From NCBI GenBank assembly GCA_002869065.1, contig PKTR01000002.1:806001-870000 (forward strand): DNA of 64,000 nt, read 5' to 3'. Origin of the DNA: Hyphomicrobiales bacterium. GTDB lineage: Bacteria > Pseudomonadota > Alphaproteobacteria > Rhizobiales > Rhodobiaceae. The notes beneath the pieces were generated by a model, which had not been told where the DNA came from, did not search any database, and saw only the letters and a list, made by a program, of their open reading frames with translations. Shown in pieces: positions 1 through 64,000 of this stretch (positions are counted from its first letter, which is position 1; each line of letters begins with the position of its first letter). Both the position numbers and the translations under genes were made by a program.

Positions 1-1499
1 GCGGTACCGGCCACCTTGAAGTCCATATCGCCGAGGTGATCTTCGTCACCGAGAATGTCGGAGAGAACCGCGAAGCGGTCGCCTTCCTTGATCAGGCCCA
101 TGGCGATACCGGCAACCGGCGCCTTGAGCGGCACGCCGGCATCCATCAGCGCCAGCGAGGAACCGCAAACGGTCGCCATCGACGAGGAGCCGTTCGACTC
201 GGTGATCTCGGAAACGAGACGGATCGTGTACGGGAACTCGTGCTTCTGCGGCAGGATCGGACGGACGGCGCGCCAGGCGAGCTTGCCATGGCCGACTTCG
301 CGGCGGCCGGGCGAACCAATGCGGCCGGTCTCACCGACCGAGAACGGCGGGAAGTTGTAGTGCAGCAGGAAGTTTTCCTTGTAGGTGCCTTCCAGCGCAT
401 CGATGAACTGCTCGTCCTCGCCGGTGCCGAGCGTGGCAACGACCAGCGCCTGGGTTTCGCCGCGGGTGAACAGGGCCGAACCGTGGGTGCGCGGCAGAAT
501 GCCGACTTCGGAAACGATCGGGCGCACGGTCTTGAGATCGCGGCCGTCGATGCGGTCGCCGTTGTCGAGAATGAGACCGCGGACGATCTCCTTCTCGAGC
601 TTCTTGAACATCTCGCCGACCAGTTCCTTGGGCGGGTTGTTCTCGCCGCCTTCCGGCATCATCGCTTCCATGACCTTGGCCTTGGCAGCGCTGACCTTGG
701 TGTGGCGCTCGACCTTGTCGGCGATCAGGTAGGCAGCGGTCAGATCCTCACCGCCGACTTCCTTGACCTTGGCGAACAGGGCGCTGTTGTCGACGACAAC
801 CAGCTCACGCGGCTCCCGGGCGGCCTTCTCGGCCAGCTTGATGATGGCGTCGATGACCGGCTGGAAATGCGTGTGACCGAACATGACGGCCGAGAGCATG
901 ATGTCTTCGGCCAGCTCCTGGGCTTCCGATTCAACCATCAGCACGGCATCGCCGGTGCCCGCGACGATGAGGTCGAGGGTGGTTTCGGAATTCTCGTCGA
1001 GCTGCGGGTTGAGCACGAACTCGTCGTTGATGCGGCCAACGCGGGCGGCACCGACCGGACCCATGAACGGGACGCCGGAGATGGTCAGCGCGGCAGACGC
1101 GGCAACCATGGCGACGATATCCGGGTCGTTCTCCATGTCGTGGCTGAGCACGGTGGTGATGACCTGGGTCTCGCACTTGTAGCCGTCGGCGAAGAGCGGG
1201 CGGATCGGGCGGTCGATGAGACGGGAAACCAGGGTTTCCTTCTCGGTCGGACGTCCCTCACGCTTGAAGAAACCGCCGGGGATCTTGCCCGCGGCGTAGG
1301 TCTTTTCCTGGTAGTGGACAGTCAGCGGAAAGAAATCGATGCCGGAGCGCGGCTCCTTCTCGGAGACGACGGTGGCCAGCACCGTGGTCTCGCCGTAGGT
1401 GACCATGACGGCACCATCGGCCTGGCGCGCGACGCGGCCCGTTTCCATGACGAGCGGGCGGCCGCCCCATTCGATTTCTTCGCGGTGGATCGTAAACAT
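1..1499 (-). CDS. pnp: Polyribonucleotide nucleotidyltransferase (PNPase), 3' end cut by window
   Basis: Phosphorolytic 3'-5' exoribonuclease of the RNA degradation machinery. The frame opens at an ATG at 1499 (first residues [17 protein letters not shown]) with AAAGGACG just upstream, and runs out of the window, so only the first ~499 codons are present. Visible family blocks are the first RNase PH-like domain ([26 protein letters not shown], around residues 70-110), the all-helical linker, and the second RNase PH domain ([23 protein letters not shown], around 320-350). The KH and S1 RNA-binding domains would lie beyond the window. rpsO lies upstream on the same strand, the usual rpsO-pnp arrangement. 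Identification is secure; only the C-terminus is unseen. Confidence 0.97.
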
Positions 1500-1888
1500 A
1501 TTCGTCCTTTCGTGACGTTCGTCCCGGACGGATCGCCGCGCTGCCCCCTTTGGGCGTTTCGCCGGCAAACTTGCCATCCGGAATCAGGTTCGGTGCCCGC
1601 AACGCCCCACCGCCTTGCGACGGGGCCGGACACCGGGATCATTCGACGAACCACGGGCAAGACGGCGAGACTGTCTCAAACCGCGCCAGATGCGCTGCAA
1701 GACATGTCCGGCGATCCTGCCTCATGGCTCCCCATGCGGTCGTTCACGCAGCGGCGGCACTGACGGTGCGCGGCACCGAACCACCCCTTCTTACTTGCGG
1801 TGTCCGGCGGGGAACCGCGCCCCGCTGGAACCGCATGTGGCGCAACGGAAATGGTCCCGGTGCGCGCTGTCTTCAAGCCGCGGTAAAA
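1500..1888. other. rpsO-pnp intergenic region
   Basis: About 390 bases without a convincing gene. Open frames that cross it are GC-rich shadows. A short stem is possible at 1805-1827 (8-bp arms with one G-T pair) downstream of rpsO on the minus strand, but no T-run follows, so it is not called a terminator. In other bacteria the pnp leader is a site of RNase III processing and autoregulation; nothing here proves that. Confidence 0.4.
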
Positions 1889-2158
1889 TTAGCGGCGCAG
1901 GCCAAGGCGCTTGATCAGGTCCTGATAGCGCGTGTTGTCGGTGGCCTTGAGGTAGTCGAGCAGCCGGCGGCGCTGGCTGACGAGCTTGAGCAAACCACGC
2001 CGGGAGTGGTTGTCCTTGGTGTGGGTCTTGAAGTGCTCGGTCAGGTTGGTGATACGCTCCGAAAGGATCGCGACCTGAACCTCGGGGGAACCGGTATCGC
2101 CTTCCTTGGTGGCGTATTCGGAAACAAGCGCCTGCTTGCGCTCGGCAGTAATCGACAT
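1889..2158 (-). CDS. rpsO: 30S ribosomal protein S15
   Basis: Primary 16S rRNA-binding protein of the small-subunit platform. The 89-residue product starts MSITAERKQ and has the S15 blocks [25 protein letters not shown] and RRRLLDYL. The ATG at 2158 is preferred over a TTG two codons upstream because it gives the usual S15 length and leaves AGAGGA at good ribosome-binding distance. It begins two bases after the truB stop, so the two are almost certainly translationally coupled. pnp follows about 390 bases downstream. Confidence 0.97.
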
Positions 2159-2160
2159 CG

Positions 2161-3135
2161 TCAATCCTCTTCTTTTTCTGCGCCGTCGGCCAGTTCATGA
2201 TTTTGACCGGTCGGCAGATTAAACACGCGCCTGGGAAGGAGTTCACCGCGTTCATAGTCGGCCAGAGCCACTATCTGGCCGGCCTCGGTGACATAAACTG
2301 TCCCATGAAACACGGGTGCATCCCGTCCAAGCACCAAAACGCCCTGCCCCTTTCGGAGCCTGGCGGCATCCGCTCGGTTTACGGCCAGCGCCGGGATGTC
2401 GGCCAGCGCGGTCTCTACCGGACGGAGAACGGAGGCGAGCCTTGGCTCGCCGGCGGCACTATGGCTCAAAGCCTGTAGCTTTTCCAGCGAAATCATATCG
2501 TCTTCGCCGAACGGTCCGACCGCGGTGCGGCGCAGATCGGTGACATGGCCGCGGGTGCCGAGCCGGCGGCCGATATCGCGGGCGAGCGCCCGCACATAGG
2601 TGCCCTTGCCGCACTCGGCCTCAAAGATCGCGTGATCGTCGTCCGGGCAGCGGACGAGGGTGAGGCGGTGCACGGCGATCGGGCGGGCGGCGAGTTCGAA
2701 GTCTTCGCCGTCGCGAGCGAGATCATAGGCGCGCTCGCCATCGACCTTGATGGCGGAAAAGGCCGGCGGCACCTGCATGATGGTTCCGGTGAACTCGCCG
2801 AGCACGGCGCCGATCGCATCCGGCGTCGGGCGCACATCGCTCGTCGCGACGACCTCGCCCTCGAGATCGTCGGTCGCGGTCTCGATGCCCCATCCGACGG
2901 TGAAGCGGTAGACCTTGTGGCCATCCATGACGAAGGGCACGGTCTTGGTCGCCTCGCCGAAGGCAAGCGGCAACAGGCCGGTCGCCAGCGGATCGAGGGT
3001 GCCCGCGTGGCCGGCCTTGGCCGGCCGGTACAGCCGCTTGACCCGGCCGAGCGCCTCGGTCGACGACAGGCCCTTCGGCTTGTCGAGGATCAGCCAGCCG
3101 TGAATGTCGTTACGGTTTTTCTTCGAACGCGCCAT
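2161..3135 (-). CDS. truB: tRNA pseudouridine(55) synthase TruB
   Basis: Makes pseudouridine 55 in the T-loop of tRNAs. The 324-residue protein has the N-terminal [10 protein letters not shown] motif and the catalytic motif [12 protein letters not shown] (Asp in the first 50 residues), followed by [16 protein letters not shown] and a [12 protein letters not shown] block typical of TruB, with a C-terminal PUA-like extension. It lies between rbfA and rpsO in the conserved ribosome-maturation order, and its stop is 2 bases from the rpsO start. The start codon (MARSKKNRN) fits family N-termini. Confidence 0.97.
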
Positions 3136-3216
3136 GGAGCCGGGAAATAATCGAGGGTGTGGGCGAAGGGATCTAAAGCGGGTTGCGTCTTATTTGAAGC
3201 AGCAACGCGTATCAGT

Positions 3217-3274
3217 CCTTTGTTTTTGCGCGTTTTCTTGTCCAAAAAGTCTGTCAACTTTTTGGGAAAGCGCG
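3217..3274. repeat. Rhizobial mosaic repeat, module B (copy 1)
   Basis: Palindromic intergenic repeat between truB and rbfA, ending at the base before the rbfA stop codon. It has the layout CTTTGTTTT...GCG-arm, then CCAAAAAGT/ACTTTTTGG-type inner arms around a TCTGTCAA loop, then the closing GCG arm. Related copies lie near 3.83, 9.65, 9.83, 12.93, 14.02, 53.69, 57.67, 59.01 and 60.91 kb. It resembles published rhizobial intergenic mosaic elements (RIME-type); the family name is an inference. Confidence 0.8.
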
Positions 3275-3679
3275 TCAGTCGTCGCGATCGAGATCGCGGG
3301 CGACGTCTGGCGAATGCAGCAGCGTGTCGATGCGACTGTCATCGTCGAAGCGGGTGTCGAGGAAGAAGCGCAGATCGGGCGTGAACTTCTGCGTCATGCG
3401 CTTGCCGACAAGACCGCGCAGGAAGCGCGCGTGCTTGTTGAGCGCGGCCGCCACCGCCTCCGCGTCCGTACCGCCGAGCGGCTCGACGTAGCAGCTCGCG
3501 TGCTTCAGGTCGGGAGACATGCGCACTTCGGTGACGGTGATCACGTGGCGCTCGATGACGGGATCGATGATCTCGCCGCGCATGAGGATTTCGGCCAGTG
3601 CGTGGCGAACCAGTTCACCGACGCGAAGCTGACGCTGGCTCGGACCGTTCGGTGCCTGAGCCCCATGATGGTTTTTCAT
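3275..3679 (-). CDS. rbfA: 30S ribosome-binding factor RbfA
   Basis: Assembly factor that binds the 30S subunit late in 16S rRNA maturation and cold adaptation. The 134-residue product has the RbfA pattern: basic N-terminus with [18 protein letters not shown], then [19 protein letters not shown] and the C-terminal [16 protein letters not shown] block. It lies downstream of infB and upstream of truB on the same strand, as in most proteobacteria. Mosaic repeats flank it on both sides, at 3217-3274 and 3789-3890, so transcript processing around it could differ from the rest of the operon. Confidence 0.96.
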
Positions 3680-3788
3680 GGTCGTTCCGTTTCAAATCTG
3701 GGGCAAAAATGCCCGCGCAACAGCGGCGCGGCGGGAAAGCCCCGCGCCTGCGCCCGTTCCGTCGCTACTCGTATTACGGCGCACATGC

Positions 3789-3889
3789 ATGGAGCATTTT
3801 GGCATTATCGAGTCACCCAAAATGCTCCATGCGTTTATTTTCACGCGATTTCTTATCCGAAAAGTCTGTCAACTTTTCGGGAAAGCGCC

Positions 3890-3890
<1 letters not shown>
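3789..3890. repeat. Rhizobial mosaic repeat, modules A+B (copy 2)
   Basis: Composite element. Module A is a perfect 13-bp inverted repeat at 3789-3801 and 3818-3830 (ATGGAGCATTTTG and its complement). Module B follows at 3831-3890, with the CCGAAAAGT/ACTTTTCGG inner arms around TCTGTCAA. The last base is already part of the infB stop codon. The same A+B order recurs near 9.78 and 60.87 kb, and in reverse at 57.67 kb. Confidence 0.85.
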
Positions 3891-6483
<2,593 letters not shown>

Positions 6484-6487
<4 letters not shown>

Positions 6488-7143
6488 ACTGTTTTCATTT
6501 CCCGCGGAGCCGCCGTGCCCCGCCCGTTGTCGTCATTTCGGCCGACGCCTGCCCGGTAACGCCTCAAAAACCGGTCACGCGTCACAAATCCATCGCTCGC
6601 ACCGCCCGCGAGCAGTGCAGCATGTATCACATTTGCCCGACCAATTGCCAAATCCAATTGCTCGGAACGGTAATTGCGGCTCACGGGAACCGCGTCCGGC
6701 TGTCCGAAACGGCGCATCAGCGCCGCCGTCAGCTTTCTCACGCCATCCTCGGACCCGTCCGAGGCATGAATGACGCCGGCAATCGCAGCCGATCCGATCG
6801 CCGCTTCGACCTTGCCGAAGCCGGTCAGCACGAGGCCAGCCTTGCGGGCCATCGAAAGGGCGGCGAGCGCATCCTGCTCAAGCAGGGCCTCGACCCTTTC
6901 GGCCAGTCCCGGCGCCACCGTCACCTGGGCCTTGAAGCCACGGGCAAACAGGCGCTTCAGCTCAGCCGTCTCGACCGCCTCGCGCGTTGCGGTCACCCAC
7001 ACACCGCGCCCCGGCAGCCGCCGCCTGATATCGGCGACGACGGTCTCGTCGGGCGCGATGACGAACCTGATGAGGTCGTCCACCGGTAGCGTCTCACGGG
7101 TGACGATACAGGTTCGCTCACTCGGCTCGGTCTTGCGCGCCAT
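6484..7143 (-). CDS. YlxR/DUF448 RNA-binding protein with L7Ae-like C-terminus
   Basis: A 219-residue protein between nusA and infB, the classic place for ylxR. The N-terminal domain has the DUF448 signature ([22 protein letters not shown]), and the C-terminal half ([22 protein letters not shown]) looks like the L7Ae/L30e fold of a YlxQ-type protein, so this is a YlxR-YlxQ fusion as commonly seen in Alphaproteobacteria. ATG at 7143 is chosen over a GTG two codons upstream because GGGAG lies at normal spacing. YlxR has been linked to RNase P regulation in Firmicutes; its role here is unknown. It overlaps the infB start by 4 bases. Confidence 0.9.
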
Positions 7144-7202
7144 GGCCACTCCCGCCGGACGCAGTCTTAAACCTGCGCCGGCATTTCTTCAAACCGCCGC
7201 CT

Positions 7203-8861
7203 TCAGGCGCCGGCCGAGGTATCCGGCAGAACCGTGTGGATGACGGCGTTGGCGGTGGCATCTTCCTCCGCCGCGTCCTCCTCGGCCTCGACCTCTTCCG
7301 CGGGGGCGAGGTCTTCCTCGGTGATCCAGCCGGCGGCAAGACGCGCCGACATGATGATCGCCTCGGCATCGGCGCGCGACAGATCGAGCTCGCTCAGCGC
7401 GCCCGGATGACGGATCACGTCGCCGTCCTTCTTTTCGGTCCAGCCGACCAGATCGTCGGTGGCACAGCCGGCGAGATCGTCGACGGTCTTGATCTCGTCC
7501 TTGCCGAGCGCGACCATCATCGCGGTGGTCAGGCCCGGGATCTCGCGCAGCGCATCCTCGACACCGAGCGCCTTACGCTCCTCATCGAGCGCGCGTTCGA
7601 CCTCTTCGAGGTGCTCGCGGGCGCGCTCCTGGATCTCTTCCGCCGTTTCCTCGTCGAAGCCTTCGATGACGGCGACTTCTTCCGGGTCCACATAGGCGAC
7701 TTCCTCGACCGAGGTGAAGCCTTCGGAAGCGAGAAGCTGGCCGACGACTTCGTCGACATTGAGGGCATCCATGAACAGGTTGCTGCGCTCGGTGAATTCC
7801 TTCTGCCGGCGCTCGGATTCTTCCTGCTCGGTCAGGATGTCGATGTCCCAGCCGGTGAGCTGGGAAGCGAGGCGCACATTCTGGCCGCGGCGGCCGATGG
7901 CCAGCGACAGCTGCTCGTCGGGCACAACCACCTCGATGCGCTCGGCGTCCTCGTCGAGCACGACCTTGGCGACCTCGGCCGGCTGCAGCGCGTTGACGAT
8001 GAAGGTCGCCGGATCTTCCGACCACGGAATGATGTCGATCTTCTCGCCCTGCAGCTCGTTGACGACGGCCTGGACGCGGCTGCCGCGCATGCCGACGCAG
8101 GCGCCGACCGGGTCGATCGAGGAATCGCGCGAGATCACCGCGATCTTGGCGCGCGAGCCCGGATCGCGGGCGACCGACTTCACCTCGATGATGTTGTCGT
8201 AGATTTCCGGCACTTCCTGGGCGAACAGCTTGGCCATGAACTGCGGATGGGTGCGCGACAGGAAGACCTGCGGGCCGCGCTGCTCACGGCGCACGTCGTA
8301 AACGTAGGCGCGCACGCGGTCGCCGTTGCGGAAGGCTTCGCGCGGGATCGTCTCGTCGCGGCGGATGATCGCCTCGCCACGACCGAGGTCGACGATGACG
8401 TTGCCGTATTCGGTGCGCTTGACGACGCCGTTGACGATCTCGCCGATGCGGTCCTTGAACTCGTCGAACTGGCGGTCGCGCTCGGCCTCGCGGACCTTCT
8501 GCACGATGACCTGCTTGGCCGACTGCGCGGCAATGCGGCCGAAATCGAGCGGCGGCAGCGGTTCGGCGATGAAGTCGCCGACCTGGGCGGCCGGGTTGCG
8601 CGCCACCGCTTCCTCGATCGCGATCTCGGTGGCCGTATTCTCGACCGTCTCGACGGCCTGCAACAGGCGCTGCAGACGCAGCTCGCCGGTGCGGGTGTTG
8701 ATCTCGGCGCGGACCTCGGTTTCCGAACCGAAGCGCGAGCGCGCCGCCTTCTGGATGGCATCCTCCATGGCGCCGATCACGATGGAACGGTCGATCGCCT
8801 TTTCGCGGGCAACCGCATCCGCGATCTGCAACAGCTCGAGCCGATTTGCGCTGATGGCCAT
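7203..8861 (-). CDS. nusA: Transcription termination/antitermination factor NusA
   Basis: Binds RNA polymerase and modulates pausing, termination and antitermination. The 552-residue protein has the N-terminal domain ([15 protein letters not shown]), an S1 domain around residues 130-200 ([18 protein letters not shown]), two KH domains ([14 protein letters not shown] and [14 protein letters not shown]) and an acidic C-terminus with helix-hairpin-helix-like repeats as in proteobacterial NusA. It lies between rimP and the ylxR-like gene. A GC-rich hairpin sits just upstream of its start (8885-8909). Confidence 0.97.
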
Positions 8862-8884
8862 TTTCGCATCTCCCTCAGGGGCCA

Positions 8885-8909
8885 GGCCGGGCGGGCTTTG
8901 CGCCCGGCC
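8885..8909 (-). other. Perfect hairpin in rimP-nusA spacer
   Basis: Nine-base arms (GGCCGGGCG at 8885-8893 and its complement at 8901-8909) around a 7-base loop, about 25 bases upstream of the nusA start. No T-run follows on the minus strand, so it is not a simple terminator. It may be an mRNA processing or stability element, or a chance GC-rich stem. Confidence 0.5.
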
Positions 8910-9004
8910 GGTTGCGGAATGCCGGCCATTTCTTGCGGCCGCTTCCGTCGATTGTCGTGACGCGCCCGCAAGGGACGCGCGAAATTCCGTTGTCTATCGC
9001 CGGC

Positions 9005-9592
9005 CTACTTGCCGTCGGATTCCAGTTCCTCGGCGCCGCTCTCTTCGGCGAGCGCGGCCTTGCCGGCCTTCAGCGCGGCGCGAATGAGCGAATCGGTCAG
9101 CACCAGGCGGGCGTCGTCCAGCTCGTCGAGCGGCAGCCAGATGATGTCCGGCTCGCCTTTCGGCACGTCCTGTAGCTTCAGCCCGAAGCGTCCGTCCTCG
9201 ACGCCGAGCAGGGTGCCGCGGAAGCGCTTGCGGCCGTCCTGCATCACCGCCATCTCGATCTTCGCCAGATGGCCGGACCAGCGCTCGAAGTCCGACGCGC
9301 GGACCAGTAGCCGGTCGATGCCGGGCGAGGAAATCTCGAGGTGATAGGCAGTCTTGATCGGGTCGTCGACGTCGAGCGCCGGCGACAGCTCGCGGCTGAT
9401 CGCCTCGCAATCCTCGACCGTCATGGTGCCGTCCGGGCGCTCGGCCATCACCTGCAGGGTGCAGCCGTTCATCGCCGAGACCTTGATGCGCACCAGCCGG
9501 TAGCCGAGATCCTCGATGACGGGTTCGGCAATTGCCGCGACCCGCGCTTCGAGCCCGGATTCGGTGACCAGACGTGGTTCGTTCCGTGACAC
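9005..9592 (-). CDS. rimP: Ribosome maturation factor RimP
   Basis: Needed for early 30S assembly. The protein contains the RimP motifs [24 protein letters not shown] and the strongly conserved [14 protein letters not shown]. The GTG at 9592 ([17 protein letters not shown]) is preferred because AAGGAC lies about 10 bases upstream and the first residues match rhizobial RimP; a TTG 12 codons further upstream is possible. It is the first gene of the nusA-infB operon here. Its upstream region carries a long perfect palindrome. Confidence 0.95.
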
Positions 9593-9654
9593 GGAATGGA
9601 TCGTCCTTATCTCGCAGGCACCCGACAAACCGGCGCCGTTTCAAATCTTTGTTT

Positions 9655-9706
9655 GCGCGTTTTCTTGTCCAAAAAGTCTGTCAACTTTTTGGACAAGAAA
9701 ACGCGC
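9655..9706. repeat. Mosaic repeat module B (copy 3): perfect 22-bp palindrome
   Basis: Left arm 9655-9676 and right arm 9685-9706 are exact complements over 22 bases, around the loop TCTGTCAA. The other module B copies have the same loop or an ACCGG-type core but imperfect outer arms, so this copy is unusually perfect. It lies 60-110 bases upstream of rimP. Confidence 0.9.
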
Positions 9707-9782
9707 CTGGTAAAGGCCCACAATGCTTGCGCGGTGGCCCTTTGAACACATGGGGACTTCCCGCATGGGCGGAGAAATTCCC

Positions 9783-9887
9783 CTAGAGCATTTCCCGTGA
9801 ATGCTGAGTCACCGAAAATGCTCTATCTCTTCTTTTGCCGCGCATTCTTCTCCGAAAAGTCTATCAACTTTTCGGGAATGCGCTCCA
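9783..9887. repeat. Mosaic repeat, modules A+B (copy 4)
   Basis: Module A at 9783-9826 (CTAGAGCATTT ... AAAATGCTCTA) is followed directly by module B at 9827-9887 with CCGAAAAGT/ACTTTTCGG arms around a TCTATCAA loop. It has the same order and spacing as the element at 3789-3890. The rest of the 9593-10208 spacer shows no gene or RNA that I recognise. Confidence 0.85.
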
Positions 9888-10208
9888 GATCATCGTGGCC
9901 AAAACGATGACCGCGATATGACGCGCGCCCTCAAAACGGTCGCGCAGGTAATAAAAAAGAGCGGGTCCCGGCGGGCCCACCCTCATCGTCTCCTTGTCAG
10001 GAGCAGACTGAGATTTGAGTTCAAGCGCAATATACGCCGATTTGCGCGGATTTCAAGGTGGGGGGAAACACAACAACATCGACCAGCTTCCTTCACCGGG
10101 AACGGGCCACACGATTGCTTGTTCTGGATTCGGCCCGGCCTTTTCTTCCGTGACCCGCGCTTCTACGTGGATCGGACGGGCCCGCAGGCCCACCACGACC
10201 ACCTCCCC

Positions 10209-11738
10209 TCACGGGTGATACCACATGGCGAACTCGGCGAACCGCGATGCCGTCCACCAGCCGCTCGTGCCGGTGCCATAGTTGAAATTCTTCGAGCCCG
10301 CCTGGCTTTGCAGCGGTGACGAGACCTCGCCACCAGGCATTCGCTTTGCCGTCCAAGTCGCGGTTTCGGGAACCACCATGGCGACATGACCGGAGCGGCC
10401 CTCCTGTTTGCGCCGGGCGATGATCAGGCAGACCGCGCCGAGATTTGCCCGGTTCTGCAGCTCGGTTGACGAGGTTGCCCGCAGCCAGCCATGAGGCCCG
10501 CCATAATCGCGGAGCCACCGGAACAGGTCGTTCGCCCGCATTTCGCGGATCGTATCGCCATAGAGCGGTTTCGGCTGGTCGCCGGCGGCGATCTTCAAGA
10601 GCGCCTTGTCGGTCCACCACACGCGCGGCAGATAGACACCGGCCAACGCGCAGAAATCGTGCGCGTAGATGTTGCAGAAGGTAAGTCCCGAATGCGGCCG
10701 GTAGCGTTTATGGGCGCCTTTTGCCGGATCGAGATAGGTAATGATGGTGGCCAGTTCGGCGCGCAGTTCGTCGGGCGTGCCGGAGCTACGGCCCGGCATG
10801 TTCGCCTCGTTGAGAGAATGCGCGTTGGCGTTTTCCGTGCGTTTCGTGATCGTGCCCTGTTTGCGCGGCATCCAGACCGCTGGAATGGCCTTTTCCTTTG
10901 ATGCGGCGAGCGACGCCGAGACGACGACTTCAGGCGCGGCATCGACCGGCACCAGATAGTCGAGCGAGCTGAAGCCGCGGAAGACGGTTCCATCGATCAC
11001 GGTCTCGATCTCGATGAAACCGTTGACCGCTTCGCCGGTGAAAGCGCGCACGGGCCAGCCATCCGGCATTTCGGCGATAACGTTTCTGGTCAGCGGGCTG
11101 CTGATCTCGGGCTCGCTGCGCAATCGCAGCGAGGTCGTCAGCGTTTCGACCCGGAAGAACGGCCCGGTGGCGGACAGCACGAGTGGTTCGGCCGGCTGTG
11201 CCTCGACCTCACCCGGCGCGGGGATACCGCGCGCGATCGCGAGATAGTCGTTGATATGTTCGCCGTAATATTTCGAACCGTCGAAATGGCCCTGCTTGAG
11301 CCCCTTGTTCGGCTTGAAACCGCCGGTGTTGTAAGTGATCGCGACCGTGCAGAACTCGAAATCGGAAATCGACGGCTTGTGGTCGAGATCGCGTTTCTTC
11401 AGGGCTGAAGTCAGTTCGCGAAGCGCCCGCCCGAGCGTTTCTTCAAAGCGCTCGTAACGCCGTTCGAGAAAATAGTCGGGATCGCTTTTGAAGAACTGCA
11501 GATCGTACTGGAACACGCCGAAGCCGTGGCAGAACTTGTCCGGCCGGTTCTTGGCGAAGCCGTAGCCAGGCACGTGCTCGGCCATCGCCAACAGCGCGGC
11601 ACGGGCGATGTCGAACATTTCCTGACCGCGCGGATGGGCGACGAGCATATCGGGATCGAAGACCGTTCCGTCGAGCGCGGCTTCGAGTTCGTTCCAGAAT
11701 GTTTCCTTGAACCAGCGAATATCCTCTTTCTTCGGCAT
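10209..11738 (-). CDS. Modular cell-wall-hydrolase-like protein (lysozyme-like, SH3, Cys-peptidase-like)
   Basis: A 509-residue protein that I cannot match to a named family. Residues ~1-175 look like a muramidase/transglycosylase-type fold (GFGVFQYDLQFF, then AITYNTGGF near 135, recalling the AYNAG-type block of lytic transglycosylases). Residues ~190-265 look like an SH3b domain (LRLRSEPEISSPL ... FIEIETVIDGTVFRGF). The C-terminal ~150 residues carry a Cys (TFCNIYAHDFC) and a later His (GHVAMVVPE) in the order of CHAP/NlpC-P60 amidases. No signal peptide is visible. The start at 11738 has GGGAGG upstream. It lies last in a minus-strand run after a two-helix membrane gene and a secreted protein, which suggests an endolysin-like or envelope-remodelling role. 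Function is inferred from motif shape only. Confidence 0.6.
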   Translation of the reverse strand: MPKKEDIRWFKETFWNELEAALDGTVFDPDMLVAHPRGQEMFDIARAALLAMAEHVPGYGFAKNRPDKFCHGFGVFQYDLQFFKSDPDYFLERRYERFEETLGRALRELTSALKKRDLDHKPSISDFEFCTVAITYNTGGFKPNKGLKQGHFDGSKYYGEHINDYLAIARGIPAPGEVEAQPAEPLVLSATGPFFRVETLTTSLRLRSEPEISSPLTRNVIAEMPDGWPVRAFTGEAVNGFIEIETVIDGTVFRGFSSLDYLVPVDAAPEVVVSASLAASKEKAIPAVWMPRKQGTITKRTENANAHSLNEANMPGRSSGTPDELRAELATIITYLDPAKGAHKRYRPHSGLTFCNIYAHDFCALAGVYLPRVWWTDKALLKIAAGDQPKPLYGDTIREMRANDLFRWLRDYGGPHGWLRATSSTELQNRANLGAVCLIIARRKQEGRSGHVAMVVPETATWTAKRMPGGEVSSPLQSQAGSKNFNYGTGTSGWWTASRFAEFAMWYHP

Positions 11739-11780
11739 GACTCCCTCCCTTGTCGTGCCTGACGGGTGCGTTTACTCCAG

Positions 11781-12094
11781 CTATTTCTTCGGTGATGGCG
11801 CCAGCAGACCGGCCAGCGCGCCGACCGCCGCCGACCCGAGCGCGACGATGGAATCCGGCAGCGTTACACTCGGATCCCGGACGTAGATCGCGATGACGAG
11901 GCCCCGATGACAGTGATGATCGCGAGGATCCCGAGCACGGACACTACCCAGCGATAGATCCACAGGTCGTATTCGATCGGCGAACGAATTTCTTCGACGG
12001 AACTGGCAATCATTCCGCGGACATCTTCGGGAAGATCTCCCCTTGCGGTGAGTGCCGACAGATTCTTCGCTATTTCCTTCATATCGGCGGACAT
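11781..12094 (-). pseudogene. Small two-helix membrane protein, frameshifted
   Basis: The first part, from ATG 12094 with AAGGAG at good spacing, encodes MSADMKEIAKNLSAL and leads into a membrane segment (VVSVLGILAIITVIG). The frame then goes wrong at the C-run 11902-11905 (G-run on the coding strand). In the next frame the reading continues as a natural second half (LVIAIYVRDPS ... VGALAGLLAPSPKK) that ends at 11781. Adding one base to the run restores one ~104-residue protein with two hydrophobic segments. Either the gene is broken, the run is subject to slippage, or the assembly lacks one base. It sits between a secreted protein and a hydrolase-like gene; holin-like size and topology are suggestive only. 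Confidence 0.65.
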
Positions 12095-12106
12095 TTTGGC
12101 GCTCCT

Positions 12107-12637
12107 TTACATGAACTCGACCTGGACGACATACGTCGAGGTGTCTCCGATTGGCGAAATCACACTGCGAAACCCGTCAAGAATGCGAAATTGGATTTCG
12201 CGACATCGAAGCCGGTCCGTGGCGGCGCGGGTCCGCCAGGTGAAATAGCCGTCGCGCTGAAACTCGAAGCGCAGACCGTCACGCTGGGTCCACCACATGT
12301 TTGCGTTGATGCCGATCGAGATTTTCCGTTCCCGCAGAACGCCGTCGCAGGAGAGTTCCACATCGACGTCGAGCCGCTTCTTGCTTTCAAGGAAGGCGAG
12401 CGCTTTCGGGCCGCCCAGAACGGTGAAGGAGATCCACAATTCCCTCGGCCGGCGCATGCGCCAGACGGCGCCGGCTTCGCCGACGCGCTCGGCGAGGCGG
12501 GTCGGCGCATAGCCCGGGGCACCGGACGTTCCCGCCGAAACGACCGGCTCGGAAATGTTGAAGAGATCCGCCGATGCGGCGCCCGGCACAAGCGCGGCAA
12601 ACAGCGCGATCGAAGTGAATGCGGCTTTGGTCAGCAT
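12107..12637 (-). CDS. Secreted protein of unknown function
   Basis: A 176-residue product with a clear signal peptide (basic start MLTKAAF, hydrophobic core, cleavage near GAASA-DLF, about residue 23). The mature part is beta-rich, with WISFTVLGGP, ERKISIGINANMWW and a C-terminal YVVQVEFM; I do not recognise the family. It is first in the run 12637-10209, which may form one transcript: 12 bases to the membrane gene, then 42 to the hydrolase-like gene. An AT-rich stretch upstream (12660-12725) is a likely promoter region. Confidence 0.7.
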   Translation of the reverse strand: MLTKAAFTSIALFAALVPGAASADLFNISEPVVSAGTSGAPGYAPTRLAERVGEAGAVWRMRRPRELWISFTVLGGPKALAFLESKKRLDVDVELSCDGVLRERKISIGINANMWWTQRDGLRFEFQRDGYFTWRTRAATDRLRCREIQFRILDGFRSVISPIGDTSTYVVQVEFM

Positions 12638-13000
12638 GCGTCGGGTCCGTCGATGATGTGCTGAATTCGTGCGCGTTTAACGAGTTCTCATATTATTTAC
12701 TAAATTACAGATTGTATTTCTGTTCGTGTCAACCATGGATACGTCGTCGCGTCCGCTTGATGCCGCTATCGACGCACCGAGCACTCCTGACGGGCTTCGA
12801 ACCTGTCGAAGCAGAGGCCCGCTCGATCGCCGTGCTGAACGAAGCGATCGTCATCACACGATTCGGAATGCGGGATTTTGGTCTGGGGTGCTAAAGGCAT
12901 GGGGGACGGCGCGTCGGCGCGTTAGCTCACATTCGATTTTGACGCGTATTCTCATCCAAAACCGGTGCTCCCTTTGTGGGAATACGCTTGAGGTGCCCGC
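12638..13000. other. Divergent intergenic region with mosaic repeat
   Basis: Holds the AT-rich stretch 12660-12725 upstream of the secreted-protein gene and a module B repeat at 12931-12988, with ACGCGTATTC and GAATACGCT outer arms around an ACCGG core. Only GAGGT plus a short spacer separates the repeat from the EamA start at 13001. No gene is visible in between. Confidence 0.6.
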
Positions 13001-14005
13001 ATGTCCCGATCCCCTGAGCCCTCTCGCCAATCCCGGACTTCGCCGCGCGTGGCGAAAAAGCCCAACGTCACGATGACCGGCTTCGAGTGGTCGCTGCTGA
13101 TCGGCCTGTCGCTTTTGTGGGGCGGGTCGTTCTTTTTCGTCGGCGTCGCGGTGTCGGGCCTGCCGCCGTTTTCCATCGTCTTTCTGCGCGTCGCGATCGC
13201 CGCGCTCATCCTGCATGTGGTGGTGCGCGCCTTCGGGCCGGGCATGCCGAAGGGCGGCGCGGTGTGGCTCGCCTTTTTCGGCATGGGCTTCCTCAACAAC
13301 GCGATCCCGTTCTCGCTCCTGGTGTGGGGCCAGACGCAGATCGCCAGCGGGCTCGCCTCGATCCTCAATGCCACGACGCCGCTCTTTGGCGTGGTCGTCG
13401 CGCATTTTCTCACCGACGACGAGCCGATGCGGGCAAACCGGGTCGCCGGCGTTGTCATCGGCTTTGCCGGCGTCGCGGTGATGCTTGCGCCGGAACTGAC
13501 AGGGGAAATGGCAGGCGAAGTGAGTGGCGCCCTGCTTGCCCAGCTCGCCTGCCTCGGCGCGGCGCTGTCCTATGCCTTCGCCAGCGTTTTCGGGCGGCGC
13601 TTCAAGCGCATGGGCGTCTCGCCGATTGCCACCGCAACCGGCCAGGTCACCGCCTCGTCGATCCTGCTCCTGCCGCTGGCGCTGTTGGTTGACCGGCCGT
13701 GGGAGCTGGGGATGCCGTCGATGTCCGTCTGGCTGTCTGTGCTGGCGCTTGCGTCGGTCTCGACGGCGCTCGCCTATATTGCCTATTTCCTGCTCTTGGA
13801 GACGGCGGGCGCTGTCAACCTGTTGCTGGTGACGCTGCTCGTTCCCGTCGGCGCGATCCTGCTCGGCTGGCTGCTCCTTGCCGAGCGCCTTTCGCCAGAG
13901 CACGGCATCGGCATGGCGCTGATCGCGCTCGGCCTTGCGGCGATCGACGGACGGCCGACGCGCTGGCTGAAAGGCCGGCTCTTTCGCAGCGAAAAAGCCG
14001 GCTAA
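13001..14005 (+). CDS. EamA/DMT-superfamily transporter
   Basis: Inner-membrane transporter of the drug/metabolite superfamily. The 334-residue protein has about ten hydrophobic segments in two EamA repeats: the first opens with LSLLWGGSFFFVGVAV and ends with GVVIGFAGVAVML; the second runs from LACLGAALSYAFASVFGRR to GMALIALGLAAIDGR. Substrate cannot be read from sequence. The ATG at 13001 follows GAGGT at normal spacing, right after a mosaic repeat. It is convergent with trmB, and both stop codons fall within or at the edge of one repeat element. Confidence 0.9.
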   Translation: MSRSPEPSRQSRTSPRVAKKPNVTMTGFEWSLLIGLSLLWGGSFFFVGVAVSGLPPFSIVFLRVAIAALILHVVVRAFGPGMPKGGAVWLAFFGMGFLNNAIPFSLLVWGQTQIASGLASILNATTPLFGVVVAHFLTDDEPMRANRVAGVVIGFAGVAVMLAPELTGEMAGEVSGALLAQLACLGAALSYAFASVFGRRFKRMGVSPIATATGQVTASSILLLPLALLVDRPWELGMPSMSVWLSVLALASVSTALAYIAYFLLLETAGAVNLLLVTLLVPVGAILLGWLLLAERLSPEHGIGMALIALGLAAIDGRPTRWLKGRLFRSEKAG

Positions 14006-14078
14006 AGCGCTTTAGCCGTTTGTTTTGACGCGTATTCTTGCCCGAAAACCGGTTCCCACTTTTCGGGAATACGCTCTA
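14001..14078. repeat. Mosaic repeat between convergent genes (copy 6)
   Basis: Starts with a perfect 16-base palindrome (GCTAAAGCGCTTTAGC, 14001-14016) in the module A position, followed by module B with ACGCGTATTC/GAATACGCT outer arms and CGAAAA/TTTTCG inner arms around CCGGTTCCCAC. It contains the stop codon of the EamA gene (14003-14005) and reaches the trmB stop (14076-14078). It may act as a bidirectional 3'-end structure. Confidence 0.85.
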
Positions 14079-14765
14079 GACGCGCTTGAACGTGAGATAG
14101 GTCGGCGTGCGGCCTTCGCGGATCGCCTTTGCCTCATAGCGGGTGCCGGGCCAGCCGTCATAGGGCTCGCGCCAGTCGTCGGCCTTTCGTGCCGTCCATT
14201 CGAAGGCCGGATGGTCGCGCAGATGGGCGAGCGTCCAGGCGATGTAATGCGGGATGTCGCTGGCGACGCGGAACTCGGCGCCCGGTTTCAGCGCGCGGGC
14301 GACGCGGTCGAGCATTTCGGCGGAGATGAAGCGCCGCTTCCAGTGGCGCCGCTTCGGCCAGGGATCGGGATAGAGCAGATACATCCGCGAAAGCGAGGCC
14401 TCGGGCAGCCAGTCGAGCACGTCGGTGGCGTCGCCATTGTAGAGGCGGATATTTTCGAGGCCCGTCAGGTCGATGGCGGAAACCGCCTTCGCCATGCCGT
14501 TGATGAACGGTTCGCAGCCGATGATGCCGACATCGTCGTGCGTCTCGGCCTGATGGATCATGTGCTCGCCGCCGCCGAAGCCGGCCTCAAGCCAGATTTC
14601 GTCGACGGGGACGGGAAACAGGTCGGCGACGCGCGCGGGTGCCGGCGCCGTCGGGTCGACGGCAAGCTGCGGCAGCAGCGTGTCCATCAGACCCTGCTGC
14701 CGGGCTTTCAGCTTGTGGCCCTTGTTGCGGCCGTAAAGCGTCGGCGCGCGCTGCTTTTCGATCAT
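14076..14765 (-). CDS. trmB: tRNA (guanine(46)-N7)-methyltransferase TrmB
   Basis: SAM-dependent enzyme that makes m7G46 in tRNA variable loops. The 229-residue protein has the N-terminal YGRNKGHKL, the SAM-binding GFGGGEHM, the block YLLYPDPWPKRRHWKRRF that defines the family, and the C-terminal TRYEAKA. It lies 34 bases downstream of metK, as in many rhizobia, so its cofactor synthase is the next gene upstream. Confidence 0.97.
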   Translation of the reverse strand: MIEKQRAPTLYGRNKGHKLKARQQGLMDTLLPQLAVDPTAPAPARVADLFPVPVDEIWLEAGFGGGEHMIHQAETHDDVGIIGCEPFINGMAKAVSAIDLTGLENIRLYNGDATDVLDWLPEASLSRMYLLYPDPWPKRRHWKRRFISAEMLDRVARALKPGAEFRVASDIPHYIAWTLAHLRDHPAFEWTARKADDWREPYDGWPGTRYEAKAIREGRTPTYLTFKRV

Positions 14766-14799
14766 GGCCGCAGGGTCGCCTGCTCACATCACCTGATGA

Positions 14800-15969
<1,170 letters not shown>

Positions 15970-16070
15970 CAATCCAACGCTTCGTTCTGGCGCGGCCGAA
16001 ACGGCCGGTCGCCGCAGCAAGCCGGCTCCATGGGTGGCATGGGGGAGCGGGTTGGCGGCGGATAAATTTT

Positions 16071-16094
16071 CGGCGGGATCACGCGATCCCGCCG
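16071..16094 (-). other. Perfect hairpin in metK leader
   Basis: Ten-base arms (16071-16080 and 16085-16094) around a 4-base loop, about 100 bases upstream of the metK start. No T-run follows. A TTGACC at 16134-16129 on the minus strand could be a -35 box, but the matching -10 is poor. It could be a regulatory leader structure or an operator; it does not match SAM-II motifs that I know. Confidence 0.5.
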
Positions 16095-16247
16095 TTGCGT
16101 GTCTGTTTCTGACAACCTTTGGGAAGGGGGTCAAGTGACATTTGGTGGCAGGGCGGGTGCTTTTCGGGCGGTTTATGGCGGGTCGTACCATCGCCGGCGC
16201 CGAGCGGGACCGCAGTCAGGCGCGCGGTCGAATAAGATTTTTTCCCC

Positions 16248-16285
16248 AAAAAAGAACCGCCCCCGGGCATACAACCCGGGGGCGG
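16248..16285 (-). terminator. Rho-independent terminator of the XRE gene
   Basis: Stem of 11 GC-rich pairs (16257-16267 with 16275-16285), loop of 7 bases, then six T residues on the minus strand (16253-16248). It lies about 50 bases downstream of the XRE stop and separates it from metK. Confidence 0.9.
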
Positions 16286-16332
16286 CTTCATTGCTCGATG
16301 CCTGCCGCCGGTCGGCGGCAGTGCGGATGCGA

Positions 16333-16743
16333 CTATTCGCTGTCGTCGGCCAGTGCCTTGACCAGCTCGACGATGCGCTTGCGCACCTTGGCGTCCTTGA
16401 TCTGGACAAAGGCCTTGTTGAGCGAGAGGCCTTCCGAGCTCGACAGGAAATCGACCACATAACCGGCCGGCTTGCCTTCGGCGAAGCCCTTGGCGGCTTC
16501 GTCCGGCGTTCCCGGCGCATCTTCGAAGAAGAAGGAGATCGGCACCTTGAGAACCGTAGCGATGTGCTGCAGACGGCTGGCGCCGACGCGGTTGGTGCCC
16601 TTCTCGTATTTCTGAATCTGCTGGAACGTGATGCCGAGATGCTCGCCGAGCTTCTCCTGACTCATTCCAAGCATCATGCGTCGCAAGCGGACGCGACTGC
16701 CGACATGAATGTCGATTGGATTCGGTGATTTCTTACTGGGCAT
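16333..16743 (-). CDS. XRE-family transcriptional regulator
   Basis: A 136-residue DNA-binding protein. The helix-turn-helix spans about residues 15-70 (RVRLRRMMLGMSQEKLGEHLGI, FQQIQKYEKGTNRV, SRLQHIATVL). The rest is a helical C-terminal region with KAFVQIKDAKVRKRIVELV, typical of the short regulators found next to metK in rhizobia. ATG at 16743 (MPSKKSPNP) gives the family length; upstream in-frame codons look non-coding. The position lnt-xre-metK-trmB is conserved in Hyphomicrobiales. The target is unknown. Confidence 0.92.
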   Translation of the reverse strand: MPSKKSPNPIDIHVGSRVRLRRMMLGMSQEKLGEHLGITFQQIQKYEKGTNRVGASRLQHIATVLKVPISFFFEDAPGTPDEAAKGFAEGKPAGYVVDFLSSSEGLSLNKAFVQIKDAKVRKRIVELVKALADDSE

Positions 16744-16918
16744 GGGCCTTCTACTCTTTATCGTTCGGACCTCGTTGGATCCGAAGGTTTGTGGCCGGCC
16801 CGTCCCTCTCGCCCTGCGGCGCAGAAACATCCCCACGGACGTCCGGAAGTTAAACAGCGGCAGCGCAACAGGATGTGCTGCGCCGCCAAAATGACTATGC
16901 AATCCCAATTGTTAATGG

Positions 16919-18544
16919 TCAATTATGATGGTTGACAAAAGCTTTTTTGTTGTTAACGCGAATTGTGATTGCCGCCAAGAACAATCCCAGGATGATAACC
17001 ATTAACGGAAGGTTGCCATAGTTTTTGTATGGCGTCGCGGGGATCGCACGCGGCAGTTCCGAATCAATTACGCCCGATATTTCAAGCGCCAATCGCGCTT
17101 TCACCCGTCCAAGCGGATCGATAATAGCAGAAATGCCGGTATTGGCGGCACGCACGACGGGGACCCCCTGCTCGACGGCGCGCACGCGCGCCTGATGCAA
17201 GTGCTGGTAGGGCCCGGGCGTGTTGCCGTACCAGGCATCGTTGGTCACATTCAGCATCCATTGCGGGTCGCCATCACCGAGCGCGACTTCAGATGGGAAA
17301 ATTATCTCGTAGCAGATCAACGGGTCGGCGGGCGGCGCGCCGGGGATCTTCAAGGCGCTGCGTTCGGTACCCGCCTCAAAGCCGCCGCGCCTGCGGGTGA
17401 GCTGCTGCAACCCGATCGACTCCAGGGTCTGCTGGAACGGCAGATACTCGCCGAAGGGCACAAGGTGGACCTTGTCGTAGGCGTCGAGGATGGTGCCGTC
17501 GTGCCCGACCACATAGATGCTGTTGTAGTAGCGGCGGCGTTTCTCGCCGGGCAGCGCGGGGTCGGCGCGGGTGGCGCCGGTGACCAGCGTCGTACCCGGC
17601 GGCAAAAGCGCGGCGATGGCGGCAAGCGCCTGCGGCGTCTCGCGCAGCAGGAACGGCAAGGCGGCTTCCGGCCAGATGATGTGGGTGACGCTGACGACGC
17701 CGAGCCGATCGGGCGAGGTCGCACGGTCGGACAGTTCCAGATAGGTCTGGAGAATGCGCTCGCGGTTCTCGGGGCGCCATTTCTCCTTTTGCGGAATCGA
17801 CGGCTGAACGATGCGCAGGCGGACCGTGTCATTGACGCCGGGCTCGATGGTCGCAAGGCGAATGCCGCCATAGAGCAACAGGCCCGCATACAGCAGGACG
17901 ACAGCGGCAAGCAGGATGCGGGCGAGGCGCTGACGGTTCCCGCCGACCAGCATGGCGGGGGCGGCGAAAACCAGCACGGCAATTACGGCGAGCCCCTCGA
18001 CGCCGATCAGGCTCGCCGCCTGCATTTGCAGGGTGTTGGCGGCAAAGGCATAGCCGAGCCCGTTCCAGGGAAAGCCTGTGAGGATGTGTCCGCGCAGCCA
18101 TTCGGCAGCACCGAACGCGGCGGCAAGCACCAGGATCCGGCTCGCGTCATCCGACCAGAACAGCCGCGCGAAGCCCGTCGCCAGCCCGTAGAACAACGCC
18201 AGGCCGGCCGGCAGCAGAACGATCGCGAAGGGCAGCATCCAGCCGAAATCCTCGGCTTCGACGAGGAAGGCGCCGCCGATCCACCACAGACCGGCAAGGA
18301 AATAGCCGAAGCCGAACCACCAGCCGATCGCGAAGCCGGGCCGCACACGGCGCAGCCGTCCGCTGGCGTTGGCGACGGTCGCCCCGTCGATCAGCCAGAC
18401 GAGGAGGGGAAAGGTCAGCCAGAGCAGCGGGAAGGCATGGAACGGCGCCTGCGCCAGAGCCGAGACGGCACCGGCGAAAAACGCGGTGGCGAAGCGGCGC
18501 CAGCCCCACAAAAGAACAATGCGATCAGCGACGGCAGTCAGCAT
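16919..18544 (-). CDS. lnt: Apolipoprotein N-acyltransferase
   Basis: Inner-membrane enzyme that adds the third acyl chain to lipoproteins. The 541-residue protein has an N-terminal multi-helix membrane part (~residues 1-215) and a nitrilase-fold periplasmic part with the Glu-Lys-Cys triad in IWPEAALPF, YDKVHLVPFGEY and LICYEIIFP, followed by NVTNDAWYG and RAANTGISAIID. A last membrane segment closes the protein. It is 175 bases upstream of the XRE gene on the same strand. Confidence 0.96.
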   Translation of the reverse strand: MLTAVADRIVLLWGWRRFATAFFAGAVSALAQAPFHAFPLLWLTFPLLVWLIDGATVANASGRLRRVRPGFAIGWWFGFGYFLAGLWWIGGAFLVEAEDFGWMLPFAIVLLPAGLALFYGLATGFARLFWSDDASRILVLAAAFGAAEWLRGHILTGFPWNGLGYAFAANTLQMQAASLIGVEGLAVIAVLVFAAPAMLVGGNRQRLARILLAAVVLLYAGLLLYGGIRLATIEPGVNDTVRLRIVQPSIPQKEKWRPENRERILQTYLELSDRATSPDRLGVVSVTHIIWPEAALPFLLRETPQALAAIAALLPPGTTLVTGATRADPALPGEKRRRYYNSIYVVGHDGTILDAYDKVHLVPFGEYLPFQQTLESIGLQQLTRRRGGFEAGTERSALKIPGAPPADPLICYEIIFPSEVALGDGDPQWMLNVTNDAWYGNTPGPYQHLHQARVRAVEQGVPVVRAANTGISAIIDPLGRVKARLALEISGVIDSELPRAIPATPYKNYGNLPLMVIILGLFLAAITIRVNNKKAFVNHHN

Positions 18545-18724
18545 GGGGCCCGCAACTCATCCCGCGAATCGATGGATCGGACGACCCTGAATCGTTCCGC
18601 CTGCTTTGTCCAGAAATTGCACGCGCGGAGTGCGCCAGGTGTGTCGCGTCGGCGACACGGATGTACGGAACCGGAAAGCCTTCCGGCTTTCTCGGGTTCA
18701 GGACCGGATTTTCAGGAAAAGCGT

Positions 18725-19180
18725 TCAGCGCTTGCGGCGCAGGCGCACGACCACTTCGACACTGGTGATTTCCATGCCTTCGGGCGGCTCAGGCAGCGCC
18801 TCGATGTGCATGCAGTCGTCCGGCACGTCGAGCACCTCGTTCTCGCCTTCGACGAAGAAATGGTGATGCTCGGTGGTGTTGGTGTCGTAAAAGGCCCGGC
18901 TGTTGTCGACGGCAAGCTCGCGCAGCAGCCCGGCCTGGGTGAACTGGTTAAGAGTATTGTAGACGGTGGCGAGCGACACCGGAATGTCGGCGGCAACCGC
19001 ATCGGCATGAAGTTGTTCGGCCGACAGATGGCGGTTGCCATTGCCGTAGAGCAGCAGCGTCAGCGCGATCCTCTGACGCGTCGGGCGCAGACCGGCGGCG
19101 CGCAAAAGCGTCGTCGCACCGACTTCGTCGGTCGATGATTTCAGCGGATGCATGTCCGTCGGCGCGCCGTAATATGCCAT
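18725..19180 (-). CDS. irr: Irr-type Fur-family iron/haem regulator
   Basis: A 151-residue regulator of the Fur superfamily. It has AAGLRPTRQRIAL (DNA-binding helix region), VSLATVYNTLNQFTQAGLLREL, and the HHH stretch in TEHHHFFVEGE that is typical of Irr and binds haem in characterised proteins. The N-terminal GCPxHD haem-regulatory motif of some Irr proteins is absent. The start is uncertain: ATG 19180 (MAYYGAPTD) is used, ATG 19153 (MHPLKSS) is possible. It is divergent from fabA-fabB-fabI, a rhizobial arrangement. Irr controls haem and iron genes in related bacteria; the iron cluster near 30.7 kb is a candidate target by inference. Confidence 0.92.
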   Translation of the reverse strand: MAYYGAPTDMHPLKSSTDEVGATTLLRAAGLRPTRQRIALTLLLYGNGNRHLSAEQLHADAVAADIPVSLATVYNTLNQFTQAGLLRELAVDNSRAFYDTNTTEHHHFFVEGENEVLDVPDDCMHIEALPEPPEGMEITSVEVVVRLRRKR

Positions 19181-19520
19181 CGTATTCCAATACTTCCAGC
19201 GGTTTCGGCAGACCAATAATCTGTCCCAAAACCTCAACATTCCGCGCGGTCAAAGCCAAATTTCGCGGAAAACAGCCATGCCTCTATCATAAGAACTCCA
19301 CGCCATCGATGCAATATCGGCGTTTTGCTGAGCCGGCTCGGGATTTTTATCACGCCGGCGGACACAACGAATTGTTGATTTCACGGGCGTCAATTCGCCC
19401 GCCAAGATGGCCGAACGGGCCTTCCTTCGTCGCGGGAACGTGTGATAGGAAGGCCGTGATTAATGAAGTTGGGCCCTGAGTGCGGCCACGCCGCGCAATA
19501 AAAACGATACGGAATTGACG
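19181..19520. other. irr-fabA divergent promoter region
   Basis: About 340 bases between two divergent genes with no visible coding sequence. It must contain both promoters, but I see no box convincing enough to call. Confidence 0.4.
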
Positions 19521-20027
19521 ATGCAAGAACGCCGCTCGAGCTATGGCTACGAGGAACTGCTCGCCTGCGGACGGGGAGAATTATTTGGTCCCGGCAATGC
19601 GCAGCTGCCGCTGCCGCCGATGCTGATGTTCGACCGGATCACCGCGATCTCGGAAGAAGGCGGCGAGTACGGCAAGGGCCATATCCGCGCCGAACTGGAT
19701 ATCAAGCCGGATCTCTGGTTCTTCCCCTGCCACTTCCAGGGCGATCCGGTGATGCCGGGCTGTCTCGGCCTTGACGCCATGTGGCAGATGCTCGGCTTCT
19801 TCCTTGGCTGGTCCGGCTCGCCGGGCCGCGGCCGCGCGCTGTCGTCGGGCGAAGTGAAGTTCTCCGGCATGGTGGTGCCGAGCGTGAAGAAGGTCGAATA
19901 CGGCGTCGACCTGAAGCGCGTCATGCGCTCCAAGCTGGTGCTCGGCATCGGCGACGGGTGGCTAAAGGCGGACGGCGAGACCATATTCAAGGCCAAGGAC
20001 CTCAGGGTCGGTCTTTTCACCACCTGA
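19521..20027 (+). CDS. fabA: 3-hydroxydecanoyl-ACP dehydratase/isomerase
   Basis: Dehydrates 3-hydroxydecanoyl-ACP and isomerises the product to the cis-3 form, the branch point to unsaturated fatty acids. The 168-residue protein has the active-site His71 in FFPCHF and Asp85 in GCLGLDAMW, with GEVKFSGMV near the C-terminal half. ATG 19521 is chosen over a TTG two codons earlier. It heads the fabA-fabB-fabI cluster, with fabB 145 bases downstream. Confidence 0.97.
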
Positions 20028-20172
20028 GCAAACCGGCTGCTGCAGGCCATATTTCGGATGGCGCCGCGCCAGCGGGGGGCGGCGAACGGGAATGCCTGAC
20101 GGAGATCGGCCCGGCGGAAATCGACCCGGGCGGCGCGTCACGCTGCAACGAAAAACGAAACAGGGAAGTACA

Positions 20173-21390
20173 ATGAGACGTGTGGTCGTGACAGGAATGG
20201 GCATTGTCTCGCCGATCGGCAACAACGCCCAGGAAGTGATGGCTTCGCTGCGCGAGGGCCGTTCCGGCATCGTCAAGGCGGACGACTACGCCGAGCTCGG
20301 CTTCCGCTGCCAGGTGCATGGCGCGCCCGACCTCGATCCGTTCGAGGTTCTCGACCGGCGCACCACCCGCTTCATGGGTGCCGGTGCTGCCTGGAACTAC
20401 ATCGCCATGCAGGAGGCGATCGCCGATGCGGGCCTCGAGGACAGCGACGTCAGCAACGAGCGCACCGGCCTGATCATGGGCTCGGGCGGCCCGTCGACGA
20501 AGGCGATCGTGGCCGCTGCCGACATCACCCGTGAAAAGGGCCCAAAGCGGATCGGCCCGACCGCGGTACCGAAAGCCATGTCGTCGACCAATTCGGCCAC
20601 GCTGGCGACCCCGTTCAAGATTCACGGCGTCAACTATTCGATCTCGGCCGCCTGCGCGACCACCAATATCTGCATCGGCAACGCGGCCGAGCTGATCCAG
20701 TGGGGCAAGCAGGACATCATGCTCGCCGGCGGCGGCGAGGAACTCGACTGGACGCTGTCGAACCTGTTCGACGCCATGGGCGCCATGTCGTCCAACTTCA
20801 ACGACACCCCGTCGACCGCCTCGCGGCCCTACGCCAAGAACCGCGACGGTTTCGTCATCGCCGGCGGTGCCGGCGTGCTGGTGCTCGAGGAGCTGGAACA
20901 CGCCAAGGCGCGCGGCGCCAAGATCTACGGCGAGATTGTCGGCTATGGCGCGACCTCGGACGGCTACGACATGGTGCAGCCATCGGGCGAGGGTGCGGAA
21001 CGCTGCATGAAGCTCGCGCTGTCGACGGTCAAAGACAAGATCGACTACATCAACCCGCACGCCACCTCGACGCCGATCGGCGACAGCCGTGAGGTTCAGG
21101 CGATCCGCGCCGTGTTCGGCGACAGCATTCCGCCGATCTCGGCGACCAAGGCGCTGTCGGGCCATTCGCTGGGCGCGGCCGGCGTGCACGAAGCCGTCTA
21201 TTCGCTGTTGATGATGCAGGGCGACTTCATTGCCGCCTCTGCCCATATCGACGAGATCGACGAGGAATTCGCCGATCTGCCGATCGTGCGCGAACGGATC
21301 GACAATGCGGGCCTCAACTGCGTCCTGTCGAACGGCTTCGGCTTCGGTGGCACCAATGCCACCGTCGTGTTCAAGCGATACGGCGCGTGA
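20173..21390 (+). CDS. fabB: Beta-ketoacyl-ACP synthase I
   Basis: Condensing enzyme that elongates the unsaturated acyl-ACP made by FabA. The 405-residue protein has the Cys-His-His triad: Cys161 in ISAACATTN, His296 in NPHATSTP and His331 in GHSLGAAG, plus the C-terminal GFGFGGTNA. The ATG at 20173 ([10 protein letters not shown]) matches family N-termini; in-frame codons upstream are not needed. It is followed 36 bases later by fabI. Confidence 0.97.
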
Positions 21391-21426
21391 GCGCCACACA
21401 AACGCAATTACTGAGGGGACCGGCTC

Positions 21427-22272
21427 ATGGCTGAGCTGATGAAGGGGAAGCGTGGCCTCATCATGGGGGTCGCCAACAATCACTCGATCGCCTGGGGCAT
21501 CGCCAAGAAGCTCGCCGACGAGGGTGCGGAGCTTGCCTTCACCTATCAGGGCGAAGCCTTCGGCAAGCGCGTCAAGCCGCTGGCGGAGTCGGTCGGGTCG
21601 AACCACCTGATCCCGTGCGAAGTCGAAGACATCGCCTCGATCGACACCGTCTTCGAGACGCTGAAGAAGGACTGGGGGAAGATCGACTTCCTCGTTCATG
21701 CCATCGCCTTTTCCGACAAGAACGAGCTGAAGGGCCGCTTCGCCGATACGACGCGGGAAAATTTCTCGCGCACCATGCTGATCTCGTGCTTCTCCTTCGT
21801 CGAGGTGGCCAAGCGTGCCGCCGCGCTGATGACCGACGGCGGCTCGATGGTGACGCTGACCTATGGCGGCTCGACCCGGGTGATGCCGAACTACAACGTG
21901 ATGGGCGTCGCCAAGGCCGCGCTTGAATCCTCGGTGCGCTATCTCGCCATGGATTACGGCCTCGACAATATTCGCGTGAACGCGATTTCGGCGGGCCCGG
22001 TACGTACGCTGGCGGGTGCCGGCATCACCGATGCGCGGCTGATGTTCTCCTACCAGAACACCAATTCGCCGCTGGGGCGCACCGTTACCATCGACGAGAT
22101 CGGCGGCACCGGCCTCTATCTGCTGTCGGACCTGTCGTCGGGCGTCACCGGCGAGGTGCATTTCGTCGATTCCGGCTACAACATCGTCTCGATGCCGCGC
22201 CTCGACGAGCTGAAGGCCGCCGACCGGCGCCATGCCGAGGAAGAACAGGGCCGCTCCGACGCCGCGCAGTAG
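21427..22272 (+). CDS. fabI: Enoyl-ACP reductase (NADH), FabI
   Basis: Last step of each fatty-acid elongation round. The 281-residue short-chain dehydrogenase-like protein has the FabI-type N-terminus GLIMGVANNHSIAWGIA and the catalytic pair Tyr156/Lys163 (YNVMGVAK, Y-x6-K spacing), then AISAGPVRTLA. It is third in the fab cluster. The start is preceded by TGAGGGGAC. Downstream lies a repeat-rich spacer. Confidence 0.97.
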   Translation: MAELMKGKRGLIMGVANNHSIAWGIAKKLADEGAELAFTYQGEAFGKRVKPLAESVGSNHLIPCEVEDIASIDTVFETLKKDWGKIDFLVHAIAFSDKNELKGRFADTTRENFSRTMLISCFSFVEVAKRAAALMTDGGSMVTLTYGGSTRVMPNYNVMGVAKAALESSVRYLAMDYGLDNIRVNAISAGPVRTLAGAGITDARLMFSYQNTNSPLGRTVTIDEIGGTGLYLLSDLSSGVTGEVHFVDSGYNIVSMPRLDELKAADRRHAEEEQGRSDAAQ

Positions 22273-22305
22273 GGGCGTTTGGTTCAGGCGCAGAGCCCGT
22301 TCTTG

Positions 22306-22451
22306 CGTCATCCTCCGGCTTGACCGGAGGATCGGCCAGCGACGAGCGTAGCGTCAGCTGATTCCGCCTCGGCAGATCAGGCTTGGCTCATCTCCCCAAT
22401 TCCAATTCCTTTCACGTTGCGAACGATCCTCCGGTCAAGCCGGAGGATGAC
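22306..22451. repeat. Inverted pair of palindromic REP-like repeats (pair 1)
   Basis: Two copies of a ~27-base palindrome (GATCCTCCGGTCAAGCCGG core), one at 22306-22339 in one orientation and one at 22425-22451 in the other. The pair could fold into a long hairpin. The same two-part structure occurs at 50553-50700, and a single copy lies at 22901-22934. Confidence 0.85.
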
Positions 22452-22516
22452 GTGCGTTGATGGGGCAGGCGTCCATCGCACTCGCTTCCGGCATACCGTT
22501 GCGAGAAGGGCAATAG

Positions 22517-22855
22517 ACCCCGGATCAAGTCCGGGGTTACGGGGAGAGTGTGAGGCGAAAGTGGTGCTTGCTTCAGGCGCACCCGGCCCGCAGGGCCGCA
22601 AGGCCGACCGGCCGTCGCTCGGCGGCAAGTCGGGTGTTCCCGACTTGCGCATGTCACAGAGTCAACACGGGAGCAACCGTGTTGAGGGCGCGCCGTCGCA
22701 GGCCAGTGAGCGGTGAGCGGTGAGCGAACGCTCGGCCGTGAGACCGATCAACGTCCGGGGTGACGGGGAGTGTTTGGAACTCAAGCCAAGCTCCCGAACC
22801 TTTCCCTGTCAGCCATCCCCCGATCCATCGTCATGCCGGACTTGATCCGGCATCC
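22517..22855. repeat. Mosaic of further palindromic repeats
   Basis: Contains CCCCGGATCAAGTCCGGGG at 22517-22537 and a related copy around 22830-22855 (GCCGGACTTGATCCGGC). It also contains the palindrome AAGTCGGGTGTTCCCGACTT at 22627-22646 followed by a CAACACGG...CCGTGTTG palindrome near 22664-22686. Equivalent units reappear between 50221 and 50494. No gene is convincing in the whole 22273-23063 spacer. Confidence 0.75.
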
Positions 22856-22900
22856 AATGGCAGCTGCGCAAATTGCAGGCGGCTGCTCCTTTGCTCTCTG

Positions 22901-22934
22901 TCGTCATCCTCCGGCTTGACCGGAGGATCGGCCA
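22901..22934. repeat. REP-like palindrome, single copy
   Basis: A third copy of the CCTCCGGCTTGACCGGAGG palindrome with the same GGCCA tail as the copy at 22306. It lies about 130 bases upstream of the deaminase gene. Confidence 0.8.
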
Positions 22935-23045
22935 ACAAAGAGCGTAGCGCGGGCGGGTCCTGTCGATGATGCGGGTGGTCGGTGTGCGATGCTCCCCCTG
23001 AAATGCCGTTTTCCTGCGCTATCATTCCACTGTGATGGAAAGTGA

Positions 23046-24056
<1,011 letters not shown>

Positions 24057-24161
24057 GCGAGCATTTTTGAACTCACCTCATTGACTACCGAGCGTCATTC
24101 TATCCAGCATTGAATGCCACTATAAATCTATAAGTAAGATTGTATCGCTTTCGGTGATGAG

Positions 24162-24995
24162 ATGGCATTTGGAATTGAACCCTACTTAGAGCGTGCTCGA
24201 AAACACATTGAAAGCAATGATGAATTTCAGTTGCGATATGCATGTTTGGAACTTCGGCTTGGCCTCGAGAGGATCGCCTACCAAAAACTGCAGCTGCGAT
24301 TGGGCCTCATATCGCCTGAGCAACTTCGCGGCTGGCAACCGCGAAAAGTCATTGAGACGTTGATTGATCTAGTCGACGAGCACCTGGCAGAAGACGTCAC
24401 GGCTCGCATCTCCTTGAATGATGGAAACGGCTCTTCTTCGGAGAAAGCCGCGCTTGTCTGTAAAATGAAAGGCTTCTCACCCAAAAAACTCGGAAAATAC
24501 TGGCAAAAAATAAGCTCTCATCTGCACGTTCCCATGCCAGAAAAGAAAGGTGATCTGCCACCCAAAATCGACACACATGCTCTAGCTACATTCCTCACTA
24601 AAGTAATTCAATTCATCGAAGAAATTTCAATCGAAGCTTCCGATTTTTTCGTTGCTGAGCGTGTTGAATTTACCTGTGACGAATGCAAAGAACAAATTTT
24701 TAGAAATGCATTAAATCTGAATGACAATGATATAGTCGAATGCCGAAATCCCCAGTGCCATGCCTCCTATCTTATTAAATTGGAGCCAGGGAAATTCGGT
24801 TATCGAAGAAATTTTCAATACCTTCCATGCCAAAATGATGCCTGTTCTGGGCATATGAGTATTGATGAAAATATCATTAAGCATTTAGGATACAAAGAAT
24901 CCCTTTTTCGTGAATGCTCTGAATGCAATACTCAATACAAAATAAGTTGGGGACTTTACTGGGAAACGGGTCCCGAGGACGAGCAATGCATTTAG
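24162..24995 (+). CDS. AT-rich zinc-ribbon protein of unknown function, likely acquired
   Basis: A 277-residue protein I do not recognise. The gene is strikingly AT-rich next to its GC-rich neighbours and uses many A/T-ending codons, a sign of transfer. Residues 1-160 look alpha-helical and charged (FQLRYACLELRLGLERIAY). The C-terminal part carries two likely zinc ribbons: Cys172, Cys175, Cys194, Cys199, and Cys223, Cys228, Cys252, Cys255. No membrane segment or signal peptide is seen. It stands alone between the deaminase and trpF, with AT-rich flanks (24059-24161). A nucleic-acid-binding or defence-related role is possible but not shown. Confidence 0.75.
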   Translation: MAFGIEPYLERARKHIESNDEFQLRYACLELRLGLERIAYQKLQLRLGLISPEQLRGWQPRKVIETLIDLVDEHLAEDVTARISLNDGNGSSSEKAALVCKMKGFSPKKLGKYWQKISSHLHVPMPEKKGDLPPKIDTHALATFLTKVIQFIEEISIEASDFFVAERVEFTCDECKEQIFRNALNLNDNDIVECRNPQCHASYLIKLEPGKFGYRRNFQYLPCQNDACSGHMSIDENIIKHLGYKESLFRECSECNTQYKISWGLYWETGPEDEQCI

Positions 24996-25136
24996 TCCCA
25001 CCCAACTCCGGCAACCGCGGCGATTGAGTCCTTCATGTGACGGTTCGTTGCAGCGCCCCCGCTCTGGACACGGGCGGCGCGGCGTGGCACTTCACGCCTC
25101 GGTTTTCCTGGACGGGTTTTCTTGCACGGGCGGGCG

Positions 25137-25799
25137 ATGGGCTTTCTCATCAAAATCTGCGGGCTGAGCGACGAAGCCTCGATCGATACGGCGATCGGGG
25201 CCGGCGCCGATATGATCGGCCTCGTCATCTTTCCGCCGAGCCCGCGCAACGTGTCGCTGGAAGTTGCGAGGCGGCTTGCCGATCACGCGCGCGGGCGCAC
25301 CGAGATCGTCGCGCTCACCGTCAACGCGGACGATGCTCTGATGGACGCGGTCGTTGAGGCGATCCGGCCCGATTGCCTGCAGCTGCACGGCAAGGAAAGC
25401 CCGCAACACACCGCGGAGCTCGGCCGCCGCTACGGCCTGCCGACCATGAAGGCACTCGGCATTTCGAACGCCGAAGACGTCGCCCGCGCCGGCCTCTATG
25501 CGGGCTCCTGCACGCGCCTGTTGTTCGATGCCAAGCCGCCGAAGGACGCGACGCGGCCGGGCGGGCTCGGTGCCACCTTCGACTGGCGGCTGCTCGACGC
25601 GCTTGACCCGGCGGTCGGCTTCATGCTTTCCGGTGGGCTGGATACTAACAATGTCGCCGACGCCATCGCCGCCACGCGGGCCGAAGGGGTCGACGTTTCC
25701 TCGGGCGTCGAAAGCGCGCCGGGGATCAAGGATCCGGACAAGATCCGGGAATTCGTTGCCGCGGCGCGCGCTGCCGCGGTGCAAAGGAGTGCACAGTGA
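25137..25799 (+). CDS. trpF: Phosphoribosylanthranilate isomerase
   Basis: Third step of tryptophan synthesis from anthranilate. The 220-residue TIM-barrel protein has the catalytic Cys8 in [21 protein letters not shown], and the phosphate-binding SGGLDTNNV near the C-terminus. ATG 25137 gives the family length; a TTG five codons upstream is less likely. It overlaps trpB by 4 bases. The order trpF-trpB-trpA-accD-folC is conserved in Alphaproteobacteria. Confidence 0.96.
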
Positions 25800-27040
25800 C
25801 CAGTCAGCCCAATACCCTTCGTTCGGGTCCCGACGATCGCGGGTTCTTCGGTATTTTCGGCGGCCGCTTCGTCGCCGAGACGCTGATGCCGCTGATCCTC
25901 GAACTGGAAAAGGCGTGGGAAGAGGCGAAAGTCGATCCGGCCTTCGGCGAGGAACTGGCCCAGCTTTCGACCCATTATGCCGGCCGGCCGAGCCCGCTCT
26001 ATTTCGCCGAGCGGCTGACCGAGCATCTTCGTGAGGTTTCTGCGGCCTCCGGCCGCGGGGGCGGCGCCAAGGTGTACTTCAAGCGCGACGAGCTGAACCA
26101 CACCGGATCGCACAAGATCAACAACACGATCGGCCAGATTCTGCTTGCCCGCCGGATGGGCAAGACGCGGATCATCGCCGAGACCGGCGCAGGCCAGCAT
26201 GGCGTCGCGACGGCGACCGTGTGCGCCCGTTTCGGCCTGCCCTGCGTGGTCTATATGGGCGCGACCGACGTTGAGCGGCAGAAGCCGAACGTGTTCCGCA
26301 TGAAGCTTCTCGGCGCCGAGATCGTGCCGGTGACCGCCGGCGCGGGTACGCTGAAGGACGCCATGAACGAGGCGTTGCGCGACTGGGTCACCAATGTGGA
26401 ATCGACCTACTACCTGATCGGCACCGCCGCCGGTCCGCACCCCTATCCGGAGATGGTCCGCGACTTCCAGGCGGTGATCGGCACCGAAGCGCGCGAACAG
26501 ATCCAGCAGGCAGAGGGCAAGCTGCCGGATGCGGTGGTTGCCTGCGTCGGCGGCGGCTCGAACGCCATCGGCCTGTTCCATCCCTTCCTCGACGACGGCG
26601 ACGTGGCGATCTACGGCGTCGAAGCCGGTGGACGCGGCCTCGATGGCGAAGAACATTGCGCCTCGCTCAATGCCGGCCGCCCGGGCGTGTTGCACGGCAA
26701 CCGCACCTATCTCTTGCAGGACGACGACGGCCAGATCCTCGAGGGTCATTCGATCTCGGCCGGCCTCGACTATCCCGGCATCGGGCCGGAGCATTCCTGG
26801 CTGAAGGAAACCGGCCGCGTGACCTACGTGCCGGCGACCGACGACGAGGCGCTCGAAGCCTTCCAGCTGTGCACCAAGCTCGAGGGCATCATCCCCGCGC
26901 TCGAACCCTCGCACGCGCTTGCCTATGTGATGAAGCTTGCGCCGACGATGTCGAAGGACCAGATCATCGTGATGAACATGTGCGGCCGCGGCGACAAGGA
27001 CGTGTTTACCGTCGCCGGCCACCTCGGCGTGGAGATGTGA
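25796..27040 (+). CDS. trpB: Tryptophan synthase beta subunit
   Basis: Joins indole and serine to tryptophan, using PLP, in an alpha2-beta2 complex with TrpA. The 414-residue protein has the PLP lysine at about residue 107 in [22 protein letters not shown], and the phosphate-binding GGGSNAIG. The start codon overlaps the trpF stop. trpA begins 2 bases after its stop, consistent with coupled synthesis. Confidence 0.98.
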
Positions 27041-27042
27041 CC

Positions 27043-27885
27043 ATGAAAGAGACCCGCATCGACCGCCGCTTCAAGGCCCTGGCCGAAGAAGGCCGCCCCG
27101 CCCTCGTGACCTTCGTCATGTCGGGCGATCCCGACTACGACACCGGGCTTGAGATCGTGAAGGCGCTGCCCGGCGCCGGCGCCGACGTGATTGAACTCGG
27201 CATGCCGTTTTCCGACCCGATGGCCGACGGCCCGGCAATCCAGCTTGCCGGCCAGCGCGCGCTCGCCGGCGGCCAGACACTGAAGAAGACGCTGCAGATG
27301 GTTGCCGCCTTCCGCGAGGGCGACGACGCGACGCCGATCGTGCTGATGGGCTACTACAATCCGATCTATTCCTATGGCGGCGACAAGTTCCTCGCCGATG
27401 CGGCCAAGGCCGGCGTCGACGGGCTGATCATCGTCGACCTGCCGCCGGAAGCCGATGACGAACTCTGTGTGCCGGCGATCGATGCCGGCATCAACTTCAT
27501 CCGGCTGGCGACGCCGACGACCGATGACGCGCGGCTGCCGGCCGTGCTCGCCAACACCTCCGGTTTCGTCTATTACGTATCCATTCTCGGCATCACCGGA
27601 ACCGCCGCACCGGATACCGGCAAGGTCGCCGAGGCGGTCGTACGCATCAAGAAGCAGACGACGCTTCCCGTCGCGGTCGGCTTCGGCGTCAAGACGGCCG
27701 CGCAAGCCGAGGCGATCGGTGGTGCATCGGACGGCGTGGTGGTCGGTTCGGCGCTCGTTGAAGCGGTGCGCACCAGCCTCGACGACGACGGCAAGGCAAC
27801 CGCCGGTACGGTCAAGGCGGTGGCCGATCTGGTCGCCGATCTGGCCGGCGGCGTGCGTGCGGCAGGCCAGCGCGCGGCCGAATAA
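27043..27885 (+). CDS. trpA: Tryptophan synthase alpha subunit
   Basis: Cleaves indole-3-glycerol phosphate to indole, which is channelled to TrpB. The 280-residue TIM barrel has the catalytic Glu51 in [12 protein letters not shown] and Asp62 in ADGP, then [11 protein letters not shown]-like and VGFGVKT blocks. It starts 2 bases after trpB. Confidence 0.98.
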
Positions 27886-27963
27886 CAGGCCTTATGCCCG
27901 CCACGTTTTGATGGCGGAATTCCTGGCGGCAGGGACCGCCACAAACCGAACGGACGCAAGCTC

Positions 27964-28947
27964 GTGAACTGGATCAACACCGTTGTTCGCCCGAAAATCC
28001 GCAATCTTCTCGCCAAGCGGGAAGTGCCGGAGAATCTCTGGATCAAGTGCCCCGAAACCGGGGAGATGGTGTTCCACCGCGATCTCGAGGCCAACAACTG
28101 GGTGGTGCCGGCGTCGGGCCATCACATGCGAATGCCGGCGGCCAAGCGTCTCGACATGGTGTTCGGCGACGAGGCGTGGGAGACCATCCCGACCCCGGAA
28201 GTGCCGGTCGATCCGCTGAAGTTCCGTGACGAGCGGCGCTACACAGACCGGCTGAAGGACGCCAAGACCAAGACCGGCAAGGAAGATGCCGTGCTGATTG
28301 CGCGCGGCGCCATCGACGGCGTCGACGTGATCGCCTCGGTGCAGGACTTCTCCTTCATGGGCGGCTCGCTCGGCATGGCCGCCGGCGAAGCGCTGATCAC
28401 CGGCATGACGCTGGCGCGCAAGGAGAAGAAGCCGTTCGTGCTGTTTGTCTCCTCGGGCGGCGCGCGCATGCAGGAAGGCATTCTCTCCCTGATGCAGATG
28501 CCGCGCACCACGGTTGCGGTCGACGCGCTGAAGGATGCGGGCCTGCCTTATATCGTCGTGCTGACCAACCCGACGACCGGCGGCGTGACCGCGTCCTACG
28601 CGATGCTCGGTGACGTGCATATCGCCGAACCCGGCGCGCTGATCGGCTTTGCCGGCCCGCGTGTCATCGAGCAGACGATCCGCGAGAAGCTGCCCGAAGG
28701 CTTCCAGCGCTCGGAATATCTGCTCGAGCACGGCATGGTCGACATGGTGGTGTCGCGCAACGACCTGAAAGACACGCTCGCCCGGCTGTGCCGGCTGTTG
28801 ATGCGCGTGCCGGCCGCCGGCAAGACCGAAGCACCGACCAAGCCCGCACCGGTTGAAGCCGCCGCGCCTGCAGAGCCGAAAGCCGAGGCCGAAACCGAAG
28901 CGGCAAAGGCCGAGAGCGAAGACGCCACGCCCGCCGCCGCGCAATAG
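27964..28947 (+). CDS. accD: Acetyl-CoA carboxylase carboxyltransferase beta subunit
   Basis: Transfers CO2 from biotin to acetyl-CoA together with AccA, the first step of fatty acid synthesis. The 327-residue protein carries the crotonase-like core ([51 protein letters not shown]). The N-terminal zinc ribbon is reduced: the first Cys remains in WIKCPETG, but the other three positions seen in E. coli are replaced. A C-terminal Ala/Glu-rich tail follows. The start appears to be GTG at 27964. A biotin transporter (bioY) lies 5 kb downstream. Confidence 0.95.
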
Positions 28948-29019
28948 CCCCATCTCCACCCCCGCATCCGGGCGACTCACGGCCGGGTGCGTCTCTTCGC
29001 CGGGAGCCCGGTTTCTCGC

Positions 29020-30336
29020 ATGACCGAAGCCAGCACGATCCTGGAGCGTCTCGCGGCGCTGCACCCGAAGAAGATCGACCTGTCGCTCGATCGCATGTAT
29101 CGCGTGCTCGCGGCACTCGATCATCCAGAGCGCCGGCTGCCGCCGGTGATCCATCTGGCCGGCACCAACGGCAAGGGCTCGACGACGGCGAACCTGCGCG
29201 CGATCCTGGAAGCGGCGGGCCGCTCGGTGCACGTCTACACCTCGCCGCATCTGGTGCGTTTCAACGAGCGTATCCGGCTCGGCGCGCCCGATGGCGGGCG
29301 CTTCGTCAGCGACGAGGCGCTGAGCGCGGCCCTCGCCCATGTCGAAAAGGTCAATGCGGGCGTGCCCGTGACGATCTTCGAGATCACAACGGCGGCGGCG
29401 TTCCATCTGTTCGCGGAAAACCCCGCCGACGTACTGCTGCTGGAGACCGGGCTTGGCGGCCGGCTCGATGCGACCAATGTGGTCGACACGCCGCTTGCCA
29501 GCGTGATTACCTCGATCTCGCTCGACCACGAGATGTATCTCGGCACCACGCTTGCGGAAATCGCGGGCGAGAAGGCTGGCATCATCAAGAAGGGCGTGCC
29601 GGTCATCACGGCGCCGCAGCACGGCGTCGTCGCCGACGTTCTGGATGCGGCCGCGGCCCGGCTCGATGCGCCGATATTTGCCGGCGGCGAAGCCTGGAGC
29701 GTGCACGAGGAACACGGGCGGCTGGTCTACCAGGACGAAGACGGGTTGCTCGATCTGCCGGCGCCACGCCTGCTCGGCGGCCATCAATACATCAATACGG
29801 GCCTTGCGGTCGCGGTGCTCAGGGCAACCGGGCTCGCGCCTGATGCCACCATCATCGAAGAGGGCCTCAACGACGTCGACTGGCCGGCACGGCTGCAGCG
29901 ACTGACCAGCGGCACGCTGTTCGAGCTGGCTCCGAAAGGGGCGGATCTCTGGCTCGACGGCGGCCACAACCCGGCGGCGGGACAGGCGGTCGCGACCGTG
30001 ATGGCGGATCTGGAAGACCGCTCTCCGCGACCGCTGGTGCTGATCGCCGGCATGCTGACGACCAAGGACAATGCGGGCTTTCTGAAGCCCTTCGCCGGCC
30101 TCGCACGCCAGGTCATGACGGTGCCGATCAGCGGTGTCGAGGCAAGCCTTGGCGCCGAGGAACTGGCCGAGGCCGCCCGCTCGGCGGGCCTGCCGGCGGA
30201 AGCCTTCGCCAGCGTCGAGGACGCGCTGATGACGCTGTCGTCGGAGCCCTTCGACAAGCCGCCGCGCATTCTCATCTGCGGCTCGCTCTACCTGGCCGGC
30301 ACGGTGCTCGCCGATAACGAGACCCCGCCGGAATAA
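29020..30336 (+). CDS. folC: Folylpolyglutamate/dihydrofolate synthase
   Basis: Mur-ligase-family enzyme that adds glutamate to folates. The 438-residue protein has the ATP-binding P-loop GTNGKGST around residue 50, SPHLVRFNERIR, and the LETGLGGRLDATN block, with DGGHNPAA in the C-terminal domain. ATG 29020 (MTEASTILE) fits the family. It closes the trp-accD-folC cluster. Confidence 0.95.
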   Translation: MTEASTILERLAALHPKKIDLSLDRMYRVLAALDHPERRLPPVIHLAGTNGKGSTTANLRAILEAAGRSVHVYTSPHLVRFNERIRLGAPDGGRFVSDEALSAALAHVEKVNAGVPVTIFEITTAAAFHLFAENPADVLLLETGLGGRLDATNVVDTPLASVITSISLDHEMYLGTTLAEIAGEKAGIIKKGVPVITAPQHGVVADVLDAAAARLDAPIFAGGEAWSVHEEHGRLVYQDEDGLLDLPAPRLLGGHQYINTGLAVAVLRATGLAPDATIIEEGLNDVDWPARLQRLTSGTLFELAPKGADLWLDGGHNPAAGQAVATVMADLEDRSPRPLVLIAGMLTTKDNAGFLKPFAGLARQVMTVPISGVEASLGAEELAEAARSAGLPAEAFASVEDALMTLSSEPFDKPPRILICGSLYLAGTVLADNETPPE

Positions 30337-30372
30337 TCTCCCCCAAACAGGCCTATCGGGGATGGTCGGGCG

Positions 30373-30555
30373 TCAGGACTGCGTCTCGAGCGCGTCGACG
30401 ATGTGAAGCCGCGTGGCATTGCCGCGATCGCTGCAGCCGGCATCGCTGTCAGGTGCGGGCCGCATCCCGCCATCGCGGCAGCGGGTTCGGCTTTCCGCCT
30501 CCCGGATGAGCAGGGCGGCCATTCCACCCGCCGGCAGCATGTAGATCTTCTGCAT
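30373..30555 (-). CDS. Hypothetical 60-residue small protein
   Basis: Begins MQKIYMLPAGGMAALL with an AAGGGG ribosome-binding site 6 bases upstream. It continues as a Cys-containing, mainly hydrophilic tail (SRTRCRDGG, SDAGCSDRG). The short hydrophobic start could be a weak signal or membrane anchor. It is divergent from the small gene at 30734, with a Fur-like palindrome between them. Coding status rests mainly on the ribosome-binding site; it may be spurious. Confidence 0.4.
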   Translation of the reverse strand: MQKIYMLPAGGMAALLIREAESRTRCRDGGMRPAPDSDAGCSDRGNATRLHIVDALETQS

Positions 30556-30670
30556 CGTTTTCCCCTTGTTACGCGGGACGCCCAGGGCGTGGCACGGCAC
30601 CGGTTGCTTTGTCCCGGAAAACACCTTGGTGCGGCACCCTGACCGCTTGCGCCGGTCTCGCTATTCTGGT

Positions 30671-30689
30671 ATTGCGAATGACTTGCAAT
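30671..30689. promoter_or_regulatory. Fur-like palindrome upstream of the iron cluster
   Basis: ATTGCGAATGACTTGCAAT: ATTGC/GCAAT outer arms with partly symmetric centre, 19 bases. This resembles boxes of the Fur family in Alphaproteobacteria. It lies 45 bases upstream of the small gene at 30734 and about 280 upstream of ferritin. Which regulator (Fur/Mur, RirA or Irr) would bind cannot be told from sequence. Confidence 0.55.
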
Positions 30690-30733
30690 AGCAATTACGG
30701 TCCTTTACGGACCCAAGATGAGGAGAGGCAACG

Positions 30734-30898
30734 ATGTTCGACCATGATGCTCTTGCCATTGTTCGGCTGTTCGGCGCATGGAGCGATGCCTATTGGGCAC
30801 TCGTCGATCCGGCATCTCAAATCGAAGCGGCGCAGACAGGCGGTGACCGCGCTTTCGCCCCGCCCGCCGATCGGGGTCGTCTTGACGGCGGCAGATAG
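30734..30898 (+). CDS. Hypothetical 54-residue small protein before ferritin
   Basis: Starts MFDHDALAIVRLFGAW with GAGGAGAGG at good spacing, and ends with a charged tail (DRGRLDGGR). Unrecognised. It lies between the Fur-like palindrome and the ferritin gene on the same strand, so it may be part of an iron-regulated transcript or a leader peptide. The evidence is start-site context only. Confidence 0.45.
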   Translation: MFDHDALAIVRLFGAWSDAYWALVDPASQIEAAQTGGDRAFAPPADRGRLDGGR

Positions 30899-30968
30899 GT
30901 TTGCCCCACTACCTGTTTGCGCTAACTCCCGAGCGCCGATTTCAGCGACCCCAACTCAAGGACCTGCC

Positions 30969-31481
30969 ATGAAGCTTGACGCCAATATCGAAAAAGCCCT
31001 CAACGACCAGATCAACAGCGAACTGCACGCCTCCTACATGTACCTCGCCATGGCGGCCTATTTCGATGCCGAGAGCCTGCCGGGCTTTGCCGCCTGGTTC
31101 CGTGCCCAGTCGCAGGAAGAAAACGGTCACGCGATGAAGATCTACGACTTCGTCTACAAGCGTGACGGGCGCGTCGTGCTCGAAGGTCTGGAAAAGCCGC
31201 AAGCCTCGTTCGACTCGCCGGAAGCGGCCATCGCCTATGCGTTCGAAATGGAAGAAAAGGTCACGCAGCAGATCCATGCGCTGTTCGAGCAGTCGCAGCA
31301 GGCCAGGGAATTCGGTACGCAGGCGATGCTCAACTGGTTCCTCGACGAGCAGATCGCCGAAGAAGACCAGTTCCGCCGCATCCTCGATCAGGTCCACGCC
31401 GCCGGCGACAGCCGTTGGCACCTTCTGATCCTCGACGGCCAGCTTTCGGCGCGCGACCGTGGCGGCGAAGCCGAGCAATAA
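30969..31481 (+). CDS. ftnA: Non-haem ferritin
   Basis: Iron-storage protein that oxidises and stores Fe(II) in a 24-subunit shell. The 170-residue product shows ferroxidase residues Glu18 (NSELHASYMYL), Glu51 and His54 (EENGHAMKIYDFV), then EEKVTQQI and EQIAEEDQFRRIL. ATG 30969 is right for the family; a longer open frame upstream is not credible. It is downstream of a Fur-like palindrome and a small gene, and upstream of a cytochrome c peroxidase. Confidence 0.95.
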   Translation: MKLDANIEKALNDQINSELHASYMYLAMAAYFDAESLPGFAAWFRAQSQEENGHAMKIYDFVYKRDGRVVLEGLEKPQASFDSPEAAIAYAFEMEEKVTQQIHALFEQSQQAREFGTQAMLNWFLDEQIAEEDQFRRILDQVHAAGDSRWHLLILDGQLSARDRGGEAEQ

Positions 31482-31548
31482 CATCATTGACGGGCGGATG
31501 ACCCGCCGTCATCCGTCCGCTCGCATTCACGGAGGCTTCGCGGAAGCC

Positions 31549-32763
31549 ATGACTGCCCGCTTCGATACGTCCGACACGGAAAAAAGCCCCTTCAGGAAAC
31601 TTGCTGTGGCCTCTGTCGCCGTCGCAGGACTGACGCTCTGTTCCGCCGGCGCGTTCGCCGCCGATGCCGACGGCGCAATTCCCGGCCTCCCCGCCGCGCC
31701 CTACACGACGGTGGAAACACTCGGCTCGGCGCTGTTCTTCGACCTCAACCTGTCGAAGAACCGCAGCCAGTCCTGCGCCACCTGCCACGACCCAGAAATC
31801 GCCTTCGTCGATCCCCGGGGCGATGCGGTTTCTCTCGGCGACGACGGCACCTCGCTCGGCGATCGCAACGCGCCGACCGCCGCCTATTCGTCGTTCAGCC
31901 CGGCCTTTCACAAGACCAAGGCCGGCATCTTTGCCGGCGGTCAGTTCCATGACGGCCGCGAGCCGGACCTCGCCGGTCAGGCGGGCGGGCCACCGCTCAA
32001 CCCGATCGAGATGGGCATGCCGGACAAGGCGAGCGTGGTCGCGCGGCTCATGGAAAACGCCGACTACGTCACGGCATTCAAGGCGCTCTATGGCGACGAC
32101 ATCTTCACCGAAGCCGACACCGCCTACGCGGCGATGACAAAAAGCATCGCGGCGTTCGAGATGACGCCGGCCTTCGCGCCGTTCGATTCCAAATACGACC
32201 GCTATCTGCGCGGCGAGGTGAAACTGACGGCAGAGGAGGAGCTTGGGCAGGTTCTGTTCTTCTCGGCGCAGTTCACCAACTGCAATCTGTGCCACCAGCT
32301 GCGCAAGACGCCGGGTGCGGCGAAGGAGACCTTTTCCAACTACGAGTTCCACAATATCGGCGTGCCGGAGAACCGCGCGGTCCGCGCGATCAACGGCGTC
32401 GCAAAGGGCTTCAAGGATCGCGGACTGCTGGAGAACCCGGCGATCGACGATCAGTCGCAAGCCGGCAAGATCAAGGTGCCAACCCTGCGCAATGTCGCCG
32501 TCACCGGGCCGTACATGCACAATGGCGTGTTCGAGGATCTGCGCACGGTGATCCTGTTCTACGACAAGTACAACAGCAAGGACCCGAAGCGGGCGATCAA
32601 CCCGGAGACCGGCCAGCCCTGGGCGCCGCCGGAAATCGACGGCACGCTGTCGATGAAGGAACTGGAGACCGGGCCGGCCCTCGACGACAAGCGTGTCGAC
32701 GCGCTCGTCGCCTTCCTCAAGACGCTGACCGACAGGCGCTACGAGCGCCTGCTCGACCAGTGA
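31549..32763 (+). CDS. Di-haem cytochrome c peroxidase (MauG/CcpA family)
   Basis: Periplasmic enzyme that reduces hydrogen peroxide with electrons from c-type cytochromes. The 404-residue product has a signal peptide (RKLAVASVAVAGLTL then AFA-ADA, cut near residue 35) and two haem-binding CxxCH motifs (CATCHD near residue 80 and CNLCHQ near 245). The downstream PTLRNVAVTGPYMHNGVF block is typical of bacterial cytochrome c peroxidase and MauG proteins. Start ATG 31549 (MTARFDTS). Being 70 bases after ferritin, it may share iron or oxidative-stress control. Confidence 0.92.
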   Translation: MTARFDTSDTEKSPFRKLAVASVAVAGLTLCSAGAFAADADGAIPGLPAAPYTTVETLGSALFFDLNLSKNRSQSCATCHDPEIAFVDPRGDAVSLGDDGTSLGDRNAPTAAYSSFSPAFHKTKAGIFAGGQFHDGREPDLAGQAGGPPLNPIEMGMPDKASVVARLMENADYVTAFKALYGDDIFTEADTAYAAMTKSIAAFEMTPAFAPFDSKYDRYLRGEVKLTAEEELGQVLFFSAQFTNCNLCHQLRKTPGAAKETFSNYEFHNIGVPENRAVRAINGVAKGFKDRGLLENPAIDDQSQAGKIKVPTLRNVAVTGPYMHNGVFEDLRTVILFYDKYNSKDPKRAINPETGQPWAPPEIDGTLSMKELETGPALDDKRVDALVAFLKTLTDRRYERLLDQ

Positions 32764-32790
32764 GGGCGGAGAACGCCGCCGGTCGCGCTT

Positions 32791-34023
32791 TTATTCGCCG
32801 GTGATGACCAGATCGTGCTGGACGCACGGGTCGATGGCGGCAATCGCCAGGCTGACCGCGGTCTTGAAGGCTTCGCGGTCGCCGATCTTCGCGCCCATCA
32901 GCGCTTCGGCGAGCGGGCCCTCGCGGTGGAAGTTCCACTCGGTCGGGGCAAGGATACGATAGAAGGCGGTGCGCTCGTTCTCGAGGCGGACCGCGTGGAG
33001 CAGCCGGCCGCGCGCGGTCTCAACCGCCACCACGCCCTTGCCCTCGCCCCCGGCGAGTACGGTGACGGCAGCCGCTTCCGGCAGACCGGTTTCGTCCGGC
33101 GACGGCGTACCGCACAGGCGGATTTCATCGATCATCGCCTCGATGGCGACGAGCTTGGAGGCAAGCCGCGGCAACAGGCCCGGCCCGTGATCGACCAAGA
33201 GCGCTGAAATCAGCGGATGACCGCGGAAGCGGGCGAAGGTGCCGGTCTCGTAGACCGTGCCATCGAGATCGGGGCGGGCGACGAAGCTGCGGTCGTCATC
33301 GGACAGGAGACGCGCTGCAAGCGCGTCGCCGTCGGCATCGCGCAGCGCCGGCGAGAAGGCCTGACCGAAGCCCGATAGATGATGATCGGCGATATAGCGG
33401 AACACCTTGGCGACCGGCGTTTCGGCGCGGGCGATCCACTCGGCGAAGCGGTCGGCATCGCCGAGTACGCCTGCCGCCCGCAGGCCCTCGCCAAAGACGC
33501 CGAAGCCCATGATGTCTTCGAGGACGCCGGCCAGTTCGCTGATCTTGGGCGTACGCGGCGCAACGCCGGCGCCACCGAGTGTCAGCCAGTCGGAGCGCGG
33601 ATAGACGAGTTTCGGCAGCCGCTTCAGCCGGGCGCGGGTGTCGCGCAGCGCCTGAAACGCCGTTTCCGCCTCGATCACCTGCGGCAGGTCGAGGAACAGG
33701 CGCCAGAGCAACTGGCCGAGCGCCTCGCCGGCGACGATGACGCGGCGCGCGGCGCGCACCTCATCGGACGGCGTGATGCCGAGCGCGGCCTCGCTGGCGG
33801 CGAGGCCGGCGGCGGCATGCGCCGTTCCGCAAATGCTGTAGAGCAGCGGCAGGGCGCGGATCGCATCCATCGCCGATTTGCCTTCGAGCACGGCACTGGC
33901 GCCGAGCGGGCGCGTCGATTCGATATCGACGGCGGTGACCTCGCCATCCTTCGCCGTCAGGCGGACGACCACCCGGCCTTCGATTGCGGTATCGCGATGT
34001 CCCAGATCATCCAGACGCGTCAT
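32791..34023 (-). CDS. Orphan NiFe-hydrogenase large-subunit-like protein (HupK/HoxV-like)
   Basis: A 410-residue protein with the overall pattern of NiFe hydrogenase large subunits, but with degenerate metal sites. Near residue 65 ICGTAHAAAGLA stands where large subunits have RVCGVCxxxH, so one Cys is kept. The C-terminal DPCVQHDL stands where DPCxxC is expected, so again only one Cys. The central VAPTEWNFH-type region (ILAPTEWNFHREG) is also typical. HupK/HoxV maturation proteins are large-subunit-like proteins with modified sites, so this is the nearest call. No hydrogenase structural or other hup/hyp gene is seen in the window. Confidence 0.7.
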   Translation of the reverse strand: MTRLDDLGHRDTAIEGRVVVRLTAKDGEVTAVDIESTRPLGASAVLEGKSAMDAIRALPLLYSICGTAHAAAGLAASEAALGITPSDEVRAARRVIVAGEALGQLLWRLFLDLPQVIEAETAFQALRDTRARLKRLPKLVYPRSDWLTLGGAGVAPRTPKISELAGVLEDIMGFGVFGEGLRAAGVLGDADRFAEWIARAETPVAKVFRYIADHHLSGFGQAFSPALRDADGDALAARLLSDDDRSFVARPDLDGTVYETGTFARFRGHPLISALLVDHGPGLLPRLASKLVAIEAMIDEIRLCGTPSPDETGLPEAAAVTVLAGGEGKGVVAVETARGRLLHAVRLENERTAFYRILAPTEWNFHREGPLAEALMGAKIGDREAFKTAVSLAIAAIDPCVQHDLVITGE

Positions 34024-34352
34024 GCTCTTCCCCGTCAGGCCGCAAGGCCCGTTCTGTTGTCGTTGCCGCCACGCGGATCAGCCGGCGCGGTGGTTTCTTT
34101 TTCCTGTTTACATCAAACGAGCGCAGTTGCTGTCACATCCGCTCGCTGTCTCCCGGCGTTTTTCGAATGCACCATGCTTGAACAGCACGAAATAGGGCGG
34201 GGCGGGCTCGACGGAAATCCCCCGGCATCAGCCGGTGCGTCGCAAAACACGGCTTTTTCGACCAATGGTCGAGCAAACGCCCCCTGTTCATCGCCTTTAA
34301 GATCGATTAAACGGTGTTGCACTACCATTTCCTGTCAGGGGGATTTACCGAC
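34024..34352. other. Divergent spacer between the HupK-like gene and bioY
   Basis: About 330 bases without a gene. A TTTAA...TTAAA inverted repeat with GATCGA between arms lies near 34298-34314, upstream of bioY. It does not match the BioR operator that I know (TTATCTATAA type). No terminator is visible. Confidence 0.4.
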
Positions 34353-34931
34353 ATGACGACTGCTGCAAACGTTCCGACGCTCGCTTCCGCTCTGTGGCCC
34401 GCCACGCGCGGCCATTCCGCCCTGCGCGCCGTTGCGCTTGTCATCGCCGGTACCGCCCTGCTCACGCTGAGCGCCAAGATCCAGGTTCCGTTCTGGCCGG
34501 TGCCGATGACCATGCAGACCTTCGTGGTCCTCATGCTCGGTGCGGTCTACGGCCCGCGCCTCGGCGTCGCCACCGTGCTGGCCTATCTGGCCGAAGGCGC
34601 AATCGGCCTGCCGGTCTTTGCCGGCGGCGGCGGTCTTGCCTATATGGCCGGCCCGACGGGCGGTTACCTCGCCGGCTTCATTGCCTCGGCGGCTCTCGTC
34701 GGCATGCTGGCACAGCGCGGCTTCGACCGTCGTCCGCTGACCACACTGGTCGCCTTCTCGGCCGGCACCACCGTTCTCTACGGCCTCGGCCTCGCCTGGC
34801 TTTCGATGCTGTTCGGCATCGAGAACGCCTTCGCGCTCGGCGTCGTTCCGTTCGTTCCGGCGGAAGCCGCCAAGATCGCTCTTGCGGTCGCGACGCTGCC
34901 GCTCGCCTGGCGCCTGTTCGGCCGCCGCTAA
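34353..34931 (+). CDS. bioY: Biotin transporter BioY
   Basis: Substrate-binding membrane subunit of biotin transport, 192 residues with about six hydrophobic segments. BioY features include AKIQVPFWPVPMTMQT near residue 45, GLPVFAGGGG and AGPTGGYLAGF. No EcfA/EcfT partner genes are adjacent, so it acts alone or with distant energising subunits. ATG 34353 follows AGGGGG. Confidence 0.95.
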   Translation: MTTAANVPTLASALWPATRGHSALRAVALVIAGTALLTLSAKIQVPFWPVPMTMQTFVVLMLGAVYGPRLGVATVLAYLAEGAIGLPVFAGGGGLAYMAGPTGGYLAGFIASAALVGMLAQRGFDRRPLTTLVAFSAGTTVLYGLGLAWLSMLFGIENAFALGVVPFVPAEAAKIALAVATLPLAWRLFGRR

Positions 34932-35074
34932 TTCGATCAGCCAACTGCGGGCAGGCTACTCGACAGCCGCCGAAAGTTGCTGCAGGGTCAACCGCCGGAT
35001 GCGACACCGCGTCCGGCGGTTTTCTTTTGCGGGTACGGCACCGGCAGACCGGCCCGCGCGAGGAGGGTTTGCCG

Positions 35075-35695
35075 ATGAAGCTGTTCTATTCCGTCACCTC
35101 ACCCTATGTGCGCAAGGTCCTCGTGCTCGCCCACGAAGCCGGCATCGTCGACAGACTGGAGATCGTGGCCGCGACCGCGAGCCCGATCGAACGCAACGAG
35201 GCGATCTTCGCAAAAAACCCGCTCGGCAAGATCCCGGCGCTGGTGCTCGACGACGGCCGCGTGCTGTTCGACAGCCGCGTCATTGTCGCCTATCTCGACA
35301 CGCTGCATGACGGCACGCCGTTCATCCCGGCGGACGGGCCGGCGCATTTCGACGCGCTGACCATGCAGGCGCTTGCAGACGGCATTCTCGATGCCGCCCT
35401 TCTGTGCCGCTACGAGATCACCCGCCCCGCCGAGAAGGTGTGGGAAGCGTGGTACGACGGGCAGATGGAGAAGATCGTCTCGGCGCTCGACATGCTGGAA
35501 GCCTCCGCCGTCGAATCGCTTTCCGGTGCCGTGACGATTTCGCCGATCGCGGTTGCCTCGGCGCTCGGCTATCTCGATCTCAGGTTCAAGGACAATATCG
35601 CCGGTGCCGACTGGCGGACGGGACGGCCGAAGCTCGCGGCGTGGTACGAGGGGTTTTCGGCACGGCCGTCGATGGTCGCGACGCAGCCGAATTGA
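35075..35695 (+). CDS. Glutathione S-transferase family protein
   Basis: A 206-residue cytosolic GST-like protein. The N-terminal thioredoxin-fold has YSVTSPYVRKV, NPLGKIPALVLDD and DSRVIVAYLD (glutathione-binding cis-Pro and acidic/Ser region), and the C-terminal half is helical, ending in ARPSMVATQPN. The substrate is unknown. The ribosome-binding site AGGAGGG precedes ATG 35075 by a normal distance. A flavoprotein oxidase gene follows 23 bases after the stop, so they may be co-transcribed. Confidence 0.9.
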   Translation: MKLFYSVTSPYVRKVLVLAHEAGIVDRLEIVAATASPIERNEAIFAKNPLGKIPALVLDDGRVLFDSRVIVAYLDTLHDGTPFIPADGPAHFDALTMQALADGILDAALLCRYEITRPAEKVWEAWYDGQMEKIVSALDMLEASAVESLSGAVTISPIAVASALGYLDLRFKDNIAGADWRTGRPKLAAWYEGFSARPSMVATQPN

Positions 35696-35718
35696 TCGGC
35701 CGAAACGAGGGCAACGCA

Positions 35719-37077
35719 ATGGCAGGGACGGTTCATCCCTATGGCGCGGCGGCAATCGATCCGACAGCCTTGGTCGACAGCCACTGGGAGGCCGTCACCC
35801 CGCCGCTTGCCTTCGAGACGCCGCCGCTCGAGGAGGACGCCGCCTGCGACGTCGCAATCATCGGCGGCGGCTATACGGGGCTTTGGGCGGCAAAGCAGCT
35901 TGCCGACGCGCACGGACTTTCGGTGCGGGTTCTGGAAGCCGCCCGGCCGGGCTGGGGCGCGTCGGGGCGCAATGGCGGCTTTGCCTGTGTCGGCTCCTCG
36001 GCGCTGTCGCCGGATCAACTCATCGCCCGCTATAGCCTCGACGAGGCGCGCGCCTTCTACCGGCTGCAACGCGACGCCATCGAGCATGTCCGCGCGCTGC
36101 TTGCGACAAGCGACCGGGACGGCGGCCTCTCGCCCGACGGCGAGGTGGAGCTGGCGCACAAGGCGAACCGCGTCGCCGCCTTCCACGGCTTCGCCAAGAC
36201 CTATCAGGAGCAGTTCGGCTACAAGCTCACCGTGCTGGAAAAGGGCGACCTTGCCGAGCGCGGCCTCGACGGGCCGGGCTTCTTTGGCGGTCTGGTCAAT
36301 CCGCACGGCTTTGCGCTCAATCCGCTTTCCTACGTGCGCGCGCTCGCCGAAGCCGCGAACGAGGCCGGCGTGCTGATCCACGGCGACAGCCTCGTCACCG
36401 ACTGGGCGAGCGACAACGGCCAGCACGTGCTGAAAACCGCGCGCGGTTCGCTGATCGCTCGGCGCGTGATCGTCGCGACCAACGGCTACAGCCGCGAGAC
36501 GCTGGTGCCGTGGCTGTCCGGACGGCCGCTGCCGGCGATTTCCGCGGTGATGGTGACCCGGTCGATCAGCGAGGACGACTATCAGGCGCAGGGCTTCTTC
36601 AGCCGCACCATGAGCTTCGACAGCCGTACGCTGCTGCATTATTTCCGCCGCCTGCCCGACGACCGGCTGCTGTTCGGCGGGCGCGGCAGTCTGGACGCGT
36701 CGCCGGCCGGACTTGCATCCGCGCGGCAGCGGTTGCGGGCGGATTTTGAAGAGATGTTCCCGGCCTGGCGCTCCGTCGAGACCGAGCGGGTGTGGAGCGG
36801 CTTTGTCTGCCTGACGCGCGATCTGGTGCCCTATATAGGCCCGATCCCGGACCGGCCGGGCGCTTTCGCGGCGCTTGGCTATCACGGCAACGGCGTCGCC
36901 TTTTCGAGCGTCGCAGGGCGTCTCGTCGCCGATCTGGCGGTCGGTGCAAAGGGTGCGGACAACGCCCTACCGGCGGTGGTGCGCGGGCCGATGCGGCGTT
37001 TCATGCTGCCAGCGGCGCGCCGGCTTTTCCTGCGCGCCGCCTATGCCGGATTCGGAATGGTCGACCGCTGGGTCTAA
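35719..37077 (+). CDS. FAD-dependent amine-oxidase/DAO-type oxidoreductase
   Basis: A 452-residue flavoprotein. The Rossmann motif DVAIIGGGYTGLWAA lies near residue 45. GASGRNGGFACVG follows, then a family C-terminal block (LVPYIGPIPDRPG, ALGYHGNGVAFSSVAG). This is the DAO superfamily branch that includes gamma-glutamylputrescine oxidase and related amino-acid/amine oxidases; the substrate is not determined. ATG 35719 is used. It is downstream of the GST and convergent with the thiolase, whose stop is 1 base away. Confidence 0.88.
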   Translation: MAGTVHPYGAAAIDPTALVDSHWEAVTPPLAFETPPLEEDAACDVAIIGGGYTGLWAAKQLADAHGLSVRVLEAARPGWGASGRNGGFACVGSSALSPDQLIARYSLDEARAFYRLQRDAIEHVRALLATSDRDGGLSPDGEVELAHKANRVAAFHGFAKTYQEQFGYKLTVLEKGDLAERGLDGPGFFGGLVNPHGFALNPLSYVRALAEAANEAGVLIHGDSLVTDWASDNGQHVLKTARGSLIARRVIVATNGYSRETLVPWLSGRPLPAISAVMVTRSISEDDYQAQGFFSRTMSFDSRTLLHYFRRLPDDRLLFGGRGSLDASPAGLASARQRLRADFEEMFPAWRSVETERVWSGFVCLTRDLVPYIGPIPDRPGAFAALGYHGNGVAFSSVAGRLVADLAVGAKGADNALPAVVRGPMRRFMLPAARRLFLRAAYAGFGMVDRWV

Positions 37078-37078
37078 A

Positions 37079-38269
37079 TCACAGCGCCTCGACGGCCAGC
37101 GCGATGCCCTGACCGCCGCCGATGCACATGGTGATCAGGCCGTAGCGGCCACCGGTGCGTTTCAGCTCATAGAGCGTCTTGACGGTGATGATCGCGCCCG
37201 TGGCGCCGACCGGGTGGCCAAGTGCGATGGCGCCGCCGTTCGGATTGGTCTTTTCGGCCGGGAAGGCGAGGTCGCGGGCGACCGCGCAGGCCTGTGCGGC
37301 AAAGGCCTCGTTCGATTCGATGACATCGAAATCGGCGACCGAGAGCCCGGTGCGCTCGAGCAGATTGCGCACGGCGGGGATCGGCCCGAGCCCCATGACG
37401 CGCGGCTCGACGCCGGCATGGGCATAACCGACGATGCGCGCCATCGGCTTGGCATCCCGCTTTTCGGCCTCGGCCTCGCTCATCAGCACCATGGCGGCGG
37501 CGCCGTCATTGATGCCCGACGCGTTGCCCGCCGTCACCGTTCCGTCCTTCTTGAACACCGTGCGCAGTTTCTGCATGTCCTCGATGCTCGCATCCATACG
37601 GACGTGCTCATCGGCGGTGAATTCGACGGTCTCGCGGCGCAGCTTGATCTCGACCGGCACGATCTGCTCGGCAAAACGGCCGTCGCGGATGGCGGCGGCG
37701 GCACGGCGGTGGCTCTCAAGCGCAAAAGCGTCCTGCTCGTCACGGTCGAGGCCATATTCCTCGGCGACGTTTTCCGCCGTGATGCCCATATGGCCGTTGC
37801 CGAAGGGATCATTGAGCGCGCCGAGCATCATGTCGGTGAGGCCGGTGTCGCCCATCTTCACGCCCCAGCGGGCGCCAAGCGAGGCCATCGGCGCGCGGCT
37901 CATGGATTCCGCGCCGCCGGCCAGCGCCACATCGGCATCGCCGAGCATGATCGATTGGGCGGCGGAGACGATCGCCTGCACGCCGGAGCCGCACAGCCGG
38001 TTGAGCGTCATGGCCGGGGTGCCGACCGGGATGCCGGCGTCAATCGCCGCGACGCGGGAGAGATACATGTCGCGCGGCTCGGTGTGGATGACGTTACCGA
38101 ACACCACGTGCTGGATGACGTCGGCCTCGATGCCTGCGCGCTTGATCGCTTCGCTCGCAACCGTCGCGCCGAGTTTCGTCGGCGGCACATCCTTCAGCGA
38201 CCCGCCGAACGTGCCGATCGCGGTGCGCGCACCTGCAACGATAACCACTCCCTGGCCTTGGACACCCAT
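37079..38269 (-). CDS. bktB: Beta-ketothiolase (acetyl-CoA acyltransferase, BktB-like)
   Basis: Thiolase of 396 residues that condenses or cleaves acyl-CoAs. Catalytic Cys93 is in LNRLCGSGVQ, the active-site His in GGAIALGHPVGATGA, and the second Cys in TMCIGGGQG. The sequence pattern (HTEPRDMYLSRVAAIDAG, AESMSRAP) is closest to BktB of the polyhydroxyalkanoate and medium-chain pathways, rather than biosynthetic PhaA or FadA; that distinction is from memory of the family. No phaB or phaC is adjacent. Confidence 0.85.
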   Translation of the reverse strand: MGVQGQGVVIVAGARTAIGTFGGSLKDVPPTKLGATVASEAIKRAGIEADVIQHVVFGNVIHTEPRDMYLSRVAAIDAGIPVGTPAMTLNRLCGSGVQAIVSAAQSIMLGDADVALAGGAESMSRAPMASLGARWGVKMGDTGLTDMMLGALNDPFGNGHMGITAENVAEEYGLDRDEQDAFALESHRRAAAAIRDGRFAEQIVPVEIKLRRETVEFTADEHVRMDASIEDMQKLRTVFKKDGTVTAGNASGINDGAAAMVLMSEAEAEKRDAKPMARIVGYAHAGVEPRVMGLGPIPAVRNLLERTGLSVADFDVIESNEAFAAQACAVARDLAFPAEKTNPNGGAIALGHPVGATGAIITVKTLYELKRTGGRYGLITMCIGGGQGIALAVEAL

Positions 38270-38431
38270 TTCCGTCTCCCATTCTCCGTGCGGACCGGCA
38301 TACAGCTTTCGCGGTCCACATCCTTCATTCTGCCGGCGCGATTGTGCAACGCATCACGCGCCTGGCGGACGGTAGCCGCCCGGGCGCGAAAACGCGACAG
38401 GAGAATTGCCAAAGATCGGCAAGAGACGGGA

Positions 38432-40174
38432 TCAGTTGGCGAATTTGAAGAAGTGGTCGCCCGGGCGTTCCTTGACCATGCGCGAAAAGACGGCGGCCGC
38501 TTCCTGCTTGCTCAACGGCTTGGCCGGCCTTGCACCGATCAAGCCGGTAATCAGGCTGCCGTCACCCTTTACGCCGGGCACCCCACCACCCTTGGCGGGG
38601 GGAACGGCGGCCGAGCCCGGGGTCAGGTCCGAGCCCGGCCGCACCGACGGCACAGGTACGCCGCCGATCTGAGAATCATGTGTGGCAATCGATCCGGTCA
38701 CCTCGCCTGTCGTGCCCGCATCGGCGACACGTTCGAGATCCGGCATGCTGGTGCCGAGGAATTTCGCGGCAACGCGCTTGCTGTTTTTGGTGGCGTCATA
38801 GACCGCCGTACCAAGACCGAGGGTTTCGGCGCGCAGCCGGCCGACGGAGGCAATCAGCGTGTATTCCGTAATGCGGCGTTCGTAGCGCGCATTCTCGAGC
38901 GACACGCGCGCCGAGACGATTTCCTGTTCCGCATTCAGCTCATCGAGCACCGAGCGATCGCCGATCTCGCGCTCCTTGCGCACGCCCTTGGCGGCGGCGC
39001 GGGCGGCGGCGACCTGCCGTTCGATCAGGGCAACGCGGCGCTTGGCGGATTCGTGCTGTTCCCAGGCGGTCTGCGCGGCCGCTGTAACGCCATATTGCGC
39101 ATCGCGCGCCTCGTAGCGGCGCTGCATTTCGACCGCCTTGGCGGCGCGCACACGGGAATGCTCGATCCCCTTTGTGAAGATCGGCACGTTCAGTTTCAAC
39201 ATCACATTGGTCGTTTCCTGCTCCGAGGTGGAATAGGAGACGTCGTGCTCATGCAGATAGTCGACATGCAGGTCGAGCGTCGGCATGAATTCGCCGACTG
39301 CGGCCTTGCGGTCGAAGTGGGCGGCGTTTTCAAGGTGCAGGGCGGCCGCGAGCCGCGGATTGGCCTCACGCGCCAGCGCAACCGTATCGGTCAGCGACAA
39401 CGGCAGCAGATGGGCGACGGGTGTGGGATCGCTCAGCTTGCCCGGCGCTTGTCCGACCAGCTGGGCGTAGCTTGCCTTGCTCACCTCGAAATCGGCGAGC
39501 GCCTTGTCGAGATCGGCGCGGGCGGCGTTGTAGCGCGCCTCGGCCTGGCTGACGTCAGTTCGGGTGTTGACGCCGCTCTTGAACTGCGCGCGCGAGGTGC
39601 GCAGGATTTTCGACACGATCTGCAGCGACCGGCGGCGGTGGGCGACGATGCGCTGGTCGCGCAGGACGCCGAGATAGGCGCCGGCGACATTGAGCATCAC
39701 GTTCTGCTCGGTATCGACGAGCTGAGCGTGGCCGGCGGCGATGTTGGCTTTGGCGCTGCGCGTCTCGTTGACGGTCCTGAACCCGCGGAAGATCGGTTGC
39801 TGCAGCGACACGCCGTAGCTGTAGGGATTGACGTTGTAGGAATCGAAGCCCGGCCGGCGGACGAGCTGGTTCGGCACCGACTTGTCGACATTGTTGGAAT
39901 AGCCGTACTGCGCGCTGGCGCTGACGCTCGGCAGCCAGTTGCTGCGCGCCTGCGGCAGCTTCTCATCGGTGGCAAGCTGGCGGGCGCGGTCGGCCTGCAG
40001 GGTCGGATTGGCGACATAGGCCCTGCCGAACGCCTCGTTGAGGTTTTCGGCGCGGGCATTGCCGGATAGCGCCGTCAGGACACACAGCAGAGCTGCCGTG
40101 CCTGTCAACATGGTCCGCCAATGACGATGGCGCGCTGGCCAATCGCAGCGCTGACAACGCAAACTTCCGTCCAT
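38432..40174 (-). CDS. TolC-family outer-membrane channel of type I secretion
   Basis: A 580-residue outer-membrane efflux protein. After a hydrophobic N-terminus (MLTGTAALLCVLTAL then NARA-ENL) come the two repeated TolC segments (LNEAFGRAYVANPTLQ and a second DTVALAREANPRLAA with long coiled-coil helices). Start ATG 40174 is preferred over a TTG five codons upstream, because GAGGG precedes it. The C-terminal tail is Pro/Gly-rich. It is the last gene of the minus-strand type I secretion run 46119-38432, so it very likely serves the tandem ABC/HlyD exporter. Confidence 0.92.
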   Translation of the reverse strand: MDGSLRCQRCDWPARHRHWRTMLTGTAALLCVLTALSGNARAENLNEAFGRAYVANPTLQADRARQLATDEKLPQARSNWLPSVSASAQYGYSNNVDKSVPNQLVRRPGFDSYNVNPYSYGVSLQQPIFRGFRTVNETRSAKANIAAGHAQLVDTEQNVMLNVAGAYLGVLRDQRIVAHRRRSLQIVSKILRTSRAQFKSGVNTRTDVSQAEARYNAARADLDKALADFEVSKASYAQLVGQAPGKLSDPTPVAHLLPLSLTDTVALAREANPRLAAALHLENAAHFDRKAAVGEFMPTLDLHVDYLHEHDVSYSTSEQETTNVMLKLNVPIFTKGIEHSRVRAAKAVEMQRRYEARDAQYGVTAAAQTAWEQHESAKRRVALIERQVAAARAAAKGVRKEREIGDRSVLDELNAEQEIVSARVSLENARYERRITEYTLIASVGRLRAETLGLGTAVYDATKNSKRVAAKFLGTSMPDLERVADAGTTGEVTGSIATHDSQIGGVPVPSVRPGSDLTPGSAAVPPAKGGGVPGVKGDGSLITGLIGARPAKPLSKQEAAAVFSRMVKERPGDHFFKFAN

Positions 40175-40394
40175 CGTACCCTCACTCAAGGACCTGAACG
40201 CTGGTCCCGATACTGCCGTTACTCCGGCTAAATACGATCATGGTCTGTTAAGGTTAAATTCTCGTAACCGACGAGAAACGCAGTTCTTTTTTTCCGAGTT
40301 TGGGAGAAGGCAAGCAAATGCGAGGCGCCGGGCAGTAATCCGGTGACACCTCGGCGTCACCAGTCGTGGCGGCCGGACATGCTGGAAAGGACGC

Positions 40395-41726
40395 TCAGCG
40401 TTCCGAGAAAGCGACGTTGAGCGAGCGATAGATCGGCTTCAGCAGATACTGCATCACCGACTTCGATCCGGTGATGATATCGGCCTGTACGACCATGCCG
40501 GGCAGCAGCGGATAGTCGACCCCGCCGCGGCCAACCGACATGCGGTCGAGCGCAACGGTCGCCTTGTAATAGACCTCGCCTTGCTGGGTCTCGAAGGTGG
40601 TCGGCGAAATACCGCTCACCTTGCCGGAGACGGCGCCGTAGAGTTCGGAGTCGAAGGCGGTGACCTTGACCTCGACCGGGTGGCCGATCTGGACGTGGCC
40701 GATATGATCCGGGGTGAGCTTCACCTCGGCAACCATTTGCTGCTTCTGGGGAACGATCTTGGCGACGACGTCGCCGGAGCGGATCACCTCGCCGGGGGCG
40801 ATCGGTACGATTTCCTGCACCAGACCGACGCTCGGCGAACGGATGAAAAGGCGGTCGACGCGGTCATCGAGCCGCGTCAGGGTCGCCTCGGTCTCCGCCA
40901 GTTCAGCGCTCACAGTGGCGACCTGCTCGCTCCATTCGCGGGTCTTCTTGGCGTTGTATTCCGACAGAAGGTTCCTCGCTTCGGCGAGCGCATCGGCGGC
41001 CGCGAGCGCACGCTGCGTGGCCTGCGCCAGCTTCGAGCGCGTCTGCACCACGGTCGACTTGGCGTTGAGATAATTGACCTTCGACGAATACCCCTGTTCG
41101 AACAGCGACGCCCTGAGCGCGAATTGTTCGTTTTCGATGGCGAGTTGCTCGGTGAGCGCACTCTTTTCCTCGCTCAGGCTCGCCAGTTCGGCGCTGCGCT
41201 GGGCGATACGGGACGCGAGTGTCGTACGTTCGCGTTCGACCAACTCCACTTCGGAGCGATAGAACGCGGCTTGCTGGCGGCCGTGCCTGAAGGGCGTGTC
41301 GAGATCGAATTCCGGCGCCGTATCGGAAAGCAGGGCGGCGAGACGACGGCGCTGCTGTTCAAGATTGATCCTGCGGCTGGTCAACTGCTCGCGCTCGCTC
41401 GACGCCTGCACCGGAGCAAGCCGGATGAGCGGCTGATCCTTGGCGACGAGATCGCCGGGATGGACCAGAACCTCGGCGACGATGCCGCCCTCCAGGTGCT
41501 GAACCTGTTGAACGAAGCCCTCGGGAATGATCTCGCCCTGCGCGATGGCGACCTCATGAACCGGCGCAAGCGCGGCAAGCGCGACGATGAAGATGACGAA
41601 GGCGCTGACCCATTTCAGGATGCCGCCGAAAAACGGCAAGGCACGCCCGCCCTCGAGGTCGAGGGGCGCAGCAAGGGGCCCGTGGGAAGAAGCTCCCGAA
41701 GCCGGGTTTTGCGTTCGTGGCGCCAT
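40395..41726 (-). CDS. HlyD-family membrane fusion protein (type I secretion)
   Basis: Periplasmic adaptor linking the inner-membrane ABC exporter to TolC. The 443-residue protein has an N-terminal membrane anchor (FVIFIVALAALAPV around residue 40), biotinyl-lipoyl-like half motifs (VLVHPGDLVAKDQPLIRL), a long coiled-coil (~100-250) and a C-terminal beta-barrel region with the HlyD-type LLPGMVVQADIITG. It lies between the ABC gene upstream and the TolC gene downstream. Confidence 0.93.
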   Translation of the reverse strand: MAPRTQNPASGASSHGPLAAPLDLEGGRALPFFGGILKWVSAFVIFIVALAALAPVHEVAIAQGEIIPEGFVQQVQHLEGGIVAEVLVHPGDLVAKDQPLIRLAPVQASSEREQLTSRRINLEQQRRRLAALLSDTAPEFDLDTPFRHGRQQAAFYRSEVELVERERTTLASRIAQRSAELASLSEEKSALTEQLAIENEQFALRASLFEQGYSSKVNYLNAKSTVVQTRSKLAQATQRALAAADALAEARNLLSEYNAKKTREWSEQVATVSAELAETEATLTRLDDRVDRLFIRSPSVGLVQEIVPIAPGEVIRSGDVVAKIVPQKQQMVAEVKLTPDHIGHVQIGHPVEVKVTAFDSELYGAVSGKVSGISPTTFETQQGEVYYKATVALDRMSVGRGGVDYPLLPGMVVQADIITGSKSVMQYLLKPIYRSLNVAFSER

Positions 41727-41866
41727 AGCCGTTCTAAACTTTTACTCTCAGGCAAACGGGTTGCCGGTACACACGGCGGAAACGTTAGGAGATCATCGTT
41801 AAAAAAGTGAAAAGCCCGAAAAACGAAATGTCGTAAGGGAAGGCATGAATCACCTTGCCCGAACGC

Positions 41867-44278
41867 CTATCCAGCGGCCTTCTTCTGACCCTGATTGAGG
41901 ATCGCGGGCACGATCTTTGCCGGCACGTCGTCAGCGACCACCATGCCCTCGCGCAGATAGATGACGCGGTCGCAGGCGTTCATGTGGCTCGGCCGGTTGG
42001 TGACGATGATGACGGTCGCCTTGCCGCGCAGATCGTTGAGCTTCTCGATCAGCGCCTTGTCGCCTTCCTGGTCGAGATAGGTGCCGGGCTCGTCGAACAG
42101 GTAGATTGCCGCCGATTTGGTCAGCGCGCGGGCGATCGACAGCCGCTGCTTGAAGCCTTCCGGCAGGGCCTCGCGGTTGCCGAGGCGAAGATGGGTGTCG
42201 AGCCCATCGGTCAGCGCGCCGTCATTTTCCGGAATGCCGGCCTCGCGCAGCGCACGCTCGATATCCTCGCGGGTCGCGGTCGGCTCGGCGAGCAGCATGT
42301 TCTGGGACACCGTGCCGTAGAAGAAGAAGTTCTGCTGCGGCACGTAGGCGATGGCGTTGCGCAGCTCGCCCGTGTCGATCTGCCGCACGTTGAGGTCGTC
42401 GATGCTGATCACGCCGGCCTGCGGCTGGTAGAGGTTGAGCAACAGCTTCAACAGCGTCGACTTGCCGGCACCGCTCGGCCCGGCGATGGCGACGAGCTGG
42501 CCGGCCGGAATCTTGAAGGTCGCACCCTTCACCACCGGCTCGGCGTTCGGCGCGTAGCGGAAGCCGACGCCGGCAAAGGTGATCTCGCCTTCGAAGCTGC
42601 GCAGCACGGAGGGGATCTGGCCCGGCTGACGTTCGGTGCGGATGCGCATCAACTGGTTGATCTGGCGGATCGTGTCGGCGAACTGGCTGATCCGGTTGAT
42701 GCTGAGGAAGGCAATCTGGATCGGCGACAGGATGCGCCAGATGAACACCATCGAGGCGATCAGACCGCCGACCGACAGCGCTTCGTTGATGACGAGCAGC
42801 GCGCCGACGCCGAGCGTCGTGACACCGGCCAGGGTCACAAGGCTCTGCGAGATGGTGTGCAGCGACATGTTGAAGAACTGGGCGTCGAATTTCAGCGCCA
42901 TCGCGTGCCGCGACAGTTCCTCATAGCGCTGGCGCCAGATCGCTTCGGCGCCGATCTCGCGGATATTGCGGCGCTTCTGCAGGATCTCGATCTGCAGCGT
43001 CTGCAGCTTGGTGCGGTTGCGGCCGGTTTCGGCGACGTGCCGCTTGACCTTCGGCAGCGAGGCGAAGGCCAGAACCGCGAACACGACGACCAGCGCCAAC
43101 GGCACGAAAACCAGCGGGCCGGCGATCAGCGTAATGGCAACAAAGAAGATGATCGTGAACGGCAGGTCCATCACCGCGTTGACGATGTTGCCGCTGAAGA
43201 ACTCGCGGAAGCTCTCGAACTGGCGGAAACGCGAGATCTGCGCGCCGATCGAAGCGCTTTCGGTCATGGCGATCGGCATGGTGACGATCTGCCGGAACGC
43301 CTGGATGACAAGTTCGGAATCGAAACGAGTGCCGACATAGGCGACCAGCTTGCTGCGCCGGCGGCGCAACAGCCACTCGGAGGCGATGACGGCGGCAACC
43401 GCGACGAAGAAATACGCCAGCGTCTCCAGCGACCGGGCGCCGATCACGCGGTTGTAGACGTTCATCACGTAGATCGGCGTCAACAGCGCCAGCAGATTGG
43501 CGAACAGGGTGAAGACGGCGATCGTCGCGATCGGGCGCTTCAGCTTGCCGAGCGATTCCCAGAACCAGTTCTGCCGGCGCAGCGCTGCCGGATCGAGCTC
43601 TTCGGAGCCGCGCTCGACGAAGAACAGGGTCTGACGGCAGGTCTGGGGCTTTTCGAGACGGAAGGTGCCAAGCGCGCCACGGAAGACCAGAAGCCGGTCG
43701 TCGTCCTGCCGCTCGACGATCACCAGAGGTTCGCCGTCCTCGTCGAGGCCGATGCAGGGAAACTGTTCCGATTTCAGCGCCGAGGTGCAGGTGTGGCGCT
43801 CCTTGGTGACATAGCCGACGCGGTGCAATACCGCGCGCAGGCCTTCGACACCGCGGATCGGATCGAAATGCGGCAGCGCTTCGAGAAGATGGCGTTCCTC
43901 ACCGCCCCAGTTGAGCACGGTGAGCAACGGCCGCAGGCAGGCGGCGGCCGGCGTTTCCGCTTCCTCGCGGTCGATCCGCGGGCTGAACCTTGTGCTCCCC
44001 GATGCGGCCTGACCGGTGCCGGCCGTGCTGTCCGCATCGGCGGCCGCGGCACGGTCGTCTTCGGTCTCAGCCGCAGCGGACACATCGGCGTAGGTCGGGA
44101 ATCCGGTGAACGCCTCGTTCACCCGCGACTGGCGCGCGCGCGCATCGTCGCCCGCCATGGCCTCGCGATCGGCGCGCAGGGCTTTCAGCGTTTCCATCCA
44201 GGACGGCTGCCAGTCGGCCGGCGGCGGTGTCTGCTGGACGACCCGCTTGCCCTCGCGCGGGGTGCCTCTGTCGGTCAT
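41867..44278 (-). CDS. Type I secretion ABC transporter, second of a tandem pair
   Basis: An 803-residue permease-ATPase. Residues ~1-120 are low-complexity; ~130-250 look like a degenerate C39-like peptidase domain without the catalytic Cys. A six-helix membrane domain follows, then the nucleotide-binding domain. The Walker A is canonical (GPSGAGKST, near 598) and Walker B is intact (LFDEP near 726). However, the signature reads LPEGFKQR instead of LSGGQ, and the switch position has TNRPS where a His is usual (HR). The start overlaps the stop of the upstream ABC gene by 4 bases. It probably pairs with that protein as a heterodimer. Confidence 0.9.
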   Translation of the reverse strand: MTDRGTPREGKRVVQQTPPPADWQPSWMETLKALRADREAMAGDDARARQSRVNEAFTGFPTYADVSAAAETEDDRAAAADADSTAGTGQAASGSTRFSPRIDREEAETPAAACLRPLLTVLNWGGEERHLLEALPHFDPIRGVEGLRAVLHRVGYVTKERHTCTSALKSEQFPCIGLDEDGEPLVIVERQDDDRLLVFRGALGTFRLEKPQTCRQTLFFVERGSEELDPAALRRQNWFWESLGKLKRPIATIAVFTLFANLLALLTPIYVMNVYNRVIGARSLETLAYFFVAVAAVIASEWLLRRRRSKLVAYVGTRFDSELVIQAFRQIVTMPIAMTESASIGAQISRFRQFESFREFFSGNIVNAVMDLPFTIIFFVAITLIAGPLVFVPLALVVVFAVLAFASLPKVKRHVAETGRNRTKLQTLQIEILQKRRNIREIGAEAIWRQRYEELSRHAMALKFDAQFFNMSLHTISQSLVTLAGVTTLGVGALLVINEALSVGGLIASMVFIWRILSPIQIAFLSINRISQFADTIRQINQLMRIRTERQPGQIPSVLRSFEGEITFAGVGFRYAPNAEPVVKGATFKIPAGQLVAIAGPSGAGKSTLLKLLLNLYQPQAGVISIDDLNVRQIDTGELRNAIAYVPQQNFFFYGTVSQNMLLAEPTATREDIERALREAGIPENDGALTDGLDTHLRLGNREALPEGFKQRLSIARALTKSAAIYLFDEPGTYLDQEGDKALIEKLNDLRGKATVIIVTNRPSHMNACDRVIYLREGMVVADDVPAKIVPAILNQGQKKAAG

Positions 44279-46119
44279 GCCTGCGCCTCCCGCTTTTCGG
44301 GGGCTTCGAACTCGCGGCCACCGACCAGAGTCGGAATACCGTCATGGATCTCGAACAACCGGTCGGCCAGATTGAAATAGGACGGCCGGTTGGAGCTCAT
44401 GACGATCGAGGTCTTGCCGCGCAAGGTCTCGAGATAGCGGATCACGTCCTGATCGGCCTCACGATCGAGGAACGCCTGCGGCTCGTCCATGACCAGGATC
44501 GCCGGCTTGCGGGCGATGGCGCGGGCGATCGCGATACGCTGCAGGAATCCGCCGGGCAGCGCTTCGACGAGGCTGTCGCCGAGCGGTGTGTCGTAGCCGG
44601 CCGGCAGCCGGTGGACGATCGCCTCAACGCCGGTCTCGCGGCAGGCTTCGCGCGCTTCGTCGACGAGCGGGCCGTAGCCGAACAGCGTCAGGTTGTCGAG
44701 AATCGTGCCCTTGAACATAACCGGCTTCTGACCGACGAAGCCGACCAGATGGCGAATGTCACGGTGCTGCAGATAGGGGTCCAGATCGCCGATGCGGATC
44801 GTGCCGGTATCCGGCTGACGCTCGCCCCAGACGAGATCGAGCAGGGCCGACTTGGCGCCGTTGCTGGCGCCCTTGAGGGCGATGAATTCGCCGGACTCCA
44901 CAGTGAGATGAACGTCGTTCAGCAGAGGCTTGCCATGTTCGCTCAGGGCCACGCCCTGCAGCAGCACGACCGGCGGCGCGCCGTCGGCATCGAGCGCCAA
45001 CGCGGGTGCAAGTGGCGACGGCCGCGGCAGTTCAAACAGGCTCTGCGCTTCCTTCAGGGCCAGATTGATGGTCTGCAGCTCACTCCACACGCTGATCGCG
45101 CGCAGCAGCGGCTGGATCATGCGGGTGGTCAGCATGGTGCAGGCGGCGAGCGTGCCGACCGTCATGTGGCCGTAGACGGCGAGAACGGCACCGATGGTCA
45201 CCATGAGAACGGTGGTGACGTTGGCCAGCGACAGGCCGATGGTCTGCGCCATGCCGTTCAGATTGATCATCTGGTAGTGGATGCGCGCCGTGGTCTCCTG
45301 CAGCCGCTCGAAGCGGCGCAGCAGGAACGGCTCCATGCCCAGGCTCTTGGCGGTCTGGATGCCGGACAGGCACTCCATCAGGAAGTCATAGCGGCGGTCG
45401 TTGTGCTGATGCTGCTCTTCGAGCGTGCCGCGCAGGCGGCGAGCGCGCTGCGAGGTTTCATAGCCGACGGCAACGGCGACCGAGATCGGAATGACCGCAA
45501 GCGGGCCGCCGATCAGGATCAGCATGGCGAAGAAGATAAGCATGAATGGCAGGTCGAGCAGTGCGAGCCGCGACTGGCCGCCATAGAAATCGGCCAGCGT
45601 GCTGATCGCGGTCAGACGGTCGTTGAGCGCGCTCGGCGGTGTGTCCGCCAGGCGGTGGTCAGGGGCATTCAACACCCGGTCGATGGCATCGAGCGAGGCG
45701 ACATGGGCAAACCCGGTCGCCTTCCAGCCGATCACATACGACCGGGACAGGCGCAGAAGCGCCTCGATGATGACAACAACGACCAGACCGAGGATCATCA
45801 TCGCCAGCGTCATGTAGGCGGTGTTGGGAATGATCCGGTCGTAGACCTGGAGGATCACCAGCGGCAGGGCAAGGCCGAGCATGTTGATGATCACGGAAGC
45901 GACGATGACCGAACGGGACACTTCCGAATAGCTGGTCCATTCGGGCCCGAGCGCCGACAGGCTCGGCAAGCCGGCCTTCCACGGCGACCCGCACCCGGCA
46001 CCGGCTTCATCACCATCCGGTATTCTGCCCGCGGCACGCGCATCATCGCCCGTCGCAGCTTGCCTGCTGCTACGGGAAAGGATGCGTTTCGCGAAACGTT
46101 TTGCGGTGTGGCCCGTCAT
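44275..46119 (-). CDS. Type I secretion ABC transporter, first of a tandem pair
   Basis: A 614-residue permease-ATPase. The membrane domain begins near residue 80 (SVIVASVIINMLGLALPLV) with about six helices. The nucleotide-binding domain has an altered Walker A (GASNGAKS near 415: Ala replaces the Gly before the Lys), signature LPGGFLQR in place of LSGGQ, Walker B ILVMDEP intact with its Glu, and SSNRPS at the switch, where Asn stands for His. It shares the odd signature and switch with its neighbour, suggesting co-evolution. ATG 46119 is chosen over TTG 46128. It is first in the secretion operon. Confidence 0.88.
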   Translation of the reverse strand: MTGHTAKRFAKRILSRSSRQAATGDDARAAGRIPDGDEAGAGCGSPWKAGLPSLSALGPEWTSYSEVSRSVIVASVIINMLGLALPLVILQVYDRIIPNTAYMTLAMMILGLVVVVIIEALLRLSRSYVIGWKATGFAHVASLDAIDRVLNAPDHRLADTPPSALNDRLTAISTLADFYGGQSRLALLDLPFMLIFFAMLILIGGPLAVIPISVAVAVGYETSQRARRLRGTLEEQHQHNDRRYDFLMECLSGIQTAKSLGMEPFLLRRFERLQETTARIHYQMINLNGMAQTIGLSLANVTTVLMVTIGAVLAVYGHMTVGTLAACTMLTTRMIQPLLRAISVWSELQTINLALKEAQSLFELPRPSPLAPALALDADGAPPVVLLQGVALSEHGKPLLNDVHLTVESGEFIALKGASNGAKSALLDLVWGERQPDTGTIRIGDLDPYLQHRDIRHLVGFVGQKPVMFKGTILDNLTLFGYGPLVDEAREACRETGVEAIVHRLPAGYDTPLGDSLVEALPGGFLQRIAIARAIARKPAILVMDEPQAFLDREADQDVIRYLETLRGKTSIVMSSNRPSYFNLADRLFEIHDGIPTLVGGREFEAPEKREAQA

Positions 46120-46303
46120 GCCGCTCAAGGATCGTTACAAAAACTCGCAATGCCGCAGTTCGGCATTTGGGCATGACGGTAGGCCACGACTGCTTAGCGA
46201 GCGGTTAACCATACGGCGGGAATTGCCCAAAAACCGCGGAAAACAGTCCTATCCTGCAACTTTTATGCGAAACTCGTACTGACGGAACGACCGTAGGGCG
46301 ATC

Positions 46304-46340
46304 AAAACGAAAAACCGCCCGCTGGAGATCCGGCGGGCGG
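46304..46340 (-). terminator. Rho-independent terminator of the hydroxyacid dehydrogenase gene
   Basis: An 11-bp GC-rich stem (46315-46325 with 46330-46340, one G-T pair) with a 4-base loop, followed on the minus strand by TTTTTCGTTTT. It ends the dehydrogenase transcript about 30 bases after its stop. Confidence 0.9.
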
Positions 46341-46372
46341 CTGAAAGCAAACTCGGGCGTGCGGGGATGCGC

Positions 46373-47359
46373 TCAGAGCATCGCCGGCAGGACGCGATCC
46401 GGCGGCCGGTGGCCGTCCATGTAGGTCTTGATGTTGATAATGACCTTCTCGCCCATGTCGATACGGCCCTCGACGGTCGCCGAGCCCATATGCGGCAGAA
46501 GCACGACCTTCTCCGATTTGGCGAGCTTGGGATTGACCGCCGGCTCGTGCTCGAACACGTCGAGGCCGGCGCCGGCGATGTCGCCGGAATCGACCATGCG
46601 GGCGAGCGCGTTCTCGTCGATCACCTCGCCGCGCGCGGTGTTGACGATGTAGCTGCCCTTCTTCATCAGCTTCAGCCGGCGGGCCGACAGGAGATGGAAG
46701 GTCGCGGGCGTATGCGGGCAATGCACCGAGACCACGTCCATGCGGGCGAGCATCTGGTCGAGGCTTTCCCAATAGGTTGCCTCGAGCTCTTCCTCGATGC
46801 CGGCCGGAACACGGCGGCGGTTGTGATAATGGATCGACATGCCGAAGGCCTTGGCGCGGCGCGCAACCGCGGTGCCGATACGGCCCATGCCGATGATGCC
46901 GAGGCGGCGGCCCCAGATCCGGTGGCCGAGCATCCAGGTCGGCGACCAGCCGGACCATTCGTCGCGCTCCATCACCTTGATGCCCTCGGCCAGACGGCGC
47001 GGCACGGCAAGGATCAGCGCCATGGTCATGTCGGCGGTATCTTCGGTGAGAACCCCCGGCGTGTTGGTCACGGTGATGCCGCGCGTATTGGCGGTTTCCA
47101 CGTCGATGTTGTCGACGCCGTTACCGAAATTGGCAACCAGGCGCAGATTCGGCCCCGCCTGCGACAATATCGCCGCATCGATGCGGTCGGTCACGGTCGG
47201 TACCAGGACGTCGGCGGTCTTCACCGCCTCGACCAGCTCGGCCTGGGTCATGGGCCTGTCCGAATCGTTCAGACGCGTATCGAACAGCTCGCGCATGCGC
47301 GTTTCGATAACGTCAGGCAGGCGGCGGGTTACGACAACCAGGGGCTTTTTCTTCGGCAT
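46373..47359 (-). CDS. D-isomer 2-hydroxyacid dehydrogenase (glyoxylate/hydroxypyruvate reductase type)
   Basis: NAD(P)-dependent reductase of 328 residues. The Rossmann motif is GIIGMGRIGTAVARRA. The catalytic Arg lies in NTARGEVID, the Glu in DVFEHEP and the His in LLPHMGSAT. It resembles glyoxylate reductase GyaR/GhrB-like proteins, but substrate is inferred. ATG 47359 gives the usual length; upstream in-frame sequence is not conserved-looking. A strong terminator follows the stop. The divergent SH3 gene starts about 200 bases upstream. Confidence 0.9.
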   Translation of the reverse strand: MPKKKPLVVVTRRLPDVIETRMRELFDTRLNDSDRPMTQAELVEAVKTADVLVPTVTDRIDAAILSQAGPNLRLVANFGNGVDNIDVETANTRGITVTNTPGVLTEDTADMTMALILAVPRRLAEGIKVMERDEWSGWSPTWMLGHRIWGRRLGIIGMGRIGTAVARRAKAFGMSIHYHNRRRVPAGIEEELEATYWESLDQMLARMDVVSVHCPHTPATFHLLSARRLKLMKKGSYIVNTARGEVIDENALARMVDSGDIAGAGLDVFEHEPAVNPKLAKSEKVVLLPHMGSATVEGRIDMGEKVIINIKTYMDGHRPPDRVLPAML

Positions 47360-47460
47360 GCTCCTCGCCTCAGCTCGTTGAGAGCTCCTTAACCGTGATC
47401 GTGCCACAGTTTCGACGACAAAAGAATGCGGACTGGCACTGCCCGTCCACGGCGTCTTCT

Positions 47461-47494
47461 GTAGCAGAAAGGTTTGCAATAACAAACCTGCTAC
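47461..47494. other. Bulged hairpin in a divergent promoter region
   Basis: GTAGCA...TGCTAC outer stem and GGTTTG/CAAACC inner stem enclose a CAATAA loop, with a 4-base GAAA bulge on one side. It lies between the divergent dehydrogenase and SH3 genes. Twelve base pairs are too many to ignore in a spacer of this size; it could be an operator or a leader structure. Confidence 0.55.
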
Positions 47495-47565
47495 CTCACT
47501 TATCCGGAAGACAGCCAAAAAGCGACGCGAGAACCGCGCCGCTGTCGCGTCAGGAGGACCGTTCG

Positions 47566-48162
47566 TTGTCGATGCCGGAATCCGGAGACACCGATACCAT
47601 CACGCTTCGCGCAAAGGCGCCAGTGGGCCGGCTGGCAGTGCGCTGGCTTGCCGCGCTCATGCTCGCCTGCTTCGCGCTGGCCAGCACGGGCATCGCCGAT
47701 ACCGCAAGCGCACAAACGGTCAAGACCGGGCCGAGCGGCCTGCCGCTGCCCCGCTTCGTCAGCCTGAAATCCGACCGTATCAATGTGCGCCGCGGACCGG
47801 GCCGCGACCATGAGGTGGTGTGGATCTTCGTGCGCGCCGGGCTGCCGGTCGAGGTGGTTCAGGAATTCGAGAACTGGCGCCGGATCCGCGATGCGGACGG
47901 CGAGGAAGGCTGGGTTTTCCACAGCTTGTTGTCAGGCCGGCGCACCGCGCTCGTCGCACCCTGGGAAAAGGATGGTGAGCCCGAGAGCGTCCATGGCGAA
48001 CCCGAATCGCAATCCCCAGTGAGCGCGTTCGTGAAGCCGGGCGTGCTCGCCAATGTGCACGAATGCACCGGCACCTGGTGCCGGATCGGCGGCGAGGGCT
48101 GGGCAGGCTGGATCGATCAGACCCGGCTGTGGGGCGTCTATCCGCAGGAAACCGTCGAGTAG
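47566..48162 (+). CDS. Exported SH3-domain protein
   Basis: A 198-residue protein with a hydrophobic segment near residues 25-50 (LAALMLACFALASTG then TASA-QTV) that acts as a signal or anchor. Two SH3-like repeats follow (residues ~65-125 with KSDRINVRRGPGRDHEVVW; ~145-190 with VKPGVLANVHECTGTWCRI). SH3b domains of this kind bind peptidoglycan or peptides in the periplasm. The AGGAGG site best fits a TTG start at 47566, but an ATG at 47572 is possible. No partner gene is adjacent. Confidence 0.8.
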   Translation: MSMPESGDTDTITLRAKAPVGRLAVRWLAALMLACFALASTGIADTASAQTVKTGPSGLPLPRFVSLKSDRINVRRGPGRDHEVVWIFVRAGLPVEVVQEFENWRRIRDADGEEGWVFHSLLSGRRTALVAPWEKDGEPESVHGEPESQSPVSAFVKPGVLANVHECTGTWCRIGGEGWAGWIDQTRLWGVYPQETVE

Positions 48163-48442
48163 CCGAGCGGTTCGCCCAGGTGCCGGAACAGGCCAGGCGC
48201 GACATGCCGGTGTCCGGTTTCTGCCCGCCAGAAAAGCAATATCTTCCGTTACGTCATCCGAATAGCCACTTAGGGCACAGCATCGAAGAATTGTCTTAGC
48301 GCAATGAATTTCTTCCGTTTTTAGCGTCCGGCTTTACCAAATCTAAGAACCCTGTGTCGTAGTGTGGGTATGACCAGGGGGGATTTGTCTGTGTCGCAGC
48401 CATTCGCGGCGCCGTTCCCCGAAACGACCAGGGGCGTCTGAC

Positions 48443-50044
48443 GTGAGCGTGCAGACAAAGAAGAAATTTCCCGTCGAACTGGCGAGTATCGCCGGTCTGA
48501 TGAGTGTCTTCGTTTTCATCGAAATCAAATTCGGCGTGTTCGCGGCGCTTGCCGCCAGCATGTCCGAGGCGCTGCCGGTAGCGCATGAGCACGGCCTGAC
48601 CGTGACGGCGGCTCTGTGGATCGGCCTTGCGGTGTACAGTGCTCGGCGACGCTATGACCTGTCGCGGGAAATCCGTGCCCGCCAGTCGCTCGAGATCGAC
48701 GTCGAGCTGGCACGCATCATCGACGAGCCGACCGGACTGCCGAACAAGCTCGGCTTCGACAGCGTCGTCACCGAGGCGGTTCACAAACACGGCCGCGACA
48801 ATCTCTCCATCGCCGGCTTCGAGATCGCCAACTTCGAGGCGTTGAAAACCTCCTATGGCGGCAAGCTGTGCAGCGGCGTCGAGTTCTGCAACAAACTTTC
48901 CGCGCTCGTGGCCGACCGGCTGGTGGAAGTGGCGGGCATGCTCGATTTCATCGCGCGGGGGGAAGGCGCGACCTTCTACGTGGCGCTGCTCGGCGAAGAT
49001 GTCGACCGCAGGCGGGCGCGTTTCGAAGCATTCCATGTGGCTTTCGAAGCGCTGTGCGCGGATACCACGACGATCGACAACATTCCGATCCGGATGATGC
49101 CGGCTTCCGCGCTCGTATCGCCCGATATGGTTCCCGAAGAGAACCCCTACATGGTCGACAATTGCCTGCGCCGGCTGCATTTCGCTTTGCGCCGCGCGCG
49201 CAATCTGCCGGGGCATCTGGCGCATTTCAGCGAAGAGATGGAGGAGCAGCTTCGCCATCGCGCCTTCGTCGAAGCCAATCTGGAGGCCGGCATCTGCAAC
49301 GGCGAGATCGTGCCCTACTTCCAGCCCTTCATCGACCTGAAGCAGAACAAGATCGTCGGCTTCGAAGTGCTCGCCCGCTGGCGCCATCCGACGGCCGGCC
49401 TGCTGATGCCCGCCCTGTTCATCCCGATTGCCGAAGACATGGGCCTGCTTGGAACGGCAACCCTGTCGATCCTCGACAATGCCTGCCGCACGGCGCGCGA
49501 CTGGATCGGCGACATGCGGCTCGCGATCAATATCTCGCCGACGGATCTGTGCGACACCACTCTGATGCGGCGCTTCGTCAATCTGCTCGACCAGAATTCC
49601 ATCCCGCCGGGCAACATCGAGATCGAAATCACGGAAAACGCCTTCATCGAAGAGGCGACGGCGATCTCGGCCGCGCTGATGGAGCTCAAAAACGCCGGCA
49701 TCAAGATCTCGATCGACGATTTCGGCACCGGCTATTCGAGCCTGCATCATCTGCGCATCCTGCCATTCGACAAGATCAAGATCGACCAGTCGTTCATCAA
49801 GGACATGCTGACCAACTCGGAAAGCCGCTCGATCGTCGAGGCGATCATCGCGCTGGCCGCCAGCCTCGGCCTGCCGACGACGGCGGAAGGGATCGAGTCC
49901 GACGAATATCGCGAGGCGCTCTACGATCTCGGCTGCACCATCGGCCAGGGTTACCTGTTCGCCAAGCCGATCCCGCCCGAGGACGTCGCGGAGTTCCTGG
50001 CGAACTTCGAGGCCGCCGCCGCAGAGGTTTCGGCCGCCGCCTAA
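48443..50044 (+). CDS. EAL-domain cyclic-di-GMP phosphodiesterase with degenerate GGDEF-like domain
   Basis: A 533-residue membrane-anchored signalling protein. Two N-terminal hydrophobic segments (~15-65) precede a cytosolic region whose diguanylate-cyclase signature is lost: RGEGATF stands where GGDEF is expected, near residue 175. The EAL domain (~280-520) keeps its key residues: EVLARWRHP, INISPTDL, EIEITENAF, DDFGTGYSSL, KIKIDQSF and AEGIE, so it is predicted to hydrolyse c-di-GMP. GTG 48443 is the start. A strong terminator follows at 50071. Confidence 0.9.
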   Translation: MSVQTKKKFPVELASIAGLMSVFVFIEIKFGVFAALAASMSEALPVAHEHGLTVTAALWIGLAVYSARRRYDLSREIRARQSLEIDVELARIIDEPTGLPNKLGFDSVVTEAVHKHGRDNLSIAGFEIANFEALKTSYGGKLCSGVEFCNKLSALVADRLVEVAGMLDFIARGEGATFYVALLGEDVDRRRARFEAFHVAFEALCADTTTIDNIPIRMMPASALVSPDMVPEENPYMVDNCLRRLHFALRRARNLPGHLAHFSEEMEEQLRHRAFVEANLEAGICNGEIVPYFQPFIDLKQNKIVGFEVLARWRHPTAGLLMPALFIPIAEDMGLLGTATLSILDNACRTARDWIGDMRLAINISPTDLCDTTLMRRFVNLLDQNSIPPGNIEIEITENAFIEEATAISAALMELKNAGIKISIDDFGTGYSSLHHLRILPFDKIKIDQSFIKDMLTNSESRSIVEAIIALAASLGLPTTAEGIESDEYREALYDLGCTIGQGYLFAKPIPPEDVAEFLANFEAAAAEVSAAA

Positions 50045-50070
50045 ACGGTCAGGCCAGCCCTGGCGATTTC

Positions 50071-50109
50071 AAACCCCGCGCGACACCGCTCGTGCGGGGT
50101 TTTGTTTGT
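50071..50109 (+). terminator. Rho-independent terminator after the EAL gene
   Basis: Stem AAACCCCGCGCGA with its near-complement (one G-T pair) at 50071-50103, then TTTTGTTTGTTT. It lies about 27 bases after the EAL stop. Confidence 0.9.
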
Positions 50110-50159
50110 TTGGGGTGAGCGGCGTGTAGTGGCGTTCGCGAACGCTGCGGGAGTTGGCC

Positions 50160-50370
50160 TGCGCTCACGGCTGAGCGCGGACTGTCGTCCGCTAGCCTCC
50201 GCGGGGGCGGGCTGCCGCCTCAAGTCGGGTGTTCCCGACTTGTCAGTCTATATAGAGCAGAACACGGGAACACCCGTGTTCTGCGGCGCAGTCGGCCTTG
50301 CGAACCCTGCCGAGTAAGTTTGCGCTCACGGCTGAGCGCGGACTATCGTCCGCTAGCCTCCGCGGGGGCG
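50160..50370. repeat. Direct 50-base duplication and palindromes
   Basis: Two 50-base direct copies (50160-50209 and 50321-50370) differ by one base. Between them lie the AAGTCGGGTGTTCCCGACTT palindrome (50222-50241) and a GAACACGG...CCGTGTTC palindrome (50261-50282), in the same order as near 22627-22686. No gene is visible here. Confidence 0.8.
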
Positions 50371-50475
50371 CCCTCTCGGGCGGCGGCCGGTCGGCCTTGC
50401 GAACCCTCCGGGTTCGGTGAGTGCAATACGGCCAACGTTTATGAGCACAACGCCAGCCGAACACACGCCCCGTCG

Positions 50476-50494
50476 CCCCAGACTTGATCCGGGG
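50476..50494. repeat. CCCC...GATCCGGGG palindrome
   Basis: A copy of the CCGGACTTGATCCGG-type palindrome, flanked by GTCTATTGC, which is found in reverse at 22509-22518. It belongs to the same mosaic as 22517-22855. Confidence 0.7.
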
Positions 50495-50552
50495 TCTATT
50501 GCCCCCCTCGGACCGGTATGCCGGCGGTGAGTTTGCCCTGTGCCCCCTACCC

Positions 50553-50700
50553 GGTCATCCTCCGGCTCGACCGGAGGATCGGCCAGCAACAGACACCCAC
50601 TTTGCAGATTAGAGCGCATGGGGTGCTTCGTTCACTGCCATACCTCACCACTCCGCCGAGCGCCTGGAGAACGATCCTCCGGTCAAGCCGGAGGATGACG
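50553..50700. repeat. Inverted pair of REP-like repeats (pair 2)
   Basis: Copies at 50553-50585 and 50672-50700 are in opposite orientation, with the same palindrome and spacing class as the pair at 22306-22451. It resembles a REPIN-type doublet. No gene is seen between 50045 and 50888 other than the repeats and terminators. Confidence 0.8.
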
Positions 50701-50794
50701 CCTGAGAGGGTGGAATGACGCGGTGGGGGAAGGAACGATAGCCCGCATGACGGCGACGGCGACCAACGGGTCACCAACAAACGCCTCCGCAAAC

Positions 50795-50826
50795 AAAAAA
50801 CCGGCCCGGGTTATCCCGAGCCGGTT
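50795..50826 (-). terminator. Rho-independent terminator of the TadG-like gene
   Basis: AACCGGC(T/C)CGGG stem around an ATAA loop with a T-run on the minus strand (50800-50795). It lies about 60 bases after the TadG-like stop. Confidence 0.88.
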
Positions 50827-50888
50827 TGTCTCATTTTCATATGGCTGCTTTGCCGCCGCACCTGGCGGCAGGCCGTGTGTCGAAGGGA

Positions 50889-52487
50889 TCAATAGGCGAT
50901 GCGCATCTTCTGAAGATCCTTGGCGATTTCCTCGAACTTCGCCTCGAGCTGGCTGGTGGTTTCCACCGTGTAGGCCATTTCCTTACTGCTCGCGCAGTGC
51001 TCGAGAAGCTGCAGAGCCTTCTTGTCCTCGATATTGAAGGCGATGGTGATCACCTTGATACCTGCGTTCTTGGCGTTGGTGCAGACCGACTTTGTGCGGG
51101 CGTTCATCTGGTTGATGATCACCTGCGTATTGCTGCTCGGCGCGCCGAGCCGGCCGTACTTGGTGTAGTTGTACGGGCTGTACATCGACATCTCGTCGAC
51201 CGGCATGCCGTTATGATGGTTGGCACCGTCCGACATCAGCACAAGGATCTTGGCGTTGTCGTCGGTCTCGTATGACACCCCTTCGGTGAACGGTTCGCTC
51301 GGTGAAAGCACGCGCCAGCCCCAGGCGACGCCTTGGTGCATGTTGGTGCCGCCATAGGCACGCATCTTGGAAATCGACGCCGTCAGGGTCGATTTGACGT
51401 TGGTCAGCGGGGTGAGCGGCTGCGCATCGCACAGGAAGCCCGGGCCACTGGTGGTGCCGCCGGCATCGAAGAAACTGACGTAGGAATTCAGGTATTTCGA
51501 GAGTTCACTATCGATGCCGTCATCATCGTCGCGGCGCATCCACCAAGGGATGAATTTCGAATCCGAGACGTAGCTGTTCTGATAGTAGCGCGTGCTGTCG
51601 GGCTCATCGGGGGCAAAAGTCGGCACCCACAGCGCATCCGCATCCACGCCCGCTGCAAACGGATCCTTGTTCTTGACCGAATAGGGCGCCACGTCGTTGA
51701 CGTCATAGGGATGTTTGCGGGCTTCAACGCAGCCGGTCCAGCTCGCGTTCTTCAGCATGTCATAGAGGTCCCAACGATTGGTCCCTTTCGGGAAGCCTTC
51801 GTCGTGCAGCGGGTTCTCGGCTTTCATGTCGAGCCAGCGCGCACCCTTGTTGTTGGGGCCGACATTGACCATCGAGGTGAACGGCACGATGCCGATCTTG
51901 ATGTTGCTGCTGGTCGAGGCGCCGAGAAACAGCCGGTTGACGAAATCGTTGGCGGCTTCCTTCAGGGAATCGATACGGGCACCGGACATCGAACCGGAAT
52001 TGTCGAGGACCAGCGCGATTTCCAGTGTCGAGGAGTCGATGACGGCCTCGGAAAAGACACCGACATCGATGGTGTCGATGTGGGCGAGCTGCAGGAAGCT
52101 GGTGGGGTGGTCGATCTGGGCCGTGATCTCGATCTTGGCGGGATCGCGCGTCACGTTGAACGCGGTAATCGTGTAGCCCTGCCCGGCGGGCAGGTTGGCA
52201 GTCATGATCTTCTTGGCGAGCGCAAGCAGGGCGTCGTCGTCGAGCGTGCCGATCTCCTTGACGACCGCGAGTGACGCGGTGTCGGCGGCGTCCTGAATAT
52301 GGGTGCGCTTTCCATAGGCCATCGACAGGTCGACGGCGATGCCGATGAACAGCATGATCGGCAACAGCAACAACGCCGCAATGATGGCAATGCCGCCGCC
52401 GGTGTCCTTTCCAAAACGCAGAACCTGACGCCGGGCCGCCACCCGCCGTGTATTCTTTTGTGAGCGTTCGTTCGACTGAAATTTCAT
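50889..52487 (-). CDS. TadG-like pilus-assembly protein with von Willebrand factor A domain
   Basis: A 532-residue protein. The N-terminal segment (GGGIAIIAALLLLPIMLFIGIAVDLS) is the TadE/TadG-type membrane helix. A vWA domain begins near residue 155 with the metal-site motif DNSGSMSG, and DGANHHNG stands near 420. A RRDDDDGID acidic cluster is also present. Tad proteins assemble Flp pili or surface structures; no other tad/cpa gene lies in the window, so this is an orphan or a distant paralogue. A terminator follows the stop. Confidence 0.85.
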   Translation of the reverse strand: MKFQSNERSQKNTRRVAARRQVLRFGKDTGGGIAIIAALLLLPIMLFIGIAVDLSMAYGKRTHIQDAADTASLAVVKEIGTLDDDALLALAKKIMTANLPAGQGYTITAFNVTRDPAKIEITAQIDHPTSFLQLAHIDTIDVGVFSEAVIDSSTLEIALVLDNSGSMSGARIDSLKEAANDFVNRLFLGASTSSNIKIGIVPFTSMVNVGPNNKGARWLDMKAENPLHDEGFPKGTNRWDLYDMLKNASWTGCVEARKHPYDVNDVAPYSVKNKDPFAAGVDADALWVPTFAPDEPDSTRYYQNSYVSDSKFIPWWMRRDDDDGIDSELSKYLNSYVSFFDAGGTTSGPGFLCDAQPLTPLTNVKSTLTASISKMRAYGGTNMHQGVAWGWRVLSPSEPFTEGVSYETDDNAKILVLMSDGANHHNGMPVDEMSMYSPYNYTKYGRLGAPSSNTQVIINQMNARTKSVCTNAKNAGIKVITIAFNIEDKKALQLLEHCASSKEMAYTVETTSQLEAKFEEIAKDLQKMRIAY

Positions 52488-52945
52488 GTCGCGTATGCCC
52501 TAGCAAGACCTCTAATTGGCCAAGCCCTACCCCGACACCTGTAAACATCAATATAATTTCGCCGTAAAAGATCAAAACGGTAAAGAATTTCTCCCTGTTT
52601 TATTAGGTTTTTATTATGGTTTACAGAGAATTAACACGCAATCCGGCGGAAATACATCAAACCGGTCGGCAACCGGCAAAGACGATGACGACCCGGGGCG
52701 CCGCGATCGCCGTTGCAACGAGCCATGGCGACCGGCCGGCGGGAGACGATCCCGGGCTTTTCGAAAAATCGGCAGAGACGCTTGTCTTTCGCCGGCTTCG
52801 CCCGTATAAACCGCGGGTTCCGCATCGCCCGGCCAGATCCAAGGGCATGCCGTGGCGGTGCACCAGCTCACAAGATATCGTCCGAGAGACCAGGCCGACG
52901 GGTCGTCCGTCAACTTGTCTCATCGGCACAAAAGGAGACGAGCAA
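52488..52945. other. TadG-rpmI divergent spacer
   Basis: About 460 bases. The 52520-52660 part is AT-rich and is probably the promoter region of the TadG-like gene. A sigma-70-like promoter for the ribosomal operon is at 52782-52810. No infC gene is present upstream of rpmI, although infC often precedes it in other bacteria. Confidence 0.5.
52782..52810 (+). promoter_or_regulatory. Sigma-70-like promoter of the rpmI-pheT operon
   Basis: TTGTCT, a 17-base spacer and TATAAA, about 135 bases upstream of rpmI. This fits a housekeeping promoter in spacing and sequence. Not verified by transcript data. Confidence 0.6.
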
Positions 52946-53143
52946 ATGCCCAAGATGAAGACCAAATCGGGCGCGAAAAAGCGCTTCAAGCTGACCGCGA
53001 GCGGCAAGGTGAAGGTCGCTCAGGCCGGCAAACGCCATGGCATGATCAAGCGCACCACGAAGTTCATTCGCAAGGCGCGGGGCACGACGGTGCTGTCCGA
53101 TCAGGACGCACGTATCGTCAAGAAGTTCCTCCCCTACGGTTGA
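52946..53143 (+). CDS. rpmI: 50S ribosomal protein L35
   Basis: A 65-residue basic protein ([17 protein letters not shown]) with the L35 C-terminus KKFLPYG. AAGGAGACGAGCAA precedes the ATG. rplT follows 34 bases later, in the usual rpmI-rplT order. Confidence 0.97.
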
Positions 53144-53177
53144 TCCGGTTTCTCTGAATTTCTGAAGGAGACAAGTC

Positions 53178-53534
53178 ATGGCGCGCATCAAGCGGGGCGT
53201 TACGTCCCATGCCAAGCACAAGAAGATTCTGAAGCGTGCGAAGGGCTATTACGGCCGTCGCAAAAACACCATCCGGGTCGCCAAGCAGGCGGTGGACAAG
53301 GCCGGTCAGTACGCCTATCGCGACCGCAAGGTCCGCAAGCGGAACTTCCGCGCCCTGTGGATCCAGCGCATCAACGCGGCCGTGCGTGAGCACGGCATGA
53401 CCTATGGACGCTTCATCGACGGCCTGAACAAGTCGGGTGTCGAAGTCGACCGCAAGGTTCTCTCCGATCTGGCGATCAGCCAGCCGGAAGCTTTCAAGGC
53501 ACTGGTGGACAAGGCGCAGTCGGCGCTCGCCTGA
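53178..53534 (+). CDS. rplT: 50S ribosomal protein L20
   Basis: A 118-residue ribosomal protein needed for 50S assembly, with [23 protein letters not shown] and [21 protein letters not shown] precedes the ATG. It is second in the rpmI-rplT-pheS-pheT cluster. The 230-base spacer to pheS contains a mosaic repeat (53686-53732). Confidence 0.98.
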
Positions 53535-53685
53535 GCCTCTTGAAGCTCGTATTCGGCGGCGAGGTCCCGACTGATTGGTTCGGGATCTCGCCGTTTTGCG
53601 TTCAGCGCCCCTTTGCGGCGCCGGACCATTCGAAAATGCAGGATGTCAGAACGGGAATGGTTCCGCGGTTCGGCGTCCTGTATTC

Positions 53686-53732
53686 GCATATTGTTTGACC
53701 CAAACCGGTTTCCCCTTTTGGGCGACATGCGT
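53686..53732. repeat. Mosaic repeat module B (copy 7)
   Basis: A shortened copy between rplT and pheS: CGCATA...ATGCG outer arms with CCCAAACCGGTTT-type centre and CTTTTGGG. It is less well kept than the others. Confidence 0.6.
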
Positions 53733-53766
53733 TAAAACCGCCTCGCCAAACCCCGAGCGAGAAGTC

Positions 53767-54852
53767 ATGCAAGATCTCGAAACTCTCGAACAGACCATCC
53801 TTGCCGCCATCGACGCGGCGAACAGCGAAGCCGCCCTTGAGGACGCGCGCGTCGGCGCCCTCGGCAAGAAGGGCTCGCTGTCGGAACGGATGAAGACGCT
53901 GGGCGCGATGAGCCCGGACGAACGCAAGGTGATGGGACCGGCGCTGAACGGGCTGAAGGCCCGGGTCGGCGACGCGATCACCGCGCGGCGCGGCGTGTTG
54001 CGCGATGCGGCGCTTACCGAGCGGCTGGCCAGCGAGACCGTCGACGTCACCCTGCCGGTGCGGCCGGGTCCGGCGGAAAGCGGGCGCATCCACCCGATCA
54101 CCCAGGTCATCGACGAGCTGACGGCGATCTATGCCGATATGGGCTTTTCGATCGCCGAGGGGCCGGACATCGAGACCGACTACTACAATTTCACGGCGCT
54201 GAACTTCCCCGAAGGCCATCCGGCGCGCGAGATGCACGACACCTTCTTTTTCAACGAGAAGGAGGACGGCGAACGGCTGTTGCTGCGCACGCATACCTCG
54301 CCGGTGCAGATCCATACGATGGAAAAGGTCCAGCCGCCGATCCGCATCGTCATTCCTGGTCGCACCTATCGCTGCGATTCCGACCAGACCCACACGCCGA
54401 TGTTCCATCAGGTCGAGGGTCTCGTCATCGACAAGGCCAGCAATATCGGCCACATGAAGTGGGTGCATGAAGAGTTCTGTCGTGCCTTCTTCGAGGTCGA
54501 GAACGTCAACATGCGGTTCCGCCCGTCCTTCTTCCCGTTCACGGAACCCTCGATCGAGGTCGACATCCAATGCGACCGCTCGAACCCGGGCGAAGTGCGC
54601 TTCGGCGAGGGCAATGACTGGATGGAGATCCTCGGCTGCGGGATGGTGCATCCGAACGTGCTGCGCAATTGCGGCCTCGATCCGGACGAGTATCAGGGCT
54701 TTGCCTGGGGCATGGGGATCGACCGCATCGCGATGTTGAAATACGGCATGCCGGATCTGCGCGCCTTCTTCGACGCCGATGTGCGCTGGCTCGACCATTA
54801 TGGTTTCCGCCCGCTCGACCTGCCGACCCTGTTCGGTGGCCTGACGGCTTAG
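53767..54852 (+). CDS. pheS: Phenylalanyl-tRNA synthetase alpha subunit
   Basis: Catalytic subunit of PheRS. The 361-residue protein has a helical N-terminus, then class II motifs: the HPITQVID segment, [15 protein letters not shown], the motif-2 Arg in [21 protein letters not shown], and the motif-3 [15 protein letters not shown] small DUF gene and pheT follow. Confidence 0.97.
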
Positions 54853-54868
54853 GCGAGGAGACCGCGCG

Positions 54869-55261
54869 ATGATGGCGCCAGACAGCAATCCGTTCGTTGG
54901 TCTCGACATGGCAAGCGAGGCCGACCGCATGGCCGCCACCAATCCGGCGGCATGGATGTACGAACGGCTGGCGCTGTCGATCCGCGACTTCGAGGCGCGA
55001 CTCGACGCCGAGCATGAAATCGGCGCACGGCTTGCCGCCTCCGCGCCGGGCGAGACGGTTCATATCGAGGACATGGGCTATTGGGGCCCGGACCTCATCA
55101 TCATTCACGGCCACACCGAAGACGGTCAGCCGTTCCGCATGATGCAGCACATTTCCCAGGTCAATGTTGTGCTCGTCGCGGTCAAGAAGTTGAAGGAAAA
55201 GCCGAACCGCATCGGCTTCGTCCTTTTGGAAAAGGTCAAGGAAGGCAAGGCCACGTCATGA
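54869..55261 (+). CDS. Small conserved-looking protein between pheS and pheT
   Basis: A 130-residue protein I can only loosely place (it may be the DUF6173 family). It has a predicted helix ([23 protein letters not shown]) and a beta-rich end ([20 protein letters not shown] and [19 protein letters not shown]). It starts 16 bases after pheS and overlaps the pheT start by 4 bases, so it is translationally coupled to PheRS genes. Function unknown; no membrane segment. Confidence 0.8.
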
Positions 55262-57675
55262 AGTTCACCCTGTCCTGGCTGAAAGAACATCTGGAAACGA
55301 CCGCCTCTCTGGACGAGATCGTCGAGACGCTGACGATGATCGGCCTCGAGGTCGAGGAGGTCGAGAACAAGGCCGATGCGCTGAAGCCGTTCGTGGTCGC
55401 CCATGTGATCTCCGCCGAACAACATCCGAACGCCGACCGGCTTCGCCTGTGCATGGTCGATACCGGCAGCGGCGACCCGGTTCAGGTCGTGTGCGGCGCG
55501 CCGAACGCGCGCACCGGCATGAAGGGCGTGTTCGCGCCGGCCGGCAGCTTCATTCCCGGCACCGGCATGGAACTGAAGCCGGGCGTCATCCGTGGCGTGG
55601 AATCGAACGGCATGCTGTGCTCCGCGCGCGAGCTCATGTTGTCGGACGCCCATGACGGCATCATCGATCTTGCCGAAGACGCCGCCGTGGGCACGGCTTA
55701 CGCGGCCTATGCCGGGCTCGACGACCCGGTGATCGAGATCGCGATCACGCCAAACCGGCCCGACTGCCTTGGCGTTTCCGGCATCGCGCGCGATCTGGCG
55801 GCCGCCGGCATCGGCGAGGTCAAGCAGGGACGCCATCCGGCGATCAAAGGCGAGTTCCCCTGCCCGGTCGACGTCAAGCTGGAGCTCGGCGACGAACCGA
55901 ACCTTTGCCCGGCATTTGCGCTGCGCCTCGTCAAGGGCGTCAAGAACGACCCATCGCCGGCCTGGATGCAGAAGCAGCTGCGCGCCATCGGCCTTCGCCC
56001 GATCAACGCGCTGGTCGATATCACCAACTTCATGACCTACGCCTATGGTCGGCCGCTGCACGTATTCGACATGGCCAAGGTCCATGGCGACATCGTCGTG
56101 CGGCGCGGCCGCAGCGGCGAGAAGCTGCTGGCGCTCGACGGCAAGGAATACGCCATCGACGAGGAGATGGTGGTGATCGCCGATGATCGCGCGGTCGAAT
56201 CGATGGCCGGCATCATGGGCGGCGAGGAATCGGGCTGCGACGAAAACACCGTCGATGTGCTGATTGAATCAGCGCTGTGGGACGAACTCAACGTCGCCCA
56301 GACCGGCCGCCGGCTCGGCCTGCAGTCGGACGCGCGCTACCGCTTCGAGCGCGGCATCGATCCGGCCTTCACGGTGCCTGGCCTCGATATCGCCACCGAA
56401 CTGGTGCTGGAACTTTGCGGCGGCAAGCCGAGCGAAATGCTGGTGGCCGGCGAGATCCCGACCACCGACCGGATCATCGAATTCCCGTTTGCCGAGGTCG
56501 AACGCCTGTCGGGCCTCAACGTCGAGATCCGTGAGATCAAGGCGATCCTGCACCGGCTCGGCTTCTGGGTCTCAGGCTCGGGCGATATCGTCAAGGTGGC
56601 GCCGCCGTCGTGGCGTCCGGACGTGTTCGGCAAGGCCGATCTCGTTGAAGAAGTGATCCGCATCGCCGGCCTCAACCGCATCGCCGCAACGCCGCTGCCG
56701 CGCGGCGGCCACGTCACCGGCCGCATCCTGACGCCATCGCAGAGCCGTACAAGGCGCGCCAAGCGCGCGCTTGCCATGCGCGGCATGGTCGAGGCGGTCA
56801 CCTGGTCGTTCATCGCCAAGGGCGAAGCGGAAGCCTTCGGCGGCGGTCAGCCGGAACTGGCGCTCGCCAACCCGATTTCCGCCGACCTCTCCGACATGCG
56901 GCCGAGCCTCATTCCGGGCCTTGCCACCGCCTCGCAGCGCAATGCGGACCGCGGCTTCGCCGATGTCGCGCTGTTCGAGGTCGGCCATATCTATCTCGGC
57001 GACCAGCCGGACGACCAGAAGACGGCCGCTGCCGGCCTGCGCCGCGGGTCTGCCCATATCGTCGGCACCGGCCGGCACTGGACGTCGGCTGCTCTGCCGG
57101 TCGACGCATTCGACGCCAAGGCCGACGCGCTTGCCGTGCTTGAAGCCGCCGGCGCGCCGGTCGCCAAGCTGCAGGTCGCGCGCAATGCTCCCGAATGGTT
57201 TCATCCGGGCCGCTCGGGCACGCTGCAGCTCGGGCCGCAGAACGTGCTCGCCGTGTTCGGCGAACTGCATCCGAAGGTGCTTGAGACGCTCGACGTCGAT
57301 GGCCCGATCGTCGCCTTCGAGGTGATGCTCGACAAGATCCCGCAGGCCAAGGCCAAGGCAACCAAGACGCGGCCGGTGCTCGATACCTCCGACCTGATGC
57401 CGGTGCGGCGCGACTTCGCTTTCGTCGTCGACGAGGCGGTCGAGGCGGCGGCGATTATCCGCGCCGCGCAGGGTGCCGAGAAGGCGCTCGTCACCGAGGT
57501 TTCGGTGTTCGACGTTTATCGCGGCAAGGGCATCGACGAGGGCAAGAAGTCGGTGGCGCTCGAAGTCACGCTGCAGCCGAAGGAAAAGACCATGACCGAA
57601 GCGGAGATCGAGGCGGTCGCCGCCAAGATCGTCGCCCAGGTCGGCAAGGCCACCGGCGGCACGCTGCGCGGTTAG
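55258..57675 (+). CDS. pheT: Phenylalanyl-tRNA synthetase beta subunit
   Basis: An 805-residue subunit that binds tRNA and edits mischarged Tyr. It has the N-terminal tRNA-binding domain ([15 protein letters not shown]), B3/B4 editing domain, a B5 domain, and the C-terminal FDX-ACB domain ([33 protein letters not shown]). ATG 55258 ([12 protein letters not shown]) is the standard start. It is the last gene of the operon. A mosaic repeat covers the region right after the stop. Confidence 0.97.
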
Positions 57676-57779
57676 AGCGTATTCCCGAAAATTGGGAACC
57701 GGTTTTTGGACAAGAATACGCGTCAAAACAAATGGATAGAGCGTTTTCAGTGATTCAATATTCACAGGAAACGTTCTAG
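57674..57779. repeat. Mosaic repeat, modules B+A in reverse (copy 8)
   Basis: A reverse-orientation copy: module B at 57674-57733 (with GAGCGTATTCCCGAAAA and CAAGAATACGC arms), then module A at 57735-57779 (AGAGCGTTTTC...GGAAACGTTCT). It overlaps the end of the pheT stop codon. Confidence 0.85.
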
Positions 57780-57800
57780 TTTTCTGCCATTTAAAAAAGA

Positions 57801-57837
57801 ACGGCCGTGCCCTGACCGGGCGCGGCCGTTTTTCTTT
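57801..57837. terminator. Bidirectional rho-independent terminator
   Basis: Stem ACGGCCGTGCCC with its near-complement (one G-T pair) at 57801-57829, followed by TTTTTCTTT on the plus strand and preceded by AAAAAAG, a T-run on the minus strand. It separates convergent pheT and the ABC ATPase gene. Confidence 0.9.
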
Positions 57838-57852
57838 GGGGTATCGGTCGCT

Positions 57853-58953
57853 CTATAGACGCAGCTCGCTCGCTGCGTCGAACAGCGATATGCCGCTCAG
57901 ATCCATCTGCACGTCGAGCGTTTCGCCGGGCACGGCGATCGTACGCGGTGACAGGCGTGCCTCGATATCCTTGCCGCAGAAATTGAAGGTTACGTGCTGA
58001 TCGAAGCCGTTGGTTTCGACGAGCAACGGCGTCACCGTCAGCGGCCAGATGTGCTCGCCATCGGTGTCGACGCGGTCGGAAATATACTCCGGGCGAATAC
58101 CGAACAGCACTTCCTGCCCGTCCTGCGGCGGCTGGATGAAGGCGTAGTCGGTGACCGGCAGGCGTACGGTGTCGTCTTTTTCCGCCGCGAACAGCCAACC
58201 GTCACCCGCCTTTTCCAGCGTGCCGGCGAGGAAATTCATCGCCGGCGAGCCGATGAAGGAGGCGACGAAGACCGAATTCGGCGTGTTGTAGAGCGTCTTC
58301 GGCGGGCCGATCTGGGCGATGCGGCCGGCATTGAGCACGGCGACATGGGTCGCGAGGCTCATCGCCTCGATCTGGTCGTGGGTGACGTAGACGATGGTCG
58401 CCTCAAGCCGCTTGTGCAGGCGCTTGATCTCGGCGCGCATCTCGACGCGCAGCTTGGCGTCGAGGTTGGAGAGCGGTTCGTCGAACAGGAAGATGTCCGG
58501 CTCGCGCACCAGCGCCCGGCCCATGGCGACGCGCTGGCGCTGGCCGCCGGAAAGCTGCGAGGGCTTGCGATCCAAAAGATGGTCGATCTGCAATTGCGTC
58601 GCGACCCGGTTCAGCGCCGCGTCGCGCTCGGCCTTGGGCACGCCGCGCACGCGCATGCCGTAGGTGATGTTCTTCGCCACCGTCATGGTCGGATAGAGCG
58701 CGTAGGACTGGAACACCATGGCGATGTTGCGGTCCTTCGGCGAGAGATCGTTGACGACGCGGCCATTGATCTCGATCTCGCCAGCGGTGACGGATTCGAG
58801 CCCCGCGATCATGTTCAACAGCGTGGACTTACCGCAGCCGGACGGGCCGACCAGCACCAGGAAGTCGCCCTTTTCCACCGTCAGGTCGATGTCGGTCAGC
58901 ACCTCGGTGGTGCCGAAGACCTTGCGGAGATCGCGGATTTCGAGAACTGCCAT
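57853..58953 (-). CDS. ABC transporter ATPase of a sugar importer (MalK/UgpC family)
   Basis: Cytosolic ATPase of 366 residues. Walker A GPSGCGKST near residue 40, signature LSGGQRQR near 137, Walker B IFLFDEPLSNLDAKLR, and a C-terminal regulatory/OB-like region (~240-366) typical of MalK-type proteins. The ATG at 58953 (MAVLEIRDL) is chosen over upstream in-frame codons. It is the last gene of the importer cluster, separated from the permease by a mosaic repeat. Confidence 0.95.
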   Translation of the reverse strand: MAVLEIRDLRKVFGTTEVLTDIDLTVEKGDFLVLVGPSGCGKSTLLNMIAGLESVTAGEIEINGRVVNDLSPKDRNIAMVFQSYALYPTMTVAKNITYGMRVRGVPKAERDAALNRVATQLQIDHLLDRKPSQLSGGQRQRVAMGRALVREPDIFLFDEPLSNLDAKLRVEMRAEIKRLHKRLEATIVYVTHDQIEAMSLATHVAVLNAGRIAQIGPPKTLYNTPNSVFVASFIGSPAMNFLAGTLEKAGDGWLFAAEKDDTVRLPVTDYAFIQPPQDGQEVLFGIRPEYISDRVDTDGEHIWPLTVTPLLVETNGFDQHVTFNFCGKDIEARLSPRTIAVPGETLDVQMDLSGISLFDAASELRL

Positions 58954-59004
58954 AACCTGTTCCGTGACCAGTACGTCGAACACCAAATCGTCGGTGTTCT
59001 CATG

Positions 59005-59064
59005 TTCTTTTTGCGCATCGGATCTGCCCGAAAACCGGTTCCCACTTTTCGGTCCGATGCGTCA
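59005..59064. repeat. Mosaic repeat module B (copy 9)
   Basis: GCGCATCGGA...TCCGATGCG outer arms with CCCGAAAACCGG / CCCACTTTTCGG centre. It ends on the stop codon of the permease at 59062-59064. It lies between permease and ATPase genes, inside the likely operon. Confidence 0.85.
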
Positions 59065-59958
59065 GCCCTTCACCGACCCGGCCGTGAGGCCGCGCACGAA
59101 GTATTTTCCCGCCACCACATAGACGATCAGCGTCGGCAGCGCGGCGATGATGGCCGCGGCCATGTCGACGTTGTAGGCCTTCACGCCCGTGGTCGCGTTA
59201 ACGATGTTGTTGAGCGCCACCGTCACCGGCTGCGAATCGGCGGCGGAGAACGACACGCCGAACAGGAAGTCGTTCCAGATCTGGGTGAACTGCCAGATCA
59301 CGGTGACGACGAAGACCGGTGGCGACAGCGGCAGGAAGATCGAGAAGAAGATGCGGAAGAAGCCGGCGCCGTCGACCTTCGCCGCCTTCACCAGCTCGTC
59401 CGGCACGGTGATGTAGTAGTTGCGGAAGAACAGCGTCGTGAAACCGATACCGTAGATGACGTGGACGAGCACGAGGCCCCAGATCGAGCCGGCGAGGCCG
59501 AGGATGCCGAGCGTGCGGGCCATCGGTAGCAACACCACCTGGAACGGGATGAAGCAGCCGAACAGCAACAGACCGAAGATGATGTTGGCGCCGGGGAAGC
59601 GCCATTTCGACAGCGTGTAGCCGTTGACCGCGCCAAGCAGCGTCGACAAGAGCACCGCCGGAATCACCATCATCACCGAGTTCATGAAATAGGGCTTCAG
59701 CCCGTAGCATTCGACGCCGGTGCAGGCGCTCGACCAGGCCTCCCGCCAGGGCGCGAAGGTGACCTCCTTCGGCAGGGCGACGAGCGAGCCGAGGCGGATT
59801 TCCTCCAGCGACTTCAGGCTCGTCACAACCATGACGAAGAGCGGCAGGAGGTAGTAGAGGACGAACAGGCCGAGGATCGCGAACAACAGCCCGCGCAGGA
59901 AGGCATCCCGCCAGTATCCCGGCCGCCGCGCGGCCCGCCGTGCCGTGCCCTCAGCCAT
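59062..59958 (-). CDS. gtsC: Sugar ABC transporter permease (GtsC-like)
   Basis: A 298-residue inner-membrane permease with about six helices. The EAA-type loop is YYITVPDELVKAAKVDGAGFF and FFSIFLPLSPPVF. The start overlaps the end of the upstream permease by 8 bases. It belongs to the CUT1-like branch. Gene symbol is by analogy with Pseudomonas glucose importers. Confidence 0.88.
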   Translation of the reverse strand: MAEGTARRAARRPGYWRDAFLRGLLFAILGLFVLYYLLPLFVMVVTSLKSLEEIRLGSLVALPKEVTFAPWREAWSSACTGVECYGLKPYFMNSVMMVIPAVLLSTLLGAVNGYTLSKWRFPGANIIFGLLLFGCFIPFQVVLLPMARTLGILGLAGSIWGLVLVHVIYGIGFTTLFFRNYYITVPDELVKAAKVDGAGFFRIFFSIFLPLSPPVFVVTVIWQFTQIWNDFLFGVSFSAADSQPVTVALNNIVNATTGVKAYNVDMAAAIIAALPTLIVYVVAGKYFVRGLTAGSVKG

Positions 59959-60820
59959 GCTTCTGCCTCAGCTCGGAATAGAGATAGGGAACGATCACCG
60001 CACAGACGGTGGTCAGCATGACGACGGCGCTGGCGGCCGCCTGACCGAGCTGGCCGCGGTTGAACGCCATCGCATACATGAAGGTCGCCGGCATGTCGGT
60101 AGCATAGCCCGGTCCGCCGGCGGTCAGGGCGATCACCAGATCGAAGCTCTTGATGGCCAGATGCGAGAGCACGATGATCGCGGAAATAAACACCGGGCGC
60201 AGCGACGGGATGATGATGCCGGTGTAGATGCGCGTCGTCGGGATGCCGTCGACCATCGCCGCCTTGACGATCTCGGGATTGACCGAGCGCAGGCCGGCGA
60301 GGAACAACGCCATGACGAAGCCCGACGCCTGCCAGACGCCGGCGATCACCACCGTATAGATCGCCATATCGGCGTTGATCAGCCAGTCGAAGCGGAAGCT
60401 CTCCCAGCCGAGCGAGCGCATCATGTGCTCGAGCCCGAGACCGGGGTTGAGCATCCATTTCCACGCCGTGCCGGTGACGATGAAGGAGAGCGCCATCGGG
60501 TAGAGATAGGCGGTGCGGATGGCCCCCTCGATGCGGATGTGCTGGTCGAGCAGGATCGCCAGAACGAGCCCGATGACGATGCACAGCGCGACGAAGAGCG
60601 TCGTGTAGATGAACAGGTTTTCGAGCGCGACGTACCAACGCGGCGTCGCGAACAGCTTCTGATACTGGGTGATGCCGTCGAAGACGTAGCGCGGCAGGAT
60701 GCGCGACTTTGTCAGCGAAATGACCGCGGTCCAGGCGATGAAGCCATAGACGAAGACCAGCACCGCCGCGAAGGACGGGGCGATGACCAGCTTCGGGATA
60801 TGGCGGTCGAGAAATCGCAT
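59951..60820 (-). CDS. gtsB: Sugar ABC transporter permease (GtsB-like)
   Basis: A 289-residue permease with about six helices. The EAA-type loop is LRSVNPEIVKAAMVDGIP and IIIPSLRPVF. It pairs with the GtsC-like permease, whose start it overlaps. It follows the binding protein after a mosaic repeat. Confidence 0.88.
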   Translation of the reverse strand: MRFLDRHIPKLVIAPSFAAVLVFVYGFIAWTAVISLTKSRILPRYVFDGITQYQKLFATPRWYVALENLFIYTTLFVALCIVIGLVLAILLDQHIRIEGAIRTAYLYPMALSFIVTGTAWKWMLNPGLGLEHMMRSLGWESFRFDWLINADMAIYTVVIAGVWQASGFVMALFLAGLRSVNPEIVKAAMVDGIPTTRIYTGIIIPSLRPVFISAIIVLSHLAIKSFDLVIALTAGGPGYATDMPATFMYAMAFNRGQLGQAAASAVVMLTTVCAVIVPYLYSELRQKHG

Positions 60821-60867
60821 GGCGCGATCACCCCGCTGACCGGATGTCGGGCGAAAAGGCCGCGGCG

Positions 60868-60969
60868 CTAGAGCATTTTGCTTTCATCTGAAATCGCCAA
60901 AATGCTCTAGCCCTTTGTTTGGCCGCATCTTTGTCGACGCCAATTGTTCCAATTGGCTGCACGATGCTC
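60868..60969. repeat. Mosaic repeat, modules A+B (copy 10)
   Basis: Module A is a perfect 13-bp inverted repeat (60868-60880 and 60898-60910). It is followed by a diverged module B to about 60969, with CCAATTG/CAATTGG-type centre and GCATC...GATGC arms. It lies between the binding-protein stop and the first permease. Confidence 0.8.
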
Positions 60970-60995
60970 ATGACACGCCACGGCCACGAGATTAT

Positions 60996-62246
60996 CTACT
61001 GGCTGAGCTTGACCGCTTCGACCAGCGCCTTGACCGCATCTTCCGACGACATGTCGGAATTGAAGTGCTTGGTCACGACGTCGGTGATGGCACCGGCCTG
61101 CGCACCGCGCAGCGCCATGCCATGCGCATAGGACGGCTGCAGCGTGCCGTTGCCGTCCGCCACCGCCAGGTCATAAGCCGAGCGCTGGGCGCAATAGTCG
61201 AACTTCTCCAGCGAGACATCGGTGCGGACCGGGATCGAGCCCTTGTTGAGGTTGAACACCTCCTGGAACTTCGGCCCCATGATCAGCTTGGCGAGCAGCT
61301 TTTCGCCGGCGATGTTGTCCTCGCCCTTGACGTCGAACATGGCGAAGCTGTCGACGTTGTAGAGGAAGCCGGAACCCGGCGTCGGGGCGCACATGAAGTC
61401 CTTGCCGGGCTTCTTGCCGGCGGCGATGAACTCGCCCTTGGCCCAGTCGCCCATGATCTGGAAGCCGGCTTCGCCTTTCATCACCATGGCGGTGGCGAGG
61501 TTCCAGTCGCGGCCCGAGAAATTGTCATCGACGTAGCCGCGCAGGATGCGCATCTGGTCGAAGGACGCCTTCATGGTGTCGCTCGAAAGCGCTGCCTCGT
61601 CGAGATCGACGAACGCCTTCTGGAAGAACTCCGCGCCGCCGATGCCGAGCACCACGGTCTCGAACACGGTGGCGTCCTGCCAGCTCTGGCCGCCATGGGC
61701 GAGCGGTGTGATACCGGCCGCTTTCAGCTTGTCGGCGACCGCGTTGAACTCGGCCCAGGTATGCGGCATGGCCGCGCCGACCTTGGCGAGCACCTGCGGG
61801 TTGGCCCAGACCCAGTTGACGCGGTGGATGTTGACCGGGGCGGCGCAGTACTTGCCGTCGCACTTCATGTGCGCGGCGATGCGGGCGGGAAGTGCTGCAT
61901 CCCAGCCGTTTTCCTGCGCCACGTCATCGATATTGGCGAGCACGCCTTCCTCGAACCATTCCTGGATGCTCGGGCCCTTCATCTGGAACGCAGTCGGCGG
62001 GTTGCCGGCCAGCACGCGCGCCTTCAGCGCGGTGATCGCCGCGTCGCCACCGCCGCCGGCGACGGCCATGTCGGTCCAGGTGCCGCCATTGGCGGCGAAT
62101 TCTTCCTTCAGCACCTTGGCCGCGGCCGCTTCGCCGCCGCTGGTCCACCAGTGCATCACCTCGGCCTTCGGTTCGGCGAAGGCGGGCTGGGCGGCAAGCG
62201 CGACAACGCCGGCTGCCGCCAAAGACATCAATACTTTGCGGATCAT
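60996..62246 (-). CDS. gtsA: Periplasmic sugar-binding protein (glucose/mannose type, GtsA-like)
   Basis: A 416-residue extracellular solute-binding protein. The signal peptide is MIRKVLMSLAAAGVVALAA then AFA-EPK, cut near residue 24. The mature start EVMHWWTSGGEAAA and the NPPTAFQMKGPSIQEW block match glucose/mannose-binding proteins of Pseudomonas and Thermus as I know them, so hexose is the likely ligand. It is first in the importer cluster (binding protein, two permeases, ATPase). Confidence 0.9.
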   Translation of the reverse strand: MIRKVLMSLAAAGVVALAAQPAFAEPKAEVMHWWTSGGEAAAAKVLKEEFAANGGTWTDMAVAGGGGDAAITALKARVLAGNPPTAFQMKGPSIQEWFEEGVLANIDDVAQENGWDAALPARIAAHMKCDGKYCAAPVNIHRVNWVWANPQVLAKVGAAMPHTWAEFNAVADKLKAAGITPLAHGGQSWQDATVFETVVLGIGGAEFFQKAFVDLDEAALSSDTMKASFDQMRILRGYVDDNFSGRDWNLATAMVMKGEAGFQIMGDWAKGEFIAAGKKPGKDFMCAPTPGSGFLYNVDSFAMFDVKGEDNIAGEKLLAKLIMGPKFQEVFNLNKGSIPVRTDVSLEKFDYCAQRSAYDLAVADGNGTLQPSYAHGMALRGAQAGAITDVVTKHFNSDMSSEDAVKALVEAVKLSQ

Positions 62247-62481
62247 ATCGGTTTCTCCCTAAACGTCGCCACCGGCCGGGCTTTTCGCCTCTTGAGAAGA
62301 TGCCTGTGTCGAATGGCCCGGCTGAACAGCGGGCGGTGGTTGGGATACGTGCCGCCGAGGGTCGCGAAACCGGCCGATCCGGCCGCACAATCACCACGGG
62401 CGCAATTGTAGACCCTTCGCGGCTCCTCCGAAAGTCGTAACGGGTGAAATCCGGCGACGGCGTAAATGCCGGCGAATACGA

Positions 62482-62517
62482 AAACGCCCGGAATCCGAGA
62501 CCGGACTCCGGGCGTTT
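62482..62517 (-). terminator. Rho-independent terminator after yeeE-like gene
   Basis: A 16-bp stem with one mismatch (62482-62497 with 62502-62517) and a 4-base loop, followed by TTTTCG on the minus strand. It is about 28 bases after the yeeE-like stop. Confidence 0.88.
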
Positions 62518-62544
62518 CGTTGGTTTGTGGATCGCCGAGGAGAG

Positions 62545-63618
62545 TTAGATCCCGAGCGCGCGTTCCATGTATTTGATGCCGATGATGCCGCCGATCACGA
62601 TGCCGGCGAAGGCCAACATGGAACCGAGCGACAGGGTCGAAAAGCCGGTGATCGCCTGACCGATGGTGCAGCCGAGCGCGACCACACCACCGACGCCCAT
62701 CAGCACCGCACCGACCAGATTGCGCAGCGTGTCGGGCACGTCGGCGAAGGTGGTGACGCGGAAGCGGCGGAAGGCGATCGCGGCCAGGAACGAACCGAGG
62801 ATCGTGCCGCCGACGGTGGCGATGCCGAAATTGATCGTCGAACCGGAGAAGGTCATCAGATATTGCAACGCGTTGCCGGTCGGGGCGACGAAGGTCAGCG
62901 AGGCGAGCGGGGTGGGGTCGAAATCATCGGCGCCGAGCACACCGGTCGCCCACCAGCCGGCGATGACGCACAGGCCGACGCCGAGGCCGGAGATAATATG
63001 CACCGGCGACGAACGGAAGGCCTTGTCCTTGAACGCGAAGGCGAGCAGCGCCAGCACGATGACGGCAAGCACGATCATGTGCGCGGTGGCGACCTCGAGC
63101 CCGATCAGACCGGCGATGATGGCGCCGAGACCCTGGCTTTCGATGCCGGCATTGGCGAGATCGGTGACAACCAGCGCCTCGACCTCGACACGGCCGATGG
63201 CGATCAGGCCGCGCAGCGTCATGTAGGCGACGACGCCGACGATGACGAGCACGAAGAAAGAGCGGATGTCACCGCTGCCGACGCGGGCGAGGTTACGGCC
63301 GGCGCAGCCGCCGGCTAGCACCATGCCGAAGCCGAACATCAGACCGCCGACGATGTTGCCGACCCAGTTGAAGCTCGAGGTCAGGTAAATCGACTCGGTG
63401 AAGTCGACCATGCCGGCATATTGCATGGCCTGGGCGCCGACGATCGCGGTGGCGGCAGCGAGCAGCCAGGCGCGGAAACGACGCCAGTCGCCAAAGGACA
63501 TCATGTCCGAGATAGCGCCCATGGTGCAGAAATTGGTGCGGATGACGATGGCGCCGAATACCAGGCCGATGATGAAGCCGGCGATGGCAACCGTCGTTGT
63601 CACGGAAAGATCTTCCAT
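62545..63618 (-). CDS. YeeE/YedE-family sulfur-compound transporter
   Basis: A 357-residue polytopic membrane protein with about nine hydrophobic segments. It has the family cysteines in RTNFCTMGA (near residue 30), GGCAGRNL (near 105) and LGCTIGQAITG (near 315). Characterised YeeE takes up thiosulfate through such conserved cysteines; thiosulfate is the likely substrate here by inference. The neighbours give no further sulfur context. Confidence 0.9.
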   Translation of the reverse strand: MEDLSVTTTVAIAGFIIGLVFGAIVIRTNFCTMGAISDMMSFGDWRRFRAWLLAAATAIVGAQAMQYAGMVDFTESIYLTSSFNWVGNIVGGLMFGFGMVLAGGCAGRNLARVGSGDIRSFFVLVIVGVVAYMTLRGLIAIGRVEVEALVVTDLANAGIESQGLGAIIAGLIGLEVATAHMIVLAVIVLALLAFAFKDKAFRSSPVHIISGLGVGLCVIAGWWATGVLGADDFDPTPLASLTFVAPTGNALQYLMTFSGSTINFGIATVGGTILGSFLAAIAFRRFRVTTFADVPDTLRNLVGAVLMGVGGVVALGCTIGQAITGFSTLSLGSMLAFAGIVIGGIIGIKYMERALGI

Positions 63619-63747
63619 GGTGATGAATTCCCCCTCATGGTCTTATTGGTTCGTTTTTTAGCTTTTTAGAATGTGGAGATATACGCGCGCAACTGCAAAG
63701 GCGGCCGGGGACCGGAAATCATCCGCGAGCGGCAAGAGAATCGCGGA

Positions 63748-63779
63748 CAAGAAAGCCCCGCCCGAAAGCCGGACGGGGC
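63748..63779 (-). terminator. Rho-independent terminator of the RTX-like gene
   Basis: GCCCCG-T-CCG stem with its complement (one G-T pair) at 63755-63779, followed by TTTCTTG on the minus strand. It lies about 40 bases after the RTX-like stop. Confidence 0.85.
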
Positions 63780-63820
63780 GTTCAACATCGAAACCCGGTG
63801 TTCTATTCGACCGCTTGCCG

Positions 63821-64000
63821 TCAGATCAGGAAATCATCGGCGTCGAGTGCCGCCTTGCTGACACCACCGAGCGTAATTTCGTCGGTACCGAGGTCGATGA
63901 CCGCGTTGCCGTTTCTTTCAACGATGGTCAGGTCGCTGAATTTCGTCAGGCCGGAATAGGGCCTGAGATCGATGACGTCCTGGCCCGGCTTGAAACCGAC
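63821..64000 (-). CDS. C-terminal end of an RTX/type-I-secreted-like protein (cut by window end)
   Basis: The last 59 codons only. The product reads VGFKPGQDVIDLRPYSGL, then TIVERNGNAVIDLG, DEITLGGVSKAAL and a final DADDFLI. This is the typical C-terminal export region of type-I-secreted calcium-binding/RTX proteins (beta-rich, hydrophobic-acidic last residues). Upstream repeats would lie beyond the window. It may be a substrate of the exporter at 38.4-46.1 kb, but that link is inference. Confidence 0.7.
   Translation of the reverse strand, partial: VGFKPGQDVIDLRPYSGLTKFSDLTIVERNGNAVIDLGTDEITLGGVSKAALDADDFLI

Follow-up and report, generated by a model that had tools for sequence, protein, structure and literature searches.

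Loss of the LSGGQ signature from both subunits of a probable heterodimeric type I exporter of giant adhesins

The LSGGQ signature gives ABC proteins their name. In the 64,000-nucleotide stretch of Hyphomicrobiales DNA analyzed here (the window), two adjacent genes encode ABC exporter subunits, A and B, that both lack this motif. Signature loss in both halves raises the question of the power source of such a pump. The arrangement of the genes, their relatives, the state of each ATP-site motif and the likely cargo were considered together.

Subunits A and B are followed by genes for an HlyD-type adaptor and a TolC-type channel (Table 1). All four genes lie on the minus strand, are intact and in frame, and provide the three kinds of component of a type I secretion system. 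ORF coordinates and NCBIfam matches agree with the original prediction of a 4-base overlap between the two ABC genes, with HlyD and TolC downstream. The start codon of subunit A is TTG; position 46119, the start given in the original prediction, corresponds to an in-frame ATG three codons in. Scans for promoters and terminators yielded no more sites than shuffled sequence.

Table 1. Genes, domains and ATP-site motifs of the A/B exporter locus (positions in the window)
Feature	Position	Strand	Evidence
Subunit A, ABC exporter half (TMD and NBD, no C39-like domain), 617 aa	44275..46128	-	ORF, Pfam ABC_membrane and ABC_tran
A Walker A, GASNGAKS (altered)	44848..44871	-	translation, alignment
A signature motif, LPGGF	44545..44559	-	translation, alignment
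A Walker B Asp-Glu (intact; VMDEP)	44482..44487	-	translation, alignment
A H-loop Asn (SSNRPS)	44389..44391	-	translation, alignment
4-bp overlap, A stop / B start	44275..44278	-	ORF coordinates
Subunit B, C39-like domain, TMD and NBD, 803 aa	41867..44278	-	ORF, Pfam
C39-like domain of B; Cys column conserved in the majority of B sequences, no clear sign of the usual His motif	43574..43945	-	alignment
B Walker A, GPSGAGKS (canonical)	42458..42481	-	translation, alignment
B signature motif, LPEGF	42152..42166	-	translation, alignment
B Walker B Asp-Glu (intact; LFDEP)	42089..42094	-	translation, alignment
B H-loop Asn (VTNRPS)	41996..41998	-	translation, alignment
HlyD-type periplasmic adaptor	40395..41726	-	TIGR01843, 330 bits vs curated cut-off 208.65
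TolC-type outer membrane channel	38432..40189	-	TIGR01844, 302 bits vs curated cut-off 225.15

The translations confirm that LP(G/E)GF replaces LSGGQ in both subunits, that Walker B and its glutamate are intact in both and that one subunit, A, carries the altered Walker A motif GASNGAKS. The predicted asparagine of the H-loop is likewise present in both window subunits, but it is not a property of the clade, as described below.

The two subunits differ at their N-termini. In the alignment, a median of 43.5 residues precedes the TMD in A versus 183 in B. A Pfam search of B gave no C39 match, the N-terminal domain being too diverged. The degenerate C39-like domain noted earlier is present in B but not exceptional. 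It was dropped as an unusual trait because such domains are ordinary in HlyB/LapB exporters. The corresponding domain of HlyB binds cargo and makes contact with HlyD.

Of 61 genomes searched (the window genome and relatives), 13 besides the window genome carry tandem A-B orthologs; all 13 belong to its order. Widening the search to class and phylum added many more tandems from Alphaproteobacteria and from another class of the same phylum; named carriers are Azospirillum and Phaeobacter plasmids. The order A-B-HlyD is kept in about 70 loci, and the A and B genes usually overlap. A contig search with the single protein A found distant ABC proteins and no ortholog. No description of an A/B exporter family was found in open-licence papers. 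A/B is thus a widespread and, it seems, undescribed exporter family.

Phylogenetic trees of 128 sequences were calculated with FastTree from full-length, TMD-only and NBD-only alignments. The A (51) and B (48) sequences form separate clades, which jointly make up one clade beside the LapB-type exporters. Support for the A+B clade is 1.0 (full-length and TMD) and 0.998 (NBD), and monophyly of A is moderately supported (0.69–0.83). The three alignments agree except for L058, an exporter of the window's own genome that adjoins B in the TMD tree. One long-branched sequence of the first tree (L059) proved to be an unrelated ABC protein and was taken out. The subclade that contains the window pair evolves fast and has the most strongly eroded NBDs.

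In these trees, the A+B clade is sister to the LapB-type exporters and is not nested within them. The best NCBIfam match of both subunits is TIGR03375 (LssB/LapB type), with 333 bits for A and 468 bits for B, both far under the cut-off of 693. The probable giant adhesin cargo and an inactive C39-like domain are further likenesses to LapB/LssB. In contrast to LapB/LssB, the A/B exporters have two subunits instead of one and no LSGGQ.

Motifs were scored in 66 pairs using the columns of one alignment, in which fast-evolving NBDs (e.g. L063 and L117–L122) may be locally misaligned. LSGGQ is found in 0 of 50 A and 0 of 48 B sequences and in none of the 66 pairs, those of the other class included. 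Gln never occurs at the fifth signature position. Absence of LSGGQ is thus conserved across the clade, and the suspicion that a sequencing artefact had removed the signature is not borne out, since every scored ortholog lacks it. Orthologs with an ordinary H-loop do exist: the His is present in 52/66 B and 20/66 A sequences, and the Asn of the window pair is lineage-specific. In the other class, B has LSxGF or a similar motif together with His, whereas A has LPxG[IV] and its His is mostly replaced. Judged from the alignment, this pattern suggests the likely ancestral state.

The decay is unequal in the two subunits. The Walker A Lys, Q-loop Gln, Walker B Asp and Glu and H-loop His are complete in 48/66 B and in 7/66 A sequences. 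The signature shows the reverse, with Pro at the second position in 57/66 A versus 26/66 B and Gly at the fourth in 59/66 A versus 42/66 B. The NBD is normally the most conserved part of ABC exporters. Here, the ratio of NBD to TMD identity is only 0.96 for A and 1.18 for B, against 1.37 for canonical type I exporters. Eighteen pairs, among them the window pair, have no complete NBD. The nearest relatives of the window pair (L040, L046 and L049) show similar erosion, and all three also lack the Glu of B.

Each ABC ATP site consists of the Walker motifs of one subunit and the signature of the other. In such composite sites, the better-kept parts of A and B fall into one site (B Walker/A signature) and the eroded parts into the other. 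That the signature is better kept in A than in B is expected if the B-Walker/A-signature site is the working one. The decay of Walker and signature motifs is correlated equally within and between subunits (rho 0.34–0.40); in the absence of a between-subunit excess, the composite-site argument rests on conservation levels, not on covariation.

A and B are fused in one ORF of about 1300–1430 aa in 12 of 67 aligned pairs. The fused ORFs occur in two clades, for which parsimony gives two fusion events, and this supports an obligate heterodimer. Alternatively, A and B might be two separate homodimeric exporters that share just HlyD and TolC. This would accord with the homodimers known from classical type I secretion, among them HlyB and PrtD, and with the presence of a TMD and an NBD in each of the two proteins. 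However, this reading is highly improbable given the fused ORFs, the A and B genes that are nearly always found together, and the motifs of A, which are so seldom complete that an A homodimer would usually have no complete site at all. The heterodimeric exporter proposed originally is supported by the separate clades, the tandem order, the fusions in two clades and the asymmetric decay. Thus, an A/B heterodimer is strongly supported at the sequence level, and a physical complex of the two chains is presumed.

Single-chain AlphaFold2 models are of medium confidence (A: pLDDT 71, pTM 0.45; B: pLDDT 75, pTM 0.43). The closest PDB structures are HlyB (from the HlyB/HlyD complex) and PrtD for A, and HlyB (7sgr_A) for B. 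HlyB/HlyD (PDB 7sgr, 8dck) is therefore the closest solved fold for both subunits. This complex contains three HlyB dimers with six HlyD. HlyB is a homodimer, but its protomers are modeled over unequal lengths, about 690–700 residues (691–700 in the entries) versus 570. This may mean that a single C39-like domain is ordered in each dimer, in which case an asymmetry that HlyB adopts with identical chains would be fixed genetically in the A/B pair, B having the domain and A lacking it.

Unequal halves with one degenerate site are also known from TM287/288, TmrAB, BmrCD and MsRv1273c/72c. These heterodimers are described as keeping one consensus site, whereas LSGGQ is found in neither A nor B; a fully canonical LSGGQ site is absent from every A and B scored. 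An altered ATP cycle of the A/B exporters, as proposed originally, is a reasonable inference from these motifs.

In many loci, a gene for a giant protein (up to 4600–4800 aa) lies divergent from A. These giant neighbors contain RTX repeats, cadherin or PA14 domains (Pfam), or Ig-like domains by annotation in Azospirillum. Their N-termini are too variable for a search, a short N-x-H-x-G motif being the sole standout. Twelve of their C-termini align. A model of this C-terminal signal was built from the last 70 residues, with RTX repeats left out, of proteins adjoining A-B genes. The model matches 22 of 289 genomes of the class. After correction of the tandem status of one genome with a fragmented A gene (G127), the matches comprise 19/33 genomes with the tandem and 3/256 others (Fisher p = 4e-18); 14 of the 33 tandem genomes have no match. 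The association persists without the genomes from which the model was built (10/24 vs 3/256, p = 7e-10). A giant RTX/cadherin adhesin is thus well supported as the kind of cargo that the A/B exporter would carry, its identity being deduced from the genomes. The unannotated exporter family is thereby linked to giant surface adhesins with a recognizable C-terminal signal.

No giant cargo gene adjoins the A-B pair at the window locus. The window genome, which made no contribution to the model, has exactly one signal match, on contig C6. The match lies at the C-terminus of a cadherin/RTX protein whose length is 1819 aa or more, the 5' end of its gene being cut by the contig edge. This protein is the best cargo candidate and would be encoded in trans.

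Taken together, A-B-HlyD-TolC is likely a type I system for the export of giant adhesins, with a heterodimeric pump that derives from LapB-type exporters and hydrolyzes ATP mostly at the B-Walker/A-signature site. The inner-membrane motor would be an obligate A/B heterodimer that arose from a duplicated LapB-type exporter. B, with its C39-like domain and most ATPase residues retained, would be the main ATPase and the half that contacts cargo and HlyD. A would have lost the C39-like domain and much of its ATPase and would serve as the partner with the degenerate site. With HlyD and TolC, the heterodimer would export a giant RTX/cadherin adhesin via the conserved C-terminal signal. The A-Walker/B-signature site is presumably degenerate and may hold nucleotide or use it weakly, and the site formed by the B Walker motifs and the LPxG signature of A would account for the bulk of hydrolysis. 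The latter site also lacks the switch His in the window lineage, and hydrolysis there is probably slow or relies on the Walker B Glu alone.

The original prediction is correct in its premise that the classical systems work with homodimers. A type I system with two ATPases was already known, however: RtxB/RtxE of the MARTX loci (PMC3034196). Like the A/B exporters, RtxB/RtxD/RtxE combines two ABC proteins with one HlyD, and both ABC proteins seem to be needed for the secretion of one giant protein; a heterodimer has been suggested. Furthermore, tolC lies outside the cargo locus, and in either system the cargo gene diverges from the exporter genes. The window pair could accordingly be a canonical type I heterodimer of this kind, with functionally neutral signature changes. 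We consider this unlikely, as the signature loss is clade-wide in A/B, A has no C39-like domain and the gene order is rtxB-rtxD-rtxE instead of A-B-HlyD, a comparison based on published descriptions. Plasmid pcBtQ1 of Cardinium, searched as a possible source of RtxB/RtxE, gave no match to the A or B profile.

A different concern is that the window pair may be a decaying, non-functional copy, with relaxed selection in its lineage and the adjoining cargo gene lost. Its place among the fast-evolving, most eroded sequences and the missing neighbor would fit, as would two genomes of the same genus that have no C-terminal signal and only distant matches to A. Decay is nevertheless rather unlikely: the four genes are intact, the genome retains a protein with the matching signal, and homologs from Phaeobacter are more eroded and still under selection.

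The Phaeobacter pair retains neither Walker A motif and neither Walker B Asp, and its signatures and H-loops have likewise been lost. In a comparison of P. gallaeciensis with P. piscinae, dN/dS is 0.06–0.07 for the TMDs and 0.13–0.19 for the NBDs. Despite its destroyed ATP sites, this pair is under purifying selection. Some members of the family might export giant adhesins although neither ATP site hydrolyzes canonically; Phaeobacter would be the extreme case, with the window lineage heading towards it. This reading is rather unlikely. Such exporters would be driven by ATP binding alone, by a borrowed ATPase or mainly by calcium-driven RTX folding outside the cell. With its two classes and two fused lineages, the A/B family provides a natural series of ATP sites, some nearly canonical and others fully eroded, which makes it testable how much hydrolysis is needed to secrete very large proteins by the type I route. 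In the fused Azospirillum gene of this series, dN/dS ranges from 0.06 to 0.33 across TMDs and NBDs.

The C-terminal signal modelled from the giant adhesins that are the probable cargo of the A-B exporters has a single match in the source genome, a cadherin/RTX protein on contig C6. Open reading frames with RTX repeats are numerous in this genome (187 repeat matches). The N-termini of the cargo proteins vary, apart from a short motif, N-x-H-x-G, which is located about 60 residues from the N-terminus and is common to L134-L143 and other cargo proteins.

Features in the window and the source genome
Feature	Location	Strand	Remarks
Terminator-like hairpin	window 46149-46167	-	directly upstream of A
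RTX repeats in 309-aa frame	C2:870019-870240		directly beyond the window end
Giant cadherin/RTX protein	L160:3-5474 (contig C6)		cut by contig start
Tandem ABC exporter pair	L056:4493-8216		LSGGQ in both members
Tandem ABC exporter pair	L057:4041-7543		LSGGQ and ISGGE

The source genome carries two additional ABC tandems (L056 and L057), which are placed outside the A-B clade. The hairpin upstream of A would be the terminator of the preceding dehydrogenase gene; terminator-like sites in the scan are not more numerous than in shuffled sequence.

In the Phaeobacter pairs (L063:14848-18713 and L223-L225) essentially all ATP-site residues are gone from both subunits, and purifying selection still acts on A and B despite this loss. 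Divergent A-B tandems are present in genomes of 1.4-2.4 Mb (L117, L119-L122 and L125). There, the catalytic Glu of A is mostly substituted, by Asn but in L117 by His, and a protein of ~890 aa adjoins A in L119, L120 and L121.
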